Assembly: GCA_021324465.1 (NCBI GenBank)
Contig: JAJPJB010000033.1
Span: forward strand, 1-56,017
DNA: 56,017 nt
Direction: 5' to 3'
From: Hyphomicrobiaceae bacterium
Lineage (GTDB): Bacteria; Pseudomonadota; Alphaproteobacteria; Rhizobiales; Xanthobacteraceae
Below the pieces are notes generated by a model. It saw nothing but the letters and a program-made list of their open reading frames with translations, had not been told where the DNA came from and searched no databases. This document shows, piece by piece, positions 1 to 56,017 of this stretch. The position numbers and the translations under genes were made by a program. Numbering within the stretch: position 1 is the first letter of the stretch; each line of letters opens with the position of its first letter.

Positions 1-35
1 CGTAACCTATGTGTCCGGAACGGACCCATTGAGCA

Positions 36-112
36 TGGCGCGCTCGGAGAGATTCGAACTCCCGACCCTCAGATTCGAAGTCTGATGCTCTATCCAGCTG
101 AGCTACGAGCGC
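36..112 (-). tRNA. tRNA-Arg (anticodon TCG)
   Basis: On the minus strand a complete cloverleaf can be folded: the acceptor arm GCGCTCG pairs with CGAGCGC, the anticodon stem CAGA/TCTG encloses loop CTTCGAA with anticodon TCG, and the T arm contains GTTCGAATC. The discriminator base is G and the CCA end is encoded in the DNA. The anticodon reads CGA arginine codons. No gene lies between it and the window edge, and nothing in the 250 bp on its 5' side suggests a tRNA operon. Confidence 0.97.
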
Positions 113-366
113 CCGAGGTCGACGATGCGGCGCACAATAATGGCTTTGGCGCAAAAGTCACGACCGTGAAAAATCACGACGGTTGCGTGCCCGGCGCCCG
201 CTTTTGAACGATCGCAAAAGGGGCGTGACAGGGCAAGCATGCGAGGGTCGGCAGCGGAGCTTTTGCTTTTCATGCTTGCCCGGTCGGGCGCTCAGGTTGA
301 AACTGCCTGGGCAGCGCTACCGGCCGTAGCGCAAGCATGTCATAGAAGTTTCAGGAGGAGGATCAG

Positions 367-576
367 ATGGCGAAGAGCAAAAGCCTCGACGGCCGTCATC
401 GCGACAAGAGCGGGCGCATCGATCGCAAGCACGGAAATACGCGGGTGGGGACCTTGCGCAAGGAATATGGCGAAGGCTTCGCCAAGGGCCGCCGCAGGGA
501 CATGATGCTGAAGACTCTGCTCAAGGAGACCGGCAGCACGTCGCTGCACGAATATTTGCGGCAGCATCACAGGTAA
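367..576 (+). CDS. Small basic conserved hypothetical protein (69 aa)
   Basis: A 69-residue, strongly basic protein begins MAKSKSLDGRHRDKSGRI and ends in LHEYLRQHHR. The start is decided by a strong purine-rich ribosome-binding site (AGGAGGAGGATCAG) directly upstream of the ATG. It has no signal peptide or membrane segment; the N-terminal half is rich in Lys, Arg, Gly and Asp and probably disordered, and the C-terminal third could form a helix. I do not recognise a named domain, though proteins of this look are common in Rhizobiales. The charge would allow nucleic-acid binding, but that is only inference. Confidence 0.75.
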   Translation: MAKSKSLDGRHRDKSGRIDRKHGNTRVGTLRKEYGEGFAKGRRRDMMLKTLLKETGSTSLHEYLRQHHR

Positions 577-665
577 TCGAGGTCATCGCGACAAAAACGA
601 CAAGAACCGGCACGGGCGGCGGAAGTGCTTCCGCCGCCGCTTACACCGTGTGTGAACGCACACCC

Positions 666-1103
666 TTACGCGATCGGCGCGGGATCGCGCGCGGTGTCTC
701 TTTCGCGTGCCGTGGCCCTGGCGCTGTGGTGATGATCCTGCGGCGAGGCCGGCAGTTGCAGCACGGTCGCGGTTTGGCCGGGAATGAGCCGCGTCACCAT
801 CACAATCTGGCCGCCGGGAAATTCCAGCGCGTCATGATGCACGTGCGGATCATCCATGTTGACCTGACGGAAGCGCGCGACGCGATGTTCGATGCGCGCC
901 TTGCCGAACATGCTGAAGGCGCGGTCGTACATGACCGGATTGTCGAAAGCGATCTCGGTGCCGGGTCGCAGGCAGACCGCCACATCAGGATGCCCGACTT
1001 CCGTGAAGCCGCGCGTGATCGAACGGGCAAAGTCCGTCGACACAAGCTTGTCCGCGACCTTGGCGGGCCGCGAAGCAATGAGATGCAGGCTGTAGTCGCA
1101 CAT
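666..1103 (-). CDS. Conserved hypothetical protein, 'MCDYSLH' family, copy 1 (145 aa)
   Basis: The protein opens with MCDYSLHLIASRPAKVADKL and carries a central HHDALEFPGG motif and the string TVLQLPA. It is clearly paralogous to the protein at 4681-5094, which has the same opening, the HHDALEFP motif and TVLQLPA at matching positions. It has no signal peptide or transmembrane segment; the last ~25 residues are His/Arg-rich and not shared with the paralogue. The conserved Cys2 and the His-His-Asp cluster could bind a metal, which is inference. I do not recognise a named domain. It is transcribed away from the DMT-Bug block, and together the two copies bracket that block. Confidence 0.85.
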   Translation of the reverse strand: MCDYSLHLIASRPAKVADKLVSTDFARSITRGFTEVGHPDVAVCLRPGTEIAFDNPVMYDRAFSMFGKARIEHRVARFRQVNMDDPHVHHDALEFPGGQIVMVTRLIPGQTATVLQLPASPQDHHHSARATARERDTARDPAPIA

Positions 1104-1371
1104 GGGGGAGGCACTCCTATGGCGAGCCGCTATGAACGGCTCTCGCTTTGCTGAACCCTCTGATTGCTGAAATGTTCCGCCGAGGGCGCCTGCCGGCTTG
1201 ACGCCCGCATCGCGCTTTTCGCTTTCCGAGTCAGGGAGATGGCGGCGGCCGCGCGCATTAAGACTGCAGTCGGATTGTGATCACGCCGGTGGGGCGCCCC
1301 GGGCGCGCCCTTGATTGCAATGCCGGCAATTGGGGCCTAGACCGCAGGAAGGGTCTTGCGTGGGCAGGGGG

Positions 1372-2334
1372 ATGGACGACGTTAGCAAGCGGACGGGAAT
1401 GGGCGGCGGCGCAGCCGCGGCGCAGGCGAGGGGCGGGCCGGATCGCGCCGACAATGTGCCGGCCGGCATTGTGATGATGATCATTGCCACAATGCTGTTT
1501 GCCGGCGCATCGGCGGCCAGCAAATGGCTGGTGGCGAGCTATCCGGTCGGCGAAGTGCTGTTTCTGCGCTCGCTATCCTCGTTCATCGCCGGCGCCGCGG
1601 TGATCTTACCGGTTTCCGGCCTGGCGGTGTACGCGACACGGCGGCCGCGCGACCATCTGGCGCGCGGTCTCTCCCAGTCGATCTCGCAGCTTTCGCTGCT
1701 GCTGGCCTTCAGTCTGATGCCGCTCGCGGGCGCGGTCGCGATCAATTTCTCGGCGCCACTGTTCGCCGCCTTGGTCTCCATCGTCTGGCTCAAGGAGCGG
1801 GCAGGCCTCGCGCGCGGGGCGGCGCTGCTTATCGGCTTTGTCGGCGTCTTGATCGTCACCAATCCGGGCGCCAATTCGCTGACGCTCGGCGCGCTGTTCG
1901 CGCTGATCAACGCCGTCATGTATGGCACCGTGACGGTTGCCGTGCGCGGCATGACCAGAACGGAATCGGCGAATACGCTCGTCATCTGGCAACTGACGGT
2001 GCTCGCCGTCTGCCATAGTCTTTTGTTGTGCTTGGGCTGGCGCCGGCCGTCGGCAATCGATGCCGCGCTACTGTTCGGCACCGGCTTCGTCAATGCGATC
2101 GGCCAATGGTTCTGGACCAAGGCGCTGCATCTGGCACCCGCCCCGGCGGTGACCCCGTTCTACTACCTGATGCTGGTCTGGGCCCTTGTCGTCGGCTTTG
2201 TGATCTGGGGCGACGTGCCGTCGGCCGGCCTTCTGATCGGCTCGGCCATTGTCGTCGCCACCGGGCTGTTTCTGTTCCTGCGCGAGGCGCGCCTGCAGCA
2301 GGCGCTTTCGGCTGCGCGCCGCGGCAAGTCATAG
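1372..2334 (+). CDS. DMT-superfamily (EamA) transporter
   Basis: An integral membrane protein of about 320 residues with ten hydrophobic segments arranged as two EamA repeats, the usual size and layout of drug/metabolite transporters of the inner membrane. Typical features are the conserved glutamate after TM4 (SIVWLKERAGLARG), the GFVGVLIVTNPG segment and a repeat-2 ending PFYYLMLVWALVVGF. I chose ATG 1372 (MDDVSKRTG), which follows a GGCAGGGGG ribosome-binding site; the frame is open further upstream to 1315. The substrate cannot be read from sequence; relatives export amino acids or small metabolites. It lies 150 bp before two Bug-type binding proteins, which do not normally work with DMT permeases. 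Confidence 0.9.
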   Translation: MDDVSKRTGMGGGAAAAQARGGPDRADNVPAGIVMMIIATMLFAGASAASKWLVASYPVGEVLFLRSLSSFIAGAAVILPVSGLAVYATRRPRDHLARGLSQSISQLSLLLAFSLMPLAGAVAINFSAPLFAALVSIVWLKERAGLARGAALLIGFVGVLIVTNPGANSLTLGALFALINAVMYGTVTVAVRGMTRTESANTLVIWQLTVLAVCHSLLLCLGWRRPSAIDAALLFGTGFVNAIGQWFWTKALHLAPAPAVTPFYYLMLVWALVVGFVIWGDVPSAGLLIGSAIVVATGLFLFLREARLQQALSAARRGKS

Positions 2335-2483
2335 AGCGGCAAGACGCCACAGGGCGTAGCACCTGCCGATAGGCCCCCTCGGAAAGTTCTCGCCATGCCG
2401 CTAGACTCGCCCGCCGGCCACAAGTCGGAATGACTGAAAGAGACCAACCAAACAGGCCGGTAGGAAACGCAGAGGGGGGATAC

Positions 2484-3458
2484 GTGCAACGCCGAGATTT
2501 TGTAAAACTCGCGCTGGCAGGTGCGGCGCTGCCGCTTGTGCCGCGCCGCGCGGCCGCGCTGGATTATCCGACCCGGCCGGTTCACGTCCTGGTCGGCCAG
2601 GCCGCCGGCAGCTCGTCCGACATCACCGCGCGCTTGGTCGCACAATATTTGAGCGATCACCTCGGTCAGCAATTCGTCGTCGAGATCCGGCCCGGCGCCA
2701 CCGGCAACGTGGCAACCGAAGCGGTCGTTCGTGCGGCGCCTGACGGTTACACATTACTGCTCGTCAATTCGCAGAACACCATCAATCAGGCGATGTTTCC
2801 CGATCTGCCATTCGACTTTCGCCGCGACATCGCCCCGATTGCGATCGTGGACCGCGTCGCGCTGGTCATGGAAGTGCTGCCGACGTTCCCGGCCAAGACC
2901 GTTCCGGAATTCATCGCTTATGCCAAGGCCAATCCCGGCAAGATCAACATGGCCTCGGCCGGGGTCGGCGGCCCGCAACATGTGGCCGGCGAATTGTTCA
3001 AATACATGGCCGGCGTCAATCTCGTGCATGTGCCCTATCACGGCTCGACGCCGGCGCTGGTCGATCTGCTCGCCGGTCAGGTGCAGGTCATGTTCGACGT
3101 CACGCCATCATCGCTGCCGCATATCAGGCAGGGCAAATTGCGGCCGCTCGCGGTGACGACGCCGGAACGTGTCGATTTCCTGCCCGGCGTGCCGGCCATG
3201 GCCGAATTTCTGCCCGGCTACGAAGCGTTCGGCTGGATCGGCTACGGCGCGCCGAAGGGCACGCCCAAGTCCATCATCGACACGCTGAACAAGGCGGTCA
3301 ACCAAGCGATCGCTGATGCGGCCGTCAAAGGGCGTCTGCTCGATCTGGGCGCGCTCGTGATGCCGCCGAATACGCCCGAGGATTTTGCGAAATTCATCGC
3401 CGCCGATACCGAGAAATGGGTGAAGGTGGTGAAATTCGCCAATCTCAAGCCGGAATAA
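2484..3458 (+). CDS. Bug-family tripartite tricarboxylate transporter receptor
   Basis: A periplasmic solute-binding protein of the TctC/Bug family. Diagnostic motifs run in order: YPTRPVHVLVGQAAG after the signal, a GNVATE segment, APDGYTLLL, a PGKINMASAGVGG stretch, VPYHGSTPALVDLLAGQV and TPERVDFLPGVPAMAEF. The N-terminus MQRRDFVKLALAGAA is a twin-arginine signal, favouring the GTG at 2484 with AGAGGGGGG upstream; an in-frame ATG at 2430 would add 18 residues. Bug receptors bind organic acids, often dicarboxylates or aromatics, and usually outnumber their TctAB membrane partners; no tctA or tctB gene is present here. It is followed after 5 bp by a second Bug gene, so the two probably share a transcript. 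Confidence 0.93.
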   Translation: MQRRDFVKLALAGAALPLVPRRAAALDYPTRPVHVLVGQAAGSSSDITARLVAQYLSDHLGQQFVVEIRPGATGNVATEAVVRAAPDGYTLLLVNSQNTINQAMFPDLPFDFRRDIAPIAIVDRVALVMEVLPTFPAKTVPEFIAYAKANPGKINMASAGVGGPQHVAGELFKYMAGVNLVHVPYHGSTPALVDLLAGQVQVMFDVTPSSLPHIRQGKLRPLAVTTPERVDFLPGVPAMAEFLPGYEAFGWIGYGAPKGTPKSIIDTLNKAVNQAIADAAVKGRLLDLGALVMPPNTPEDFAKFIAADTEKWVKVVKFANLKPE

Positions 3459-3463
3459 GGATC

Positions 3464-4447
3464 ATGCGCCGTCGCCAGTTTCTGCAGCTCGCCGCAGCTG
3501 CCGCCGCGTTGTCCGTCCGATCACAACGCGCCGCCGCCGATGCCTATCCGTCGCGGCCGGTGACCATGGTGGTGCCGTTCGCCGCCGGCGGTGGTACCGA
3601 CATATTTGCGCGCATTCTCGCTGAAGGCATGCGCGGGCCGCTTGGCCAGCCGGTGATTATCGAAAATGTCGCTGGCGCCGGCGGCACGATCGGCGTGGCA
3701 CGCGTCGTGCATGCACCGCCCGACGGCTATACGCTGTCGATCGGCACGCTGACCACGCATGTGCTGTCCGGGGCGCTCTATCCGCTGCAATTCGATCTGC
3801 TCACCGATCTCGCGCCGATCGCGGAGCTCGGCTATGAGCCGCTGTTGATCGCGACGAGAAAGTCGCTGCCGGTCAATAATCTCAGAGACCTGATCGCCTG
3901 GCTGAAAGCGAATCCGGACAAGGCGAGTGCGGGCATTCCCGGCGCCGGCTCGACCGGCAATCTTGCCGATCTTTCATTTCAGAAGACGACCGGAACGAGC
4001 TTTCAGTTCGTGCCCTATCGCGGCGACGGGCCGGCGGTGCAGGACCTCGTCGCAGGCCAGATTGATCTGATGATCGAGCCATCGTCGAATTTCGTCGCAC
4101 AGGTGCAAGCCGGCACGGTCAAGGCACTGGCGGTGACGGCCAAGAGCCGCCATCCCGGCATGCCTGACGTGCCGACCGTGGATGAGGCCGGGCTACCCGG
4201 ATTTTACGTGACGATCTGGTTCGGACTGTGGGCGCCGAAAGACACGGCCAAGGACGTGATCGCGAAAATCAATGCCGCGACCGTCGCCGCGCTGGCGGAC
4301 GCGCAAGTTAAAGAGAAGCTCGCCAAGCTCGGTCAACAAGTCTCGACGCGTGAGCAACAGAGGCCCGAGGCGCTGCATGCCCATCAGCAGGCGGAAGCCG
4401 ATAAATGGTGGCCGATCATCAAGGCAGCCAATATCAAGGGCGGATGA
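3464..4447 (+). CDS. Bug-family tripartite tricarboxylate transporter receptor
   Basis: A second TctC/Bug solute-binding protein of about 327 residues, starting 5 bp after the stop of the previous one (ATG 3464 after a TAAGGATC ribosome-binding site). The twin-arginine-like signal MRRRQFLQLAAAAAALS is followed by YPSRPVTMVVPFAAGGGTD, the classic Bug opening, then PPDGYTLSIGTL, the FVPYRGDGPAVQDLVAGQ loop and a C-terminal helix pair ending in AANIKGG. It is distinctly different from its neighbour, so the pair is not a recent duplication. The ligand is unknown. Confidence 0.93.
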   Translation: MRRRQFLQLAAAAAALSVRSQRAAADAYPSRPVTMVVPFAAGGGTDIFARILAEGMRGPLGQPVIIENVAGAGGTIGVARVVHAPPDGYTLSIGTLTTHVLSGALYPLQFDLLTDLAPIAELGYEPLLIATRKSLPVNNLRDLIAWLKANPDKASAGIPGAGSTGNLADLSFQKTTGTSFQFVPYRGDGPAVQDLVAGQIDLMIEPSSNFVAQVQAGTVKALAVTAKSRHPGMPDVPTVDEAGLPGFYVTIWFGLWAPKDTAKDVIAKINAATVAALADAQVKEKLAKLGQQVSTREQQRPEALHAHQQAEADKWWPIIKAANIKGG

Positions 4448-4478
4448 GCATTTTTGCGCCGCGGCGGGGGAGTCTATC

Positions 4479-4520
4479 GTGACCATTAAGCGCCGCAAAT
4501 TTTTGCACGCCGGCGCGGTG
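4479..4520 (+). pseudogene. Relic of a third Bug receptor signal peptide
   Basis: Thirty bases after the second Bug gene, a GTG-initiated stretch encodes VTIKRRKFLHAGAV, nearly the canonical twin-arginine start (RRKFLHLAAGA) of rhizobial Bug receptors. The frame then runs into YDLSHASKNL and loses all resemblance to the family, and no Bug core follows before the convergent gene at 4681. I read it as the leftover 5' end of a deleted third paralogue. The similarity is short, so this is a suggestion. Confidence 0.4.
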
Positions 4521-4639
4521 TACGACCTCTCGCACGCATCAAAAAACCTCGGGCGGCGTGGACGACGGCTACCCGCCCACGCCACCCGCCAGGTGGGATG
4601 GCTGGTTGCCCTGCAACGGGCGAACCAGGAGGGACCCAA

Positions 4640-4665
4640 CCGGCCGTCCTCATCAGAACGGCCGG
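4640..4665 (-). terminator. Hairpin after copy 2 of the MCDYSLH gene
   Basis: An 8-bp perfect inverted repeat, CCGGCCGT and ACGGCCGG with a 10-base loop, sits just beyond the stop codon of the minus-strand gene at 4681-5094 and also beyond the plus-strand Bug genes. It could serve as a transcription end or 3' stabiliser for either side. There is no T-run on either strand, so it is not a textbook intrinsic terminator. Confidence 0.4.
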
Positions 4666-4680
4666 CTTCTGATTTCGGCC

Positions 4681-5094
4681 TCAACCGACGTAGGCCGCCC
4701 GCTGCTGCTCTTCGGCTTCTTTGGCCGTTTTCGGCTGTGCCGGCAGCTGCAGGACCGTTGCCTCCTGGCCCTCGCAGAGCAGCGTCAAGAGCACGACCCG
4801 CCCGTCAGGAAATTCCAGCGCATCGTGATGGGCCGCGGCCTTGTCCTTGTTGATTTGCCTGAAAATTGCGGTCCGGTGACTGAGCGCCTTTTCGCGCCAC
4901 GGGAATAGACCCGTCGCCAGGCACGACACGTCATTGGTAAAGGATAGCTCCGTGCCGGGGAGGATGCAGACTGCGGTATAGGGGTCGTCAACCGAGCAGA
5001 ATCCGCGCGTGCCGGTGCCAAAATCACGCGTAATCAGCTTGTCGGCGACCTTGGCGGGCCGCGATCGCACATTGTGCAGGCTGTAGTCACACAT
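4681..5094 (-). CDS. Conserved hypothetical protein, 'MCDYSLH' family, copy 2 (137 aa)
   Basis: Paralogue of the protein at 666-1103. Both share MCDYSLH at the start, SRPAKVADKL, a PGTE segment, FRQ(V/I)N, HHDALEFP and TVLQLPA, and have about the same length; the middle (residues 45-85) and the C-terminal tails differ. The ATG at 5094 has TTGGAGTG upstream. This copy has extra cysteines (FCSVDD, VCIL, SCLA) that copy 1 lacks in part. It appears cytoplasmic. Function unknown; the shared Cys2 and His-His-Asp positions are the obvious candidates for metal or redox chemistry, but that is speculation. Confidence 0.85.
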   Translation of the reverse strand: MCDYSLHNVRSRPAKVADKLITRDFGTGTRGFCSVDDPYTAVCILPGTELSFTNDVSCLATGLFPWREKALSHRTAIFRQINKDKAAAHHDALEFPDGRVVLLTLLCEGQEATVLQLPAQPKTAKEAEEQQRAAYVG

Positions 5095-5320
5095 TTGGGC
5101 TCACTCCAATTTAGTCAGCCCCATCGGCAAAACGAGCGGCCAAGCATTTAGTTTCGCAAGGCCCGCCAATTGTTTCACCATGCCGCCGGTGATCGCGCTG
5201 CAATAGCGAAAACAGGACCTAGAATCGTTATAATGCGCATTTGGTCGGCAATCGCCTTCCATGATTGACGAATCGGCATGCGCGCTCCGTTAATACGGCG
5301 GCACGAATTGCGCCGATTGC

Positions 5321-7495
5321 ATGAAACAGACCGCCCCTGCACGGCCCGCCTCTGACGCCACGGCGCAACTGCAAGGCGCGATGTCGCAGGGCGCGCCTGT
5401 CATCGATCTCGCCGCCCGCGTCGCCGAAGGACTTGCCCTGCATCAAGCCGGACAGCTGGACGCGGCCGCGGCGATTTATCGGCAGGTACTGGCGACCAAG
5501 CCCGATCACTTTGACAGCCTGCATCTGCTTGGCGTCATTTTCCATCAGTGCGGCCGGCATATGCAGGCGGTACAGCAGATCGAGACGGCGCTTGCCGTCA
5601 GTCCCGATAATGTCTTCGCCTTGAACAATCGCGGCATCGCGCTTGGCGCGCTGGGGCGATTGCACGATGCGCTGGCCAGCTATGACCGGGCGCTTGCACT
5701 GCGCCCGGATTATGCGGACGCTTGGCTCAATCGCGGCAATGCGCTGCTGGCTCTCAAGCGCTGCGAAGACGCCATTGCCAGCTATGATCGCGCGCTCACG
5801 CTGCGGCCCGATTATGCCGAAGCACTGTCGAACCGCGGCAGCGCCTTGCATGCGCTCGGCCGCTTTGCCGACGCGCTGGCCAGCTGCGACCGCGCGCTCG
5901 CCCTGCGCGCTGATTATGCCGAAGCATTGCTGAACCGCGGCAACGCACTCAAGGACTTGCGGCAGTTCGAGGCGGCGCTGCAAAGCTATGATCGCGCCCT
6001 CGCGCTGCAACCGGATTACCTCGAAGCACTGTGCAATCGCGCGGTCGTGCTGCACGATTTGCAATGCTTCGACGAAGCGCTGTCAAGCTGCGATCGCGCG
6101 CTGGCGCTGCGGGACGATTTCGCCGAGGCCCATGCCAATCGCGGCAATGCGCTGCACGGGTTGGCGCGATACGAGGAAGCCCTTGCAAGCTATGATCGGG
6201 CGCTGGCGCTGCGCCCCGATCTCGCCGAAGCCCATGCCAACCGCGCCGGTACGCTGCAGGCGTTGCGGCGGTTCGACGCGGCGCTGGCCGATTACGATCG
6301 CGCAGTGGCGCTACTGCCAAACCGCGCCGAGACGCATTACAACCGCGGCAATGCGCTGCACGCCATTTTGCGTTTCGACGAGGCGTTGACATCCTATGGC
6401 CGCGCGCTCGCGCTGCGTCCGAATTATGCCGAGGCGCTCGTCAATCGCGGCGCCACATTGCAGAATTTGCGGCGCTTCGATGAAGCGCTCGCCGACTACC
6501 AGCGCGCCTATGCCGTGCGGCCGGATTTTGCCGACGCTCATTATAATGAGGCGCTCTGCCGTTTGCTGATCGGCGATCTCAGGCGCGGCTGGGAGGAGCA
6601 CGAGTGGCGCTGGGACACTGACCAACACAAAAGCTTCAGGCGCAATTTCGCGCAGCCGCTCTGGACGGGTTCCGACGACATCGCCGGCAAGACGATTCTC
6701 CTGCACGCCGAACAGGGTTTTGGCGACACGATTCAGTTCTGCCGTTATGCGACTTTGGCGGCGGCACGCGGAGCGCGTATCGTGCTCGAAGTGCAGGCGC
6801 CGCTCGCTGCGTTGATGCGGGCGCTTCCTGGTGTCGCACAGGTCATACCGCGCGGCGAGGCGCTGCCGCATTTTGATCTGCATTGTCCCTTGCTCAGCCT
6901 GCCGCGCGTCTTTGCGACCGAGCTCGGGAGTGTGCCCGGCGCGACGCCGTTTTTGCATGCGTCGGCTGAGCTGACAGCGCATTGGCGCGAGCGGCTTCCC
7001 CGCTGCGACCGGCCGCGCATCGGGCTCGCCTGGTCCGGCCGCCCGACGCACAAGAATGATCATAACCGCTCGGTCGCGCTTGCGACGTTCCTGGACATTA
7101 TTGCCGACGCGAACGCGGATTTTGTCAGCCTGCAACGCGAGGTGCGCGCGGCGGACACCGCCACGCTCAGCAGACGCGGCGACATTATTCACTTTGGCGA
7201 GGACTTGCGGGATTTCTCCGACACGGCAGCGCTCATCGCAAATCTCGATCTCGTCGTTGCGGTCGATACCTCCGTCGCGCATCTGGCCGGCGCTCTGGCA
7301 AAGCCGGTGTGGGTGCTCCTGCCGTTCATTCCCGACTGGCGCTGGCTCTTGGATCGCGACGGCAGCCCCTGGTATCCGACGGCGCGCCTGTTCCGGCAGG
7401 ATGAGAGGCGGCGGTGGGATGGCGTGATCGCGCGCGTGAACACGGCACTACGCGAGTATATTCGGGGCCGCAGACCTGACGGTTACCCCCCATAG
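5321..7495 (+). CDS. TPR-repeat protein fused to a GT9-like glycosyltransferase domain (724 aa)
   Basis: Residues ~25-410 are about eleven to twelve 34-residue tetratricopeptide repeats with a strikingly regular core (ALASYDRALALRPDYAEA, NRGNAL). From about residue 430 a second domain starts with KTILLHAEQGFGDTIQFCRY, resembling the GDxIQ opening of heptosyltransferase-like (GT9/GT-B) proteins, and later carries IGLAWSGRPTHKNDHNRS and the VAVDTSVAHLAGAL donor-site motif. Such fusions are common in rhizobia and are thought to act on cell-surface glycans or as scaffolds, but no substrate is known. It is cytoplasmic, with no signal peptide. It stands alone between two unrelated genes. The repeats are similar at DNA level too, so copy number may vary between strains. 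Confidence 0.88.
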   Translation: MKQTAPARPASDATAQLQGAMSQGAPVIDLAARVAEGLALHQAGQLDAAAAIYRQVLATKPDHFDSLHLLGVIFHQCGRHMQAVQQIETALAVSPDNVFALNNRGIALGALGRLHDALASYDRALALRPDYADAWLNRGNALLALKRCEDAIASYDRALTLRPDYAEALSNRGSALHALGRFADALASCDRALALRADYAEALLNRGNALKDLRQFEAALQSYDRALALQPDYLEALCNRAVVLHDLQCFDEALSSCDRALALRDDFAEAHANRGNALHGLARYEEALASYDRALALRPDLAEAHANRAGTLQALRRFDAALADYDRAVALLPNRAETHYNRGNALHAILRFDEALTSYGRALALRPNYAEALVNRGATLQNLRRFDEALADYQRAYAVRPDFADAHYNEALCRLLIGDLRRGWEEHEWRWDTDQHKSFRRNFAQPLWTGSDDIAGKTILLHAEQGFGDTIQFCRYATLAAARGARIVLEVQAPLAALMRALPGVAQVIPRGEALPHFDLHCPLLSLPRVFATELGSVPGATPFLHASAELTAHWRERLPRCDRPRIGLAWSGRPTHKNDHNRSVALATFLDIIADANADFVSLQREVRAADTATLSRRGDIIHFGEDLRDFSDTAALIANLDLVVAVDTSVAHLAGALAKPVWVLLPFIPDWRWLLDRDGSPWYPTARLFRQDERRRWDGVIARVNTALREYIRGRRPDGYPP

Positions 7496-7675
7496 TCTGT
7501 GAGTTCGCGGCGCGGGATTTGAGGCTCTGCTCTGGCACTTCAATCACGCGCCTGCTAATTTCTGCAGTTGGGCATTTCCGAGATTGCTCCGTCCACGACA
7601 CCATTCCGCGATCAGTGATAACGATTAGAAATTTATCGACTACTATGGCGGGCGAGTTTTGGCTGGAGGGAGGCG

Positions 7676-8662
7676 ATGCAACGCCGCGCTTTTATTTCGC
7701 TGGCTGCGAGTGCAGCTGCCGTTTTGCGGCCGTTCAGTGTGTATGCGGAGCGGACAAGCATTGCGACGGTTGGCTTTCTCAGCAGTTTTCCGCCCGACAC
7801 ACGCCCAAAGTTCACGCGGGCTTTCGAGCGAGGGCTCAGCGAAAGTGGTTTCGTAAACGGACAGACTGTCGCGATCGAATATCGCTGGGCTGAGGCAGGT
7901 CAATACGAGCGATTGCCGACACTGGCGGTTGATTTGATCGGCCGCGGAGTAAGTGTTCTTTTTGCGACTCCAATCAATGCTGCTATTGCAGCGAAAAATG
8001 CAACCTCCACGATTCCAATCGTATTCGCGATCGGCAGCGACCCGGTTCAAATGCGCCTCGCGGCAACTCTGAACCATCCAGGTGGAAATTCCACCGGCGT
8101 GACCTTCCTTTCAGTCGAACTCGGGAGAAAGCGACTGGAGTTGCTCCGGGAGCTGAAGCCTAAGACTGCATCGGTTGCCCTGCTCGTGAATCCGAAAAAT
8201 CCGACAGTGGCCGCGCAAATCAGCGAGAATCAGGCCGCGACGACGGCGCTTGGCTTGCGCTTCGATGTGGTGAACATCAGCCCACAGACGGACATCGAGG
8301 ATGTTTTTGCAAGGCTTGTTCAACAGCGGGCTGATGCGGTTGTGATTGGCGCTGATCCGATCTTTTGGGATCTTCGCGGCCAACTTGTCGCGTCTGCCGC
8401 ACGGCACTCCCTTCCTGCCATCTATTTTGCGCGGGAGTTCCCTGCTGCTGGCGGACTGATCAGCTATAATTCGGACTTCGCCGATTCTATTCGCGAGGCA
8501 GGTACATATGTCGGGCGAGTCCTGAAAGGCGAAAAACCTGGAGAACTTCCGGTGCTACAACCGACGAAGTTCGAGTTGGTGATCAACCTCAAGACAGCCA
8601 AGGCACTCGGCATAGCGGTGCCGCAAACACTGCTTGTCGAGGCCGATGAGGTCATCGAATAG
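7676..8662 (+). CDS. ABC transporter substrate-binding protein (PF04392 type)
   Basis: A 328-residue periplasmic binding protein with a twin-arginine-like leader (MQRRAFISLAASAAAVL). Motifs match the ABC_sub_bind family: a GFLSSFPP-type opening, FERGLSESGFVNGQTVAIEYRWAEG-like segment, DPVQMRLAATLNHPGGNSTGV, LVNPKNPT and the terminal KTAKALGIAVPQTLLVEADEVIE. The ATG follows GGAGGGAGGCG. Family members are numerous in rhizobia, often without adjacent permease genes as here; some relatives (TrpX/TrpY systems) bind aromatic amino acids, which does not settle this one's ligand. The gene is visibly less GC-rich at third positions than its neighbours, which may reflect horizontal acquisition. Confidence 0.9.
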   Translation: MQRRAFISLAASAAAVLRPFSVYAERTSIATVGFLSSFPPDTRPKFTRAFERGLSESGFVNGQTVAIEYRWAEAGQYERLPTLAVDLIGRGVSVLFATPINAAIAAKNATSTIPIVFAIGSDPVQMRLAATLNHPGGNSTGVTFLSVELGRKRLELLRELKPKTASVALLVNPKNPTVAAQISENQAATTALGLRFDVVNISPQTDIEDVFARLVQQRADAVVIGADPIFWDLRGQLVASAARHSLPAIYFAREFPAAGGLISYNSDFADSIREAGTYVGRVLKGEKPGELPVLQPTKFELVINLKTAKALGIAVPQTLLVEADEVIE

Positions 8663-8777
8663 TGCTGTGAAGTTCCTGTAGGGCTCAACGCGCAGCCGCG
8701 CTCAAGGTCCGACTTCAAGTTTGTCCTGCGCCGGACAATCCACATCGTCCGTCAGTTCCGTTTTGCGCGCACGCGGC

Positions 8778-9906
8778 CTAATAAACCACCACGCTGCGAA
8801 TGCTCTTGCCGGCGCGCATCAGGGCAAAGCCGTCGTTGATCCGCTCGAGCGGCATGGTGTGGGTGATCATCGGATCGATCTGGGATCCTGCCCTCCATGT
8901 ACCAGTCGACGATCTTTGGCACGTCGCTGCGGCCGCGCGCTCCGCCAAAGGCGCTGCCGCGCCACACCCGGCCGGTGACCAGCTGGAACGGCCGCGTCGC
9001 GATCTCCTGTCCCGAACCGGCGACGCCGATGATGATGCTCTCACCCCAGCCGCGATGGCAGCATTCGAGCGCGACGCGCATGAGCTTCACATTGCCGACG
9101 CATTCGAAGGTGTAATCAGCGCCGCCGATCTGATCGGCGCCGCTCTTGGTCATGTTGACGAGATAGGCGACGAGGTCGCCGTCCACTTCGGAGGGGTTGA
9201 CGAAATGCGTCATGCCGAAGCGCTCGCCCCAGGCCCGCTTTTCGGGATTGAGGTCGACGCCGATGATCATATCGGCGCCGACCAGGCGCAGGCCCTGAAT
9301 GACATTGAGACCGATACCGCCGAGCCCGAACACGATGCACTTTGACCCCGGCTCGACCTTCGCGGTGTTGATCACCGCGCCGATGCCGGTCGTGACGCCG
9401 CAGCCGATGTAACAAACCTTGTCGAACGGCGCATCCTCGCGAATTTTGGCGACCGCTATTTCCGGCAGGACCGTGAAATTCGAAAACGTCGAGCAGCCCA
9501 TATAATGATGAATCTTCTCGCCGGCGCGCGAGAAGCGCGAAGTGCCGTCGGGCATGACGCCCCGACCCTGGGTGGCTCGGATGGCGGTGCAGAGATTGGT
9601 TTTGCGCGAGAGGCATGACGGGCAGTTGCGGCATTCCGGCGTGTAGAGCGGAATGACGTGATCGCCTGTTTTGACCGAGGTCACGCCCGCGCCGACATCG
9701 ACGACGATGCCGGCGCCTTCGTGGCCGAGGATTGCCGGAAACAGCCCCTCCGGATCGGCGCCCGACAGCGTGAACTCATCGGTATGGCAAATGCCGGTGG
9801 CCTTGATCTCGACCAGGACTTCGCCGGCATGCGGGCCGTCAAGCTGGATCGTCGTCACTTCAAGCGGCTGGCCGGGAGCCATGGCCACGGCGGCGCGGGT
9901 TTCCAT
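8778..9906 (-). pseudogene. frmA: S-(hydroxymethyl)glutathione dehydrogenase (class III ADH), frameshifted near the C-terminus
   Basis: A zinc-dependent medium-chain dehydrogenase for glutathione-dependent formaldehyde oxidation. It shows the catalytic-zinc motifs GICHTDEF and GHEGAG, the structural-zinc cysteines ([16 protein letters not shown]), [12 protein letters not shown] and the GLGGIGLNV nucleotide-binding loop. The frame is normal until VDWYMEGRI, then shifts: the open frame continues as PDRSDDH to a stop at 8752, while the expected ending [15 protein letters not shown]...SIRSVVVY lies in the +1 frame and stops at 8778. One extra C in the ATCCCAG run near 8888 explains it; removing it restores a ~375-residue protein. 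It may be a real mutation or a sequencing error; the unshifted product would lose the last ~35 residues of the catalytic domain. Confidence 0.88.
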
Positions 9907-10084
9907 GATTGTTCTTCCCTGGTACAGGCGAGACTGGGATCAAAACTCATAAATGCGGGGGCCAACTCGGACTCTGCGACCGATCATGCCCGGCTGCGGC
10001 AGGACGGCGCAAAGCGATCAGAGGCTGCGATCCAGATTTATGGATTTTGACCTCAGATGTCGACGATGACACAGGGAGAATCGC

Positions 10085-10558
10085 ATGGCAAACCCGCAGC
10101 TCGCGGCGCCGCGGCTTAGCTTCATTTTTGCCGCCCGCGTAACGGTCGGCGCGCCGCTCGAACTTGGCGATGTAGCCAAGGGCTCGCGTCGCATCGTGCC
10201 TATTACCGGCGGCGAGTTTTGCGGGCCCGATCTGCGCGGCGCCGTGCTCCCCGGCGGCGCCGATTGGCAGATCATCCGCAGCGACGGCGTCGCCGAGCTA
10301 GAGGCTCGCTACACGTTGCAATGCGATGATGGCACGCTTATCCATGTCCGCAACGTCGCGCTGCGCCACGGCCCGCCCGAGATCATGGCGGCACTTGCGG
10401 CGGGCGGCGCGGTCGATCCGAACAGTTATTATTTCCGTGGTGCAACCTCCTTCGAGACTGCGGCGGCGCGTTATGCCTGGCTGACCCGGCATGTTGTCGT
10501 CTGCACCGGGCAGCGAAAAGCCGCATTGGTCGCTCTCGATTTTTATAAGCTGCACTGA
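10085..10558 (+). CDS. DUF3237 domain protein
   Basis: A 157-residue cytoplasmic protein matching the DUF3237 pattern: LSFIFAARVTVGAPLELG at the start, a GGEFCGPDLRGAVLPGGADWQ core, ARYTLQCDDGTLIHVRNVALR and a closing FYKLH. The ATG has ACAGGGAGAATCGC before it. The family is a small beta-barrel, often next to aromatic or ketone catabolic enzymes, with no settled activity. Here it sits 36 bp upstream of a fumarylacetoacetase-family gene on the same strand, and the two probably form an operon, suggesting a role in handling keto acids. Confidence 0.88.
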   Translation: MANPQLAAPRLSFIFAARVTVGAPLELGDVAKGSRRIVPITGGEFCGPDLRGAVLPGGADWQIIRSDGVAELEARYTLQCDDGTLIHVRNVALRHGPPEIMAALAAGGAVDPNSYYFRGATSFETAAARYAWLTRHVVVCTGQRKAALVALDFYKLH

Positions 10559-10594
10559 GGTCGCAACGGTGATTGTGTCTCGCGGAGGAGCGTG

Positions 10595-11374
10595 ATGGCG
10601 TTGACGGAGTTCGACGAGAGCGCGGCTATCGAGCGGTTCTGGCAGGCGCGTTGTGCCGGCGACTATTTCCCGGCCGAATGGGCAAGCCGGCTGACTCTGG
10701 ATCAGGCCTATTCCATACAGCTTGGCGTGATTGGGCGGCGTATCGCGCTGGGCGAAAAACAGGTCGGCTGGAAGGTCGGCCTGACCGCCGCGGCGATTCA
10801 GCGTCAGTTCGGCTTTCATCAACCGGTCTTTGGCTGTCTGATGGCAGAAGGCCTCAAGCGCTCCGGGCTTAAATTCGCGCCTGACACGCTGATCAAGCCC
10901 GGCTTCGAGACCGAGCTGTGCATGCAATTGGGCGAGCCGCTTTGCGGAAAAATCGATGCCACGCGCGCACGCCGCGCGATCGAATTCTGCTTCCCAGCGC
11001 TTGAGATCATCGAGACCAGAGGCGATGCGCTCGCCCAGATGATACTCGCGGTTGCCGATAATGCGCAGCAAAAGGCCTTTGTCCTCGGGGATCCGATTGT
11101 CCTTAACGACAGCCTGGATCTGTCCAAGGTCGAGGCGAGGGTGGTGGTCAACGGCGCCGAGGTGGCGCGCGGCTTTGGTGAAGCCGTGCTGGGCGATCCC
11201 GTCAATTCAATCGTCTGGCTTGCCGGCAAATTGGCCGAACTGGGCCGGGGCCTTGCGGCGGGCGATTTGATCATGACCGGCTCGTTCGTACGCCAGTTTC
11301 CACTCGCGCCGGGCGATCGCGTGCGCGCGGATTTCAGCGGTATCGGCGCGGTCGAGGCCGGCATGGCGGGTTAG
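10595..11374 (+). CDS. Fumarylacetoacetate hydrolase family / 2-keto-4-pentenoate hydratase-like enzyme
   Basis: About 259 residues with the 2-hydroxypenta-2,4-dienoate hydratase/decarboxylase layout: an N-terminal helical part (AYSIQLGVIGRRIALGE, GWKVGLTAAAIQRQFG), the metal-binding acidic positions in FETELCMQLGEPL and FPALEIIETRGD, and the C-terminal GLAAGDLIMTGSFVRQFPLAPGDRVRADF. These enzymes hydrate 2-keto-4-enoates or decarboxylate 4-oxalocrotonate in aromatic meta-cleavage; the exact substrate cannot be told. Start ATG 10595 follows GGAGGAG; GTG 10592 immediately before it is an alternative that adds one residue. No other meta-cleavage enzyme is nearby. Confidence 0.9.
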   Translation: MALTEFDESAAIERFWQARCAGDYFPAEWASRLTLDQAYSIQLGVIGRRIALGEKQVGWKVGLTAAAIQRQFGFHQPVFGCLMAEGLKRSGLKFAPDTLIKPGFETELCMQLGEPLCGKIDATRARRAIEFCFPALEIIETRGDALAQMILAVADNAQQKAFVLGDPIVLNDSLDLSKVEARVVVNGAEVARGFGEAVLGDPVNSIVWLAGKLAELGRGLAAGDLIMTGSFVRQFPLAPGDRVRADFSGIGAVEAGMAG

Positions 11375-11559
11375 GCGGGTTCACCATGCGAACGGTGCGC
11401 GGGCGAGGCGCGGAATTGCCGAATGGTGAAGACCAATCGCGCGGCGAAACAGAGTGTAAACCTTGCCTGCCCTCTCAATGGATGGATCGCTATCGACCAA
11501 ATCGCTTAAGCGCCCGGTAAAGGATCAAAGATAACTTGGGCCAAAATTGTGGTTTGTGC

Positions 11560-11892
11560 ATGTCTACGGATGAACGCCGCTCCATACGGGTCCCGCCACG
11601 AGGGCTCGTGGCCAAAACGGGAAAGCTGCTGCTCGGGGGAGGGGCCGCGCCGATCGAATGTCATGTGGTCAATCTGTCGGCCGGCGGTGCGTGCCTGAAA
11701 CTTCCGCAATTGACAAATGTGCCGAGGAATTTTGAATTCCTGCACGGCGCGACGCGCCAGGTCTGCCGGCTGGTCTGGCAACGCGGCTTGCTTATCGGCG
11801 TCAGCTACGAAGGTTCTAAACCAAAGTCACTGCATGCATCGGCTCTGAGCGGCGCGCCCAAGCAGAGCTTTCTTTCGCGGCGGCCGGTGTAA
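11560..11892 (+). CDS. PilZ domain protein
   Basis: A small single-domain protein of about 110 residues. The opening STDERRSIRVPPRGLVAK contains an Arg-rich stretch and VNLSAGGACLKLP matches the (D/N)xSxxG part of the PilZ cyclic-di-GMP binding site. The arginine motif RRSIR is a partial RxxxR, so binding is plausible. I start at ATG 11560 (MSTDERR), because family members begin just before the arginines; an in-frame ATG at 11536 would add eight residues. It is monocistronic. A GGDEF-EAL enzyme at 34.9 kb could supply the signal, but they are not linked. Confidence 0.82.
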   Translation: MSTDERRSIRVPPRGLVAKTGKLLLGGGAAPIECHVVNLSAGGACLKLPQLTNVPRNFEFLHGATRQVCRLVWQRGLLIGVSYEGSKPKSLHASALSGAPKQSFLSRRPV

Positions 11893-11969
11893 GACCAGCC
11901 ACGCTTCCGACAGTTGCGATCCGCCCCCGGGGCGGCGCTTGCCATACCACACCGAATTCCGCGCGCCGA

Positions 11970-12188
11970 TCAGGCGCAGGCCGGAACGAAGGGCAGCGAC
12001 CACAGCGTGACGTGCTGATCGTCCATCACGAACATCATCAATTGCGGATCGTCGTGCTCGCTCTGGCGCTCGTTGATCGCATGTTCCGCATGGGACAGCG
12101 CGGCGCGATCGTCCGGCAATACGACGCCCCGCTGATCGTCCTCGATCAGATGGTCCGCACTATGGATCGTGAAAAAATACCGAGGCAT
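11970..12188 (-). CDS. DUF6894 family small protein (72 aa)
   Basis: The start MPRYFFTIHSADHLIEDDQRGVVLPD is the signature of a small rhizobial family (MPRYFFxxxxxxxxxxDxxGxxLPD) now named DUF6894, and the length fits. ATG 12188 was chosen on this conserved opening; an ATG at 12197 would add three residues. Unlike many members the C-terminal half (DPQLMMFVMDDQHVTLWSLPFVPACA) is a short strand-rich tail. Function is unknown; members are often multi-copy and stress-associated. Confidence 0.8.
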   Translation of the reverse strand: MPRYFFTIHSADHLIEDDQRGVVLPDDRAALSHAEHAINERQSEHDDPQLMMFVMDDQHVTLWSLPFVPACA

Positions 12189-12400
12189 TTGGACCACAAC
12201 CAGCGCTTCGGTGTTTGTGTAACGACTATAGCACCATTTTTATGACGTCGCGCATAATTCTTGCGCGGCACCCGGCGGGCAATGAGCCGCAAGAACGGAT
12301 GTCTGGCGAATTCGGCGCTTTATTCCCCGCCTGCCCAAAATTCTTGTAGGGCGCCGTCAGGCCCGACGTGCAGCCAGCGGCGCGCGCGGTTGCCCGAAGG

Positions 12401-12802
12401 CTAGCCTTTCTCGGGCGGAATCACGATCTGAGTCTGGGTGACCAGCGCGCAGAGCTTGCCGTCGCCGCGCGTGATCTTCGTCTGCCAGACCATGGTGCTG
12501 CGACCTTTGTGCAGAGGCGTACATTCGGCGTAGGCGGTGTCCCCGACGGGAATGACGGCGAAAAAATTGGTTTTGCTTTCAATTGTGGCGGTGCGCCCGC
12601 CCGGTGGCAGGTTGGCGACGGTCGCCGTGCCGCCCAGATTGTCGGCGAGCGCCATGACTGCGCCGCCGTGCAGCGTGCCGTTACGATTATCCAGCTCTTC
12701 GCGGACCGCAAGCTCGGCCGTGACCTTGTCGGGTGAGACATAAGTAATCTTGATGCCAAGAAACTTGGCAAAGGGCGGCTGCAGATCGGCAGGGGGATTC
12801 AT
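12401..12802 (-). CDS. PaaI-family hotdog thioesterase
   Basis: A 133-residue hotdog-fold protein: PFAKFLGIKITYVSPDKVTAEL, the central NGTLHGGAVMALADNLGG helix with the catalytic-type Asp, ESKTNFFAVIPVGD and a final strand TQTQIVI. This matches acyl-CoA thioesterases of the PaaI/YdiI type that hydrolyse aryl- or acyl-CoA esters. I chose ATG 12802 (MNPPADL), which has CAAGGACTTGCC upstream; a TTG six bases earlier is possible. It stands alone, without paa genes, so a housekeeping thioesterase role is more likely than phenylacetate breakdown. Confidence 0.92.
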   Translation of the reverse strand: MNPPADLQPPFAKFLGIKITYVSPDKVTAELAVREELDNRNGTLHGGAVMALADNLGGTATVANLPPGGRTATIESKTNFFAVIPVGDTAYAECTPLHKGRSTMVWQTKITRGDGKLCALVTQTQIVIPPEKG

Positions 12803-12939
12803 TGGCAAGTCCTTGAAACGAATGCCAGCAAAAGGTGCTCGAAAAACATCGGCGCGGCAAACGCCGCGCCCGCACCGCTTGGCGGATTGAGGGTTTTACA
12901 GGATCGGCAGATCGGCAAAGCGCCAATCTCCGCCGCTCA

Positions 12940-13010
12940 TCGCTTCCGCTCGTCCCCGCGAAAGCGCTGACGCAGAACTCGATTCCCGCTTGCGCGGGAA
13001 TGAGCCAAAA
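12940..13010. repeat. Dispersed palindromic (REP-like) element of the 'SFPRKRES' type
   Basis: Between the thioesterase and peroxiredoxin genes lies a perfect 8-bp inverted repeat, ATTCCCGC and GCGGGAAT around TTGC (12982-13001), preceded by related CCCCGCGAAAGCG sequence. Read on the minus strand it encodes SFPRKRESSSA, the recognisable translation of a very common alphaproteobacterial intergenic palindrome. It lies just 3' of the peroxiredoxin stop and could act as its transcript end. Confidence 0.7.
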
Positions 13011-13029
13011 TGGATCCGCGAGGCTTGCC

Positions 13030-13692
13030 TCACTGCCGCGGCTGCGGCACCACGCGCATATAGGGCTTCGGCGTCTTCCAGCCCTGCGGATAGAGCTTTT
13101 TCGCTTCCTCGTCGGTGACCGCAGCGGTGAGGATCACGTCTTCGCCTTGTTTCCAGTTCGCCGGGGTCGAGACGCGGTGCTTGGCGGTCAGCTGCAGCGA
13201 ATCGATGACCCGCAGCACCTCGTCGAAGTTGCGGCCGGTTGTCATCGGATAGACCAGGATCAGCTTGATCTTCTTGTCGGGGCCGATGACGAAGACATTG
13301 CGCACGGTCTGATTGTCGGCCGGCGTGCGGCCCGCCGCGGTGCCGGTGGTCGCGGCCGGGAGCATGCCGTACAGCTTGGAGATCTTCAGATCGGTATCGC
13401 CGATCATCGGGTAGTTGGGCGCAAAGCCCACGACCTCCTTGATGTCGCCCGACCACCTCTGGTGATCGCTGACCGGATCGACCGACAGGCCGATGATCTT
13501 GACGCCGCGCTTGTCGAATTCCGGCTTCAGCCGCGCCATGACCCCAAGCTCGGTCGTGCAGACCGGCGTGAAGTCCTTCGGGTGGGAGAACAAGACGGCC
13601 CAATTGTTGCCGATCCAATCGTGAAAGCGAATCTTGCCCTCGGTGGTTTCGGCTTCGAAGTCCGGGGCGGTGTCGCCTATTGCAAGTGCCAT
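13030..13692 (-). CDS. 1-Cys (Prx6-type) peroxiredoxin
   Basis: A 220-residue thiol peroxidase that reduces hydrogen peroxide or organic peroxides. The catalytic motif HPKDFTPVCTTELG places the peroxidatic cysteine at residue 45; the long C-terminal domain (VLRVIDSLQLTAKHRVSTPANWKQGEDVI, KKLYPQGWKTPKPYMRVVPQP) is typical of the Prx6 subfamily rather than of AhpC. No second conserved cysteine follows, consistent with the 1-Cys mechanism, which needs an external thiol. The ATG at 13692 is preceded by an AGGTTCTC-type leader. It is monocistronic, with a long upstream region of 500 bp. Confidence 0.95.
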   Translation of the reverse strand: MALAIGDTAPDFEAETTEGKIRFHDWIGNNWAVLFSHPKDFTPVCTTELGVMARLKPEFDKRGVKIIGLSVDPVSDHQRWSGDIKEVVGFAPNYPMIGDTDLKISKLYGMLPAATTGTAAGRTPADNQTVRNVFVIGPDKKIKLILVYPMTTGRNFDEVLRVIDSLQLTAKHRVSTPANWKQGEDVILTAAVTDEEAKKLYPQGWKTPKPYMRVVPQPRQ

Positions 13693-14195
13693 GAGAACCT
13701 CCGTCGCGTGGATTGGTTAAGCGGGTCGTGCCGGATGGATTTGACCAAGGTGCTTATCTTCTGGGCTCTTCCGGCATCTTCTCTGATCTTTCGGTGTTCT
13801 TCTTCGGCTTTCCATGCTTTTTAGCTTATGTACGGCGCACTGACTGCCAGTGCCAGATGTCACATCAGAATATTGCCTTGAGTCAAAAGGACAATTTGGC
13901 TTACCGCCGCGTCCCCGTGGAATAATCGTCCAAAGCTCTGCGGCCTCGGCAGAACATTTTCCAAACCATTTTTCACGATTGCGCAAGCCCGTTTGCCCGC
14001 CGTTGCCGGAACAATAGGCCGGCATTAACCGCGCTGCCGTTACATTGCCCAAACTCCGCCCTTCGCGGGCCACCGTCGCATCGGAGCCTTGCGTGAAGGG
14101 CTTTTGGTCGACCGCATCCGTCGCGAACTTTCGGCCGCGCGACCAAGCAACAAGGAAGCCGGCGGGATTTTGAAGAACAAAGGTGTCCGGGACTA
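13693..14195. other. Gene-free stretch upstream of the peroxiredoxin
   Basis: About 500 bp, noticeably less GC-rich than its surroundings, with no convincing coding frame, RNA gene or repeat. It must contain the peroxiredoxin promoter and any peroxide-responsive control; I could not pick out a confident OxyR site or -35/-10 pair by eye. Confidence 0.5.
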
Positions 14196-14399
14196 ATGAC
14201 TGCAGAACGCCTCGATATCGAGACCCTCACGACCGTGATCGCTCGCTCGCCGATCGTGGTGGGGCGGGTGCTGCAAGGCGCCCTAAGGCCCGCGCCCGCA
14301 CGGCGCCTGCCCGAGGGCTATGCAGACGCCGATATCGCCATTCTCGACTGGATCGCCGCGGAGGCTCGGCGCATGGGCCGTGCTCTGCTGCGGATCTGA
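14196..14399 (+). CDS. Small hypothetical protein (67 aa)
   Basis: A short frame encoding MTAERLDIETLTTVIARSPI and ending ARRMGRALLRI. Third positions are mostly G or C, as in neighbouring real genes, and the amino-acid makeup looks like a helical cytoplasmic protein. The ribosome-binding site is weak (AAAGGTGTCCGGGACTA). There is no signal peptide and I recognise no domain. It ends 40 bp before the convergent phosphatase-superfamily gene. It could be a real small protein or a chance frame. Confidence 0.45.
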   Translation: MTAERLDIETLTTVIARSPIVVGRVLQGALRPAPARRLPEGYADADIAILDWIAAEARRMGRALLRI

Positions 14400-14438
14400 C
14401 CTCGCAAATTCAACGCTGCAACGCCGCCGCGGAGCACG

Positions 14439-16280
14439 TCATTGCGTCGCACCGGGAATGGTCGTCGTCGAAAGGCCGACAGTGCGGCCCGGAAAACCTG
14501 CAGCATCGAAATAGCGCGTCGACCCCACCATCTGCATATCGACGACGGTCACCAGTCCGTTCGGCGCAGGATCGGACGTCACGACGCGGCTGGTAACCTC
14601 GGGCAGAGCGCCGCCCGGCAAGGTTTCGGACAGCACGCGGCCGATCAGCTTGCCGTTGTCATGCACGTCGAGTTGCATGATCTGTGCGATCGTCCGTCCG
14701 AGATCGGCATTGCTCACGGGAGCTGGATCGACGAACTGCGATTTGAAGTCCGGGCCCTGCATCGCCATGAAATTCCAGGTATCGCCGCGGCTGAATGAGC
14801 CGTGCATCCCCTGACCTTGCTGCAAGACGGTATCGGCGATCTCCACAGTGCACCGCACCGGTTCGCCGCATAGGGTATCGAAGGAACGGAAATTCACAGC
14901 AATGGCCGGATGCGGCGTGATCGCGCTGCCTTCGAGCGCGATGTCGTCCAACGACAGGGTACCGGGGAATTTGCCGAGCTTTGAATCGACGAACAGCCCG
15001 CTGACATAGTCCTGCGCGAGCAGCGCATCGACGACACGCTTGGCGAGCGCCTTGTCACCGTCAGGGATATAGACCAGGTCCGATCCGCCGTTCGCCGCGA
15101 CGACGACCTTCGGCTTATCCCTGTCACCGCCGATCAGGCCGTTGCCGGCTTTCGTGTGCTGACCGTCGCCGATGGTCTTGTAGCCGTCATCGGGATCGAT
15201 GAGCGGCATATTCAGCGCATGCGCAAGATCGAGCGCGACAAAGCCGAGCGGCAGGCGGCCTTCGGGCGCATCGGCAAACTTCTGTTTGACGGTCCAGCTG
15301 GTCTGGCTCTCCTTTGCGATGGTCGAGAAGCCGTGGTCGGACGTCGTGATGATGTCGGTCGTGTTGAGCAGGCCGAGATCCTTCAGCGCGTCGCGAATCC
15401 GTGCCAGATCATTGTCGGCATTGCGGATGGCTGCAAGCGAGGTGGGGCCGTTGATGCCGGGCACGAGTGCGTTGAGGCTGTCGCCCTGATTGTGTTGCGT
15501 CCCGTCGGGGTCGCGCGACCAGAACACCAGGATGAACGGCTTGTTGCGCTCCTTGAACAGCGGCAGAACGACCTTGGTCGTGACCGCCACAAAATAATCC
15601 TGCTGCGCGACGTTGGCAGTAAGAGTTCCGGGCGTCGTCATATTGCCGGCGACGCCGTTGGGACCGCGAGCCGGCGCGGCAACCGCCAGGTTCGCCGCCA
15701 GCAGCTTCTGCGTCACCTCGGCGGAGAGCGGGACGCCTTTTGGCGTGCCGGTGGCATCATCGACGACAATAGTTTGATTTCCGGAGCGCTCGGTCGGATC
15801 GAAAATCAGGACCGGGCCGAGTTTGCCAATGGCGGCGGTGCTGTAGCCCTTGGCGCGCGCGAGCTTGAGGATGGTCGCCTCGTCGAGGTAGTTGCCGGCA
15901 AAGTGCTCGTCGATATCGCCGAGCACGACGTCATTTTCGAGAAACGGCGTCGAGCTGCCGCCGGCACCCGGCACCGGGAACCCGGCATAGATGGTGTTCG
16001 AGAAGTCGCCGGTATCGCCCAGCTGGTGGCCGGTCGCCATGCCCGAGGCATTGGCAGTGGTGAATGTCGGGAACAGCGAATGGCTGTTGCGCAGATCGAC
16101 GCCCTCGCGCGCGAGGGCCGCCATGGTCGGCGCGGTGGTGTGGTCGACCAGGCGCGAGCGCAAGCCGTCGGCGACGAACAGGACCACATTGTGCGGCTGC
16201 GGCGTTGGCGTTTGCGCCCAAGCACGCGAGCCGGTGACGAGTTGCAAGATCGCGGCGCCGAGGAGAAGGATCCGACACAT
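14439..16280 (-). CDS. Secreted alkaline-phosphatase-superfamily protein (phosphodiesterase / nucleotide pyrophosphatase type)
   Basis: A signal peptide (MCRILLLGAAILQLVTGSRAWA) precedes an alkaline-phosphatase-superfamily core of about 590 residues. VVLFVADGLRSRLV supplies the first metal-binding Asp, LFPTFTTANASGMATGHQ the likely Thr nucleophile, SDHGFST the second Asp-His pair and GDGQHTKAGNG a further His. It is thus probably a periplasmic phosphodiesterase or phosphatase. Start ATG 16280 was chosen for the signal peptide and a CGGAGCC ribosome-binding site, although the frame is open to 16430. A candidate Pho box lies 55 bp upstream, suggesting induction by phosphate starvation. The exact substrate is not clear. 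Confidence 0.88.
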   Translation of the reverse strand: MCRILLLGAAILQLVTGSRAWAQTPTPQPHNVVLFVADGLRSRLVDHTTAPTMAALAREGVDLRNSHSLFPTFTTANASGMATGHQLGDTGDFSNTIYAGFPVPGAGGSSTPFLENDVVLGDIDEHFAGNYLDEATILKLARAKGYSTAAIGKLGPVLIFDPTERSGNQTIVVDDATGTPKGVPLSAEVTQKLLAANLAVAAPARGPNGVAGNMTTPGTLTANVAQQDYFVAVTTKVVLPLFKERNKPFILVFWSRDPDGTQHNQGDSLNALVPGINGPTSLAAIRNADNDLARIRDALKDLGLLNTTDIITTSDHGFSTIAKESQTSWTVKQKFADAPEGRLPLGFVALDLAHALNMPLIDPDDGYKTIGDGQHTKAGNGLIGGDRDKPKVVVAANGGSDLVYIPDGDKALAKRVVDALLAQDYVSGLFVDSKLGKFPGTLSLDDIALEGSAITPHPAIAVNFRSFDTLCGEPVRCTVEIADTVLQQGQGMHGSFSRGDTWNFMAMQGPDFKSQFVDPAPVSNADLGRTIAQIMQLDVHDNGKLIGRVLSETLPGGALPEVTSRVVTSDPAPNGLVTVVDMQMVGSTRYFDAAGFPGRTVGLSTTTIPGATQ

Positions 16281-16334
16281 GGGCAGGCTCCGTCCAGAGG
16301 GGCAGGGGGATCGGGCGTGTTTTGAACGGGAGCT

Positions 16335-16352
16335 ATGACAGTTGTGTGACCT
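16335..16352 (-). promoter_or_regulatory. Candidate Pho box (PhoB site)
   Basis: On the minus strand, AGGTCAC-ACAA-CTGTCAT matches the tandem 7-mer PhoB consensus CTGTCAT-N4-CTGTCAY at 12 of 14 half-site positions, with correct spacing. It sits 55 bp before the start codon of the secreted phosphatase-superfamily gene, the expected place for a PhoB-activated promoter. Prediction by eye only. Confidence 0.6.
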
Positions 16353-16428
16353 GAGCATTGCGCGCCGATGCATCCATGTGCAGTTGCGTCGGCGTGTCGC
16401 CATGTGCAGACAATGCAGATCAGCACAC

Positions 16429-16454
16429 AAAAAAGGCGGCCCCGAGGGGCCGCC
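16429..16454 (-). terminator. Intrinsic terminator of amt
   Basis: On the minus strand a GC stem (GGCGGCCC/GGGCCGCC, with a short loop) is followed at once by six T residues. It lies about 100 bp past the ammonium-transporter stop codon and upstream of the next minus-strand gene, isolating the two transcription units. Confidence 0.85.
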
Positions 16455-16552
16455 AGGTACGCCTAGAACGGGTCCGCGACGGGAGAAGAAGCGCGGACCC
16501 GGACTTGCGAGCGGCCATCACGGCTCGCAAGCGAAGACGAGCGCGGAGGCGA

Positions 16553-17890
16553 TTACTCCCCCTCGGTGCCGATCGCGTAAGCGGTCTCGCCGTGCACCGC
16601 GTCGTCGCCGACCTTCAAGGTCGCCTCGTCCATGCGCAGCGGCACGATGAAGCCGATCACCTTGAGGATGATGAAGGTCGCGATCGCGTTGAACACGATG
16701 ATGAACGCGGCGCCCACTGCCTGCCAAAGCAGCTGGGACGGATTGCCATAGAGCAGACCGGTGACGTTCACGCCGGGCGCGTCCTTGTCGGTGCCGATAT
16801 ACAGCAGCATGTTCGGATCGGCGAGAAGGCCAACCAGCAAGCCGCCGCACAGGCCGGCGACGCCGTGGGTCGAGAACACGCTGAGCGTGTCGTCGACCTT
16901 CATCATGAAGCTGGTTTTCTGCAGCTTGTTCATGCTCAGCCACGGGATGATGCCGGCGACCACGCCGACGATGATGGCGCCCCAGCCGTTGACATAGCCG
17001 GCCCCGGGCGTGATCGCGACGAGGCCTGCGATCATGCCGTTGACGGCGCCAAGCACCGACGGCTTGCCGTAAGCCATCTTGTCGAGCAGCGTCCAGACCA
17101 GCAGACCCACCGCAGTGGCGGTATTGGTATTGAGCACCGCCGCGCCGGCATTGGCGTTGGCGAAATACGGGTCACCGCCGTTGAAGCCGTTCCAGCCGAG
17201 CCACAGCACGCCGGCGCCGGCCAGCGTGATCAACAGGCTGTTGGGCGGAAAGCTGTCGCGGTCGGCCTGCAGCCGTGGGCCGACGACCGCCGCCGCCACG
17301 AAGCCCGATGTGCCCGCGGCGAGATGAATGACGTAGCCGCCGGAGAAGTCGGCGACGCCCAGTCCGGCGAGCCAACCGCCACCCCAGATGCTGAACGCGC
17401 CCACGGTGTAAACGAGCGTCATCCACACCGGGCAGAAAATCATCCAGGCCGTGAAGTTCATGCGGCCGAGTACCGAGCCCGCCAGGATGATGACGGTGAT
17501 CGCGGCGAAGACGAACTGGAAGAACATCAGCGTTGCCATCGGGAACGCCATCGGCGGCATGCCCGAGGCGGCCTCCGGCACTGTCGCCTGGCCGAGCGTG
17601 AACGCCGCCGACGTCGCTAGGCCCGGGGTGCCGAGAAAGTTTTGTCCGGCTATCGAGAGCCACGCCGGCCCAAAGGCCATGTTGTAGTCGAACAAGACCC
17701 AGACAACGAGAACCGATGCAAAGGCATAGATCGACATAAAAGCGGAATTGATCGCCCACTTCTTCTTGACGATGCCGCCGTAAAGAATGGTGAGGCCTGG
17801 AATGCTTTGCAGACCGACGAATGTTGCGGCAGCCAGTTGCCAGGCATTGTCGCCGGTATCCAGCCATGATGGTGACGGTACGAGTGCCAT
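16553..17890 (-). CDS. amt: Ammonium transporter (Amt/MEP/Rh family)
   Basis: A 445-residue inner-membrane ammonium channel with about eleven membrane segments. Characteristic features are GLTILYGGIVKKKWAINSAFMS near the N-terminus, the signature DFSGGYVIHLAAGTSGF with the first pore histidine, and VFSTHGVAGLCGGLLVG with the second. Start ATG 17890 (MALVPSPSW) follows GGGGGAAGGCA; the TTG six codons upstream is less likely. A sigma-54 type promoter lies ~70 bp upstream and an intrinsic terminator downstream, so this is a single-gene unit probably under NtrC control. The usual partner glnK is not adjacent. Confidence 0.97.
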   Translation of the reverse strand: MALVPSPSWLDTGDNAWQLAAATFVGLQSIPGLTILYGGIVKKKWAINSAFMSIYAFASVLVVWVLFDYNMAFGPAWLSIAGQNFLGTPGLATSAAFTLGQATVPEAASGMPPMAFPMATLMFFQFVFAAITVIILAGSVLGRMNFTAWMIFCPVWMTLVYTVGAFSIWGGGWLAGLGVADFSGGYVIHLAAGTSGFVAAAVVGPRLQADRDSFPPNSLLITLAGAGVLWLGWNGFNGGDPYFANANAGAAVLNTNTATAVGLLVWTLLDKMAYGKPSVLGAVNGMIAGLVAITPGAGYVNGWGAIIVGVVAGIIPWLSMNKLQKTSFMMKVDDTLSVFSTHGVAGLCGGLLVGLLADPNMLLYIGTDKDAPGVNVTGLLYGNPSQLLWQAVGAAFIIVFNAIATFIILKVIGFIVPLRMDEATLKVGDDAVHGETAYAIGTEGE

Positions 17891-17956
17891 GTTTGTGCCT
17901 TCCCCCAATAAATCGCCGTGTGCGCGGTCGGCACATGGGCGAGCGATTGAACGGTC

Positions 17957-17971
17957 GCAAATTCTATGCCA
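17957..17971 (-). promoter_or_regulatory. Sigma-54 (RpoN) -24/-12 promoter of amt
   Basis: The minus strand carries TGGCATAGAATTTGC, matching the consensus TGGCAC-N5-TTGC with one mismatch and exact spacing of the invariant GG and GC doublets. Transcription would start near 17945, leaving a ~55-nt leader before the ATG at 17890. This fits the general rule that nitrogen-scavenging transporters are NtrC/RpoN-dependent. I did not find a convincing NtrC enhancer by eye. Confidence 0.75.
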
Positions 17972-18072
17972 GTTAATCAGACATATTTTTCAGACGCTTG
18001 GCCCCCTGGCGAGGCCGTGCTGACTAGAAAACCCGCAAACTGATTAGAAACTAGGCAAGGAAAGGGAAGGAG

Positions 18073-18402
18073 ATGGGCCTGACTCGGCCACTGGCTGTTG
18101 CATTGAGTGTCATGGCCGCAGGAACTGCCGTCGAAGCGATCAGCGCCGAGGCGCAGCACGGTACCAGAGACATCACCTGCATGAATACTTCGAGCGGCGT
18201 CACATGGCAGATCAAAGTCGATTTTGATCGGAAAACGGTCGACGACAATCCTGCAAGCATCAGCGACAGCACGATCTCTTGGCGCGACGCAAAGGATGGC
18301 TGGAACTACTCGCTGGATCGCAGGAATGGCCACCTGACTGTGGTGTTGGCGTCCTCCACCGGCGGAAGCATGTACTTCCACCGATGCAAAATGGAAAATT
18401 GA
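18073..18402 (+). CDS. Small secreted hypothetical protein (109 aa)
   Basis: A 109-residue protein with a signal peptide (GLTRPLAVALSVMAAGTAVEAISA) and a compact mature part holding two cysteines, ITCMNTSSG and FHRCKMEN, which could form a disulphide in the periplasm. The core KTVDDNPASISDSTISWRD and GWNYSLDRRNGHLTVVL is strand-rich. The ATG has AAGGAAAGGGAAGGAG before it, a very strong ribosome-binding site. No named domain is recognised; such proteins recur in Bradyrhizobium-like genomes. It is transcribed divergently from amt and precedes the PP2C-kinase gene by 80 bp. Confidence 0.82.
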   Translation: MGLTRPLAVALSVMAAGTAVEAISAEAQHGTRDITCMNTSSGVTWQIKVDFDRKTVDDNPASISDSTISWRDAKDGWNYSLDRRNGHLTVVLASSTGGSMYFHRCKMEN

Positions 18403-18484
18403 AGCGCGAGCCCGCCGGTGGGAGCCGCGCAATCGCTTCAAGGCTGGCGCCGCCCGCCGCGCCTTGGGATCTGGAACGGGCACG

Positions 18485-20197
18485 ATGGCTGAGCGGCTCT
18501 TGTCTCCGGTCAAAGCGACGGTCGGTTTTGCATCCGAGACCGGGCCGCGCGAGCGCAACGAAGATTTCGGCGGCGCCGTTTTCGGTTACGAACTGCCGAA
18601 GCCGCGCCGCGATATCGTCGCAGCCCTCGCCGACGGGATCGGCGGCGCGCGCGGCGGCCGAGTCGCCGCCGAGACGGCGGTGCGCGGTTTTCTTGACGGC
18701 TTCTGCGATCTTCCCGAGACCATGGAAGTGCGACGCGCCGCGGCGACCGTGCTCAATTCGCTCAACGGCTGGATCTACGCGCTTGCCAAGCGCGATACCA
18801 AGCTTGCCGGCATGGGCTGCACGTTTACCGCGCTGGTGCTGCGCGGGCGGGTCGCCCATATTCTTCATGTCGGCGATTCCCGCGCTTACCGGCTGCGCGG
18901 CGACCGCCTTTCATTATTGACGACCGATCATGTGCGCGAAGGCGCGAGCGGAAGGTCCAACATTCTCAACCGCGCGCTCGGCGTCGAGGCCGAGGTGCGG
19001 CTCGATTATGCGGCGCATCCGATCGCCCTGCACGACCGTTTTCTGCTCTGCAGCGACGGCGTGCACGCTTACCTGACGGCGGATCACATCGCCGACATTT
19101 TGCGCCAGCGCTCGGCCTCCGATGAAACGGCGCGGGCCCTGGTGACAGCGGCGCTGCAGTCCGGCAGCACCGATAATTGCACGGCGCTCGTGGCCGATGT
19201 CACCGAACTGCCGACGGCTGAGACCGCCGATGTCGGCGCCGACATCATGCAATTGCCGCTCATCCCGACGCCGATCGACGGCCAGACCGTCGACGGCTTT
19301 GTCCTGAAAGTGTTGATTTCCGACGGCCGCTATACGCGTTTGTTTGGCGCCTTCGACGAGGTTGAAGGCGGCGAGGTGGCACTGAAATTTCCCAAGCCCC
19401 AGGTCGCAACTGCAAAGACCTATCACGCTGCCTTCGCGCGCGAGGCCTGGGTCGGCGCCCGCGTGAACAGTCCCTATGTCGGGCGCATCATCGAATTGCC
19501 GCCCGGCCGGCAGACCTGTCTCTACACGGTGATGCCGCTCTATCAGGGCGAGCTGTTGTCGACGCGGCTCGCGCGCCGCCCGCTGATCGGCCTCGAAGAG
19601 GGACGCAACATCGCGATCAGGCTTGCGCGCGGCATTGGTGCGCTGCATCGAGCCGGCATCATTCATCGCGACATCAAGCCGGACAATATCATTCTGGAAT
19701 CAGAAGGATCGCTTAAATTGATCGACCTTGGCGTGGTACGCGTGCCGGGTCTTGAAGACTTTCCGCCGGAAGATATTCCGGGCACGCTGGCGTATATGGC
19801 GCCCGAAATGCTTTCGGGCGAAGCCGGTAACGAGCAGACCGATGTCTATGCGCTGGGCGTCACCATGTTTCGCGCCTTCACCGGCGAATTTCCCTACGGC
19901 AATCTCGACGCGGTGAGTCCGTCGCGCAAAAGCCGGCCGACGCCGCTCGCCGAGTTGCGGCCCGACCTGCCGGCCTGGCTGCAGGCGGCGCTCGGCCGCG
20001 CGATTGCGCTCGATCCGTCGCAGCGCTTTCGTGACGTCACCGAATTCGCCGTCGAAATGGAAGCCGGCCCGTCGCGCGCGCCGCTTGGCGTGCGGCGGCC
20101 GCAGACGCTTTACGAGCGCGCGCCGGTGCGCTTCTGGCAGGGGATCGCCGCGATCCTCGCTTTGGTTGTTATCTTTCTGCTTTGGCATCAGCACTGA
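18485..20197 (+). CDS. PP2C phosphatase - Ser/Thr kinase fusion with C-terminal membrane anchor (570 aa)
   Basis: Residues 1-240 form a PP2C-type phosphatase: GPRERNEDF, ALADGIGG with metal ligand D50, LHVGDSRAYRLRG, LLCSDGV and GSTDNCTALV. Residues ~270-530 form a Hanks-type kinase with ATP-lysine K301 (VALKFPK), catalytic loop HRDIKPDN (D396), a DLG instead of DFG magnesium motif and MAPEM. The last ~20 residues (FWQGIAAILALVVIFLLW) are a single membrane helix, so the enzyme faces the cytoplasm as a tail-anchored protein. Fusing opposing activities suggests a self-contained signalling switch. Relatives are often near nitrate or nitrite genes; here amt is close by but divergent. Start ATG 18485 is preferred over an upstream frame opening. 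Confidence 0.93.
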   Translation: MAERLLSPVKATVGFASETGPRERNEDFGGAVFGYELPKPRRDIVAALADGIGGARGGRVAAETAVRGFLDGFCDLPETMEVRRAAATVLNSLNGWIYALAKRDTKLAGMGCTFTALVLRGRVAHILHVGDSRAYRLRGDRLSLLTTDHVREGASGRSNILNRALGVEAEVRLDYAAHPIALHDRFLLCSDGVHAYLTADHIADILRQRSASDETARALVTAALQSGSTDNCTALVADVTELPTAETADVGADIMQLPLIPTPIDGQTVDGFVLKVLISDGRYTRLFGAFDEVEGGEVALKFPKPQVATAKTYHAAFAREAWVGARVNSPYVGRIIELPPGRQTCLYTVMPLYQGELLSTRLARRPLIGLEEGRNIAIRLARGIGALHRAGIIHRDIKPDNIILESEGSLKLIDLGVVRVPGLEDFPPEDIPGTLAYMAPEMLSGEAGNEQTDVYALGVTMFRAFTGEFPYGNLDAVSPSRKSRPTPLAELRPDLPAWLQAALGRAIALDPSQRFRDVTEFAVEMEAGPSRAPLGVRRPQTLYERAPVRFWQGIAAILALVVIFLLWHQH

Positions 20198-20217
20198 GCA
20201 AGCGAGAGGGAGGCTTG

Positions 20218-21183
20218 ATGATGCGCATCCTTGGCTTCGCAGCGGCGCTCTTCGCTCTGGCGGCAACGGGCGCACATGCGCAGGATTATCCGACCCGGCC
20301 CGTTCGCATTCTCGTGCCTTATGCGCCCGGCGGCATTTCAGATATTGCGGCGCGCATTGTTGGCGCAAAACTCACCGAGGCGTTTGGCCGGCAGGTCATT
20401 GTCGAGAACCGGCCGGGCGGCAACGGCTTCATTGCGGTGACAGACGCGGTGAAATCGGCGCCCGACGGCTACACGCTGGTCATGGTGACGACCGGCGATG
20501 TGGCGATCAACCCGGCGCTGTTCCAACACGTCCCCTATAATGTCGAGCGCGATCTGGCGCCGATCGCAACCGTCAGCGATGCGCCCATGGTGCTCGCCAC
20601 CAATGCCGACAGTCCGTACAAATCCGTCGCGGACGTGATCGCCGCGGCCAGGGCGAAGCCGGGTACGCTCAATGTGGCGACACCTGGCTACGGCAGCATC
20701 AATCAGCTCGTGCTTGAATCGATTGCGCTCAATACCGGAACCAAATTCGTGCACGTGCCCTACAAAGGCGGTGCGCCGGCAGCGCAGGCGCTGGTCGCCG
20801 GCGACATCCCGCTCGGCGTGCTAGCGAGCTCGTCGGTGGCGCCGCATGTGGCGAGCGGCAAGATTCGCGTACTCGCGATCACAACGGGGAAGCGCTCGCC
20901 GCTCAATCCGGATTGGCCGACGTTGCAAGAGGCGGGAGCGGGCGACATCAATGCCTCGAACTGGACCGCGCTGATGGCGCCCAAAGCAGTACCGCAACCG
21001 ATCGTCGACAAGCTCAACGCCAAGGTCGTCGAAATCCTCAAACTTCCCGACGTGAAGGAGCGCTTCGCCGCGGGCGGCGTATCGACCATCCCGTCGAGCC
21101 CGGCCGAGCTCGCCGAGCGGATCAGGCGCGAGGCTGCCGTCTACCGAGTCGTGGTCGAGAAGGCCAACGTCCACGTCGACTGA
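20218..21183 (+). CDS. Bug-family tripartite tricarboxylate transporter receptor
   Basis: A 321-residue TctC/Bug protein with a Sec-type signal (MMRILGFAAALFALAATGAHAQ), then YPTRPVRILVPYAPGGISDI, ENRPGGNGFIAV, APDGYTLVMVTTGD, FVHVPYKGGAPAAQALVAGD and TGKRSPLNPDWPTLQEAGAGD. Unlike the pair at 2.5-4.4 kb it uses a Sec rather than a twin-arginine leader. The ATG follows GAGAGGGAGGCTTG. It starts only 20 bp after the kinase-phosphatase stop, so both may be on one transcript, an unusual pairing. The ligand is unknown. Confidence 0.93.
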   Translation: MMRILGFAAALFALAATGAHAQDYPTRPVRILVPYAPGGISDIAARIVGAKLTEAFGRQVIVENRPGGNGFIAVTDAVKSAPDGYTLVMVTTGDVAINPALFQHVPYNVERDLAPIATVSDAPMVLATNADSPYKSVADVIAAARAKPGTLNVATPGYGSINQLVLESIALNTGTKFVHVPYKGGAPAAQALVAGDIPLGVLASSSVAPHVASGKIRVLAITTGKRSPLNPDWPTLQEAGAGDINASNWTALMAPKAVPQPIVDKLNAKVVEILKLPDVKERFAAGGVSTIPSSPAELAERIRREAAVYRVVVEKANVHVD

Positions 21184-21263
21184 CACCGACCGGGGTACAT
21201 TGACATTTTGCGGCGCCGCCACGAAGGTCCAAAAGCCGGTTCGCGGGATTCAATGCCTTTGCG

Positions 21264-23261
<1,998 letters not shown>

Positions 23262-23272
23262 CAGACCATGAA

Positions 23273-23375
23273 CCGTCATCCTTAAGGTGCGCGCCGCAGG
23301 CGCGCCTCGAAGGGCGCCGGCACATGCGCTGACAGGCTCCTTCGAGGGCCGCTTCGCGGCTACCTTGGGTGACGG
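23273..23375. repeat. Inverted pair of dispersed palindromic repeats
   Basis: Two related ~40-bp arms face each other: 23273-23313, starting CCGTCATCCTTAAGGTGCGC and ending CCTCGAAGG, and 23339-23375, whose complement starts CCGTCACCCAAGGTAGCCGC and ends CCTCGAAGG. Each arm also contains a small GC hairpin (GCGCGCC...GGCGCGC; GCCGC...GCGGC). This is a BIME-like arrangement of a REP family common in Bradyrhizobium-like genomes, between pccA and a DUF805 gene. Confidence 0.75.
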
Positions 23376-23386
23376 TGAACGAGACG

Positions 23387-23917
23387 ATGCGGGCTGTCAG
23401 CTATCTGTTCTCGCCGAGCGGGCGGCTCAAGGTGCAGTCCTTTATCTATGGCTCGGTCGCCGTCTATCTATTCGGCCTCGCCTCACATCTGCTCACGACA
23501 CCGGACGTGCTGCACCGCTTCGGCCTGTGGCCCTTCATCGCGGTTCAAGTGATCGTGATCTGGATCTGGTTTTGCCTGCATGGCAAGCGGCTGCACGATG
23601 CCGGCCGCTCGAGCGGCTTGGCGCTGGGCATTGCGCTGCTCTATCTCTTATCAGTGGTGCTGCTGCTGGTGATCGCCGACAGCTTCTTCAATACGGCAAG
23701 CGGTTTGATGGGCGACGCGAACGGCAGCGCGGCGCTCTATCTGCTGCTCGCGCTCTATGTCGCGGCAACCTTGATGGGATCGCCGCACTATGATCTGGCT
23801 TGGGTCGCAGTCGCGCTGCTGACGAGCATGGCCTTCGTGCCGATCGCCGTCGCGCTGGCCTTTACCGGCTGGGCGGCGACAAGGCCAAGCGCGGACGTCA
23901 AGATCAGCAAGGATTAG
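23387..23917 (+). CDS. DUF805 family membrane protein
   Basis: A 176-residue inner-membrane protein with four to five hydrophobic segments. The opening YLFSPSGRLKVQSFIYG and the motif CLHGKRLHDAGRSSG after TM2 are the DUF805 signature. The third and fourth segments are long and Leu-rich. ATG 23387 is used because family members begin about ten residues before the F(S)P-GR motif; GTG codons at 23369 and 23375 are alternatives. The ribosome-binding site is weak. Function is unknown; the domain occurs in membrane proteins such as YhaH. Confidence 0.87.
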   Translation: MRAVSYLFSPSGRLKVQSFIYGSVAVYLFGLASHLLTTPDVLHRFGLWPFIAVQVIVIWIWFCLHGKRLHDAGRSSGLALGIALLYLLSVVLLLVIADSFFNTASGLMGDANGSAALYLLLALYVAATLMGSPHYDLAWVAVALLTSMAFVPIAVALAFTGWAATRPSADVKISKD

Positions 23918-23930
23918 GCGGCCAACAAAC

Positions 23931-24386
23931 ATGCTGTATTTCGCCTATGGCTCGAACATGCACCAGGCGATCATGCGCAAGCACGCGCCGGCCGCACAAT
24001 CGATTGGCGTGGCGACGCTGCACAATTACCGGTTCATCGTCACCGCCGACGGCTATGCGTCCGTCGAACCTGACGGTGAGAGCCGCGTCTACGGGTTGCT
24101 GTGGCGGCTCACGCGGCGCGATCGCGCCACGCTCGATCGGTGGGAAAATGTCGCCGCGGGGGCTTATCGCGCCGAGATGCTGCCCGTGGAGCGCGGGGGC
24201 ATCTGCACGCCGGCGCTTGTTTACATCGCACGCAGGACTCCCACGGGAAAGCCGCGGCGCGGCTACCTGGAATGCGTGATCGAGGCGGCGCGCGGCTTGG
24301 AACTTCCGCCCGATTACATCGCTTGCCTGCAAGAATGGCTGGCCAAGGGGCACAGCACGCATCCGCGCTTCGGAGAATTTGGTTGA
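23931..24386 (+). CDS. Gamma-glutamylcyclotransferase-family protein
   Basis: A 151-residue GGCT-fold protein: YFAYGSNMHQAIM at the start forms the substrate loop, VYGLLWRLTRRDRATLDRWE contains the candidate catalytic Glu, and the GYLECVIEAARGLELPPDYIACLQEWL end is typical. Members release 5-oxoproline from gamma-glutamyl amines or peptides; the exact substrate is open. It starts 13 bp after the DUF805 gene. Its TGA stop overlaps the TTG start of the acylphosphatase gene, indicating translational coupling. Confidence 0.9.
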   Translation: MLYFAYGSNMHQAIMRKHAPAAQSIGVATLHNYRFIVTADGYASVEPDGESRVYGLLWRLTRRDRATLDRWENVAAGAYRAEMLPVERGGICTPALVYIARRTPTGKPRRGYLECVIEAARGLELPPDYIACLQEWLAKGHSTHPRFGEFG

Positions 24387-24685
24387 ACAGGAGCCGGCAA
24401 GTTCATGTCCTTATTCATGGCCGCGTGCAGGGTGTCGGCTTCCGTGCCTGGACCGAATACACCGCGCTGACGCGCGGCTTGGAAGGCTGGGTGCGCAATC
24501 GCCGCGACGGCGCGGTCGAAGCAGTGTTCGTCGGCAGCGAGGATGCGGTGACGGCGATGATCCAGGCGTGCCGGCGCGGACCGCCGGGCGCGCGGGTCGA
24601 CCAGCTCGCTCAACGCGAGGCAAGCTCCGATGAAATCAAATTGCGGCGCGGCGACGAGCTGTTCTCGGTCTTGGCGACCGTCTGA
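24383..24685 (+). CDS. acyP: Acylphosphatase
   Basis: A 100-residue acylphosphatase hydrolysing carboxyl-phosphate bonds. [19 protein letters not shown] carries the phosphate-binding loop and catalytic Arg, and [17 protein letters not shown] the catalytic Asn. The best start is TTG 24383, since GGAGAATTTGG lies just before it and no ATG precedes the conserved core; the TTG overlaps the previous stop codon (TTGA). The last 76 bases overlap the convergent lipB gene tail to tail, so the C-terminal ~25 residues ([21 protein letters not shown]) and the LipB tail share DNA. Confidence 0.9.
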
Positions 24686-25410
24686 GAGTTGCGCGCAGGC
24701 GGGAGCGCATCGACGGTTGGGCCGAACAACGGCTCGAAGCTTGCACGCAACGCGACATCGACCTCGGGCATCGATGCGGTGACACCGAGATCGAACAGCG
24801 ATGTGACCCCGCAACGCCGGTCGGCGATGCCGCAGGGTACGATGCCGGAAAAATGCGACAGATCCGGATCGACATTCAGCGCGAAGCCGTGCAGGGTCAC
24901 CCAGCGCCGCACCCGGATGCCGATCGCCGCGATCTTGTCCTCAAAACCGTCGCCTTTGTCGGGCCGCGCCACCCATACGCCGATGCGGTCGTCGCGCCGC
25001 CCGCTGCGGACATTGAAGGCTGCGAGCGTGCGGATCAGCCATTCCTCGATGCTGGCGACAAAGCGGCGCACGTCCGGCGCGCGGCGCCTGAGGTCGAGCA
25101 TCACATAGCCGACCCGCTGGCCGGGCCCGTGATAGGTGAACTGACCGCCGCGGCCGGCGATGTGGACCGGAAAGCGCGCCTCGATCAGTTCGGACGGCCG
25201 CGCCGAGGTGCCTGCGGTATAAAGGGGCGGGTGTTCGAGCAGCCAAACCAGTTCCCGCGCGGCGCCCTCGGCAATCGCCTCCGCCCGCGCCTCCATGACG
25301 GCGAGCGCGCGCTCATAGGCGATCACTTGGTCGCTGACGAGCCACTCGGCCGCCGGAGCGCCGGCCGCCGCTTTGAGCCCAAAGATCAGATTATCGCGCC
25401 TGTTAACCAC
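24610..25410 (-). CDS. lipB: Octanoyl-[acyl-carrier protein]:protein octanoyltransferase LipB
   Basis: Transfers octanoate from acyl-carrier protein to lipoyl domains, the first step of lipoate synthesis. Motifs are [31 protein letters not shown], the catalytic K159 in [11 protein letters not shown] and nucleophile C193 in GIVPCGI. At 266 residues it is a bit longer than usual, with a Ser/Arg-rich C-terminal tail lying in the overlap with the acylphosphatase gene. The start is uncertain: GTG 25410 gives MVNRRDN, as in related proteins. No lipA is adjacent. Confidence 0.94.
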
Positions 25411-25421
25411 CTTGTAACCAT
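25403..25421 (+). promoter_or_regulatory. Possible CtrA-binding site between lipB and fliN
   Basis: TTAA-CCACCTT-GTAACCAT matches the CtrA consensus TTAA-N7-TTAAC with one mismatch and correct spacing. It covers the first codons of lipB and lies 120 bp before fliN. CtrA controls flagellar genes in many alphaproteobacteria, so fliN is the likelier target. The motif is short and AT-rich in a GC-rich genome, but could still occur by chance. Confidence 0.4.
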
Positions 25422-25541
25422 AGCGGGTTCAAACATTTAGGGCCATCGGGGCCGGGCGCGGCCAAGCGATTCCGAAACACACCGGCGCGCGGGGGCAGAA
25501 GTCAGATAAGGGGGCGTGCTGCAAACGCCAAAGGGGGCAAA

Positions 25542-25784
25542 GTGCCGACGCTTGAGAATGTCTCGATCGACATTGCGGTGGTGCTCGGGACGAGCTCGAT
25601 GCCGATCCACCAGGTGCTCCGGCTCGGCCGCGGCGCCATCATCGAGCTCGATGCGACGGAAGACGACGAGGTGAAGATTCTCGCCAATAATTTTCCCGTG
25701 GCGACGGGCACGGTCGTCGTCAACGGCAATAAGATTGCGGTCGAGGTGCGCCGGCTTTTGCCGCGCAACCCGGAGATCGCCTAG
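25542..25784 (+). CDS. fliN: Orphan FliN/SpoA-domain flagellar motor-switch protein
   Basis: An 80-residue protein that is essentially a single SpoA (FliN C-terminal) domain: VSIDIAVVLGTSSMPIHQVLRLGRGAIIEL, ATEDDEVKILANNFPVATGTVVV and KIAVEVRRLLPR. FliN forms the lower C-ring of the flagellar switch. Start GTG 25542 follows AAGGGGGCAA. No other flagellar gene is in the window, so this copy lies away from its cluster, as is seen in some rhizobia; the short N-terminus lacks the acidic extension of longer FliN proteins. A CtrA-like site lies upstream. Confidence 0.88.
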   Translation: MPTLENVSIDIAVVLGTSSMPIHQVLRLGRGAIIELDATEDDEVKILANNFPVATGTVVVNGNKIAVEVRRLLPRNPEIA

Positions 25785-25926
25785 ATCGTTGAACGGACGT
25801 GGCTTTCCGGCGGCCTGCCGCGGTCGGTTGAGGGCCCGTAAAGGGCACATCGGCTCTTGTCCGGGACTGCCCTAGCTGTTACATCCGCGCCGTCGCGCGC
25901 CGGTCCGGCGCGCTTCCACTCCACAC

Positions 25927-26011
25927 GCGGTCGTGGCGGAATTGGTAGACGCACTAGCTTGAGGTGCTAGCGGGGCAACCCGTGGAGGTTCGAGTCCTCT
26001 CGACCGCACCA
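25927..26011 (+). tRNA. tRNA-Leu (anticodon GAG)
   Basis: Acceptor GCGGTCG pairs with CGACCGC; the anticodon arm ACTAGC/GCTAGC encloses a loop with anticodon GAG, read as leucine (CTC/CTT codons). A long variable arm (CGGGGCAACCCG), expected of tRNA-Leu, precedes the T arm GGTTCGAGTCC. Discriminator A and an encoded CCA end it. The less GC-rich patch begins directly downstream, a common place for integration, although I saw no repeat of the tRNA 3' end at the far side. Confidence 0.97.
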
Positions 26012-26076
26012 GGAACCATATCGGTTGCTGTTTTCTCAATAAGTTACCGAAGTCACTGCCACACTAAAGGGCACTG

Positions 26077-26619
26077 ATGGCGGAGGACGAAATTCGGAAG
26101 ATGATGGAGTCTATGAACGCTCGCAATAGCGGGCGCGATTTTTGGTACTCAAAAGACAAGCCTTTGATGGAGTGGGGAGCGGTTTGCGAGATACTCGTAG
26201 CGGCAGGTCTGAAAATTGAAGGCGATGTTACCAACAGAACCGATGACCCTCCCGACTGTGAAGCAGTAATTGATGGGGAGCGGTGCGGGATTGAAGCGAC
26301 GGAGTTGGTGCATCAAGAGGCGTTGGAGCAGACAAAGCACACGGGCCAAGAACTGCATTTTGCATGGGACAAGGAAAGCTTTTGCCGGGAGCTTCAGGCT
26401 CGGATTACCCGAAAAGACTGTGCGGACAAAGTGAAGGGTGGTCCGTATCGAAGATACATACTTGTCGTTTTTACGGACGAGCTTTTTCTCGACAGAAAAA
26501 CCGTTGAAACCTTCATTGCAGGCGTTTCATTTAGAGCAACATTTATAACGGACGCATTTTTAGGACTATCGTATGATCCCGCGATCAAACAATGCCCCGC
26601 ATTTAAGCTCCTGACCTGA
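26077..26619 (+). pseudogene. Unknown protein gene, possible PD-(D/E)xK-like fold, cut short by an IS element
   Basis: 180 codons, less GC-rich than the chromosome around it. A DPPDCEAVIDGERCGIEATELV stretch around residues 55-75 resembles the Asp...Glu-x-(K/T) core of PD-(D/E)xK nuclease-like proteins, followed by a basic helix region (CRELQARITRKDCADKVKG) and hydrophobic strands (YRRYILVVFTDELF, LGLSYDP). The fold is inference. The insertion sequence begins at 26612, so the last two codons and the stop are supplied by the IS; the native C-terminus is lost or was very near. ATG 26077 follows AAAGGGCACTG. It may have been a restriction-like or mobile-island gene. Confidence 0.6.
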
Positions 26620-27886
26620 GCCCCAACTTTCATCCAGCGGGGAGTAGAGTTCCAGGTTGATTTGAGCCTTTCTGGGTCGGTGGCGCAACGGGATGGGGCG
26701 CGGAGCCCCCAACACAGCGCAGCGCCTCATCCCGTTGCATTTTGAGGGCGCTGAGTTCGGCGAAGATTGACGGCGCGAGATTATTGAGGCCGCTGTGCGG
26801 TCGCACAGTGTTGTAGTCGTCTTTCCAGGTCAGGAGAGCTGCGCGCGCGTGCGCCAAGGACGTGAACAGCGTCTCGTTGAGCAGTTCGTCGCGCAGCCGG
26901 CCATTGAAGCTCTCGATGAACGCATTCTGCTGCGGCTTGCCAGGTGCGATATAGTGCCATTCGACCCGATGCTCCTGCGCCCATCGCAGCATGGTCATGC
27001 TGGTGAACTCGGTGCCGTTGTCGGAAACGATCATTGCCGGTCGGCCGCGGTGAGCGATCGTGGCATCCAGCTCGCGCGCAACCCGCAAACCGGGCAGCGA
27101 GGTATCGGCGACCAGCGCCAAGCACTCGCGGGTGAAGTCGTCGACGATCGCCAGGACACGGAAGCGGCGCCCGTCGGCCAGCGCATCAGAAAGGAAATCT
27201 AGGCTCAAGCGCTGATTGGGGCCTTGCGGGATCGCCATCGGCGCCCGCGTGCCCACGGTGCGTTTGCGACCGCCCCGCCGCCGCACTTGCAGCCGCTCCT
27301 CGCGGTAGAGCCGGCGCAGCTTCTTGTGGTTCATGGCAATGCCTTCGCGTGCCAACAGGATATGCAGCCGCCGATAGCCGAACCGGCGGCGAATAGCGGC
27401 CAGCTCGCGCAGCCGCTCACGCACCGCTTCATCATCGCGCCGCCGGCTGCAATAGCGGACCGAGGTGCGATCAGCTCCAAGCGTTGAACACGCCCGCCGC
27501 TCGCTGACCTCAAACGCGACACGAAGGTGAGCGACGGCCTCTCGCTTGGCGGCGGGCGTCACCATTTTTTTGTCGCGATATCCTTGAGCATCGCATTGTC
27601 GAGCATCGCCTCGGCCAGAAGCTTCTTCAGCTTGGCGTTCTCGTCTTCCAGCGTCCTCAGGCGCTTGGCGTCGGAGACGTCGAGCCCACCGAACTTGGCC
27701 TTCCACTTGTAGAACGGCGCTCGAGATCCCGTGCTTGCGGCAGACGTCGGCCGTCGTCGCTCCGGCCTCCTGCTCCCGCAAAATCCCGATGATCTGCTCT
27801 TCCGTGAAACGGCTTGCCTTCATGTCCATCCCCCTCAGGGTGATGAACTCCACCCATTTTTGGAGGAGATTATGGGGCTCAGGTCA
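26612..27886 (-). mobile_element. IS3-family insertion sequence (about 1275 bp)
   Basis: The ends are inverted repeats: both start TGACCTGAGCCCCA (14 of 14 identical) and then diverge. Between them lies an IS3-type orfA/orfB set on the minus strand. The expected 3-4 bp target duplication is absent: CTCC precedes the left end and CGTC follows the right end. This suggests deletion next to the element or recombination between copies after insertion. Confidence 0.9.
26630..27829 (-). pseudogene. IS3-family transposase OrfAB with scrambled OrfA
   Basis: The N-terminus MDMKASRFTEEQIIGILREQEAG with CRKHGISSA is the OrfA helix-turn-helix. After 'ISSA' the frame shifts: a two-base loss relative to the usual SSATFYKWK makes the rest of OrfA (FYKWKAKFGGLDV..., a leucine-zipper region) lie in another frame. 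By chance this puts OrfA's start in frame with OrfB, giving one 400-codon frame. OrfB is intact, with the DDE motif seen in LSLDFLSDAL, VSDNGTEFTS and NAFIESFNGRLRDE. The normal -1 slippery run, seven A residues before ATGGTGACG, remains near 27565-27575. The product lacks a proper OrfA middle and is probably inactive. Confidence 0.85.
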
Positions 27887-27997
27887 CGTCGTGCAAACTT
27901 CAACCGTGTCGAGCAATTCTACAGCGTCGGGAAACCGCTGTTCGCGAAGTACATGCGGTTCTCTCAGACCATACCGAAGCGAAGGCTGTTTCTGTGA
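27887..27997 (+). pseudogene. 3' fragment of a gene next to the IS
   Basis: From the right IS end a 36-codon frame, RRANFNRVEQFYSVGKPLFAKYMRFSQ and so on, runs to a TGA. Its composition looks coding, and its stop overlaps the GTG start of the next small gene (GTGA). It could be the tail of the gene interrupted at 26611, but the frames do not join without lost bases, so it may belong to another deleted gene. Confidence 0.45.
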
Positions 27998-28248
27998 TAA
28001 AGTTCGCTGATGTTCTACAGATGCTTGTTTGCTTATTTTCCATCTGTGCTGCCGGTCTGTGGCTTAAGTCGGCTACGATAGAGATTCCAAATCCTACTGA
28101 AAACACGACGTGGGCCGGTACGGGACGCTTCCCGGACGCACTCCGAGCGCAGTCGCGATGGAGCGCGGCAGCGGCAATCTGCGCAGCAATAGCTGCGCTC
28201 ATGCAGGCGGCAGCGTTTGCTTATCCATTCCTTGTCAGCTTGTTTTGA
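27994..28248 (+). CDS. Small two-helix membrane protein (84 aa)
   Basis: Two hydrophobic helices, VLQMLVCLFSICAAGLWL near the N-terminus and SAAAAICAAIAALMQAAAF near the C-terminus, flank a polar loop with NTTWAGTGRFPDALRAQSRW. The GTG start overlaps the upstream stop (GTGA), implying translational coupling with the now-truncated upstream gene. Similar small membrane proteins with a 'GTGRF...ALxxQSRW' loop are widespread hypothetical genes in rhizobia; no function is known. Confidence 0.65.
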   Translation: MIKFADVLQMLVCLFSICAAGLWLKSATIEIPNPTENTTWAGTGRFPDALRAQSRWSAAAAICAAIAALMQAAAFAYPFLVSLF

Positions 28249-28271
28249 AAATTTCAACGTGCCTTCCAACC

Positions 28272-28724
28272 CGCTATCGCCAGGTCTTCCCCGACATGCT
28301 GGATCTTCTGATCATTTGCGTCGATGCGGGGCTCGCGCTTGAGGCCGCTTTCGATCGCATCCGACCGGAAATCGCCAAGCAATGTCGCGAGCTTGGCGCC
28401 AATCTCGACCTGATGGGCGCCGAGATGCGTGCCGGCCGCAGCACGATCGAAGCGCTCGGATCCTTTGCCGGCCGGCTCGGCCTAGACGAAGCCGGCTCTT
28501 TCGTCACTATGTTGCGCCAGTCGCTCGAGCTCGGCAGCGATATCGGCGATTCACTGCGAGTCTTTTCCGAGGAAATGCGCGATCGCCGGCTACTATTGGC
28601 CGAGGAGGCCGCCAACAAGCTGTCGGTGAAGATCGTGCTGCCGCTTGGCCTGTTCATCTTTCCGGTCATTCTGCTGGTGATCATGCTGCCGGTGATCATA
28701 AAGCTGATGTCGGTGTTGCGGTGA
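28272..28724 (+). pseudogene. tadC: C-terminal fragment of TadC (type II/IV secretion F-domain protein)
   Basis: From RYRQVFPDMLDLLIICVDAGLALEAAF to the end (SVKIVLPLGLFIFPVILLVIMLP) the frame matches the T2SSF domain of TadC, an inner-membrane protein of the Flp/Tad pilus machinery. TadC is normally about 300 residues; only the last ~150 remain and no start codon or N-terminal membrane helices precede them. Upstream sequence switches to the small membrane protein, so a deletion or insertion joint lies close to 28260-28272. No tadA, tadB or tadD is present, so this is a relic. Confidence 0.82.
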
Positions 28725-28880
28725 AACGACGCTGGCGCACAGAAATCTCGCCGCTCGATTTTGCCGATGGGTTGACTTGCGGCACATCCGGTCCGATGTC
28801 TGCGGGCGAGCCATCGGAATACCAGGCGCTCATTGCGGTGCTCGTCGCCGCGGTGAGGCCGATCCCGCGCGTGAGCCGGG

Positions 28881-28995
28881 ATTTTCCGATGGCTCGCTCA
28901 GCGATTTTCCGATGGCTCGCTCAGCGAGCACTGAGTCAGCGAGCACTGAGTCAGCGAGCACTGAGTCAGCGAGCACTGAGTCAGCGAGTACTGAG
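28881..28995. repeat. Tandem repeats: 23 bp x 2 running into 15 bp x 5
   Basis: ATTTTCCGATGGCTCGCTCA plus GCG occurs twice in direct contact (28881-28903, 28904-28926). The unit TCAGCGAGCACTGAG then repeats five times (28921-28995), the last with one change (GTACTGAG). The 15-base period keeps reading frame, encoding SQRAL-type repeats on one strand. It lies in the gene-free stretch after the tadC relic. Too short, and without spacers, to be a CRISPR array; probably a slippage-prone minisatellite. Confidence 0.9.
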
Positions 28996-29039
28996 CCTGG
29001 CCGGCGTTGATCGTCCCGCCGGCCGGCAGAGCCGCCACC

Positions 29040-29139
29040 GCGTTTTCCGTTTCAATGGAATCGGAAAACGCTCCCGGGTTTTTCTTTTGTCGCATTTTCT
29101 TACGGAAAGCCGGTACCCACTTTTCCGGAAAATGCTTTA
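29040..29139. repeat. Dispersed palindromic repeat
   Basis: CGTTTTCCG (29041-29049) and CGGAAAACG (29062-29070) form an inverted pair around an AT-richer loop, followed by CCCACTTTTCCGGAAAATGC. The combination is a recognisable intergenic element of Bradyrhizobium-like genomes. The 28725-29143 gap, which lacks any supported gene, consists mainly of this and the preceding tandem repeats. Confidence 0.6.
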
Positions 29140-29143
29140 GACA

Positions 29144-29563
29144 TCAGTGGTGAGCGGAAACGCTTTTTACGCAGCCAGACAACAGCTCGCCGGATGTCGC
29201 ATGGCTGACATCGCCCAGGCTGAGCATGCCGGTCATTCGCTTGCTCTTGTTGATCACCGGCAATCTGCGGACCTGCAGCGCCTCCATATGCTGCACCGCC
29301 TTGGCGAGGTCTTCGTCCTCGCGGCAGCAGTGGATGCCCTCGCTCATCACATCACGCGCGGTGGCACGGCTGGCATCGAAGCCGTCCTGCGCCACGCCTT
29401 TGCAGACGATGTCGCGGTCGGTCACCATGCCGACCAAGCGATCGTCCTCGCCGATCGGGATCGCGCCGATGTCATGCTCGCGCATCAATCTTGCGATTTC
29501 GGCGACCGGGGTTTCCGGGCTGACCCAATCGACGCCCCGGTGCATCGCGTCTTTGACTTTCAT
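29144..29563 (-). CDS. Two-CBS-domain protein
   Basis: A 139-residue protein made only of a Bateman pair. The first CBS domain is MKVKDAMHRGVDWVSPETPVAEIARLM with DIGAIPIGEDDRLVGMVTDRDIV; the second is ATARDVMSEGIHCCREDEDLAKAVQHM with RRLPVINKSKRMTGMLSLGDVSH. Such proteins bind adenine nucleotides and modulate partners, or act in stress sensing. It is free-standing, with an unrelated tail, SGELLSGCVKSVSAHH. ATG 29563 is preceded by a GGAGGTCCC leader, a clear ribosome-binding site. Confidence 0.93.
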   Translation of the reverse strand: MKVKDAMHRGVDWVSPETPVAEIARLMREHDIGAIPIGEDDRLVGMVTDRDIVCKGVAQDGFDASRATARDVMSEGIHCCREDEDLAKAVQHMEALQVRRLPVINKSKRMTGMLSLGDVSHATSGELLSGCVKSVSAHH

Positions 29564-29803
29564 GATGGGACCTCCGTTCTCGGTCCCTCACCCTGCGGCA
29601 CGCAGTATAACACGGATCGATCCGTTCGGCACCGACCATCACGATTTCGCACATAAGAGATTGCGTGCAACGGATCGCTCGCAGATCGCTGCTCGATTGT
29701 TTGCCCGGGCGCGCGGGAGGGTTGCCAGGCGCGCGCGGCGCGCGATCACGTCGATTGGACTTGCGATGGACGTTGCTAGGCCGCCCTTCGAGCGTTTACG
29801 CGT

Positions 29804-30994
29804 TCATCGGTCAATCTCGCCGAAAACGATATCCAGCGAGCCGATGATGGCAGACACGTCCGCGAGCATATGGCCCCGCGACAGAAAATCCATCGCTTGC
29901 AAATGTGCATAGGAAGGCGCGCGGATCTTGCATTTGTACGGACGGTTTGTGCCGTCGGAAACAAGATAGACGCCGAATTCGCCCTTGGGCGCCTCGACCG
30001 CGGCATAGACTTCGCCCTTCGGCACGCGAAAGCCTTCGGTGTAAAGCTTGAAGTGCTCGATCATTGCCTCCATCGATCGTTTCATCACCGCGCGCCGCGG
30101 CGGGACGATCCTATGGTCCTCCACAATGACCGGTCCCTGTCCTTGGGCTGTGCGCAGCCGTTCGATGCACTGCCTCATGATGCGCACCGATTGGCGCATT
30201 TCTTCCATCCGCACCAGATAGCGGTCGTAGCAATCGCCGTGCTTGCCGATCGGAATGTCGAAATCGAGCTCGGCATAGCACTCATAGGGTTGTGCCTTGC
30301 GCAGGTCCCAGGCCGCGCCCGAGCCGCGCACCATGACGCCGGAAAAGCCGCGCACCCAGGCATCTTCAAGTTTGACCACGCCGATACCGACATTGCGCTG
30401 CTTGAAAATGCGGTTCTCGGTGAGCAGCTCCTCCAGGTCGTCACAGAATTGCAGAAACGGGTCGCAGAACGCCCAGATGTCGTCGATCAGGTCCGGCGGA
30501 AGATCTTGATGAACGCCGCCGACGCGAAAGTAATTGGCGTGCATGCGCGCTCCCGACGCGCGCTCGTAAAAGCCCATCAGCTTCTCGCGCTCTTCAAAGC
30601 CCCACAATGGCGGTGTGAGAGCGCCAACGTCCAGGGCTTGCGTCGTGACGTTGAGAAGGTGCGACAGCAGACGCCCGATTTCACAATAGAGGACCCGGAT
30701 CAGTTGGCCGCGCTTTGGCACTTCGATGCCCAAAAGCTTCTCCGCCGCGAGCACGAAAGCGTGCTCCTGATTTATCGGTGCGACGTAATCCAGGCGATCG
30801 AAATATCCGATTGCCTGCAAATAGGTCTTGTGCTCGATCAGCTTTTCGGTGCCGCGATGGAGAAGTCCGATGTGCGGATCGACCCGCTCCACGACTTCGC
30901 CGTCGAGTTCCAGAACAAGGCGCAAGACGCCGTGCGCGGCAGGATGCTGCGGCCCGAAATTGATCGTGAAGTTGCGCCCTAGTTCGTCGGCCAT
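29804..30994 (-). CDS. nuoD: Orphan NADH-quinone oxidoreductase subunit D
   Basis: A full-length 396-residue NuoD (49-kDa subunit of complex I, which lines the quinone pocket with NuoB). Conserved features include [66 protein letters not shown], the [15 protein letters not shown] segment and the end [19 protein letters not shown]. No other nuo gene is nearby, so this is either a second, stand-alone copy or a translocated one. ATG 30994 (MADELG) follows GGAGCCGGTA; ATG 31006 would add four residues. Confidence 0.95.
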
Positions 30995-31006
30995 TACCGG
31001 CTCCAT

Positions 31007-31387
31007 GACGGCCTTATAGCCGCACGATCGCGCAGCCGCATTCGGCCAATTGCCGTTCGACGCCGACAAGTTCTTGCAATTCAAGTTCTTGCAATTCAAG
31101 TTCTTGCAATTCGGCGATGTACAGATCCGCCAAGCTTCGCATTTCCAGGTGTTCTCCGTAATGTCGCAAGCGGCGAAAGGAGGCGAGTTCCCGCTGCAGG
31201 CTTAACGAAGCCGCGGTTTGAATGTTTCCGCAAGCCAGTGCCGGCGCTCGTCACTCGGAACGCGCAGCAAATGTCTGGCCATCACTTTTGAGTGAGCCTG
31301 CGGAACCGTCCGCTCAGAAGCCGTTCCGCGCGTTGAGCAAAGGCACGACGACAAATATCGAGAAATATCGAGCGAAAGGAGAGCCGC
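31007..31387. other. Intergenic region upstream of nuoD and the Rieske-FAD gene
   Basis: About 380 bp between two divergent genes. The part next to nuoD holds a tandem repeat and a minus-strand micro-frame (31014-31142, 42 codons) that could encode a leucine-rich coil. The remaining ~240 bp shows no gene or clear promoter; it must contain the start sites of both neighbours. Confidence 0.5.
31068..31112. repeat. Perfect 15-bp tandem repeat x 3
   Basis: AAGTTCTTGCAATTC occurs three times without a change (31068-31082, 31083-31097, 31098-31112). Its length is a multiple of three, and on the minus strand one frame encodes ELQEL repeats inside a possible 42-residue coil ending ten bases before the nuoD leader. 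The exact identity of the copies points to recent expansion. Confidence 0.9.
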
Positions 31388-32932
31388 GTGGCGGAGCAGT
31401 CATCTCAACCAAAGGGTCCCGACCTCACACAAGGCGTGGCGCTCGGCGACATTCCCGACGGCGGGCTGCTCGGCGGACATGTGGGCGACACCGCGGTGCT
31501 TCTTGCCCGGCGCGGCGACGAGCTTTTTGCGGTCCAGGCGATTTGCTCGCATTATGGCGGACCGCTCGCCGAGGGCCTGATGGTCGGCGATACCGTGCGA
31601 TGTCCGTGGCATCATGCGCGGTTCTGCCTGCGCACCGGCGAGGCGATCGGTGCGCCAGCGTTTAACGCGCTGGCCTGCTGGCGCATCGAGAAACAACAGG
31701 GCAGGGTGTTCGTACGCGACAAGATTGCAGCGGACGGGGCAAAGCCGCGCCCGGCGCGAAAGCAGGCCGGCAAGCCGGAGCGCATTGTCATCATCGGCGG
31801 CGGCGCGGCCGGCTTTGCCGCCGCCGAGATGCTGCGGCGGGAGCGGTTCGACGGCAGTCTCACGCTGATTTCCGCCGATGACGAAGCTCCTTACGACCGG
31901 CCCAATTGCTCGAAGGACTATCTTGCCGGAAGCGCCCCCGAGGACTGGATGCCGCTGCGGCCGCCCGAGTTTTACCGGGAGCAATCGATCGAGCTCTTGC
32001 TGCGCACCGAAGCGAGCGCGATTGAGACCAGCAATGGCAAGGTCACGCTTGCGGACGGACGGCAAATTCCATTCGACAAGCTGTTGCTGGCGACCGGCGC
32101 CGAGCCGGTTCGTCTTGAGATTCCCGGCGCGCAGGAGCCGCACGTCCACGTGCTGCGTTCGCTTGGCGACTCACGCGCGGTCATTGCCAAGGCCAAGACC
32201 GCGCGGCATGCCGTCGTGATCGGCGCAAGCTTTATAGGTCTCGAAGTCGCCGCGGCGCTGCGGGCGCGCGCGATTGAAGTCCATGTCGTGGCGCCGGAGC
32301 GGCGGCCGCTCGAACGCGTGCTCGGCGCCCCATTCGGCGATTTCATCAAGCAGATCCACGAAGAGCACGGCGTCGTCTTCCATCTTGAGGAGACGGCCGT
32401 CGCCATTGATGGCACCAATGTCAGGCTCAGAGGCGGGGCGACCCTGCCGGCCGATCTGGTCGTCGTCGGTATCGGCGTGCGGCCACGGCTGCGATTGGCC
32501 GAGCGCGCCGGACTGAAGATCGACCGCGGCGTGGTCGTGGACGCCTATTTGCAAACCAGCGCGCCTAATATTTTTGCCGCCGGTGACATTGCGCGCTGGC
32601 CGGATCCGCATAGCGGCGAGAATCTGCGGATCGAGCACTGGGTGGTGGCCGAGCGCCAGGGCCAGGCCGCGGCGCGCAACATGCTCGGACAAAAGCAGCG
32701 ATTCTCCGATGCGCCCTTCTTTTGGAGCCAGCATTACGACGTGGCGATCAACTATGTCGGGCATGCCGAGCAGTGGGACAATCTCGCCATCGAAGGCGAC
32801 ATCAGCGCACGCGATTGCCTGGTGCGCTATCTCCGCAACGGCAGAGCATTGGCGACGGCGTCGATCTTCAGGGATGTCGACAGCCTTAAAGATGAAGAAT
32901 CCATGGAACACGCAGGCACTGAACACGCTTAG
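31388..32932 (+). CDS. Rieske [2Fe-2S] - FAD/NAD(P) oxidoreductase fusion (514 aa)
   Basis: Residues 1-110 are a Rieske domain with both cluster motifs, C53-S-H55 (AICSHYGGPL) and C72-x-x-H75 (RCPWHHARF). Residues 130-510 are a pyridine-nucleotide-disulphide-type reductase: ERIVIIGGGAAGFAAAEML (FAD), PYDRPNCSKDYL, VVIGASFIGLEVAAAL (NAD(P)H) and the FAAGDIARWPDP second FAD motif. This order is that of AIFM3-like ferredoxin reductases, which pass electrons from NADH to an iron-sulphur partner. No oxygenase or ferredoxin gene is adjacent. Start GTG 31388 follows AAAGGAGAGCC. Confidence 0.93.
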   Translation: MAEQSSQPKGPDLTQGVALGDIPDGGLLGGHVGDTAVLLARRGDELFAVQAICSHYGGPLAEGLMVGDTVRCPWHHARFCLRTGEAIGAPAFNALACWRIEKQQGRVFVRDKIAADGAKPRPARKQAGKPERIVIIGGGAAGFAAAEMLRRERFDGSLTLISADDEAPYDRPNCSKDYLAGSAPEDWMPLRPPEFYREQSIELLLRTEASAIETSNGKVTLADGRQIPFDKLLLATGAEPVRLEIPGAQEPHVHVLRSLGDSRAVIAKAKTARHAVVIGASFIGLEVAAALRARAIEVHVVAPERRPLERVLGAPFGDFIKQIHEEHGVVFHLEETAVAIDGTNVRLRGGATLPADLVVVGIGVRPRLRLAERAGLKIDRGVVVDAYLQTSAPNIFAAGDIARWPDPHSGENLRIEHWVVAERQGQAAARNMLGQKQRFSDAPFFWSQHYDVAINYVGHAEQWDNLAIEGDISARDCLVRYLRNGRALATASIFRDVDSLKDEESMEHAGTEHA

Positions 32933-32978
32933 GCGCGTCGGTCTCTGCCGGTCACAAGGGCGGCAAACTCAGCGAAAG

Positions 32979-34652
32979 CTATTGATGCGCGTATCGCGTC
33001 GGCATGAACGAGGCGGCGAGGGTCTTGGAAAGCACATCGGCACGATGGCGGTGGTGCTCGCCGCTGGCGCGTTCATGGCGACGACCGCCATGGCGTCGCT
33101 CATGATCGTCCGAATGCGCGTCGGACTTTCTGCGCTGAGAGGATCCGCGGTGCTTTTTGACGGCCTGCGCGGCGGCGCTGGTCTCTTTCGACGCAACCGG
33201 CCTCGGCTGTTCAGGCCACTGCACATTCGCACTGTCGTCGGCAACGCCTGAATCGGGCTGGAAGGCGGCAGCGTCCGGCGCGGGCAGGGCGGCCTCGTCG
33301 GACTTCAGAGCATCAGTTGAAAGCGCGGCGGGCTGCGGCCAAGCCGGCTTGACGTGGGGGTTGTCGGCGCTGTTGGGAAGATTGACCTCTCCCGGAATTG
33401 CTGATGCGAGCATGTGCGTCTTCGGCTTCCGCGCCATGGCGATCTGATAAGAGGCCGACGGCACCACCTGCACGATATGGAAGCCGTTGTCCTTGAGCGC
33501 CTTGAGGAGGCCGGGCAGCGCAGCGACCGTCTTTGGATGGATATCGTGCAGCAGCAAAATGCCTTTGCCGCGCGCCTGCAGGCGGCTTAGGGCCAGCGAC
33601 TTGATCTGCTCCGGCGTGATACCATGATGCCAATCGTCGGCCACGACGTCGGAGGAGAAGACGATAAGATGGCGTGCGGCGAGTTCGTTCTCGACGGTGT
33701 CGGAGCGATCGAGGCCGGGCAGCCGGAAGAAGGGCGCGAGATATTTGGTGTCACCGAGCGCTGCGCCGACATCCGAAATGCCAAGATCGATCTGCCGCCG
33801 CATGCGATCGATCGGCAATTCGCCGAAATGCATCGGATGGTCTTCGCTATGCGTGCCAATCGTGTGGCCTTCCTCGTAGATGCGGCGCACCACGGCAGGA
33901 TAGGCGCGCGCCATTTCGCCGACCAGGAAATATGTCGCCTTCACGCATTGGGTGGCGAGAATATCGAGGATCTGGTTGGAATAGGGCGGCAGCGGGCCGT
34001 CATCGAAGGTCAGAACGACCTCTTTGTCGTTCAGCGGCAATGTATCCGGATATTGCATGCGGCCGATCCGCTTGTAGTCGGCCGGATCAATGGCGAGCAC
34101 GCGGCTGGTGCCGAGCGCGTCCGGATTGCCGGGGCAGTTGGCTCTGCCCTGCGTCGCGGCCGCGTTCAGCGGCGCCGTGGCGCCATCCGGTGATTTTGGT
34201 GCCGCGACATCTTGAGTCTTGCCGGCGGTGCCGTCCTGCTGATCAGGGGGCGAGGTGTCTTTGGCCGTATCCTGTGCGTTGTCCTGTGCCTTGGCGGTGT
34301 CGTGGCCGGGTGCGCCCTCCTGCACGGGCGCCGCTGCACCGTCTTGGCCAGGAGCGCGCACGCTGCCGCGCGCGGCCTCCGGCGCCCTGTCCTGGGTCTG
34401 GTCTGGCGCCTCGTCTTGCCAGTTGCTGTCTTGAGCCTTGTTGTCTTCCGCCTTGGCGGTCGCGCTGCCGGGAGCGCGGGATGAGTGGCTGTCCGCCGCG
34501 GCCGCGCCCCGCATGTCTTCGGCGGCGCTATCTTGACGGGCGACCGCCGCGCCATTTTCGGCCCGCGCCGGAACGGCGACGAGCGGCGCCCTCATTAGGG
34601 ACGCACTTATCACTATGGCAGCCGCAGCCAAATAGCATGCAAGCCTTTGCAT
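32979..34652 (-). CDS. Exported polysaccharide deacetylase with long low-complexity flanks (557 aa)
   Basis: After a signal peptide (MQRLACYLAAAAIVISASLMRA) come ~140 disordered residues rich in Ala, Gln, Asp and Lys with irregular AQD repeats. The NodB-type catalytic domain spans ~residues 180-390: VVLTFDDGPLPPYS (metal Asp pair), GHTIGTHSEDHPMHF (metal His pair), FFRLPG and LLLHDIHPKT (catalytic His). The last ~160 residues are again disordered, with a His/Arg-rich tail. Substrates of such enzymes are N- or O-acetyl groups on cell-wall or surface glycans; which one is unknown. It is divergent from the GGDEF-EAL gene. Confidence 0.9.
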   Translation of the reverse strand: MQRLACYLAAAAIVISASLMRAPLVAVPARAENGAAVARQDSAAEDMRGAAAADSHSSRAPGSATAKAEDNKAQDSNWQDEAPDQTQDRAPEAARGSVRAPGQDGAAAPVQEGAPGHDTAKAQDNAQDTAKDTSPPDQQDGTAGKTQDVAAPKSPDGATAPLNAAATQGRANCPGNPDALGTSRVLAIDPADYKRIGRMQYPDTLPLNDKEVVLTFDDGPLPPYSNQILDILATQCVKATYFLVGEMARAYPAVVRRIYEEGHTIGTHSEDHPMHFGELPIDRMRRQIDLGISDVGAALGDTKYLAPFFRLPGLDRSDTVENELAARHLIVFSSDVVADDWHHGITPEQIKSLALSRLQARGKGILLLHDIHPKTVAALPGLLKALKDNGFHIVQVVPSASYQIAMARKPKTHMLASAIPGEVNLPNSADNPHVKPAWPQPAALSTDALKSDEAALPAPDAAAFQPDSGVADDSANVQWPEQPRPVASKETSAAAQAVKKHRGSSQRRKSDAHSDDHERRHGGRRHERASGEHHRHRADVLSKTLAASFMPTRYAHQ

Positions 34653-34712
34653 CCGGCAACCCTTGCAACGCGGCGATTTTCGCCGGCAACACCTGTTCTC
34701 GCGCTAGTTACT

Positions 34713-34728
34713 GGTAACCTTGGTTAAC
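34713..34728. promoter_or_regulatory. Imperfect palindrome, possible CtrA-like site
   Basis: GGTAACCTTGGTTAAC lies about 60 bp upstream of the polysaccharide deacetylase start and 160 bp before the GGDEF-EAL start. Its complement reads GTTAACCAAGGTTACC, with a TTAACC half-site, but spacing to the second half is six rather than seven. It may be a control site for the divergent pair; the assignment is weak. Confidence 0.25.
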
Positions 34729-34886
34729 AGAGCGTGAACGGACCTCGTCATGTGCTGCGGCAAATTGTTGATAACGAGTGCAAAAATGCCACGCTCCGGC
34801 GAATTTGCCGCGGTTTGACCCTTTCCTCGGCGTTAATCCCCGCCGCCTAAGCTTCGTCCCCGCAATTGTTGGTGCGTGGGGTGGGA

Positions 34887-36740
34887 ATGATGGTCGCTTC
34901 GGCTGCCCGAACCTGGTGGGCCCGGCGGCCATGGCGCGGACAGGCCGGTCCGTCGGCGTTTGGCCGGACGACCGCGCGCATCACCACCTTCACGCTCCTT
35001 GTGCTGAGCCTGGCGGTGATCGCCTGCGCCGCCGCCGGACTGACCACGACGCTGCGCAACGATCTTCGGCAGGCGGCCGAGCGCCACAGGATGCTGCAGG
35101 CAACGCTCAGCGAGCTTCGCGGCACGCTCAGCGCCGATGGCCGTTTCGATCATGCGCAGCTTGGCGTCATCGAACGCCGCACCGGCTTGAACGATTTGCG
35201 CTTCGATAGCGACTTGGCGGCGGATGCAGGCCGCGAAGTGCAGTCGTTGCATGACGGACAGGGCCGCATTGTCGGCTGGTTCAGCTGGATGCCCGATCGC
35301 TCGCTGATTACCAGCATGAACCGGCTGTGGGGTGTGGTCGGCGCTGTCGGCTTGCTTCTGGTCGTTGCCGCAGTGGTTGCACTGCAGACGACGCAGCGGC
35401 TGTCGCGCTCGGTCGCGCGCAGCGCCGATACAATCCGCAAATTGACCACGCAGGATTCACTGACCGGGCTGCCGAACAGACGCGTCATGCTCGATCGGCT
35501 CGATCAGGTCGTAGCCGGCCGCGCCGGCGGCGTCGTCGTTTTCGCGCTCATTGACATTGACGGCTTTCACGACGTCAACGAAACGCTGGGCTGGGCCGGC
35601 GGCAATGCGATGCTCGCCAGCATCGCCGACCGCTTCAAGGCGCGCCTGCCGGCGGGCGCCATCCTGGGCCGCTTCCAGGATGATGAATTCGCGGTGATTG
35701 CAGGCGGGCGCGAAACCGGCGTCGCGGCCGCGCTCGTCGAGGCGATCAGCGCGGCGCTCGCGGCGCCGATTTTCATGGACCAGATGTGGCAGATCAGCGT
35801 CAGCATCGGCCTTGCGCAGGCGCCGGAAGACGGCGTCACGGGTGATGAGCTCAGCCGCCGCGCCGCGCTTGCTCTGCGCGCAGCCAAGCGCCGCGGGCGC
35901 GGCTCGGTACGCCGCTTTGTGCCGCAGATCCAGGAAGAGCACGCGGAACGCCGTTTCCTTCTGCGCGAGCTTGAAGCCGCGATCCGCAAGGAAGCCTTTG
36001 ACGTCCACTATCAGCCGGTCGTCGCCGCGGAGGGCGGCGGCGTGGTCGGCGTTGAGGCGCTGCTGCGCTGGACCCACCCGACGCGCGGCCCGATTGCGCC
36101 GTCCATGTTTATTCCGCTCGCCGAGGAGAGCGGGCTGATGAACGGGCTTGGCGAGATCGCGCTGCGGCGGGCGCTGGCCGATGGCGCGCGCTGGCCGAAT
36201 TTGTTTGTTTCGGTCAATTTGTCGCCGGTGCAGATGCGAAGCCCCGGTCTGATCGAGTCGATCCGCATGGCGCTCGCGCAGAACGACATGGCGGCCACCC
36301 GAGTCGTGCTCGAGGTCACCGAAGGCATTCTCATCGACAATCCCGAAGAGACCCTGGCAAAGCTCGAAGCTTTGCGGGCACTCGGCGTCTCGACTGCGCT
36401 CGACGATTTCGGCAACGGCTATTCCAGCCTGAGCTATCTGCAAAAATTCCCGTTCGACCGGCTCAAGATCGATCGTGCCTTCGTCGCCTCGCTGGGAACG
36501 ACCGGCAATGCCGGCGCGATCGTCCAGTCCATCGTCACGCTCGGCCATGCACTCGGCATGAAGGTTCTGGCCGAGGGCGTCGAGACCAACGAGCAGCGCG
36601 TGCTGTTGCGGCTGGCCGGCTGCGACGAAATGCAGGGCTATCTGTTCGCAAAACCCTGTCCCGCCGAGGCGATCGACAAGATCCTGTCGCGCAGCGCGGC
36701 GCGGTTGAGCGCCCGCCGCGCCAACGGTTCGACGGGCTGA
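34887..36740 (+). CDS. Membrane GGDEF-EAL protein, degenerate GGDEF and intact EAL
   Basis: Two membrane helices (ITTFTLLVLSLAVIACAAAG and GVVGAVGLLLVVAAVVALQ) frame a ~100-residue periplasmic sensor. A GGDEF domain follows (DSLTGLPNRRVMLDRL) whose active-site motif reads FQDDEF, so cyclase activity is doubtful. The EAL domain keeps the catalytic set: GVEALLRWTHP, SVNLSPVQ, LEVTEGIL, LDDFGNGYSSLSYL, LKIDRAFV, LAEGVETNEQ and the final QGYLFAKP. The protein is therefore most likely a cyclic-di-GMP phosphodiesterase, perhaps GTP-modulated. ATG 34887 follows GTGGGGTGGGA; TTG 34866 upstream is in frame. Confidence 0.92.
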   Translation: MMVASAARTWWARRPWRGQAGPSAFGRTTARITTFTLLVLSLAVIACAAAGLTTTLRNDLRQAAERHRMLQATLSELRGTLSADGRFDHAQLGVIERRTGLNDLRFDSDLAADAGREVQSLHDGQGRIVGWFSWMPDRSLITSMNRLWGVVGAVGLLLVVAAVVALQTTQRLSRSVARSADTIRKLTTQDSLTGLPNRRVMLDRLDQVVAGRAGGVVVFALIDIDGFHDVNETLGWAGGNAMLASIADRFKARLPAGAILGRFQDDEFAVIAGGRETGVAAALVEAISAALAAPIFMDQMWQISVSIGLAQAPEDGVTGDELSRRAALALRAAKRRGRGSVRRFVPQIQEEHAERRFLLRELEAAIRKEAFDVHYQPVVAAEGGGVVGVEALLRWTHPTRGPIAPSMFIPLAEESGLMNGLGEIALRRALADGARWPNLFVSVNLSPVQMRSPGLIESIRMALAQNDMAATRVVLEVTEGILIDNPEETLAKLEALRALGVSTALDDFGNGYSSLSYLQKFPFDRLKIDRAFVASLGTTGNAGAIVQSIVTLGHALGMKVLAEGVETNEQRVLLRLAGCDEMQGYLFAKPCPAEAIDKILSRSAARLSARRANGSTG

Positions 36741-36749
36741 GATTGGTCC

Positions 36750-36767
36750 GCTGACAGGCGTGTCAGC
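36750..36767. terminator. Hairpin after the GGDEF-EAL gene
   Basis: GCTGACA and TGTCAGC form a perfect 7-bp stem with loop GGCG ten bases past the stop codon. There is no T-run, so it may be a weak terminator, a 3'-end stabiliser or a palindromic operator for the acyl-CoA dehydrogenase gene that starts 58 bp later. Confidence 0.35.
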
Positions 36768-36824
36768 AGGGGCTATCTATAAGCACAACCTCGCGGCGTC
36801 TCAAGCTGCGGGAAGGAGCGCGTC

Positions 36825-37997
36825 ATGCTGGCCAACAGCCTACCGGGGCTCGATTTCGCCCTCGGCGCCGAGATCGAGATGCTGCGCGAAACCGTGCGCG
36901 GTTTTGCCAGCGACAAGATCGCGCCGCTGGCCGCGGAGATCGACCGCTCGAACAAATTTCCGCGCGAGCTGTGGCCGCAGCTCGGCGCGCTCGGCCTGCT
37001 TGGCATCACCGTCGAGGAAGAATGGGGCGGCGCCGGCCTCGGCTATCTCGCCCATTGCGTGGCCATGGAAGAGATTTCGCGCGGCTCCGCCGCGATCGGG
37101 CTGTCCTACGGCGCACATTCCAATCTTTGCGTGAACCAAATCCGGCGCAACGGCACCGAGGCGCAGAAGCGCCGCTACCTGCCCAAGCTGATCTCGGGCG
37201 AGCATGTCGGGGCGCTGGCGATGTCGGAGCCGGGCGCCGGTTCCGATGTCGTGTCGATGCGCACGCGCGCCGACCGCAAGGGCGATCGCTATATTCTCAA
37301 CGGCTCGAAAATGTGGATCACCAACGGGCCGCTCGCCGATACGCTGGTGATCTATGCCAAGACCGACCGTACCGCAGGCGCGCGCGGCATCACCGCCTTC
37401 ATTGTCGAGAAAGATTTTAAGGGCTTTTCGACCGGCCAAAAGCTCGACAAGCTCGGCATGCGCGGCTCCGATACCGGCGAACTCGTTTTCGAGGACTGCG
37501 AGGTGCCGGCGGAGAATGTGCTCGGCGTGATCGGCAATGGCGTAAACATTCTCATGTCAGGCCTCGATTATGAGCGCACCGTGCTGGCGGCAGGACCGCT
37601 CGGCATCATGCAGGCCTGTCTCGATATCGTGATCCCTTACGTGCATCAGCGCACGCAATTCGGGCAGCCGATCGGCCGCTTCCAGCTGATCCAGGCAAAG
37701 CTCGCCGACATGTATGTGACGCTCAACGCGTCCAAAGCCTATGTCTATGCGGTCGCCAAGGCCTGCGACCGCGGCGAGACAACGCGCGAGGATGCCGCGG
37801 GCGCCATCCTTTATGCCGCGGAACGCGCGACGTGGATGGCGCTCGAGACCATCCAATGCCTCGGCGGCAACGGCTATATCAACGATTTTCCCGCGGGGCG
37901 GCTTCTGCGCGATGCCAAACTTTATGAGATCGGCGCCGGGACCAGCGAAATCCGGCGCATGCTGATCGGGCGTGAGATTTTCGAGAAGACACGGTGA
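36825..37997 (+). CDS. ivd: Isovaleryl-CoA dehydrogenase
   Basis: A 390-residue acyl-CoA dehydrogenase of leucine catabolism, converting isovaleryl-CoA to 3-methylcrotonyl-CoA with FAD. Typical are [23 protein letters not shown], the [12 protein letters not shown] motif, [33 protein letters not shown] and [18 protein letters not shown], whose Glu is the catalytic base in the isovaleryl-specific subfamily; the end is [19 protein letters not shown] 36825 has GGAAGGAGCGC before it. The usual methylcrotonyl-CoA carboxylase partners are not adjacent; the next gene on the plus strand is unrelated. Confidence 0.93.
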
Positions 37998-38252
37998 GAG
38001 GTCATTTCGGATCGGGGCGGCGCTGGTCGCGCTTTGCTTGGCGTTCACGCCGGCGTCAAGCTTGGTCGGACGCCCAAAGCCTATAGCGCAGGAAATCGCT
38101 GCGATCCGCGGCGGCACGGCGAAAGTTCCGGACGATGCAGACAAGGTCGAGCGGCAACGCCCGTTTGGTCTGGTCGCCACAGCTTGCGCCACAAGCCTGC
38201 CCGCTCGTTTGATGTTGCCGCCGCCACGCCACCGGCCGGCCCTTCAAGGAAA

Positions 38253-39494
38253 TTAGCTGCCGAGCCGCCGGTCGAATTCCAGGACCGCATTGAGCAAAAC
38301 CTGCGCGCCGGCCGCGCATTCATCGAAACTCGTCGATTCCGCCTCGTTGTGTGAAATGCCGCCGCGGCATGGCACGAAGATCATCGTGGTGGGCGCAACG
38401 CGCGCCACATAGGCGGAATCGTGTCCGGCCCCTGAAATGATGTCGCGCGCGGCGAAGCCGGCTTTCGTCGCGGCAATGCGCACGCAGTCGATCAGCTCGG
38501 GCGCGAATTGCACCGGCGGCGAGCTCCAGATACGCGCTTCCTGATAGGCGAGGTTGAGAGGCTGAAGAATACCGGCGAGCGCGGCGCGAAGCTTTGCTTC
38601 CATCAGATCGAGCACCTGCTCGTGCGGATGCCGGAAATCGACCGTGAAAAATACTTCGCCCGGAATCACGTTGCGGCTGTTCGGCCGGTTCTCGATCAGG
38701 CCGACGGTGCCGACTGCATCGGGAGAATGTTCGCAGGCGATGGCATCGACGCGATCGATGACGCGCGCTGCGCCTAAAAGCGCGTTCTTGCGCAGCGCCA
38801 TCGGCGTCGTCCCGGTATGGGCGTCCTGGCCGGTAATCGTGACCTCGTACCAGCGGATGCCCTGGATGCCTTGCACCACGCCGATCATGCAACCTTCGGC
38901 TTCCAGGATCGGACCCTGCTCGATATGCAATTCGAACATCGCCGAGAATTTACGGCTGCCCGCCTTCTCGCCGCCCCGATAGCCGATGCGCTCAAGTTCC
39001 GCGCCGAACGTCCTGCCGTCGCGATCGGCGCGTGACAGCGCGTAGTCGGCGGAAAACACGCCGGCGAACACTCCGGAGGCGAGCATCGCCGGCGCAAAGC
39101 GCGCGCCTTCTTCGTTGGTCCAGTTGACGATCTCGATCGGTGCATTGGTCTGGTAGCCGAGGTCGTGCAAGCTGCGCATCACTTCAAGCGCGGCGAGTAC
39201 GCCGAGCGCGCCGTCAAACTTGCCGCCGGTCGGCTGAGTGTCGAGATGCGAGCCCATGGCGATCGCGGGCAAAGCGGAATTCTTGCCGGGGCGGCGCGCG
39301 AACATATTGCCGACTTCATCGACCGCGACGCTCAAGCCGAGCGCTTGACATTGCGCCTTGAACCAGTCGCGCACTTGCCGGTCGAGATCGGTCAGGGTGA
39401 GGCGACAGATGCCGCCTTTCGCGGTCGCGCCGATCCGCGCGGTCTGCATCAGCGTGTCCCACAGCCTCTGCGCGTCAATCTGCAGATTTTGCAA
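38253..39494 (-). CDS. M20-family amidohydrolase (N-carbamoyl-L-amino-acid hydrolase / allantoate amidohydrolase type)
   Basis: A 413-residue binuclear zinc hydrolase that removes carbamoyl or ureido groups. Metal and active-site motifs are MGSHLDTQPTGGKFDGALGV, NWTNEEGARFAP, ELHIEQGPILE, GQDAHTGTTPMALRKNALLGAA and the final CRGGISHNEAES. Exact substrate (N-carbamoyl amino acid, beta-ureidopropionate or allantoate) is not readable. I chose TTG 39494: ACGGAGAAACG sits just upstream, the family core begins a few residues later, and the open frame further upstream to 39608 looks non-coding. Confidence 0.92.
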   Translation of the reverse strand: MQNLQIDAQRLWDTLMQTARIGATAKGGICRLTLTDLDRQVRDWFKAQCQALGLSVAVDEVGNMFARRPGKNSALPAIAMGSHLDTQPTGGKFDGALGVLAALEVMRSLHDLGYQTNAPIEIVNWTNEEGARFAPAMLASGVFAGVFSADYALSRADRDGRTFGAELERIGYRGGEKAGSRKFSAMFELHIEQGPILEAEGCMIGVVQGIQGIRWYEVTITGQDAHTGTTPMALRKNALLGAARVIDRVDAIACEHSPDAVGTVGLIENRPNSRNVIPGEVFFTVDFRHPHEQVLDLMEAKLRAALAGILQPLNLAYQEARIWSSPPVQFAPELIDCVRIAATKAGFAARDIISGAGHDSAYVARVAPTTMIFVPCRGGISHNEAESTSFDECAAGAQVLLNAVLEFDRRLGS

Positions 39495-39683
39495 TTGCGT
39501 TTCTCCGTCATTTGAGCAGGAAACTGGTTCGCAGGACGAGTGCAGCGACCGAGTCGGCCGACGCACGAGCCGCTCAGCGGCCTGATTTTTAGCATGCTTT
39601 CGGCTCACTAACTCATTGAATCCATGTCGAATCAGTTATGATGCGCCCGGTTGTCGGGGGACTATTTGCCGCGGAGCGAGCGC

Positions 39684-40031
39684 ATGCTGCGCGTACGTTT
39701 GAAAGCGGACGGGCGTCTGGTCGAGATTCTGCCCGACGGCAGCGAGCGGCCGATCCCAACTGATCCGCAAGCGATCCGCACAGCCGCGCATAATGCCGCG
39801 CGCAGCGCGGCACTCCAACATCGCCAGAACGATGCGGTCTATGCGCGTACGGTGCGCGGACGGACCGGTCTCACCCAGGCTGCCTTTGCAGCGCGGATCG
39901 GCGTGCCGGTGGAAACGGTGCGCAATTGGGAGCAGGGCAAGCGATCGCCGCGCGGCCCGGCTCGCGCACTGCTCAAAGTCATCGAGCAGGCGCCTGAAGC
40001 CGCTTTTGCGGTTCTCGGCAAGCCGCGCTGA
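39684..40031 (+). CDS. Helix-turn-helix (XRE/HigA-like) regulator
   Basis: 115 residues. The first third, MLRVRLKADGRLVEILPDGSERPI, is a small strand-rich part; the C-terminal two thirds contain a classic HTH: GLTQAAFAARIGVPVETVRNWEQGKRSPRGPARALLKVI. This is the form of NadS/HigA-type antitoxins and of genes annotated as transcriptional regulators. ATG 39684 has a GGAGCGAGCGC leader. No toxin-like RelE/HigB frame is adjacent, so it may act as a stand-alone regulator; the flanking genes are the divergent amidohydrolase and the aldo/keto reductases. Confidence 0.85.
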   Translation: MLRVRLKADGRLVEILPDGSERPIPTDPQAIRTAAHNAARSAALQHRQNDAVYARTVRGRTGLTQAAFAARIGVPVETVRNWEQGKRSPRGPARALLKVIEQAPEAAFAVLGKPR

Positions 40032-40175
40032 ACCAGGCGCGATCGACAATCATCGCGCACAGATCGGCGCGCGCTCTAACAATCTTGGCCGCGCCGCCGT
40101 CTGCGGTATGGGCTGGAATTGCCGGCTCCGATGGAGGATGCTTGTCGCAACTATCAGGCGAAGGAGAGCCCGGGG

Positions 40176-40994
40176 ATGGACGTCATCGAGGCTCATGGAG
40201 CGCGCATTCCGGTCATCGGCTTCGGCACAATGACGCTGAAGGGGGATTTATGCGTGGAGCTGGTCGAGGCCGCTTTGCAGCTCGGCTACCGGCATCTCGA
40301 CACCGCGCAGATGTATGGCAACGAGCGCGAGGTCGGATCGGGCCTGCGCGGCTGCGGGCTCAAGCGTGAAGACGTGTTTCTCACCACCAAGGTCTGGTTC
40401 AATCGCCTGGCGCCGGGCGATTTCGAGCGCTCGGTCGACGAAAGCCTGGAGAAGCTTGGTCTGCCCTGGGTCGACCTGCTGATGATTCACTGGCCCAACG
40501 CGCAAATTCCGTTGAAAGACTCGATTGCCTCGCTCTGCAAAGTCAAGAAGGCCGGGCTTGCCAAAAACATTGGCATCGCCAATTTCAATATTGCGATGAT
40601 CGACGAGACGGCGGGCGTCGCGAGCGAGCCGATCGCGGTGCTGCAGATTGAGGCGCATCCCTATCTCGACCAAAGCAAAGTCATTGCGGCCGCGCGACGC
40701 CACGGCATGGCGGTGGTCGGCTATTGTCCGCTGGCGCGCGGCAAAGTGCCCGGCGACGCGACGCTGCAGAAAATAGGTCGGACCCACGGCAAGACGGCGT
40801 CGCAGGTGGCGCTGCGTTATCTCGAACAGGAGCGGATCATTCCGATCCCGCGCACCTCGAAGCGCGAGCGCCTGGCCGAAAATCTCGGCAGCCTCGCGTT
40901 CTCGCTGAGCGATGCCGAAATGGCGGAAATCGGCAGGCTCAGGCGGCCCGATGCGCGCATAGTCAGTCCGCCGCAAGCGCCGCAATGGGATTGA
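40176..40994 (+). CDS. Aldo/keto reductase
   Basis: A 272-residue AKR of the 2,5-diketo-D-gluconate reductase type, using NADPH to reduce carbonyls. The tetrad is visible: Asp and Tyr in HLDTAQMYGNEREVG, Lys in LTTKVWF, His in LMIHWPN. IPIPRTSKRERLAENL is the cofactor-binding end. ATG 40176 (MDVIEAHGARIPVIGFGT) is preceded by GAAGGAGAGCCC. It is followed after 15 bp by a second AKR gene that is clearly homologous, so the pair arose by tandem duplication and is likely co-transcribed. Confidence 0.93.
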   Translation: MDVIEAHGARIPVIGFGTMTLKGDLCVELVEAALQLGYRHLDTAQMYGNEREVGSGLRGCGLKREDVFLTTKVWFNRLAPGDFERSVDESLEKLGLPWVDLLMIHWPNAQIPLKDSIASLCKVKKAGLAKNIGIANFNIAMIDETAGVASEPIAVLQIEAHPYLDQSKVIAAARRHGMAVVGYCPLARGKVPGDATLQKIGRTHGKTASQVALRYLEQERIIPIPRTSKRERLAENLGSLAFSLSDAEMAEIGRLRRPDARIVSPPQAPQWD

Positions 40995-41009
40995 GCGGGA
41001 CGAAGACAG

Positions 41010-41852
41010 GTGAATTCGGTCGTATCGATACCAGGTCTTGAGGCCAACGGAGCAAAAATCCCGCTGGTCGGCCTCGGCACCTGGGAGCTGCGCGGGCGCG
41101 CCTGCGCGCGGATTGTCGAACAGGCGCTGCGGCTGGGCTACCGGCATATCGATACGGCGGAGATCTACGACAATGAACGCGAAGTGGGCGAGGGCATCCG
41201 CGCCGCGGGGGTGCGACGCAACGAGCTCTTCATCACGACGAAAGTGTGGCCGTCGCATTTTGCACCGCGGGCGCTCGAACGCGCCGCCCGCGAATCGGTC
41301 GCCCGGCTGCGCATGAGCGAGGTCGATCTTCTCCTGTTGCACTGGCCCAATCCGCAGATCCCGCTCGCGGAGACGCTCGGCGCGCTGTGCAAGGTCAAGC
41401 GCGACGGTCTCACCCGCCATATCGGCGTTTCAAACTTCACCGTCGCGATGCTCGACGAAGCGCTGCGGATCGCAGCCGAGCCTCTGGTCTGCGACCAGGT
41501 CGAGTGCCATCCATTCCTCGATCAGTGCAAGGTGATCGCGGCCTGCCGCAGTCACGGCATGGCTGTGGTCGCCTATAGCCCGATCGCCCGCGGCAACGTG
41601 CGCAATAACCGGGTGCTCGCCCGCATCGGCGCCGTGCACAAAAAAACCCCGGCGCAAATCTGCCTGCGCTATCTGGTGCAGCAGAATATCGCGGTCATTC
41701 CACGTACCAGCAAGCTCGACCGGCTGTCGGAGAACGCGTCGATCTTTGACTTTGTGCTGAGCGAGGCGGAGATGGCCGAAATACACGCGCTGGCGCGCCG
41801 CGAGGGGCGCATCGTCGATTTTTCCTATTCGGGGCGCATCGACTGGGATTGA
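41010..41852 (+). CDS. Aldo/keto reductase
   Basis: A 280-residue paralogue of the preceding reductase with the same motifs: HIDTAEIYDNEREVG, FITTKVWPSHF, LLLLHWPNPQIPL, GVSNFTVAMLDEAL and VIPRTSKLDRLSEN. Start GTG 41010 lies after GGACGAAGACAG. Substrates of such enzymes include methylglyoxal, diketogluconates and short aldehydes; none can be chosen here. An inverted-repeat element starts six bases past its stop codon. Confidence 0.93.
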   Translation: MNSVVSIPGLEANGAKIPLVGLGTWELRGRACARIVEQALRLGYRHIDTAEIYDNEREVGEGIRAAGVRRNELFITTKVWPSHFAPRALERAARESVARLRMSEVDLLLLHWPNPQIPLAETLGALCKVKRDGLTRHIGVSNFTVAMLDEALRIAAEPLVCDQVECHPFLDQCKVIAACRSHGMAVVAYSPIARGNVRNNRVLARIGAVHKKTPAQICLRYLVQQNIAVIPRTSKLDRLSENASIFDFVLSEAEMAEIHALARREGRIVDFSYSGRIDWD

Positions 41853-41857
41853 TTCGG

Positions 41858-42001
41858 AATTACAGTGACAGTGCAAGATCACGGAATTGACGGCTACGCG
41901 GGGGATTGGTGCGCATGGCCGACGACGCGGGCGAGGCGAGCCATGCGGCATCATGGCCGCAGCGCGACATCGTATCAATTGAGTGCACTGTCACCGTAAT
42001 T
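41858..42001 (-). mobile_element. RAYT-derived MITE-like element, copy A (144 bp)
   Basis: The right end is CAATTGAGTGCACTGTCACC plus GTAATT; the left end AATTACAGTGACAGTGCA is its imperfect complement. Just inside the right end, on the minus strand, an ATG begins MARLARVVGHAHQ, the decayed opening of a REP-associated transposase (see copy B). It is the shortest and most degraded of the three copies and lies between the second AKR stop and the ABC permease stop. Confidence 0.8.
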
Positions 42002-42019
42002 TGCCGGAGCGGGCATGAG

Positions 42020-43213
42020 CTAGCGTCCCGAGAATACTATGCCCGGTTCAAGCGTGAGCGCACAACGTGCGCTGATTGCGGCGGATACGACGCTTACAAT
42101 GAACACCATCAGTGCGCCAACGGCCGGCGTGAACCACATCATCCGAAACGGATAATCAGACCCTGTCAGAAACTGACCGGCTACGGCGCACACGCCCAGG
42201 CCCAATCCCGTTCCGATAATCGCGCACAATGCCGCTTGCACAAAGATCATGGTCATGAGCCGTTGCGGGGTGGCCCCCATGGCTCTGAGCACCGCGTATT
42301 GCCTGAGATTTTCGTTGGTGAACATGTAGAGTAGCACGCCCATCACGCCGAAGCCGACCAGAATCGCGATCGAAAGCATGGTTTCAATATCGCCGACATC
42401 CTCGGAATTAGCGAGAATCCACCACACCGTGTCGGCCTTGAAATCGTCGGATGCGCGGGCGCGCAATCCAGTGCGGTCTTCGATGCGTCTCGCCAACGCA
42501 CGCGGCGCGAGCCCTGGTGCTGCAGTCACCAAGACAAATGTCAAACGTCGCCGCTCAGGCAGGAGAATGCGCAGCGCATTGGAATACGTCGTGTACAACA
42601 ACGGCCGCGGCGGATAGCGCGACAAGGCCCGCGCTCGACCGACAACGGTAACGCGGCGGTCATTGACTAATAAATCATCGCCGGGGCCGAGCTTGCGCGT
42701 GGGCACGTTGAGACGCGGGGGGCCGCCGTACCATTGGTCAGCCGTCTCGACCGGCGTTTGCAGTTTGCCGGTGGTGCCGCCGGGGTCGACGATCACAGCA
42801 TCGGGCGCGCGCAGAGCCATAGCCGTCACGCCGTCCTGCAACGGCGGCACGCCGGCCAACGTCGCATCGTCTACGCCGACGACCTGGAATGACTGGAAGC
42901 GGCCGTTTGGAAAGCGAACGTCGGCTCTGCCGAGCGCAAGCGGCACCGCAGTTGAAACGCCCTCGACGCTGCGCACACGGTCAAGAGCAGAGCTGGGCAT
43001 ATTGGTGGTCGGCTCGACCGATCTGACTGCAGGATCCATGACCCAGACATCGGTCCTTGGGTTCTCCGTGATCAGCGCAAAGCCGCGGGTCATGAAGCCG
43101 GCAAAGTACGACCCAGCGAAGGTGACGAGGAACGACGTGAAGGCAATGCCGATGAGAAGGCCGGCATATTTCACTCGGTCCCCGAGCAACATCTTCACCG
43201 CCACGCGAAGCAT
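42020..43213 (-). CDS. ABC transporter permease, MacB/FtsX-like (DevC type)
   Basis: A 397-residue permease with an N-terminal helix (YAGLLIGIAFTSFLVTFAGSYF), a large ~230-residue extracytoplasmic domain and three C-terminal helices with the FtsX motif NLRQYAVLRAMGATPQRLMTMIFVQAALCAIIGTGLG. This is the topology of type VII ABC systems that power export or membrane-lipid handling. It overlaps the membrane-fusion gene by one base (ATGA), so the three genes ABC-MFP-permease form a tight operon resembling DevBCA. The substrate is unknown. Confidence 0.9.
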   Translation of the reverse strand: MLRVAVKMLLGDRVKYAGLLIGIAFTSFLVTFAGSYFAGFMTRGFALITENPRTDVWVMDPAVRSVEPTTNMPSSALDRVRSVEGVSTAVPLALGRADVRFPNGRFQSFQVVGVDDATLAGVPPLQDGVTAMALRAPDAVIVDPGGTTGKLQTPVETADQWYGGPPRLNVPTRKLGPGDDLLVNDRRVTVVGRARALSRYPPRPLLYTTYSNALRILLPERRRLTFVLVTAAPGLAPRALARRIEDRTGLRARASDDFKADTVWWILANSEDVGDIETMLSIAILVGFGVMGVLLYMFTNENLRQYAVLRAMGATPQRLMTMIFVQAALCAIIGTGLGLGVCAVAGQFLTGSDYPFRMMWFTPAVGALMVFIVSVVSAAISARCALTLEPGIVFSGR

Positions 43214-44175
43214 CAGGGCGCATGCCTATCGAGCTCGGACGTGATGCGATCGGACGGCCCGAGCTGTCTATTCTTCCCGGTCGGAACAGGAGGCGCCTCA
43301 ATGAACACATTCATCCGCTGGCCGATATAGACAGGCAATGTGCCGTGAACGAAACTGTAGATGACCTGCAAGACGCGCGTATCGGTTCGCTCAGTACTAG
43401 CGCCGGTTAACGACGTCTTCGGCACGACATAGCGTTCGATCCTCTCGAACTTAAGCGGCGCGTTGATCTGAGGGTTGCCGGGGACATAGGCCACAGCAGG
43501 AGCGGTCGACTCTACCCGCCAGGCATCGGTTTCATCGATATCGACGCGAATGTTTAGAATGTTGTCATCGCCAAACAGCATCAGAGGCGGAGAAACCGTA
43601 CCGCTTTGGGCGAACTCGCCAAGATGGGTGTTGATCTGCAATATGCGACCATCGACCGGAGCTCGGATCGTGTGCCGCTCAATATCAACGTCGATCCGAT
43701 CGGCCTGTGCTCTTGCGACCGTAACTGCCGCCTCAGCGATGCCAACGTCATAGCGCCGGTTTGCCAAATCCACGGCGCTGATCGAACTGCCCGAAGTCAG
43801 ACCTTGTCCAACCTTGAGCAAGTTCTGGGTCTTGTCGAGGTTCGCTTCCGCTTCCTGCACCCGTGCTGTCGCGACTTGGAGCTCAGCGGATAGGTCACGC
43901 GCGTCAAGCTTAAAGAGTGGTTCTCCGGTGCCGACCCAATCGCCCCATTTGACAAAGATAGCATCGACAATTCCCGAAACGGGCGTGCCGATCGCTATAT
44001 TGCCGGTGCTGGCTTCAATGAGACCGGTCCCGGCGACGTAATTTTGGTACGGCGCTCGCGCTGACGGCAACGGCGCCGGTGCGGCCGGCGGAGCCTCGTT
44101 GCCAAGAATGACAGCGGCAATCGCGGCTATGAAGCCAATTCCAGCAAGGAAGGGCAGCACGTATTTGCGAGTCAT
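43213..44175 (-). CDS. HlyD-family membrane fusion protein (DevB type)
   Basis: A 320-residue periplasmic adaptor with one N-terminal helix (YVLPFLAGIGFIAAIAAVIL). The lipoyl halves are TGNIAIGTPVSGIVDAIFVKWGDWVGTGEPLFKLD and RHTIRAPVDGRILQINTHLGEFA, separated by an alpha-hairpin of about 65 residues (LQVATARVQEAEANLDKTQN). It links the inner-membrane permease to the envelope, often with TolC. Its start overlaps the ATPase stop and its stop the permease start, by ATGA in both cases. Confidence 0.92.
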   Translation of the reverse strand: MTRKYVLPFLAGIGFIAAIAAVILGNEAPPAAPAPLPSARAPYQNYVAGTGLIEASTGNIAIGTPVSGIVDAIFVKWGDWVGTGEPLFKLDARDLSAELQVATARVQEAEANLDKTQNLLKVGQGLTSGSSISAVDLANRRYDVGIAEAAVTVARAQADRIDVDIERHTIRAPVDGRILQINTHLGEFAQSGTVSPPLMLFGDDNILNIRVDIDETDAWRVESTAPAVAYVPGNPQINAPLKFERIERYVVPKTSLTGASTERTDTRVLQVIYSFVHGTLPVYIGQRMNVFIEAPPVPTGKNRQLGPSDRITSELDRHAP

Positions 44176-44957
44176 GGCACTTGCTCCCGATCCTTGCCCT
44201 CCACGATTTCTGTGATCCTGCCATCGTCCATTCGCGCAATACGATCGGCGAACTCGAAAATGCGGTGATCGTGGGTGACCACGATGACCGTTCGATTGGA
44301 CTTCTCCGTGAGGCTGCGCAGCACTTCCATGACCGCGTGCCCAGTCTCGTGATCGAGATTGCTGGTTGGCTCATCACACACCAGCAAAGCTGGATCATGC
44401 ACCACCGCCCTCGCGATTGCCACTCGTTGTTGCTGGCCGCCACTGAGGTTTGCCGGGAGCGCGGTAGTCCGTGCGCCAAGCCCAATCGTTGCAAGCAGCT
44501 CGTTGGCGCGGGATTTAGCGCTCTTCCAAGGGACACCTTCGATGAGCAACGGGATCGCGACGTTCTCGACCGCGGTAAGCGCTGGAAGCAAATTAAACAA
44601 CTGAAAAACGAAGCCGATTGATTTGGATCGGAAAACGGCGCGTTCTTGCTCACTCATGCGCTGTACGTCGCGCCCGAGCACGTTGCACTCCCCTGCATCA
44701 TGATTGAGGATGGTCGTGATGACTGAAATGAGCGTCGTCTTGCCGCACCCGGACGGGCCGACGATCATGAGGAGTTCGCCGCGTCTGACGTCAAGATCAA
44801 TACCACGGAGTGCGGCGACCTTGGCCTCATCGCTGCCATAGCTTTTTGTCACACCTCGGCAGGAAACAACAATGTCGCATCCCGGCGCCGAGGTGGGTGC
44901 CGATTGCATCGAACCAAAAGGCTCCGATCGTACCAAAGGGTCTCCTGGCGATAGCAC
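44172..44957 (-). CDS. ABC transporter ATP-binding protein (DevA/MacB/LolD type)
   Basis: A complete ABC ATPase: Walker A GPSGCGKTT, Q-loop FVFQLFNLLPALT, signature LSGGQQQRVAIARA, Walker B LLVCDEPTSNLD, H-loop VVTHDHRIF. The LFNLLPALTAVENVAIPLL segment marks the LolD/MacB subgroup that pairs with FtsX-like permeases. The start is not sure: GTG 44957 opens the frame, but ATG 44909 (MQSAPTSAPG) or a later site is also plausible as neither has a strong ribosome-binding site. First gene of the three-gene exporter operon. Confidence 0.92.
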   Translation of the reverse strand: MLSPGDPLVRSEPFGSMQSAPTSAPGCDIVVSCRGVTKSYGSDEAKVAALRGIDLDVRRGELLMIVGPSGCGKTTLISVITTILNHDAGECNVLGRDVQRMSEQERAVFRSKSIGFVFQLFNLLPALTAVENVAIPLLIEGVPWKSAKSRANELLATIGLGARTTALPANLSGGQQQRVAIARAVVHDPALLVCDEPTSNLDHETGHAVMEVLRSLTEKSNRTVIVVTHDHRIFEFADRIARMDDGRITEIVEGKDREQVP

Positions 44958-45036
44958 GGTGGCACATGCCTGACCAAGAGATAAAATGACCGCATGCGCG
45001 GTGATAATAACCTTTGGAGCGCGAATGGGATTACTG

Positions 45037-45356
45037 AATTACGGTGACAATGCACTCAATTGCGTCCCTCGCCAACAGGTTTCTGTCCGCGCTTGCCGGG
45101 CCGCAGCCGGCGCGGTGAGGCGTTCGGTGCCGGCGAGAAAGCGATCGTCGCCGAGCCGGCGCCGATACATTGAGTTAGCAGTTAGTCGCCGTCGCCGAAG
45201 TTGGTCGCCGTCGCCGAAAAACGTGCGCACCCGACCGTTGCTCCGCCGCGTGACATGGTGCGGATGGCCGGAAACGACGAGGCGGGCGAGGCGAACCATG
45301 CGGCATCATGGCCGCAACGCGACATCGTATCAATTGAGTGCACTGTCACCGTAATT
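45037..45356 (-). mobile_element. RAYT-derived MITE-like element, copy B (320 bp)
   Basis: The ends are near-perfect 26-bp inverted repeats (left begins AATTACGGTGACAATGCACT; right, complemented, AATTACGGTGACAGTGCACT). On the minus strand, ATG 45299 starts MVRLARLVVSGHPHHVTRRSNGRVRTFFGDGD, the N-terminus of an IS200-like REP-associated tyrosine transposase. This joins a C-terminal part, LGDDRFLAGTERLT and, with one frame change, RRLRPGKRGQKPVGEGRN then stop, the TGA lying inside the terminal repeat. The HUH catalytic middle is missing. A 15-bp unit GTCGCCGTCGCCGAA is repeated at the joint. Confidence 0.85.
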
Positions 45357-45399
45357 CGTAATTGTCGTAATCGCAGTTGCAAAAACAGAAGGCCGCGCA

Positions 45400-45837
45400 T
45401 CAAGAGCGAACCGGATCAATCACTTCCAAAAACGGAAATCGGTTGAAATCGGTATCCCGCGTGCAAATTTGGCGTATGCCGTGCTCACGCATCAATATGG
45501 CGGTGTGCGCGTCGTGCACCAGATTGCCGGCCAGATCGGGCAATTCGGAGAGGGTCTCGCCTGCAACATCGGGGTGGCGTTGCGTCGGAACGAGAATGCC
45601 GAGGCCCGGTGACTCCAACAGCGCCGTAACAAAGCTCCACGCTGCAGTCGCACTCCAAGGTCGCAGCATCACCCGTGGATGCGTCGTGACGCGCAAGAAT
45701 TCATAGATGATAGGCCATGTCGTGTACCACGCATCCGGGCGGATCCGCTGTCGGTCCAGCCATCCGCGACATCCGGCATGAAAATGCGAGTCGGCGTCGG
45801 CGGCATACACCAGCACATTGGTGTCGACGACGAGCAC
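45400..45837 (-). CDS. vapC: VapC-type PIN-domain toxin
   Basis: A 145-residue PIN-domain ribonuclease. The acidic metal-binding set is complete: D5 in LVVDTNVLVYA, E46 in IIYEFLRV, D109 in LVHDAHTA and D128/D130 in CTRDTDFNRFP. Such toxins cut tRNA or rRNA when freed from their antitoxin. It overlaps the antitoxin gene by one to four bases and lies downstream of it. It ends only 44 bp from element copy B. The nature of its RNA target cannot be told. Confidence 0.92.
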   Translation of the reverse strand: MLVVDTNVLVYAADADSHFHAGCRGWLDRQRIRPDAWYTTWPIIYEFLRVTTHPRVMLRPWSATAAWSFVTALLESPGLGILVPTQRHPDVAGETLSELPDLAGNLVHDAHTAILMREHGIRQICTRDTDFNRFPFLEVIDPVRS

Positions 45838-46076
45838 TATCGACCTTCCATGGCGTGATAGAGGGCATCGCGGTCGGCGATGTCGACGCGGATGCCGCCG
45901 CTGTGAAACGTCGGTAGCGGCGGAATTGTCCCCCGCCGGCGCGGCGATCGCAGCAGCAAACGTAGGGCCGTCTCAACCAGTTCGGACATGGTGCGACCTT
46001 GCCGCGCAGCCTCGCGCCTGAGTTCGGCCATCACGGTATCGTCTATATTGAGCGTAGTCTTCATATGGGTAGCCAT
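45837..46076 (-). CDS. vapB: Ribbon-helix-helix antitoxin (VapB-like)
   Basis: A 79-residue antitoxin: MKTTLNIDDTVMAELRREAARQGRTMSELVETALRLLL is a ribbon-helix-helix DNA-binding domain, and the C-terminal tail (TFHSGGIRVDIADRDALYHAMEGR) is the usual toxin-neutralising segment. It is translationally coupled to the PIN toxin. ATG 46076 or ATG 46064 (MKTTLN) may be the start; neither has a clear ribosome-binding site. Autoregulation is expected from the family. It lies between elements B and C. Confidence 0.9.
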   Translation of the reverse strand: MATHMKTTLNIDDTVMAELRREAARQGRTMSELVETALRLLLRSPRRRGTIPPLPTFHSGGIRVDIADRDALYHAMEGR

Positions 46077-46117
46077 ATCACAAGGATGGGAGTACGGCCA
46101 GAGGTCCGACTTACATT

Positions 46118-46392
46118 AATTACGGTGACAGTGCACTCAATTGCGTCCCTTGCCAACGGGGTTCGGTCCGTGCTGGCCAAATCGATCGTCGCCGAGCGAG
46201 GCGGCCGATACATTAATTTAGTCGCCGTCGCCGAAGTTGGTCGCCGTCGCCGAAAAACGTGCGCGCCCGGCCGTTGCCCCGCTGCCTGACATGGTGCAGA
46301 TGGCCGGGAACGACGAGGCGGGCGAGGCGAGCCATGCGGCATCATGGCCGCAACGCGACATCGTATCAATTGAGTGCACTGTCACCGCAATT
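46118..46392 (-). mobile_element. RAYT-derived MITE-like element, copy C (275 bp)
   Basis: Same ends as copy B (left AATTACGGTGACAGTGCACT, right TGCACTGTCACCGCAATT) and the same orientation. ATG 46335 on the minus strand begins MARLARLVVPGHLHHVRQRGNGRARTFFGDGD and then stops soon; the later part encodes LGDDRFGQHGPNPVGKGRN before the TGA in the terminal repeat. The duplicated GTCGCCGTCGCCGAA is present again at the internal joint, so B and C share one ancestral deletion. Confidence 0.85.
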
Positions 46393-46468
46393 ACGCTAAT
46401 TCTACAATTGCTGTGACTTTCCCGGTCTCGCGCCAGTCCCGCGCCAAGCGCGGGTCGCAAATGACACG

Positions 46469-47125
46469 CTAAAACTCCACGTCGAGCTCTTCCAGTTCGT
46501 CCGGCTCAACCTTGGCGGCGGCGATCCATTCCTGCATCAGCGGATGCGTCATCATGGTGTTGCAATAGGCCAGCGCCTTCGGCGCGACGGCAACGTCGTA
46601 AGTGGTAAAGCGCGAGCAGACCGGCGCATACATGGCGTCGGCGGCGCAGGGCCTGGGCCCGAATAGATAGGGGCCTTTGTACGCGTCAAGGCATTCGCGC
46701 CAGAGCGTAGTGATGCGATCGATGTCGCCGCGCGCACCCGCCCAAGCTTTGAAGCCCGGTAAATGCGCCTTGATGTTCATCGGCAGCGCCGAGCGCAGAT
46801 TGGAAAAGCCCGAATGCATCTCGCCGCAGATCGAGCGGCAATGCGCGCGCTGGGCCCGATCGGAGGGAAAGAGTCCGGCCTCCGGCGCGATCTCGTGCAG
46901 ATATTCGGCGATCGCCAGCGTGTCCCAGATTTTCAGCCCGTTATGGGTCAGGCATGGCACGAGAAAGGACGGCGACAGGAGCAGCAATTCGGCACGGGTT
47001 GAGGGATCGTCGGTCGAGACGTTCTTCTCCTCGAATTCCAGCCCGGCCATTTTGCACAGCAACCAGCCGCGCAGCGACCAGGAGCCGTAATTCTTGCTGG
47101 CAATGGTGAGAGTAGCTATCGACAT
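46469..47125 (-). CDS. Glutathione S-transferase family protein
   Basis: A 218-residue cytosolic GST. The N-terminal thioredoxin-like domain begins TLTIASKNYGSWSLRGWLLCKM, with a Ser/Asn region at the active site, and has the cis-Pro loop FLVPCLTHNGLKIWDTLAIAEYL. The C-terminal helical domain ends YAPVCSRFTTYDVAVAPKALAY with MTHPLMQEWIAAA. Members conjugate or isomerise electrophiles with glutathione; the substrate is unknown. ATG 47125 is the natural start. Element copy C lies just past its stop. Confidence 0.9.
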   Translation of the reverse strand: MSIATLTIASKNYGSWSLRGWLLCKMAGLEFEEKNVSTDDPSTRAELLLLSPSFLVPCLTHNGLKIWDTLAIAEYLHEIAPEAGLFPSDRAQRAHCRSICGEMHSGFSNLRSALPMNIKAHLPGFKAWAGARGDIDRITTLWRECLDAYKGPYLFGPRPCAADAMYAPVCSRFTTYDVAVAPKALAYCNTMMTHPLMQEWIAAAKVEPDELEELDVEF

Positions 47126-47350
47126 GCCGGGCGCTCTCTTGATGTTGAGACAAGGAAATCAACTACTTACGCGTAAGCGGCGATTCCCCGTTGACACCGC
47201 AAGAGGCAAGGCGAAAGCCCGGCAACCTTAGCGCCCATCTCCGCTGTGCAGCATGTTCACATTTTTGTCGCAGCGCAACAAAAAATCCACTAGCTTTCTT
47301 CTTGCTGGGGGGTCGAGCTGTATCTGTCGGGAGATGCGGCGCGCCCGTTG

Positions 47351-48607
47351 ATGCGCAAGCTGTATCTCGGGATGCTGTATCTCGCTTATCAGTTGCAATC
47401 CGACATTATGACGCCGGTGCGCGCCTGGGCAGGCACTTGGGCCGGCACTTGGGCCGGCATGGCGGCCAATTCCGGAAAGCCGCCGATGTTCGCCGATCAT
47501 CCGGCGATGCGCAATCTCACCGCGGTCTATGAGCTGGTTGCGCGGGCCGGGCTCACCCATACGCGCCCGCCGTTCGGTATCGGCTCGGTCACGGTCGGCA
47601 ATCGCGAAGTCGACGTGCGCGAGGAGGCGGCGCTGATCACGCCCTTCGCCACGCTTTTGCATTTCAAGAAGGACATCGCCGCCGCCCAGCCGCGCGTGCT
47701 GTTGGTGGCGCCGCTGTCGGGACATTTTTCGACGTTGCTGCGCGCTACCGTGCGCACCATGCTGCCCGAGCACGACGTCTACATCACCGATTGGCACAAT
47801 GCGCGCGACATTCCGCTGACCGCGGGCCGTTTCGGTGTCGATGAATATACCGACCACGTCATAAAATTCCTCGAGACGATCGGGCCCGGCGCGCATGTGC
47901 TTGCCGTCTGTCAGCCTTGCGTCGCCGTGCTCGCCGCCACCGCGGTAATGGCGCAGGGCGGCAATCCGGCGCAGCCGCGCTCGATGACCTTGATGGCGGG
48001 CCCAATCGATACCCGCATCAATCCGACCGCCGTCAATGAGCTTGCAAAAAAGCGCTCGATCGGCTGGTTCGAGCGCGCGCTGACCGCATCCGTGCCGCTG
48101 CGCTATCCGGGCGCCTTCCGCCGCGTCTATCCGGGCTTCGTGCAGCTCGTCGCGTTCATGAGCATGAATATCGACCGCCACGTCAAGGCGCACAAAGAGC
48201 TTTACGAGAATCTTGCCAATGGCGAATGGGAGAAGGTTGCCGTCACCAAGGCGTTCTACGACGAATACTTCGCCGTGCTCGATCTTACCGCGGAATTTTA
48301 TCTGGAGACCGTGCGGCTGATCTTTCAGGACCACGCGCTGCCGCTCGGCAAGCTCGAATGGCGCGGACAGAAGGTCGATCCGTGCGCGATCCGCCGGACC
48401 ATGCTGCTCACTGTCGAGGGCGAGCGCGACGATATCTGCGCGGTCGGCCAGACGGTCGCCGCGCATGACCTGTGCAGCAAGCTGCGGCCTTATCTGAAGC
48501 GCCACCAGATGCAGGCCGGCGTCGGCCATTACGGCGTGTTCTCCGGCAGGCGCTGGGAGAGTCAAATTTATCCGATCCTGAAGAATGTGATTCTGTCGAG
48601 CGAATAA
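47351..48607 (+). CDS. phaZ: Intracellular polyhydroxyalkanoate (PHB) depolymerase
   Basis: About 418 residues of the intracellular PhaZ family, which degrades stored PHB. The lipase-box-like AVCQPCVAVLAATAVM places the nucleophile Cys at residue 187, as in PhaZ1-type enzymes that use cysteine in place of serine; EGERDDICAVGQ holds the catalytic Asp and AGVGHYGVFSGRRW the His. N-terminal residues 26-36 are a WAGTWAGTWAG repeat from a 12-bp tandem repeat (47426-47461), an unusual insertion. ATG 47351 and TTG 47348 are adjacent starts; ATG 47372 is possible, as the ribosome-binding site is poor. Confidence 0.93.
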   Translation: MRKLYLGMLYLAYQLQSDIMTPVRAWAGTWAGTWAGMAANSGKPPMFADHPAMRNLTAVYELVARAGLTHTRPPFGIGSVTVGNREVDVREEAALITPFATLLHFKKDIAAAQPRVLLVAPLSGHFSTLLRATVRTMLPEHDVYITDWHNARDIPLTAGRFGVDEYTDHVIKFLETIGPGAHVLAVCQPCVAVLAATAVMAQGGNPAQPRSMTLMAGPIDTRINPTAVNELAKKRSIGWFERALTASVPLRYPGAFRRVYPGFVQLVAFMSMNIDRHVKAHKELYENLANGEWEKVAVTKAFYDEYFAVLDLTAEFYLETVRLIFQDHALPLGKLEWRGQKVDPCAIRRTMLLTVEGERDDICAVGQTVAAHDLCSKLRPYLKRHQMQAGVGHYGVFSGRRWESQIYPILKNVILSSE

Positions 48608-48716
48608 GTTTCCTGGCCGGCTGTCTGACACGCCATGCAGCATGCCGTCCCGGCAAGAGAACCCGTCGGACCATCTGGTTCCGAATTGCCGTGATTGGGC
48701 GATGACGGCTGACGTT

Positions 48717-50774
48717 CTACCGCATGGCCGCGGCGATGTTGCCCCCGTCGACGGTGGTGACGTCGGCGGTCGTTTTTAGCGCCAGCGCCTGGTGCAAAAA
48801 CGCCTGCGCGACATCGTCGGCTGTCACTTCGCGGCCGAGCAGATTGCCGCTCATATAGTCCTTCTCACTCAGGCCGCGCGCTTTGGAGCGCGAGGCGATC
48901 ATTTCGCTGGTCAGAAGGCCCGAGCGAATCCGGTCCGCATTCACCGCGTTGGAACGGATGCCGTCGGGGCCATGATCGAGCGCATATTGGCGCATCAGCG
49001 CGAGCAGCGCTGCTTTCGGCAAGCCATAAGGGCCAAAATTCGGTCCCGGATTGACCGCCTGTTTCGATGCATTGAAAAGAAGACAGCCGCCGGTCCCCTG
49101 CGCCAGCATGATTTTCACCGCGGCCTGCGCGACCCGCTGGTGACCAAAAAAATTCAGCTCGAAGCTTTTGCGCAGAATCTCCTCGTCGACCTCGCCGATG
49201 CGGCCTTGCCAGGCCGCGCCGGCGTTGGAGACGAGGATGTCGAGGCCGCCGAAATGTTCGGCGATCTTGTCGAAAGCGGCGCGCACTGCGGCTGCGTCGG
49301 TCACATCGCATGCAAGCGGCAGCGCTGTTGGGCCGATCGCTTCGGCCTGTTCGCTCGCCGCCGAAAGATTGACATCGAGCAGCGCGACCTCGGCGCCAGC
49401 CGCGGCAAAGGTTTTTGCCGTCGCCGCGCCGATCGCGCCGCCGGCCCCGGTGACGGCAACGATCTGACCTTGCAGCGGCAGTTCTTCGCGACTGCCGAGC
49501 TTGGCCTGTTCCAGCGGCCAATATTCGCAATCGAACATGTCGGCTTCGGAGATCGACTCGAAGCTGCCGGTCGCCTCGGCGCGGCTGACGCTTTTTGCCC
49601 AGGCTTCGGCGATGTCGGCGGCAATGACCGCGTCTTTTTTGCTGCGGCCGAGGCCAAACAGGCCGAGTCCCCGAACCAGCACCACGCGGGGCAGGGGATC
49701 CAGCTCGCGTTTGATGCCCCCAACGCGCGCGTTGTGGCGCCGGAAATAATCCCGATAGTGCGCGACGAAAGCCGCCGCCGCAGCGCGCGCAGCCGTGGCG
49801 AACTCGCCAAGCTTGCCGGCTTCCGGATGCGGCAGCACGAGCGGCCAGTTTTTCGTGCGAATTGTGTGGTCAGGCGTCACCACGCCGGCTCGGCTGATGC
49901 GATCGAGATCGGTGGAGTCGAGGAAATTTCGCAAACCGTCGCTGCCGCGAAATTCAAGCACGAGCCGCAACCAGGCGCCTTCGCGCTCATCCTCCCTGAG
50001 GCTGCATGCGCCTCGCACCAGCGGCGCGACTTCGGCGACCGGCGCAATCTCCCGGAAGAGGCGCGCATAGACCGGAGTCCTGGCATTGCGCTCGATGAAG
50101 CGCTCGGCGAGGGTGACCATTTCGATCATCCGCTCATAGGCCTGGCGCGCCGTATCGCCGAAGGTGACGATACCATGCTTGCTGAGGATCAAGCCCTCGC
50201 AATGCGGCGCGCGCTCGAATACCTCGATGGCTTTCCTGGCCAATCCGAAGCCGGGCATCAGATAAGGAACGAAAGCCAGCCGCCCGCCAAAAACCTCCGC
50301 GCATTTCTTCTCGCCGTCCGGCTGATCGATCACGCCGAGCACGGCGACGGCATGCGTATGGTCAATGAATTTGTGCGGCAGGAAAGCATGCAGCATCATT
50401 TCGACCGACGGATTGGGCGCTGCAGGATCGATCAGATTGGCGCGTTCGTGGCCGACGAGCTCTTCGTCACCGATCGCCTCGAGCGCGCGCAGCTTGCGCA
50501 TCGGTTCAAGCCGCACGGCCACAAAGCCGTCGGGTGCGACCGTTGCCATGTCGGCACCGGATGATTTGACGCGTAGCACCTCGACCGTCTCGCCGAAGCG
50601 GTCGCGTGCCAGCGTTTTGACTGACGTATTGCCGCCGCCGTGCAGTACCAGATCCGGATCGCGCCCCAGCAACCGCGTCGTGTAGACGCGCAGCGCCAAA
50701 TCGCGATCGATGCCGGATTTCGCGGCCTGCGCGATGACGGCTTCCGCCTCACGATCGACCCAGCCGCTTTTCAT
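48717..50774 (-). CDS. Bifunctional class II aldolase - short-chain dehydrogenase fusion (685 aa)
   Basis: Residues 1-390 are a class II aldolase/adducin domain (LVLHGGGNTSVK, metal His in FIDHTHAVAVLG and ILSKHGIVTFG); residues ~430-685 are a short-chain dehydrogenase (VAVTGAGGAIGAATAKTF for NAD, LVSNAGAAW, catalytic Y-x-x-x-K in GPYGLPKAALLAL). The fusion is that of rhamnulose-1-phosphate aldolase/dehydrogenase (RhaD-like) proteins of rhizobia, which split a ketose phosphate and oxidise lactaldehyde. No rhamnose transporter, kinase or isomerase gene is nearby, so another deoxysugar substrate is possible. It follows rne on the same strand after 50 bp. Confidence 0.93.
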   Translation of the reverse strand: MKSGWVDREAEAVIAQAAKSGIDRDLALRVYTTRLLGRDPDLVLHGGGNTSVKTLARDRFGETVEVLRVKSSGADMATVAPDGFVAVRLEPMRKLRALEAIGDEELVGHERANLIDPAAPNPSVEMMLHAFLPHKFIDHTHAVAVLGVIDQPDGEKKCAEVFGGRLAFVPYLMPGFGLARKAIEVFERAPHCEGLILSKHGIVTFGDTARQAYERMIEMVTLAERFIERNARTPVYARLFREIAPVAEVAPLVRGACSLREDEREGAWLRLVLEFRGSDGLRNFLDSTDLDRISRAGVVTPDHTIRTKNWPLVLPHPEAGKLGEFATAARAAAAAFVAHYRDYFRRHNARVGGIKRELDPLPRVVLVRGLGLFGLGRSKKDAVIAADIAEAWAKSVSRAEATGSFESISEADMFDCEYWPLEQAKLGSREELPLQGQIVAVTGAGGAIGAATAKTFAAAGAEVALLDVNLSAASEQAEAIGPTALPLACDVTDAAAVRAAFDKIAEHFGGLDILVSNAGAAWQGRIGEVDEEILRKSFELNFFGHQRVAQAAVKIMLAQGTGGCLLFNASKQAVNPGPNFGPYGLPKAALLALMRQYALDHGPDGIRSNAVNADRIRSGLLTSEMIASRSKARGLSEKDYMSGNLLGREVTADDVAQAFLHQALALKTTADVTTVDGGNIAAAMR

Positions 50775-50824
50775 GGCGCATTTGTTTGATCAAGCATGCG
50801 CGGGACCGTCTCGGCGGCGGCGCC

Positions 50825-53800
50825 TTAGCCGCCGCCAGCGAAGCGGCGCGACCACCAGCCGGTGCGGCGCGGGCGCTCCGTCTCCTGCGCGTCGTCGCTG
50901 CTCGTTACGATCGGTTCGGGCGCTGGCGGAGGCGGCGAGCTCGGCACGGCAACTGACGCGCCATTTTCGGTCGCAACCGGTGCAGGCTCGCGCACCGTCG
51001 AACGGCGGCGGACCGGCTCTCGCTCTCCCGCTGGTGGGTCAGACGCACTTGGCTCGGGCCCCCGCGATGCGGGCGGCGGCTTGTCGAGATCGGCCACGGC
51101 TTGACCGAGCTCGGGTTCGGCCGGAGAAGGCGCGCTCAATTCATCGGTTGCGGCATAGGTCGCTTCGGCGCCGCTTGGACCAGCGCCGGCATGCTCGGCC
51201 TCATGGCTCCGGTCATTGCTCCGGTCATGGCCCCGCTCTTGGTCTTGCTCGAAATCTTGGCCGTGTTCTTGACCGTGCGCGTACGCAGCCTCGCCACGGC
51301 CCTCCGCATGGCGCTGGCGGTTGCGCCGGCCGCCACGGCGGCCGCGCCGCCTTCGCCGCTCACCGCCTTCGCGGTGCGGTTGGCCGCTCTCACGTTCCTG
51401 CAGGGCAAATCCGCCCTGTCCGTCCTCGTCATCCCTCTGCGCTTCATCGGCGCCGGCGAAAGCGTCATCGGGAGCGCTGATGGCAACATGCTCGCGAGCC
51501 TGCTCGTAGTCGGGCTGATCGTAGGCCTGCGCCTGATCGCCGCCGTTGCGGCCGCCGCGCCGCCGGCGCCGCCGGCGCCGGCGTGCACCGGCTTCGCCCT
51601 GTTCCGGCACGGCCGTGGCAGATTCGTCGGCGCCTTCAACGCCCGCGTCCTCGACCGGGACAAAATCTTCGAGTTCGTCTTCGTCTTCCAGCGGCGCCGC
51701 GGCGGCCTGCGTGCGTTCGGCAAGCGCCTTGGCGGCTTCAACCGTATGCACCTGCTCGCCACGGTCGATCACGAAGGCCTGCGGTGCGGCGACAGTTTCA
51801 TCAGCCGCCACGGTAACAGTGATGGCGAAGCGCTCCTCGAGCGCGCGCAGATGGGCGCGTTTCTGATTGAGCACATAGAGGGCAACATCGGGCCGGGTGC
51901 GGGCAATAAGATTGTGGGTCGCGCCCTTGATGAGTTGCTCTTCGAGCGCACGCAGCACCTGCAGCGCCAGCGACGATACCGAGCGGACGTGGCCGCTGCC
52001 GCCGCAATAGGGACATTTCTCGGTGGAGCTTTCCAGGACCGAGGTGCGGATGCGCTGGCGCGACATTTCCAAGAGGCCGAAATGCGAAATGCGGCCGACC
52101 TGAATGCGCGCGCGATCGTGCTTCAGACATTCCTTGAGCCGCCGCTCGACCGCGCGATTGTTGCGCTTTTCATCCATGTCGATGAAATCGATGACGATCA
52201 GCCCGGCAAGGTCGCGCAGCCGCAGCTGCCGGGCGATCTCATCGGCCGCTTCGAGATTGGTCTTGAGCGCAGTGTCCTCGATATGATGTTCGCGCGTGGC
52301 GCGACCGGAATTGACGTCGATGGCGACCAGCGCCTCGGTCTGGTTGAGCACGACATAGCCGCCCGAGCGCAGCTGCACGACCGGCGAGAACATGGCGTCC
52401 AGCTGATTCTCGACGCCGTAGCGCGACAGCAGCGGCTGGGTGTCAGTGTAAAGCTTCACATTCTTGGCATGGCTCGGCATGAGCATGCGCATGAATTCCT
52501 TGGCCTCGTTATAGCCGTCGACGCCGGCGACGATGACGTCCTCGATATCCTTGGTGTAGAGATCGCGGATCGAGCGCTTGACCAGGGAGCCTTCCTCGTA
52601 GACGAGCTTCGGAGCGGTCGATTTCAGCGTCAAATCGCGCACCGTCTCCCACATCCGCAACAGATATTCGAAATCGCGCTTGATCTCGATTTTAGTGCGG
52701 CTGGCACCGGCAGTGCGCAGGATCACGCCCATGCCTTCCGGCACTTCGAGCTCGGCCGCGGCCTCCTTGAGGCGGGCGCGATCCTCGGCATTGGTGATCT
52801 TGCGGCTGATGCCGCCGCCGCGCGCCGTGTTGGGCATCAGCACCGAGTAGCGGCCGGCAAGCGAGAGATATGTAGTCAGGGCTGCGCCCTTGGTGCCGCG
52901 CTCTTCCTTGACCACCTGCACCAGCATCACCTGCCGGCGCTTGATGACTTCCTGGATCTTGTACTGACGACGATAGCGCGGCGCACGGTCGGGCACCTCT
53001 TCCAGCGCGTCGGCGCCGCCGACCGATTCCACCACCTCGGCCTCTTCGCCGTTCTCCTCGTGAATCTCGCTGAGTGTCGCCTCGCCATTCTCGGCAGTGC
53101 CTGAACCTACAGACTCTTCGAGATGGTCGACGGCGTGTTCGCCGAGCAGATGATCCGCGGCGGCGCCCGGCTCGGCCGCGGCGACCTCATCAGCTTCCGG
53201 CGCACCTTCGGCTAAAGTCGCAAGCGGCTCGTCGGTGTCCTCGTCAGCTTCCGGCTCGTCGCCCGCGGCGGCGCGGAGAATCTCGACCGGCAGCGGTTCA
53301 GCCATGGGGCGCGATGATTCCGCCTCCTCCGCATCCGACGAAGCGGGTTCTGTGCCGTCGGCAGCCGCGCCGCCGACGGTTTCGATCGAAGGCGCTTCGA
53401 TTGCCGCCTCGTCGCCTTCCTCGGTCGGCGGCACAGCATGGTCGGCTGAGTCCGCGGCAGCGGTTTCGGCCGCCTCGCCCCGCATCACTTCGTCATGGCG
53501 TGCCGCCGGAAAGGATGGCTGCTGCCGGCGCCGCCGCGAGCGGCGGTCGACCTCGTCCTCGGCGGCGCGTTGGGCGCGTTCTTCCTCCGCGATCAAGGCT
53601 TCGCGGTCGGCGACCGGAATCTGATAGTAGTCCGGGTGGATTTCGCTGAACGCCAGGAAGCCGTGGCGGTTGCCGCCGTAATCGACGAAAGCAGCCTGCA
53701 GCGACGGCTCGACCCGCGTCACCTTCGCCAGATAGATGTTGCCACGAAGCTGTTTGCGGTGGGCGGATTCAAAGTCGAATTCCTCGACGCGATTGCCGCG

Positions 53801-53860
53801 CAGGACCACCACCCGGGTCTCCTCCGGATGGGTCGCGTCGATAAGCATTTTGTTGGCCAT
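50825..53860 (-). CDS. rne: Ribonuclease E/G with S1-domain insertion (1011 aa)
   Basis: The main mRNA-decay and rRNA-processing endonuclease. [27 protein letters not shown] opens the protein; the S1 domain ([29 protein letters not shown]) is interrupted by ~210 acidic, disordered residues before resuming at [23 protein letters not shown], as in many alphaproteobacteria. The DNase-I-like catalytic part has [10 protein letters not shown] and [10 protein letters not shown] (metal Asp), and CPYCGGSG is the zinc link. The last ~320 residues are disordered, Arg- and Ala-rich, forming a degradosome scaffold. A 740-bp leader separates it from the divergent amidase. Confidence 0.97.
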   Translation of the reverse strand: [1011 protein letters not shown]

Positions 53861-54600
53861 TGTTGAATCTCACGCGGGCCCGCATGCGCCTGCGCTCTGC
53901 GCCGCATCGGCGCAAGGCAAAGGGCACAGACCCAATTGTCGGTGAAAGGGACGGATCGGAAAGGCAGAGACTCCTAGCGGGAAAGATGATCGCGCGCGTC
54001 TCGACGCTGCCGCGCCACTTAGGACCGCACCTGAAGCTGGCCGCGTGGGCCTGAACCCAATGAACTGGGACCTCTTTCATGAACTCCGAACCGCAATGAG
54101 GCGGCGGCGCGGGACGCCACCGCAATTTCGCTAGGCGCCGACGGCGATGATGCGACACGTTTTCCGAAGCTTTGCAGCAAGCGGTAACCGCGCCACGCGT
54201 CTCAGACTCCGGCTGTCCTCTTTCTTCGAGGGTATCGGTGTCGCCTGTTCGTCCCGCCTGCCTGGCACCGAATCGTGTTGCAAATACAGATGGTTGCAAT
54301 CGGACGCGATTGCAAACCCCTTGCAACAACAGCGCCGCAGCAGTGCCAAACCCACGCCCGCCTTGCTCCGGTCACGTTCCTCCGGGAGCCAATCTTGCAG
54401 CGGACGTCACCGGATGCCCTAACGCGACACAACCGGAACCTTTCACCGTCAGCGCTCCCTTTCTAAGGCGGCCTGTGGTGAATTGGCAAGCCGCCTGTGA
54501 GGCTTGGCCGGGAACCGGTGAATTGCGCGGGTTTTCCGAACCGTGACCGCCGCGTTTAACTGCAGTTAACCATGCAAGTCTAAGGGAGTGAGGGGGCAGG
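53861..54600. other. Long divergent control region of rne and the amidase
   Basis: 740 bp without a supported gene. The part next to rne is probably its 5' leader: RNase E genes commonly have long, autoregulatory leaders, which is known for enterobacteria and only inferred here. Near the amidase a 14-bp perfect palindrome, TTAACTGCAGTTAA (54556-54569), overlaps TTAACCAT. No other RNA gene or repeat was recognised. Confidence 0.55.
54556..54573 (+). promoter_or_regulatory. Candidate CtrA site before the amidase
   Basis: TTAACTGCAGTTAACCAT contains the CtrA half-site TTAACCAT and a second TTAA at a spacing of six (consensus seven) within a perfect palindrome. It lies about 30 bp before the ATG of a cell-division amidase. 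CtrA links cell-cycle genes in alphaproteobacteria, so the place is plausible; prediction by eye only. Confidence 0.4.
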
Positions 54601-55866
54601 ATGGGGTGGAAACCGATGGCTGTCCGCGCCGCGGCCTGGACGCTTCTCGGCATGTTCTATGCCGGCATGGCCGCGGGAGCGGCTCTGGCCGCAGATGGGC
54701 CGGCCGCGGTGCCGGCCGCCGACTCGTTTCCAGTCGCGACCGATGCACGAGTCGGCGGTGACGACGCGCAAACGCGGTTTGTGATGGACTTCGACCGCAG
54801 GATCGATCTGCACGTCTTCACGCTGGCCGACCCCTATCGTGTGGTCGTCGACATTCCTCAGGTGCGCTTTGCGCTTCCGCCGAATGCCGGACAGAGCGGA
54901 CACGGTCTGGTCAAGGCGTTTCGTTACGGCCTGGTGATGGCGGGCGGCTCTCGCATCGTTCTAGACGTAAGCAAGCCGGTGCGGGTCGACAAGGCCTTCA
55001 CCGTCGATGCTGCCGATGGTGCGCCGGCACGTCTGGTGCTCGACCTCGCCGCCACTGATCGCGAAGACTTTTTGCGCAAGATCGCGCAGGATGAGAAACT
55101 TGTCCGCGCCGAGAGCCGGCCGGCGCGCGCGCCGTCGCCGAACATTGCGGATTCGCGCCCGCTCGTCGTGCTCGACCCCGGCCATGGCGGCATCGATACC
55201 GGCACCAAGGCGCCAAGCGGGGAGGCGGAAAAGGACATTGTGCTCGACTTTGCCGAGCGTTTGCGCGACCGGATCGAGAAAAGCGGCAAATACCGCGTGC
55301 TGATGACCCGCACCGACGACACTTTTGTGCCGCTCGCCGACCGCGTTCGGATCGCGCGCAATGCCGGCGCCGCCCTGTTTGTTTCAATCCATGCCGACTC
55401 GTTGCCGCGCAAGGAAGGCGATGCCCAAGGCGCGACAGTCTACACGCTCTCCGAGACGGCGACCGATCCGGCGGCCGCGCGCCTGGCCGAAGAGGAGAAC
55501 CGGGCCGACGTGATTGCCGGCGTTGATCTCAAGACCGAGCCGGATGACGTGGCCGGCATCCTGATCGATCTCGCGCAGCGCGAGACCAAATCCTTTTCGG
55601 TGCAATTTGCCCACAAGCTCGTTGGCCAGATGAAGGAGGCGACGCGCCTGCACAAGCAGCCGATCAAGTCGGCCGGGTTCCGCGTGCTGCGCGCGCCGGA
55701 CGTGCCCTCGGTTCTGGTCGAGCTCGGTTACGTATCGAACAAGCAGGATCTGCGGTCGCTGTTGTCGAACAGCTGGCGCGACCGCACCGCTGATGCGATG
55801 GCGCAGGCGATCGACAGCTATTTCGCCACGCATGTGGCGGGAACCCGCAGCAGCGGCGCAAACTGA
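54601..55866 (+). CDS. N-acetylmuramoyl-L-alanine amidase (AMIN + Amidase_3)
   Basis: A 421-residue periplasmic peptidoglycan amidase that splits septal murein. After a signal sequence (MAVRAAAWTLLGMFYAGMAAGAALAA) an AMIN domain spans ~45-160 (TRFVMDFDRRIDLHVFTLADPYRVVVDIP), then the zinc amidase: VVLDPGHGGIDTG (His), GEAEKDIVLDFA (Glu), LFVSIHADSLP (His) and SVLVELGYVSNKQD (catalytic Glu). Order and length match AmiC. The neighbouring divergent rne is a conserved alphaproteobacterial arrangement. Downstream, where penicillin-binding protein 1A often follows, an IS element starts instead. Confidence 0.95.
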   Translation: MGWKPMAVRAAAWTLLGMFYAGMAAGAALAADGPAAVPAADSFPVATDARVGGDDAQTRFVMDFDRRIDLHVFTLADPYRVVVDIPQVRFALPPNAGQSGHGLVKAFRYGLVMAGGSRIVLDVSKPVRVDKAFTVDAADGAPARLVLDLAATDREDFLRKIAQDEKLVRAESRPARAPSPNIADSRPLVVLDPGHGGIDTGTKAPSGEAEKDIVLDFAERLRDRIEKSGKYRVLMTRTDDTFVPLADRVRIARNAGAALFVSIHADSLPRKEGDAQGATVYTLSETATDPAAARLAEEENRADVIAGVDLKTEPDDVAGILIDLAQRETKSFSVQFAHKLVGQMKEATRLHKQPIKSAGFRVLRAPDVPSVLVELGYVSNKQDLRSLLSNSWRDRTADAMAQAIDSYFATHVAGTRSSGAN

Positions 55867-55875
55867 GGCCGCCTA

Positions 55876-56017
55876 GGAGCCTGTCCAAGTAGTCGCTGGT
55901 CAAGTTTGGACGAGTCTGATTCTTTGTGGGGCTATGAGCAAGGATTTTCGCCCCTGGAAGATTGATGACGCGCAGCTTCTGCCGCCGCGCGTGCAGGACT
56001 ATGTACCCAAGACCCAC
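55876..56017 (+). mobile_element. Left end of an IS1182-like insertion sequence (runs off the window)
   Basis: GGAGCCTGTCCAAGTAGTCG begins about ten bases past the amidase stop and looks like a terminal repeat; a transposase gene starts 58 bp further in. The right end, target duplication and family subgroup cannot be seen as the window stops. Confidence 0.65.
55934..56017 (+). CDS. IS1182-family transposase, partial (first 28 codons)
   Basis: MSKDFRPWKIDDAQLLPP followed by RVQDYVPKTH matches the N-terminus of IS1182/IS1121-like DDE transposases (FRPW...LLPPSVQDFVPxxHL). The frame is still open at the window edge. Whether the element is intact cannot be decided. Confidence 0.8.
   Translation, partial: MSKDFRPWKIDDAQLLPPRVQDYVPKTH

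Follow-up and report, generated by a model that had tools for sequence, protein, structure and literature searches.

Three repeat-bounded copies in a gene islet

The window, by which we mean the whole 56,017-nt stretch of DNA that was analyzed, contains an islet of ~4.6 kb that lies between an aldo/keto reductase gene and a GST gene. The order within the islet is copy A, an ABC exporter operon, copy B, a VapBC pair, and copy C, and the three copies are all in one orientation. The features are as follows:

41853..46468, no strand assigned: islet bracketed by A and C
41858..42001, minus: copy A, a 144-bp putative MITE, the most reduced of the three
41921..41944, minus: coding remnant of copy A, first 8 codons
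42020..44957, minus: genes for an FtsX/MacB-like permease, an HlyD-like fusion protein, and an ABC ATPase, in the A-B interval (Pfam)
45037..45356, minus: copy B, a 320-bp putative MITE
45056..45169, minus: last ~35 transposase codons in copy B, with a small frameshift (alignment to parents and reading of the frame)
45170..45203, minus: deletion joint of copy B, a ~19-nt tandem duplication plus short filler, where parent codons ~33-185 are gone
45204..45299, minus: codons 1-32 of a Y1 transposase in copy B, MVRLARLVVSGHPHHV...FFGDGD
45400..46076, minus: PIN-domain (VapC-like) and VapB-like genes, in the B-C interval (Pfam)
46118..46392, minus: copy C, a 275-bp putative MITE with the joint of B and an extra ~40-nt loss
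46137..46210, minus: shortened C-terminal remnant in copy C, LGDDRF...GPNPVGKGRN and stop, weak by its own score
46240..46335, minus: codons 1-32 in copy C, MARLARLVVPGHLHHV...FFGDGD

A preliminary description of this DNA had reported three copies with inverted ends in a shared orientation, and its coordinates were confirmed. The inverted ends of copy B (45037-45062 / 45331-45356) and of copy C (46118-46143 / 46367-46392) are each complementary at 25/26 positions, and those of copy A (41858-41875 / 41984-42001), the left of which is shortened, are 94% complementary over 18 nt. Read along the minus strand, copy B starts with AATTACGGTGACAGTGCACTCAATTG, followed by a ~31-nt leader and then the reading frame. 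The translated remnants are MVRLARLVVSGHPHHVTRRSNGRVRTFFGDGD in B, MARLARLVVPGHLHHVRQRGNGRARTFFGDGD in C, and MARLARVV only in A, and the 32 N-terminal codons of B and C follow the pattern MxRLARLVV..HHV..RTFFGDGD. The C-terminal frame of B ends with GKRGQKPVGEGRN and that of C with GPNPVGKGRN; as had been proposed for both copies, the stop codon TGA (45056-45058 in B, 46137-46139 in C) lies inside the terminal repeat.

When the copies were compared with 83 real transposases of relatives, B matched over codons 1-44 (E 8e-12) and again over codons 197-219 (E 0.002), and C matched over codons 1-39 (E 4e-12), with a C-terminal match that is weak when taken alone (E 0.69). None of 365 shuffled segments matched in the control. 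The earlier claim that every copy carries the first codons of the gene therefore holds for the 32 codons of B and C, and less firmly for the 8 codons of A, whose own match is weak (E 0.11); we assign A to the family because it is identical to B and to C at 79/82 sites. The C-terminal remnant is absent from A. A fourth, one-ended remnant was found elsewhere in the same genome (contig C22:2301-2472), and no intact transposase was detected in that genome (4.57 Mb, 107 contigs, 99.67% complete). A-C thus resemble MITEs in being short, having inverted ends, occurring in several copies, and lacking a working transposase, and a parent element with matching ends exists.

The intact parent element

Intact genes of ~220-230 codons, framed by the repeat of A-C, were identified when 198 genomes of the family were searched. 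Within the genus, an intact gene is present in 3/20 genomes, the own genome being counted among the 20. The collection comprises at least 79 loci, the best of more, and, among the matches listed, these come from Bradyrhizobium, Xanthobacteraceae, Magnetospirillum, Rhizobium, Mesorhizobium, Caulobacter, Sphingomonas, and others. Full-length transposases with both the N- and C-termini and the ends of A-C therefore occur in the genus, in the family, and across the Alphaproteobacteria, if not in the own genome, in agreement with the earlier proposal that the copies were made from the transposase gene itself.

The repeat core was scored with up to two mismatches and with both copies facing inward. 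One of the 79 loci has no readable ORF; among the 78 readable genes at these best 79 loci, the core is found on both sides in 56, on one side in 19, and on neither side in 3, vs a mean of 0.78 two-ended cases per 78 with shuffled cores. In the 56 two-ended cases, the distance between stop codon and core has a median of 4 nt and is at most 12 nt in 43. The parent unit mostly measures 725-815 bp, with the gene flush with terminal inverted repeats of ~20-26 bp. The suggestion that inverted ends had "grown around" the coding termini must therefore be abandoned, as the intact parents already bear them.

Two parent proteins score 33.4 and 34.3 bits with the Pfam family PF01797 (Y1_Tnp), above its cut-off of 23. 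With NCBIfam NF047646, the REP-associated tyrosine transposase, we obtained 69.5 and 75.5 bits, and 73.9 for L046, all of which are below the curated cut-off of 80, and all 16 aligned members match this model at E <= 0.001 (best 4e-22). Residues H60, H62, and Y119 are invariant across these 16 members, and we take them to be the catalytic residues (HUH and tyrosine) of the parent transposase. Both by sequence and by predicted fold, the nearest solved structure is TnpA-REP (4er8), and the parent protein is predicted to adopt the TnpA-REP fold. A single repeat end folds no better than its shuffles (z +0.75 and +0.84), and the ends of A-C have no GTAG, whereas REP ends are self-folding palindromes with a GT(A/G)G foot. 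Judged from these sequence features, the parent is a TIRYT, or "TIRtron", that is, a relative of TnpA-REP with terminal inverted repeats on both sides. For the "REP-associated" parent of the preliminary description, TIRYT is the better name, because the single end does not form a stable hairpin. The intact gene suggests that the parent is autonomous.

Distribution and arrangement of the repeat and gene

A 19-base version of the repeat (at most one mismatch) is present in 19/297 genomes of the order, and a reversed-pattern control gave zero among the matches listed. One further search covered 29 genomes that were chosen for containing such elements, and only its listed matches were used. In 20 of the best 79 loci, a second copy or piece of the gene lies within a few kb, and all of these extras (33/33) are co-oriented with the main gene; the 33 include direct partial tandem pieces, and L079/L080 and L098/L115 each derive from one organism or MAG. 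At several loci a partial copy and the full copy are joined in tandem, with the junction on the repeat boundary or a few bases from it (on the left side in L049, L090, L098, and L115; on the right side in L121; also in L020 and L024). The missing half of the partial copy in L020 was not found downstream. Such tandem partials would result from local single-strand insertion beside the element's own end or from one-ended re-replication. Fork direction, as judged by local GC skew, showed no bias (32 vs 31). The co-oriented clustering of A-C could have come from local duplication.

The deletions in copies B and C

Alignment of B and C with five intact elements places a jump from codon ~32 to codon ~186 in both copies, so that codons ~33-185, the catalytic middle that had been described as gone, are indeed missing. 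At the joint, which the two copies share, ~19 nt are repeated in tandem and followed by a short filler. Copy C is without a further ~40 nt that B retains, and the two are identical at 251/273 aligned sites. The 100 bp outside each copy gave only chance-level matches between copies. No target duplication longer than 4 nt was seen, the longest word common to both flanks of a copy being 3-4 nt; transposition without a long target duplication is expected of Y1 enzymes. As B and C have a joint in common and unrelated flanks, it appears that the deleted form was copied as a repeat-bounded unit. Copy A has RVV, as do the aligned intact parents, at the position where B and C have RLV, and since it retains this state of the intact genes, A probably split off before the ancestor of B and C gained RLV.

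Deletion derivatives and bare repeat pairs in other genomes

Repeat-to-repeat segments of 50-620 bp were surveyed in the window and in 171 loci (L046-L124 and L153-L248), with L001-L045, L125-L152, and four duplicates from the own genome (L226, L233, L235, and L237) set aside. The 84 segments obtained correspond to 73 distinct ones, some of which are nested within others. A transposase remnant was detected in 9/73, which amount to six elements once the nesting is removed, namely B, C, and one each in L086, L090, L116, and L218, and hence four other lineages. In L116 the unit is present as a tandem triplicate that has cleanly lost positions 263-823, counted from L116:3850, where an intact gene on the same contig served as the reference. 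The derivative in L218 has lost two stretches and retains an inner C-terminal piece, and those in L086 and L090 retain N-terminal codons. The L090 segment is not a simple deletion, for it also holds unrelated DNA and an additional repeat end in its interior; its N-terminal codons break off near codon ~32, much as those of B and C do.

No coding remnant was detectable by its own score in 64/73 segments, copy A included. Bare pairs of an 86-90-bp kind occur 17 times in stretches from one genome (G236), and a 69-bp kind occurs five times in another (G002). The passage from gene to MITE is therefore documented, at the level of sequence, for the nine remnant-bearing segments (six elements) only, and for most short repeat pairs no descent from the gene can be traced. 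Ends without coding remnants, which the preliminary description had considered evidence against its reading, are widely seen, yet the assigned origin of B and C stands.

Origin of copies A-C

We consider it very probable that A-C are MITEs, that is, non-autonomous internal-deletion derivatives of a TIRYT element, given that intact parents carry their ends, that the middle of the gene is missing, that B and C have a joint in common, that the flanks are unrelated, and that no target duplication exceeds 4 nt. The deletions would have arisen while single strands were being processed, through slippage or a switch of template, and the ancestor of B and C would then have been copied in trans by a transposase that recognizes the ends only. 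The joint of B and C, together with their unrelated flanks, lends indirect support to such mobilization in trans; no empty site exactly matching a single copy was found. Other points that weigh against this origin are the weak match of A itself, the small share of segments with a coding remnant, the complex L090 segment, the flat GC-skew result, and the parent scores below the NCBIfam cut-off. The own genome may later have lost the intact transposase, or may simply lack it in its 107-contig assembly. Given that no intact transposase is present there, the copies are now probably immobile.

It is improbable, in our estimate, that A-C are dead remnants of an intact element that was duplicated with its surroundings and decayed in place, the short forms never having been mobile units. 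Three copies within 4.6 kb in one orientation would suit such a history, as would the uniform orientation of the 33 extras in 20 of the best 79 loci, several of which are direct partial tandems, but B and C share a derived joint in unlike flanks, and the fourth remnant lies on another contig. The terminal inverted repeats look classical and do not fold alone, as might be said of MITEs mobilized by a DDE transposase that hold pieces of a transposase gene by chance. We give this explanation hardly any weight, for there is no target duplication (longest common flank words of 3-4 nt), and the repeats of A-C border Y1 genes on both sides in 56/78 cases.

A further question is whether A and C with their outer ends, or the pairs A-B and B-C, acted as one transposon that carried the ABC exporter and VapBC genes. 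The islet starts 5 bp past the reductase stop codon, and copy C ends 76 bp before the end of the GST gene. It is absent between the reductase and GST genes of four congeners, where the gap is ~10 bp (G146) or ~25-200 bp (G201, G198, and G049). Its GC content, 59.5%, is below that of its neighbors, and the GC3 of its genes is 64-72% vs 78-80% in the two flanking genes. Outside the own genome, no DNA match spans the ABC operon from end to end among the matches listed from 151 genomes, the best being 243 bp at 68%. All of these observations speak for a composite element, but the site may simply be variable, given that ~950 bp of other DNA separates the two genes in G193 and that, in three more congeners, a later part of the window and not the GST gene comes after the reductase gene. 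Moreover, the genes between repeated copies elsewhere include no common cargo, and the ~1.5 kb retrieved next to VapBC relatives in three genomes contains none of these repeats. Because of this last result, we regard the composite reading as possible, but not likely, and it is likewise doubtful that a single-strand transposase acting in trans used the outer repeats of A and C to carry the whole islet to its place between the reductase and GST genes. The data also fit a variable site that was filled in steps, the MITEs hopping later. Were the composite reading true, the TnpA-REP branch would include a composite transposon, with MITE-like deletion copies as its portable ends; the REPtrons of that branch are said (PMC6006769) not to be mobile as whole units.

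Pairs of REPIN-like repeats occur in many bacteria, and where they come from is still a question, one proposal deriving them from the ends of an IS200-like element (PMC3116915). With A-C read as TIRYT-derived MITEs, several intermediates survive: the intact transposase element, gutted copies in five lineages in which the lost codons can be identified, and bare ends in short pairs. Thanks to these survivors, the step from a gene to a parasitic mini-element can be tested directly, using a single enzyme and defined substrates. A-C and their parents thus show how parasitic mini-elements can arise, which should be useful in considering the origin of REPIN-like elements.

Comparison with known systems

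Parts of this story are already in print, and a TIRYT-derived deletion MITE with coding tips was not found in the literature searched. Di Nocera et al. (2013; PMC3733652) gave the names "TIRYT" and "TIRtron" to relatives of RAYTs that are flanked by terminal inverted repeats, and noted repeat families made of TIRYT ends; according to Quentin et al. (2018; PMC6006769), 20/26 of their cases fall in Y1 subclass 2.1. As excerpted, those elements resemble our parent in having a TnpA-REP-like gene with long terminal inverted repeats, some of which overlap the end of the gene, and their repeat families occur, as here, as singles, dimers, and clusters. The motif GGGGWSAS is found in many, but not all, known TIRYTs; our parents have the flanking inverted repeats (56/78) without this exact motif, having instead GGTGACAG, which is one letter off. 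The repeat type of our parents may already be among the families of Di Nocera et al. (PMC3733652).

In the view suggested by Bertels and Rainey (2011; PMC3116915), REPINs go back to the ends of an ancestral IS200-like element. As described in the portions of that paper used here, REPINs share with our elements the short pairs of inverted ends and the proposed status of non-autonomous IS200-like derivatives mobilized in trans. They differ in that REPIN ends are palindromic, whereas a single end here forms no stable hairpin, and in that some of our derivatives retain coding tips. RAYT parents are described there as single-copy, whereas here 20 of the best 79 loci have a second copy or piece of the gene close by. 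The PATEs of Haloquadratum (PLoS One 2011; PMC3119063) are likewise reduced forms, IS605-type elements shrunk by repeat-mediated deletion of the core, one of which, HqIRS71, is stated to retain part of the C-terminal coding region. As far as that account goes, PATEs derive from haloarchaeal IS605-type elements and have no terminal inverted repeats, whereas A-C are bounded by them.

Islet and insertion site

A low-GC islet of ~4.6 kb (window 41853-46468), which comprises an ABC exporter operon and VapBC, has MITE copies A and C at either edge, and the genes that flank it are close neighbours in 4 congeners. In another locus (L240) from a congener (G193), the same gap between the aldo/keto reductase and GST genes is filled by ~950 bp of other DNA, based upon which it is possible that this gap is an insertion hot spot.

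Transposase copies in tandem

Full transposase copies accompanied by partial copies in tandem were seen at seven loci (L020, L024, L049, L090, L098, L115, and L121), with the junction located at, or near, the boundary of the terminal repeat. The transposase may have generated these partial copies as one-ended products; at L020, the complementary half of the partial copy was not found downstream. Among the 79 best transposase loci from a titled collection (L046-L124), 20 contain extra copies or pieces, all of which (33/33) share the orientation of the main copy. This transposase element (TIRYT) is also present in a metagenome bin (L118) that bears the title Bordetella parapertussis, which may reflect a binning or naming error.

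Short repeats

Immediately outside many repeats, short truncated pieces of the ends (CGTAATT, ATTACGG) are arranged in ladders, as seen in the flanks of L018, L024, L196, L199, and L203, and at window 45357-45380. Genome G236 (L183-L194) harbors a repeat-pair kind of 86-90 bp (17 seen), in which the inner ~40 bp is variable and the ends are mostly extended to GAATTAC. These pairs are REPIN-like, but their ends, unlike those of REPINs, lack a hairpin.
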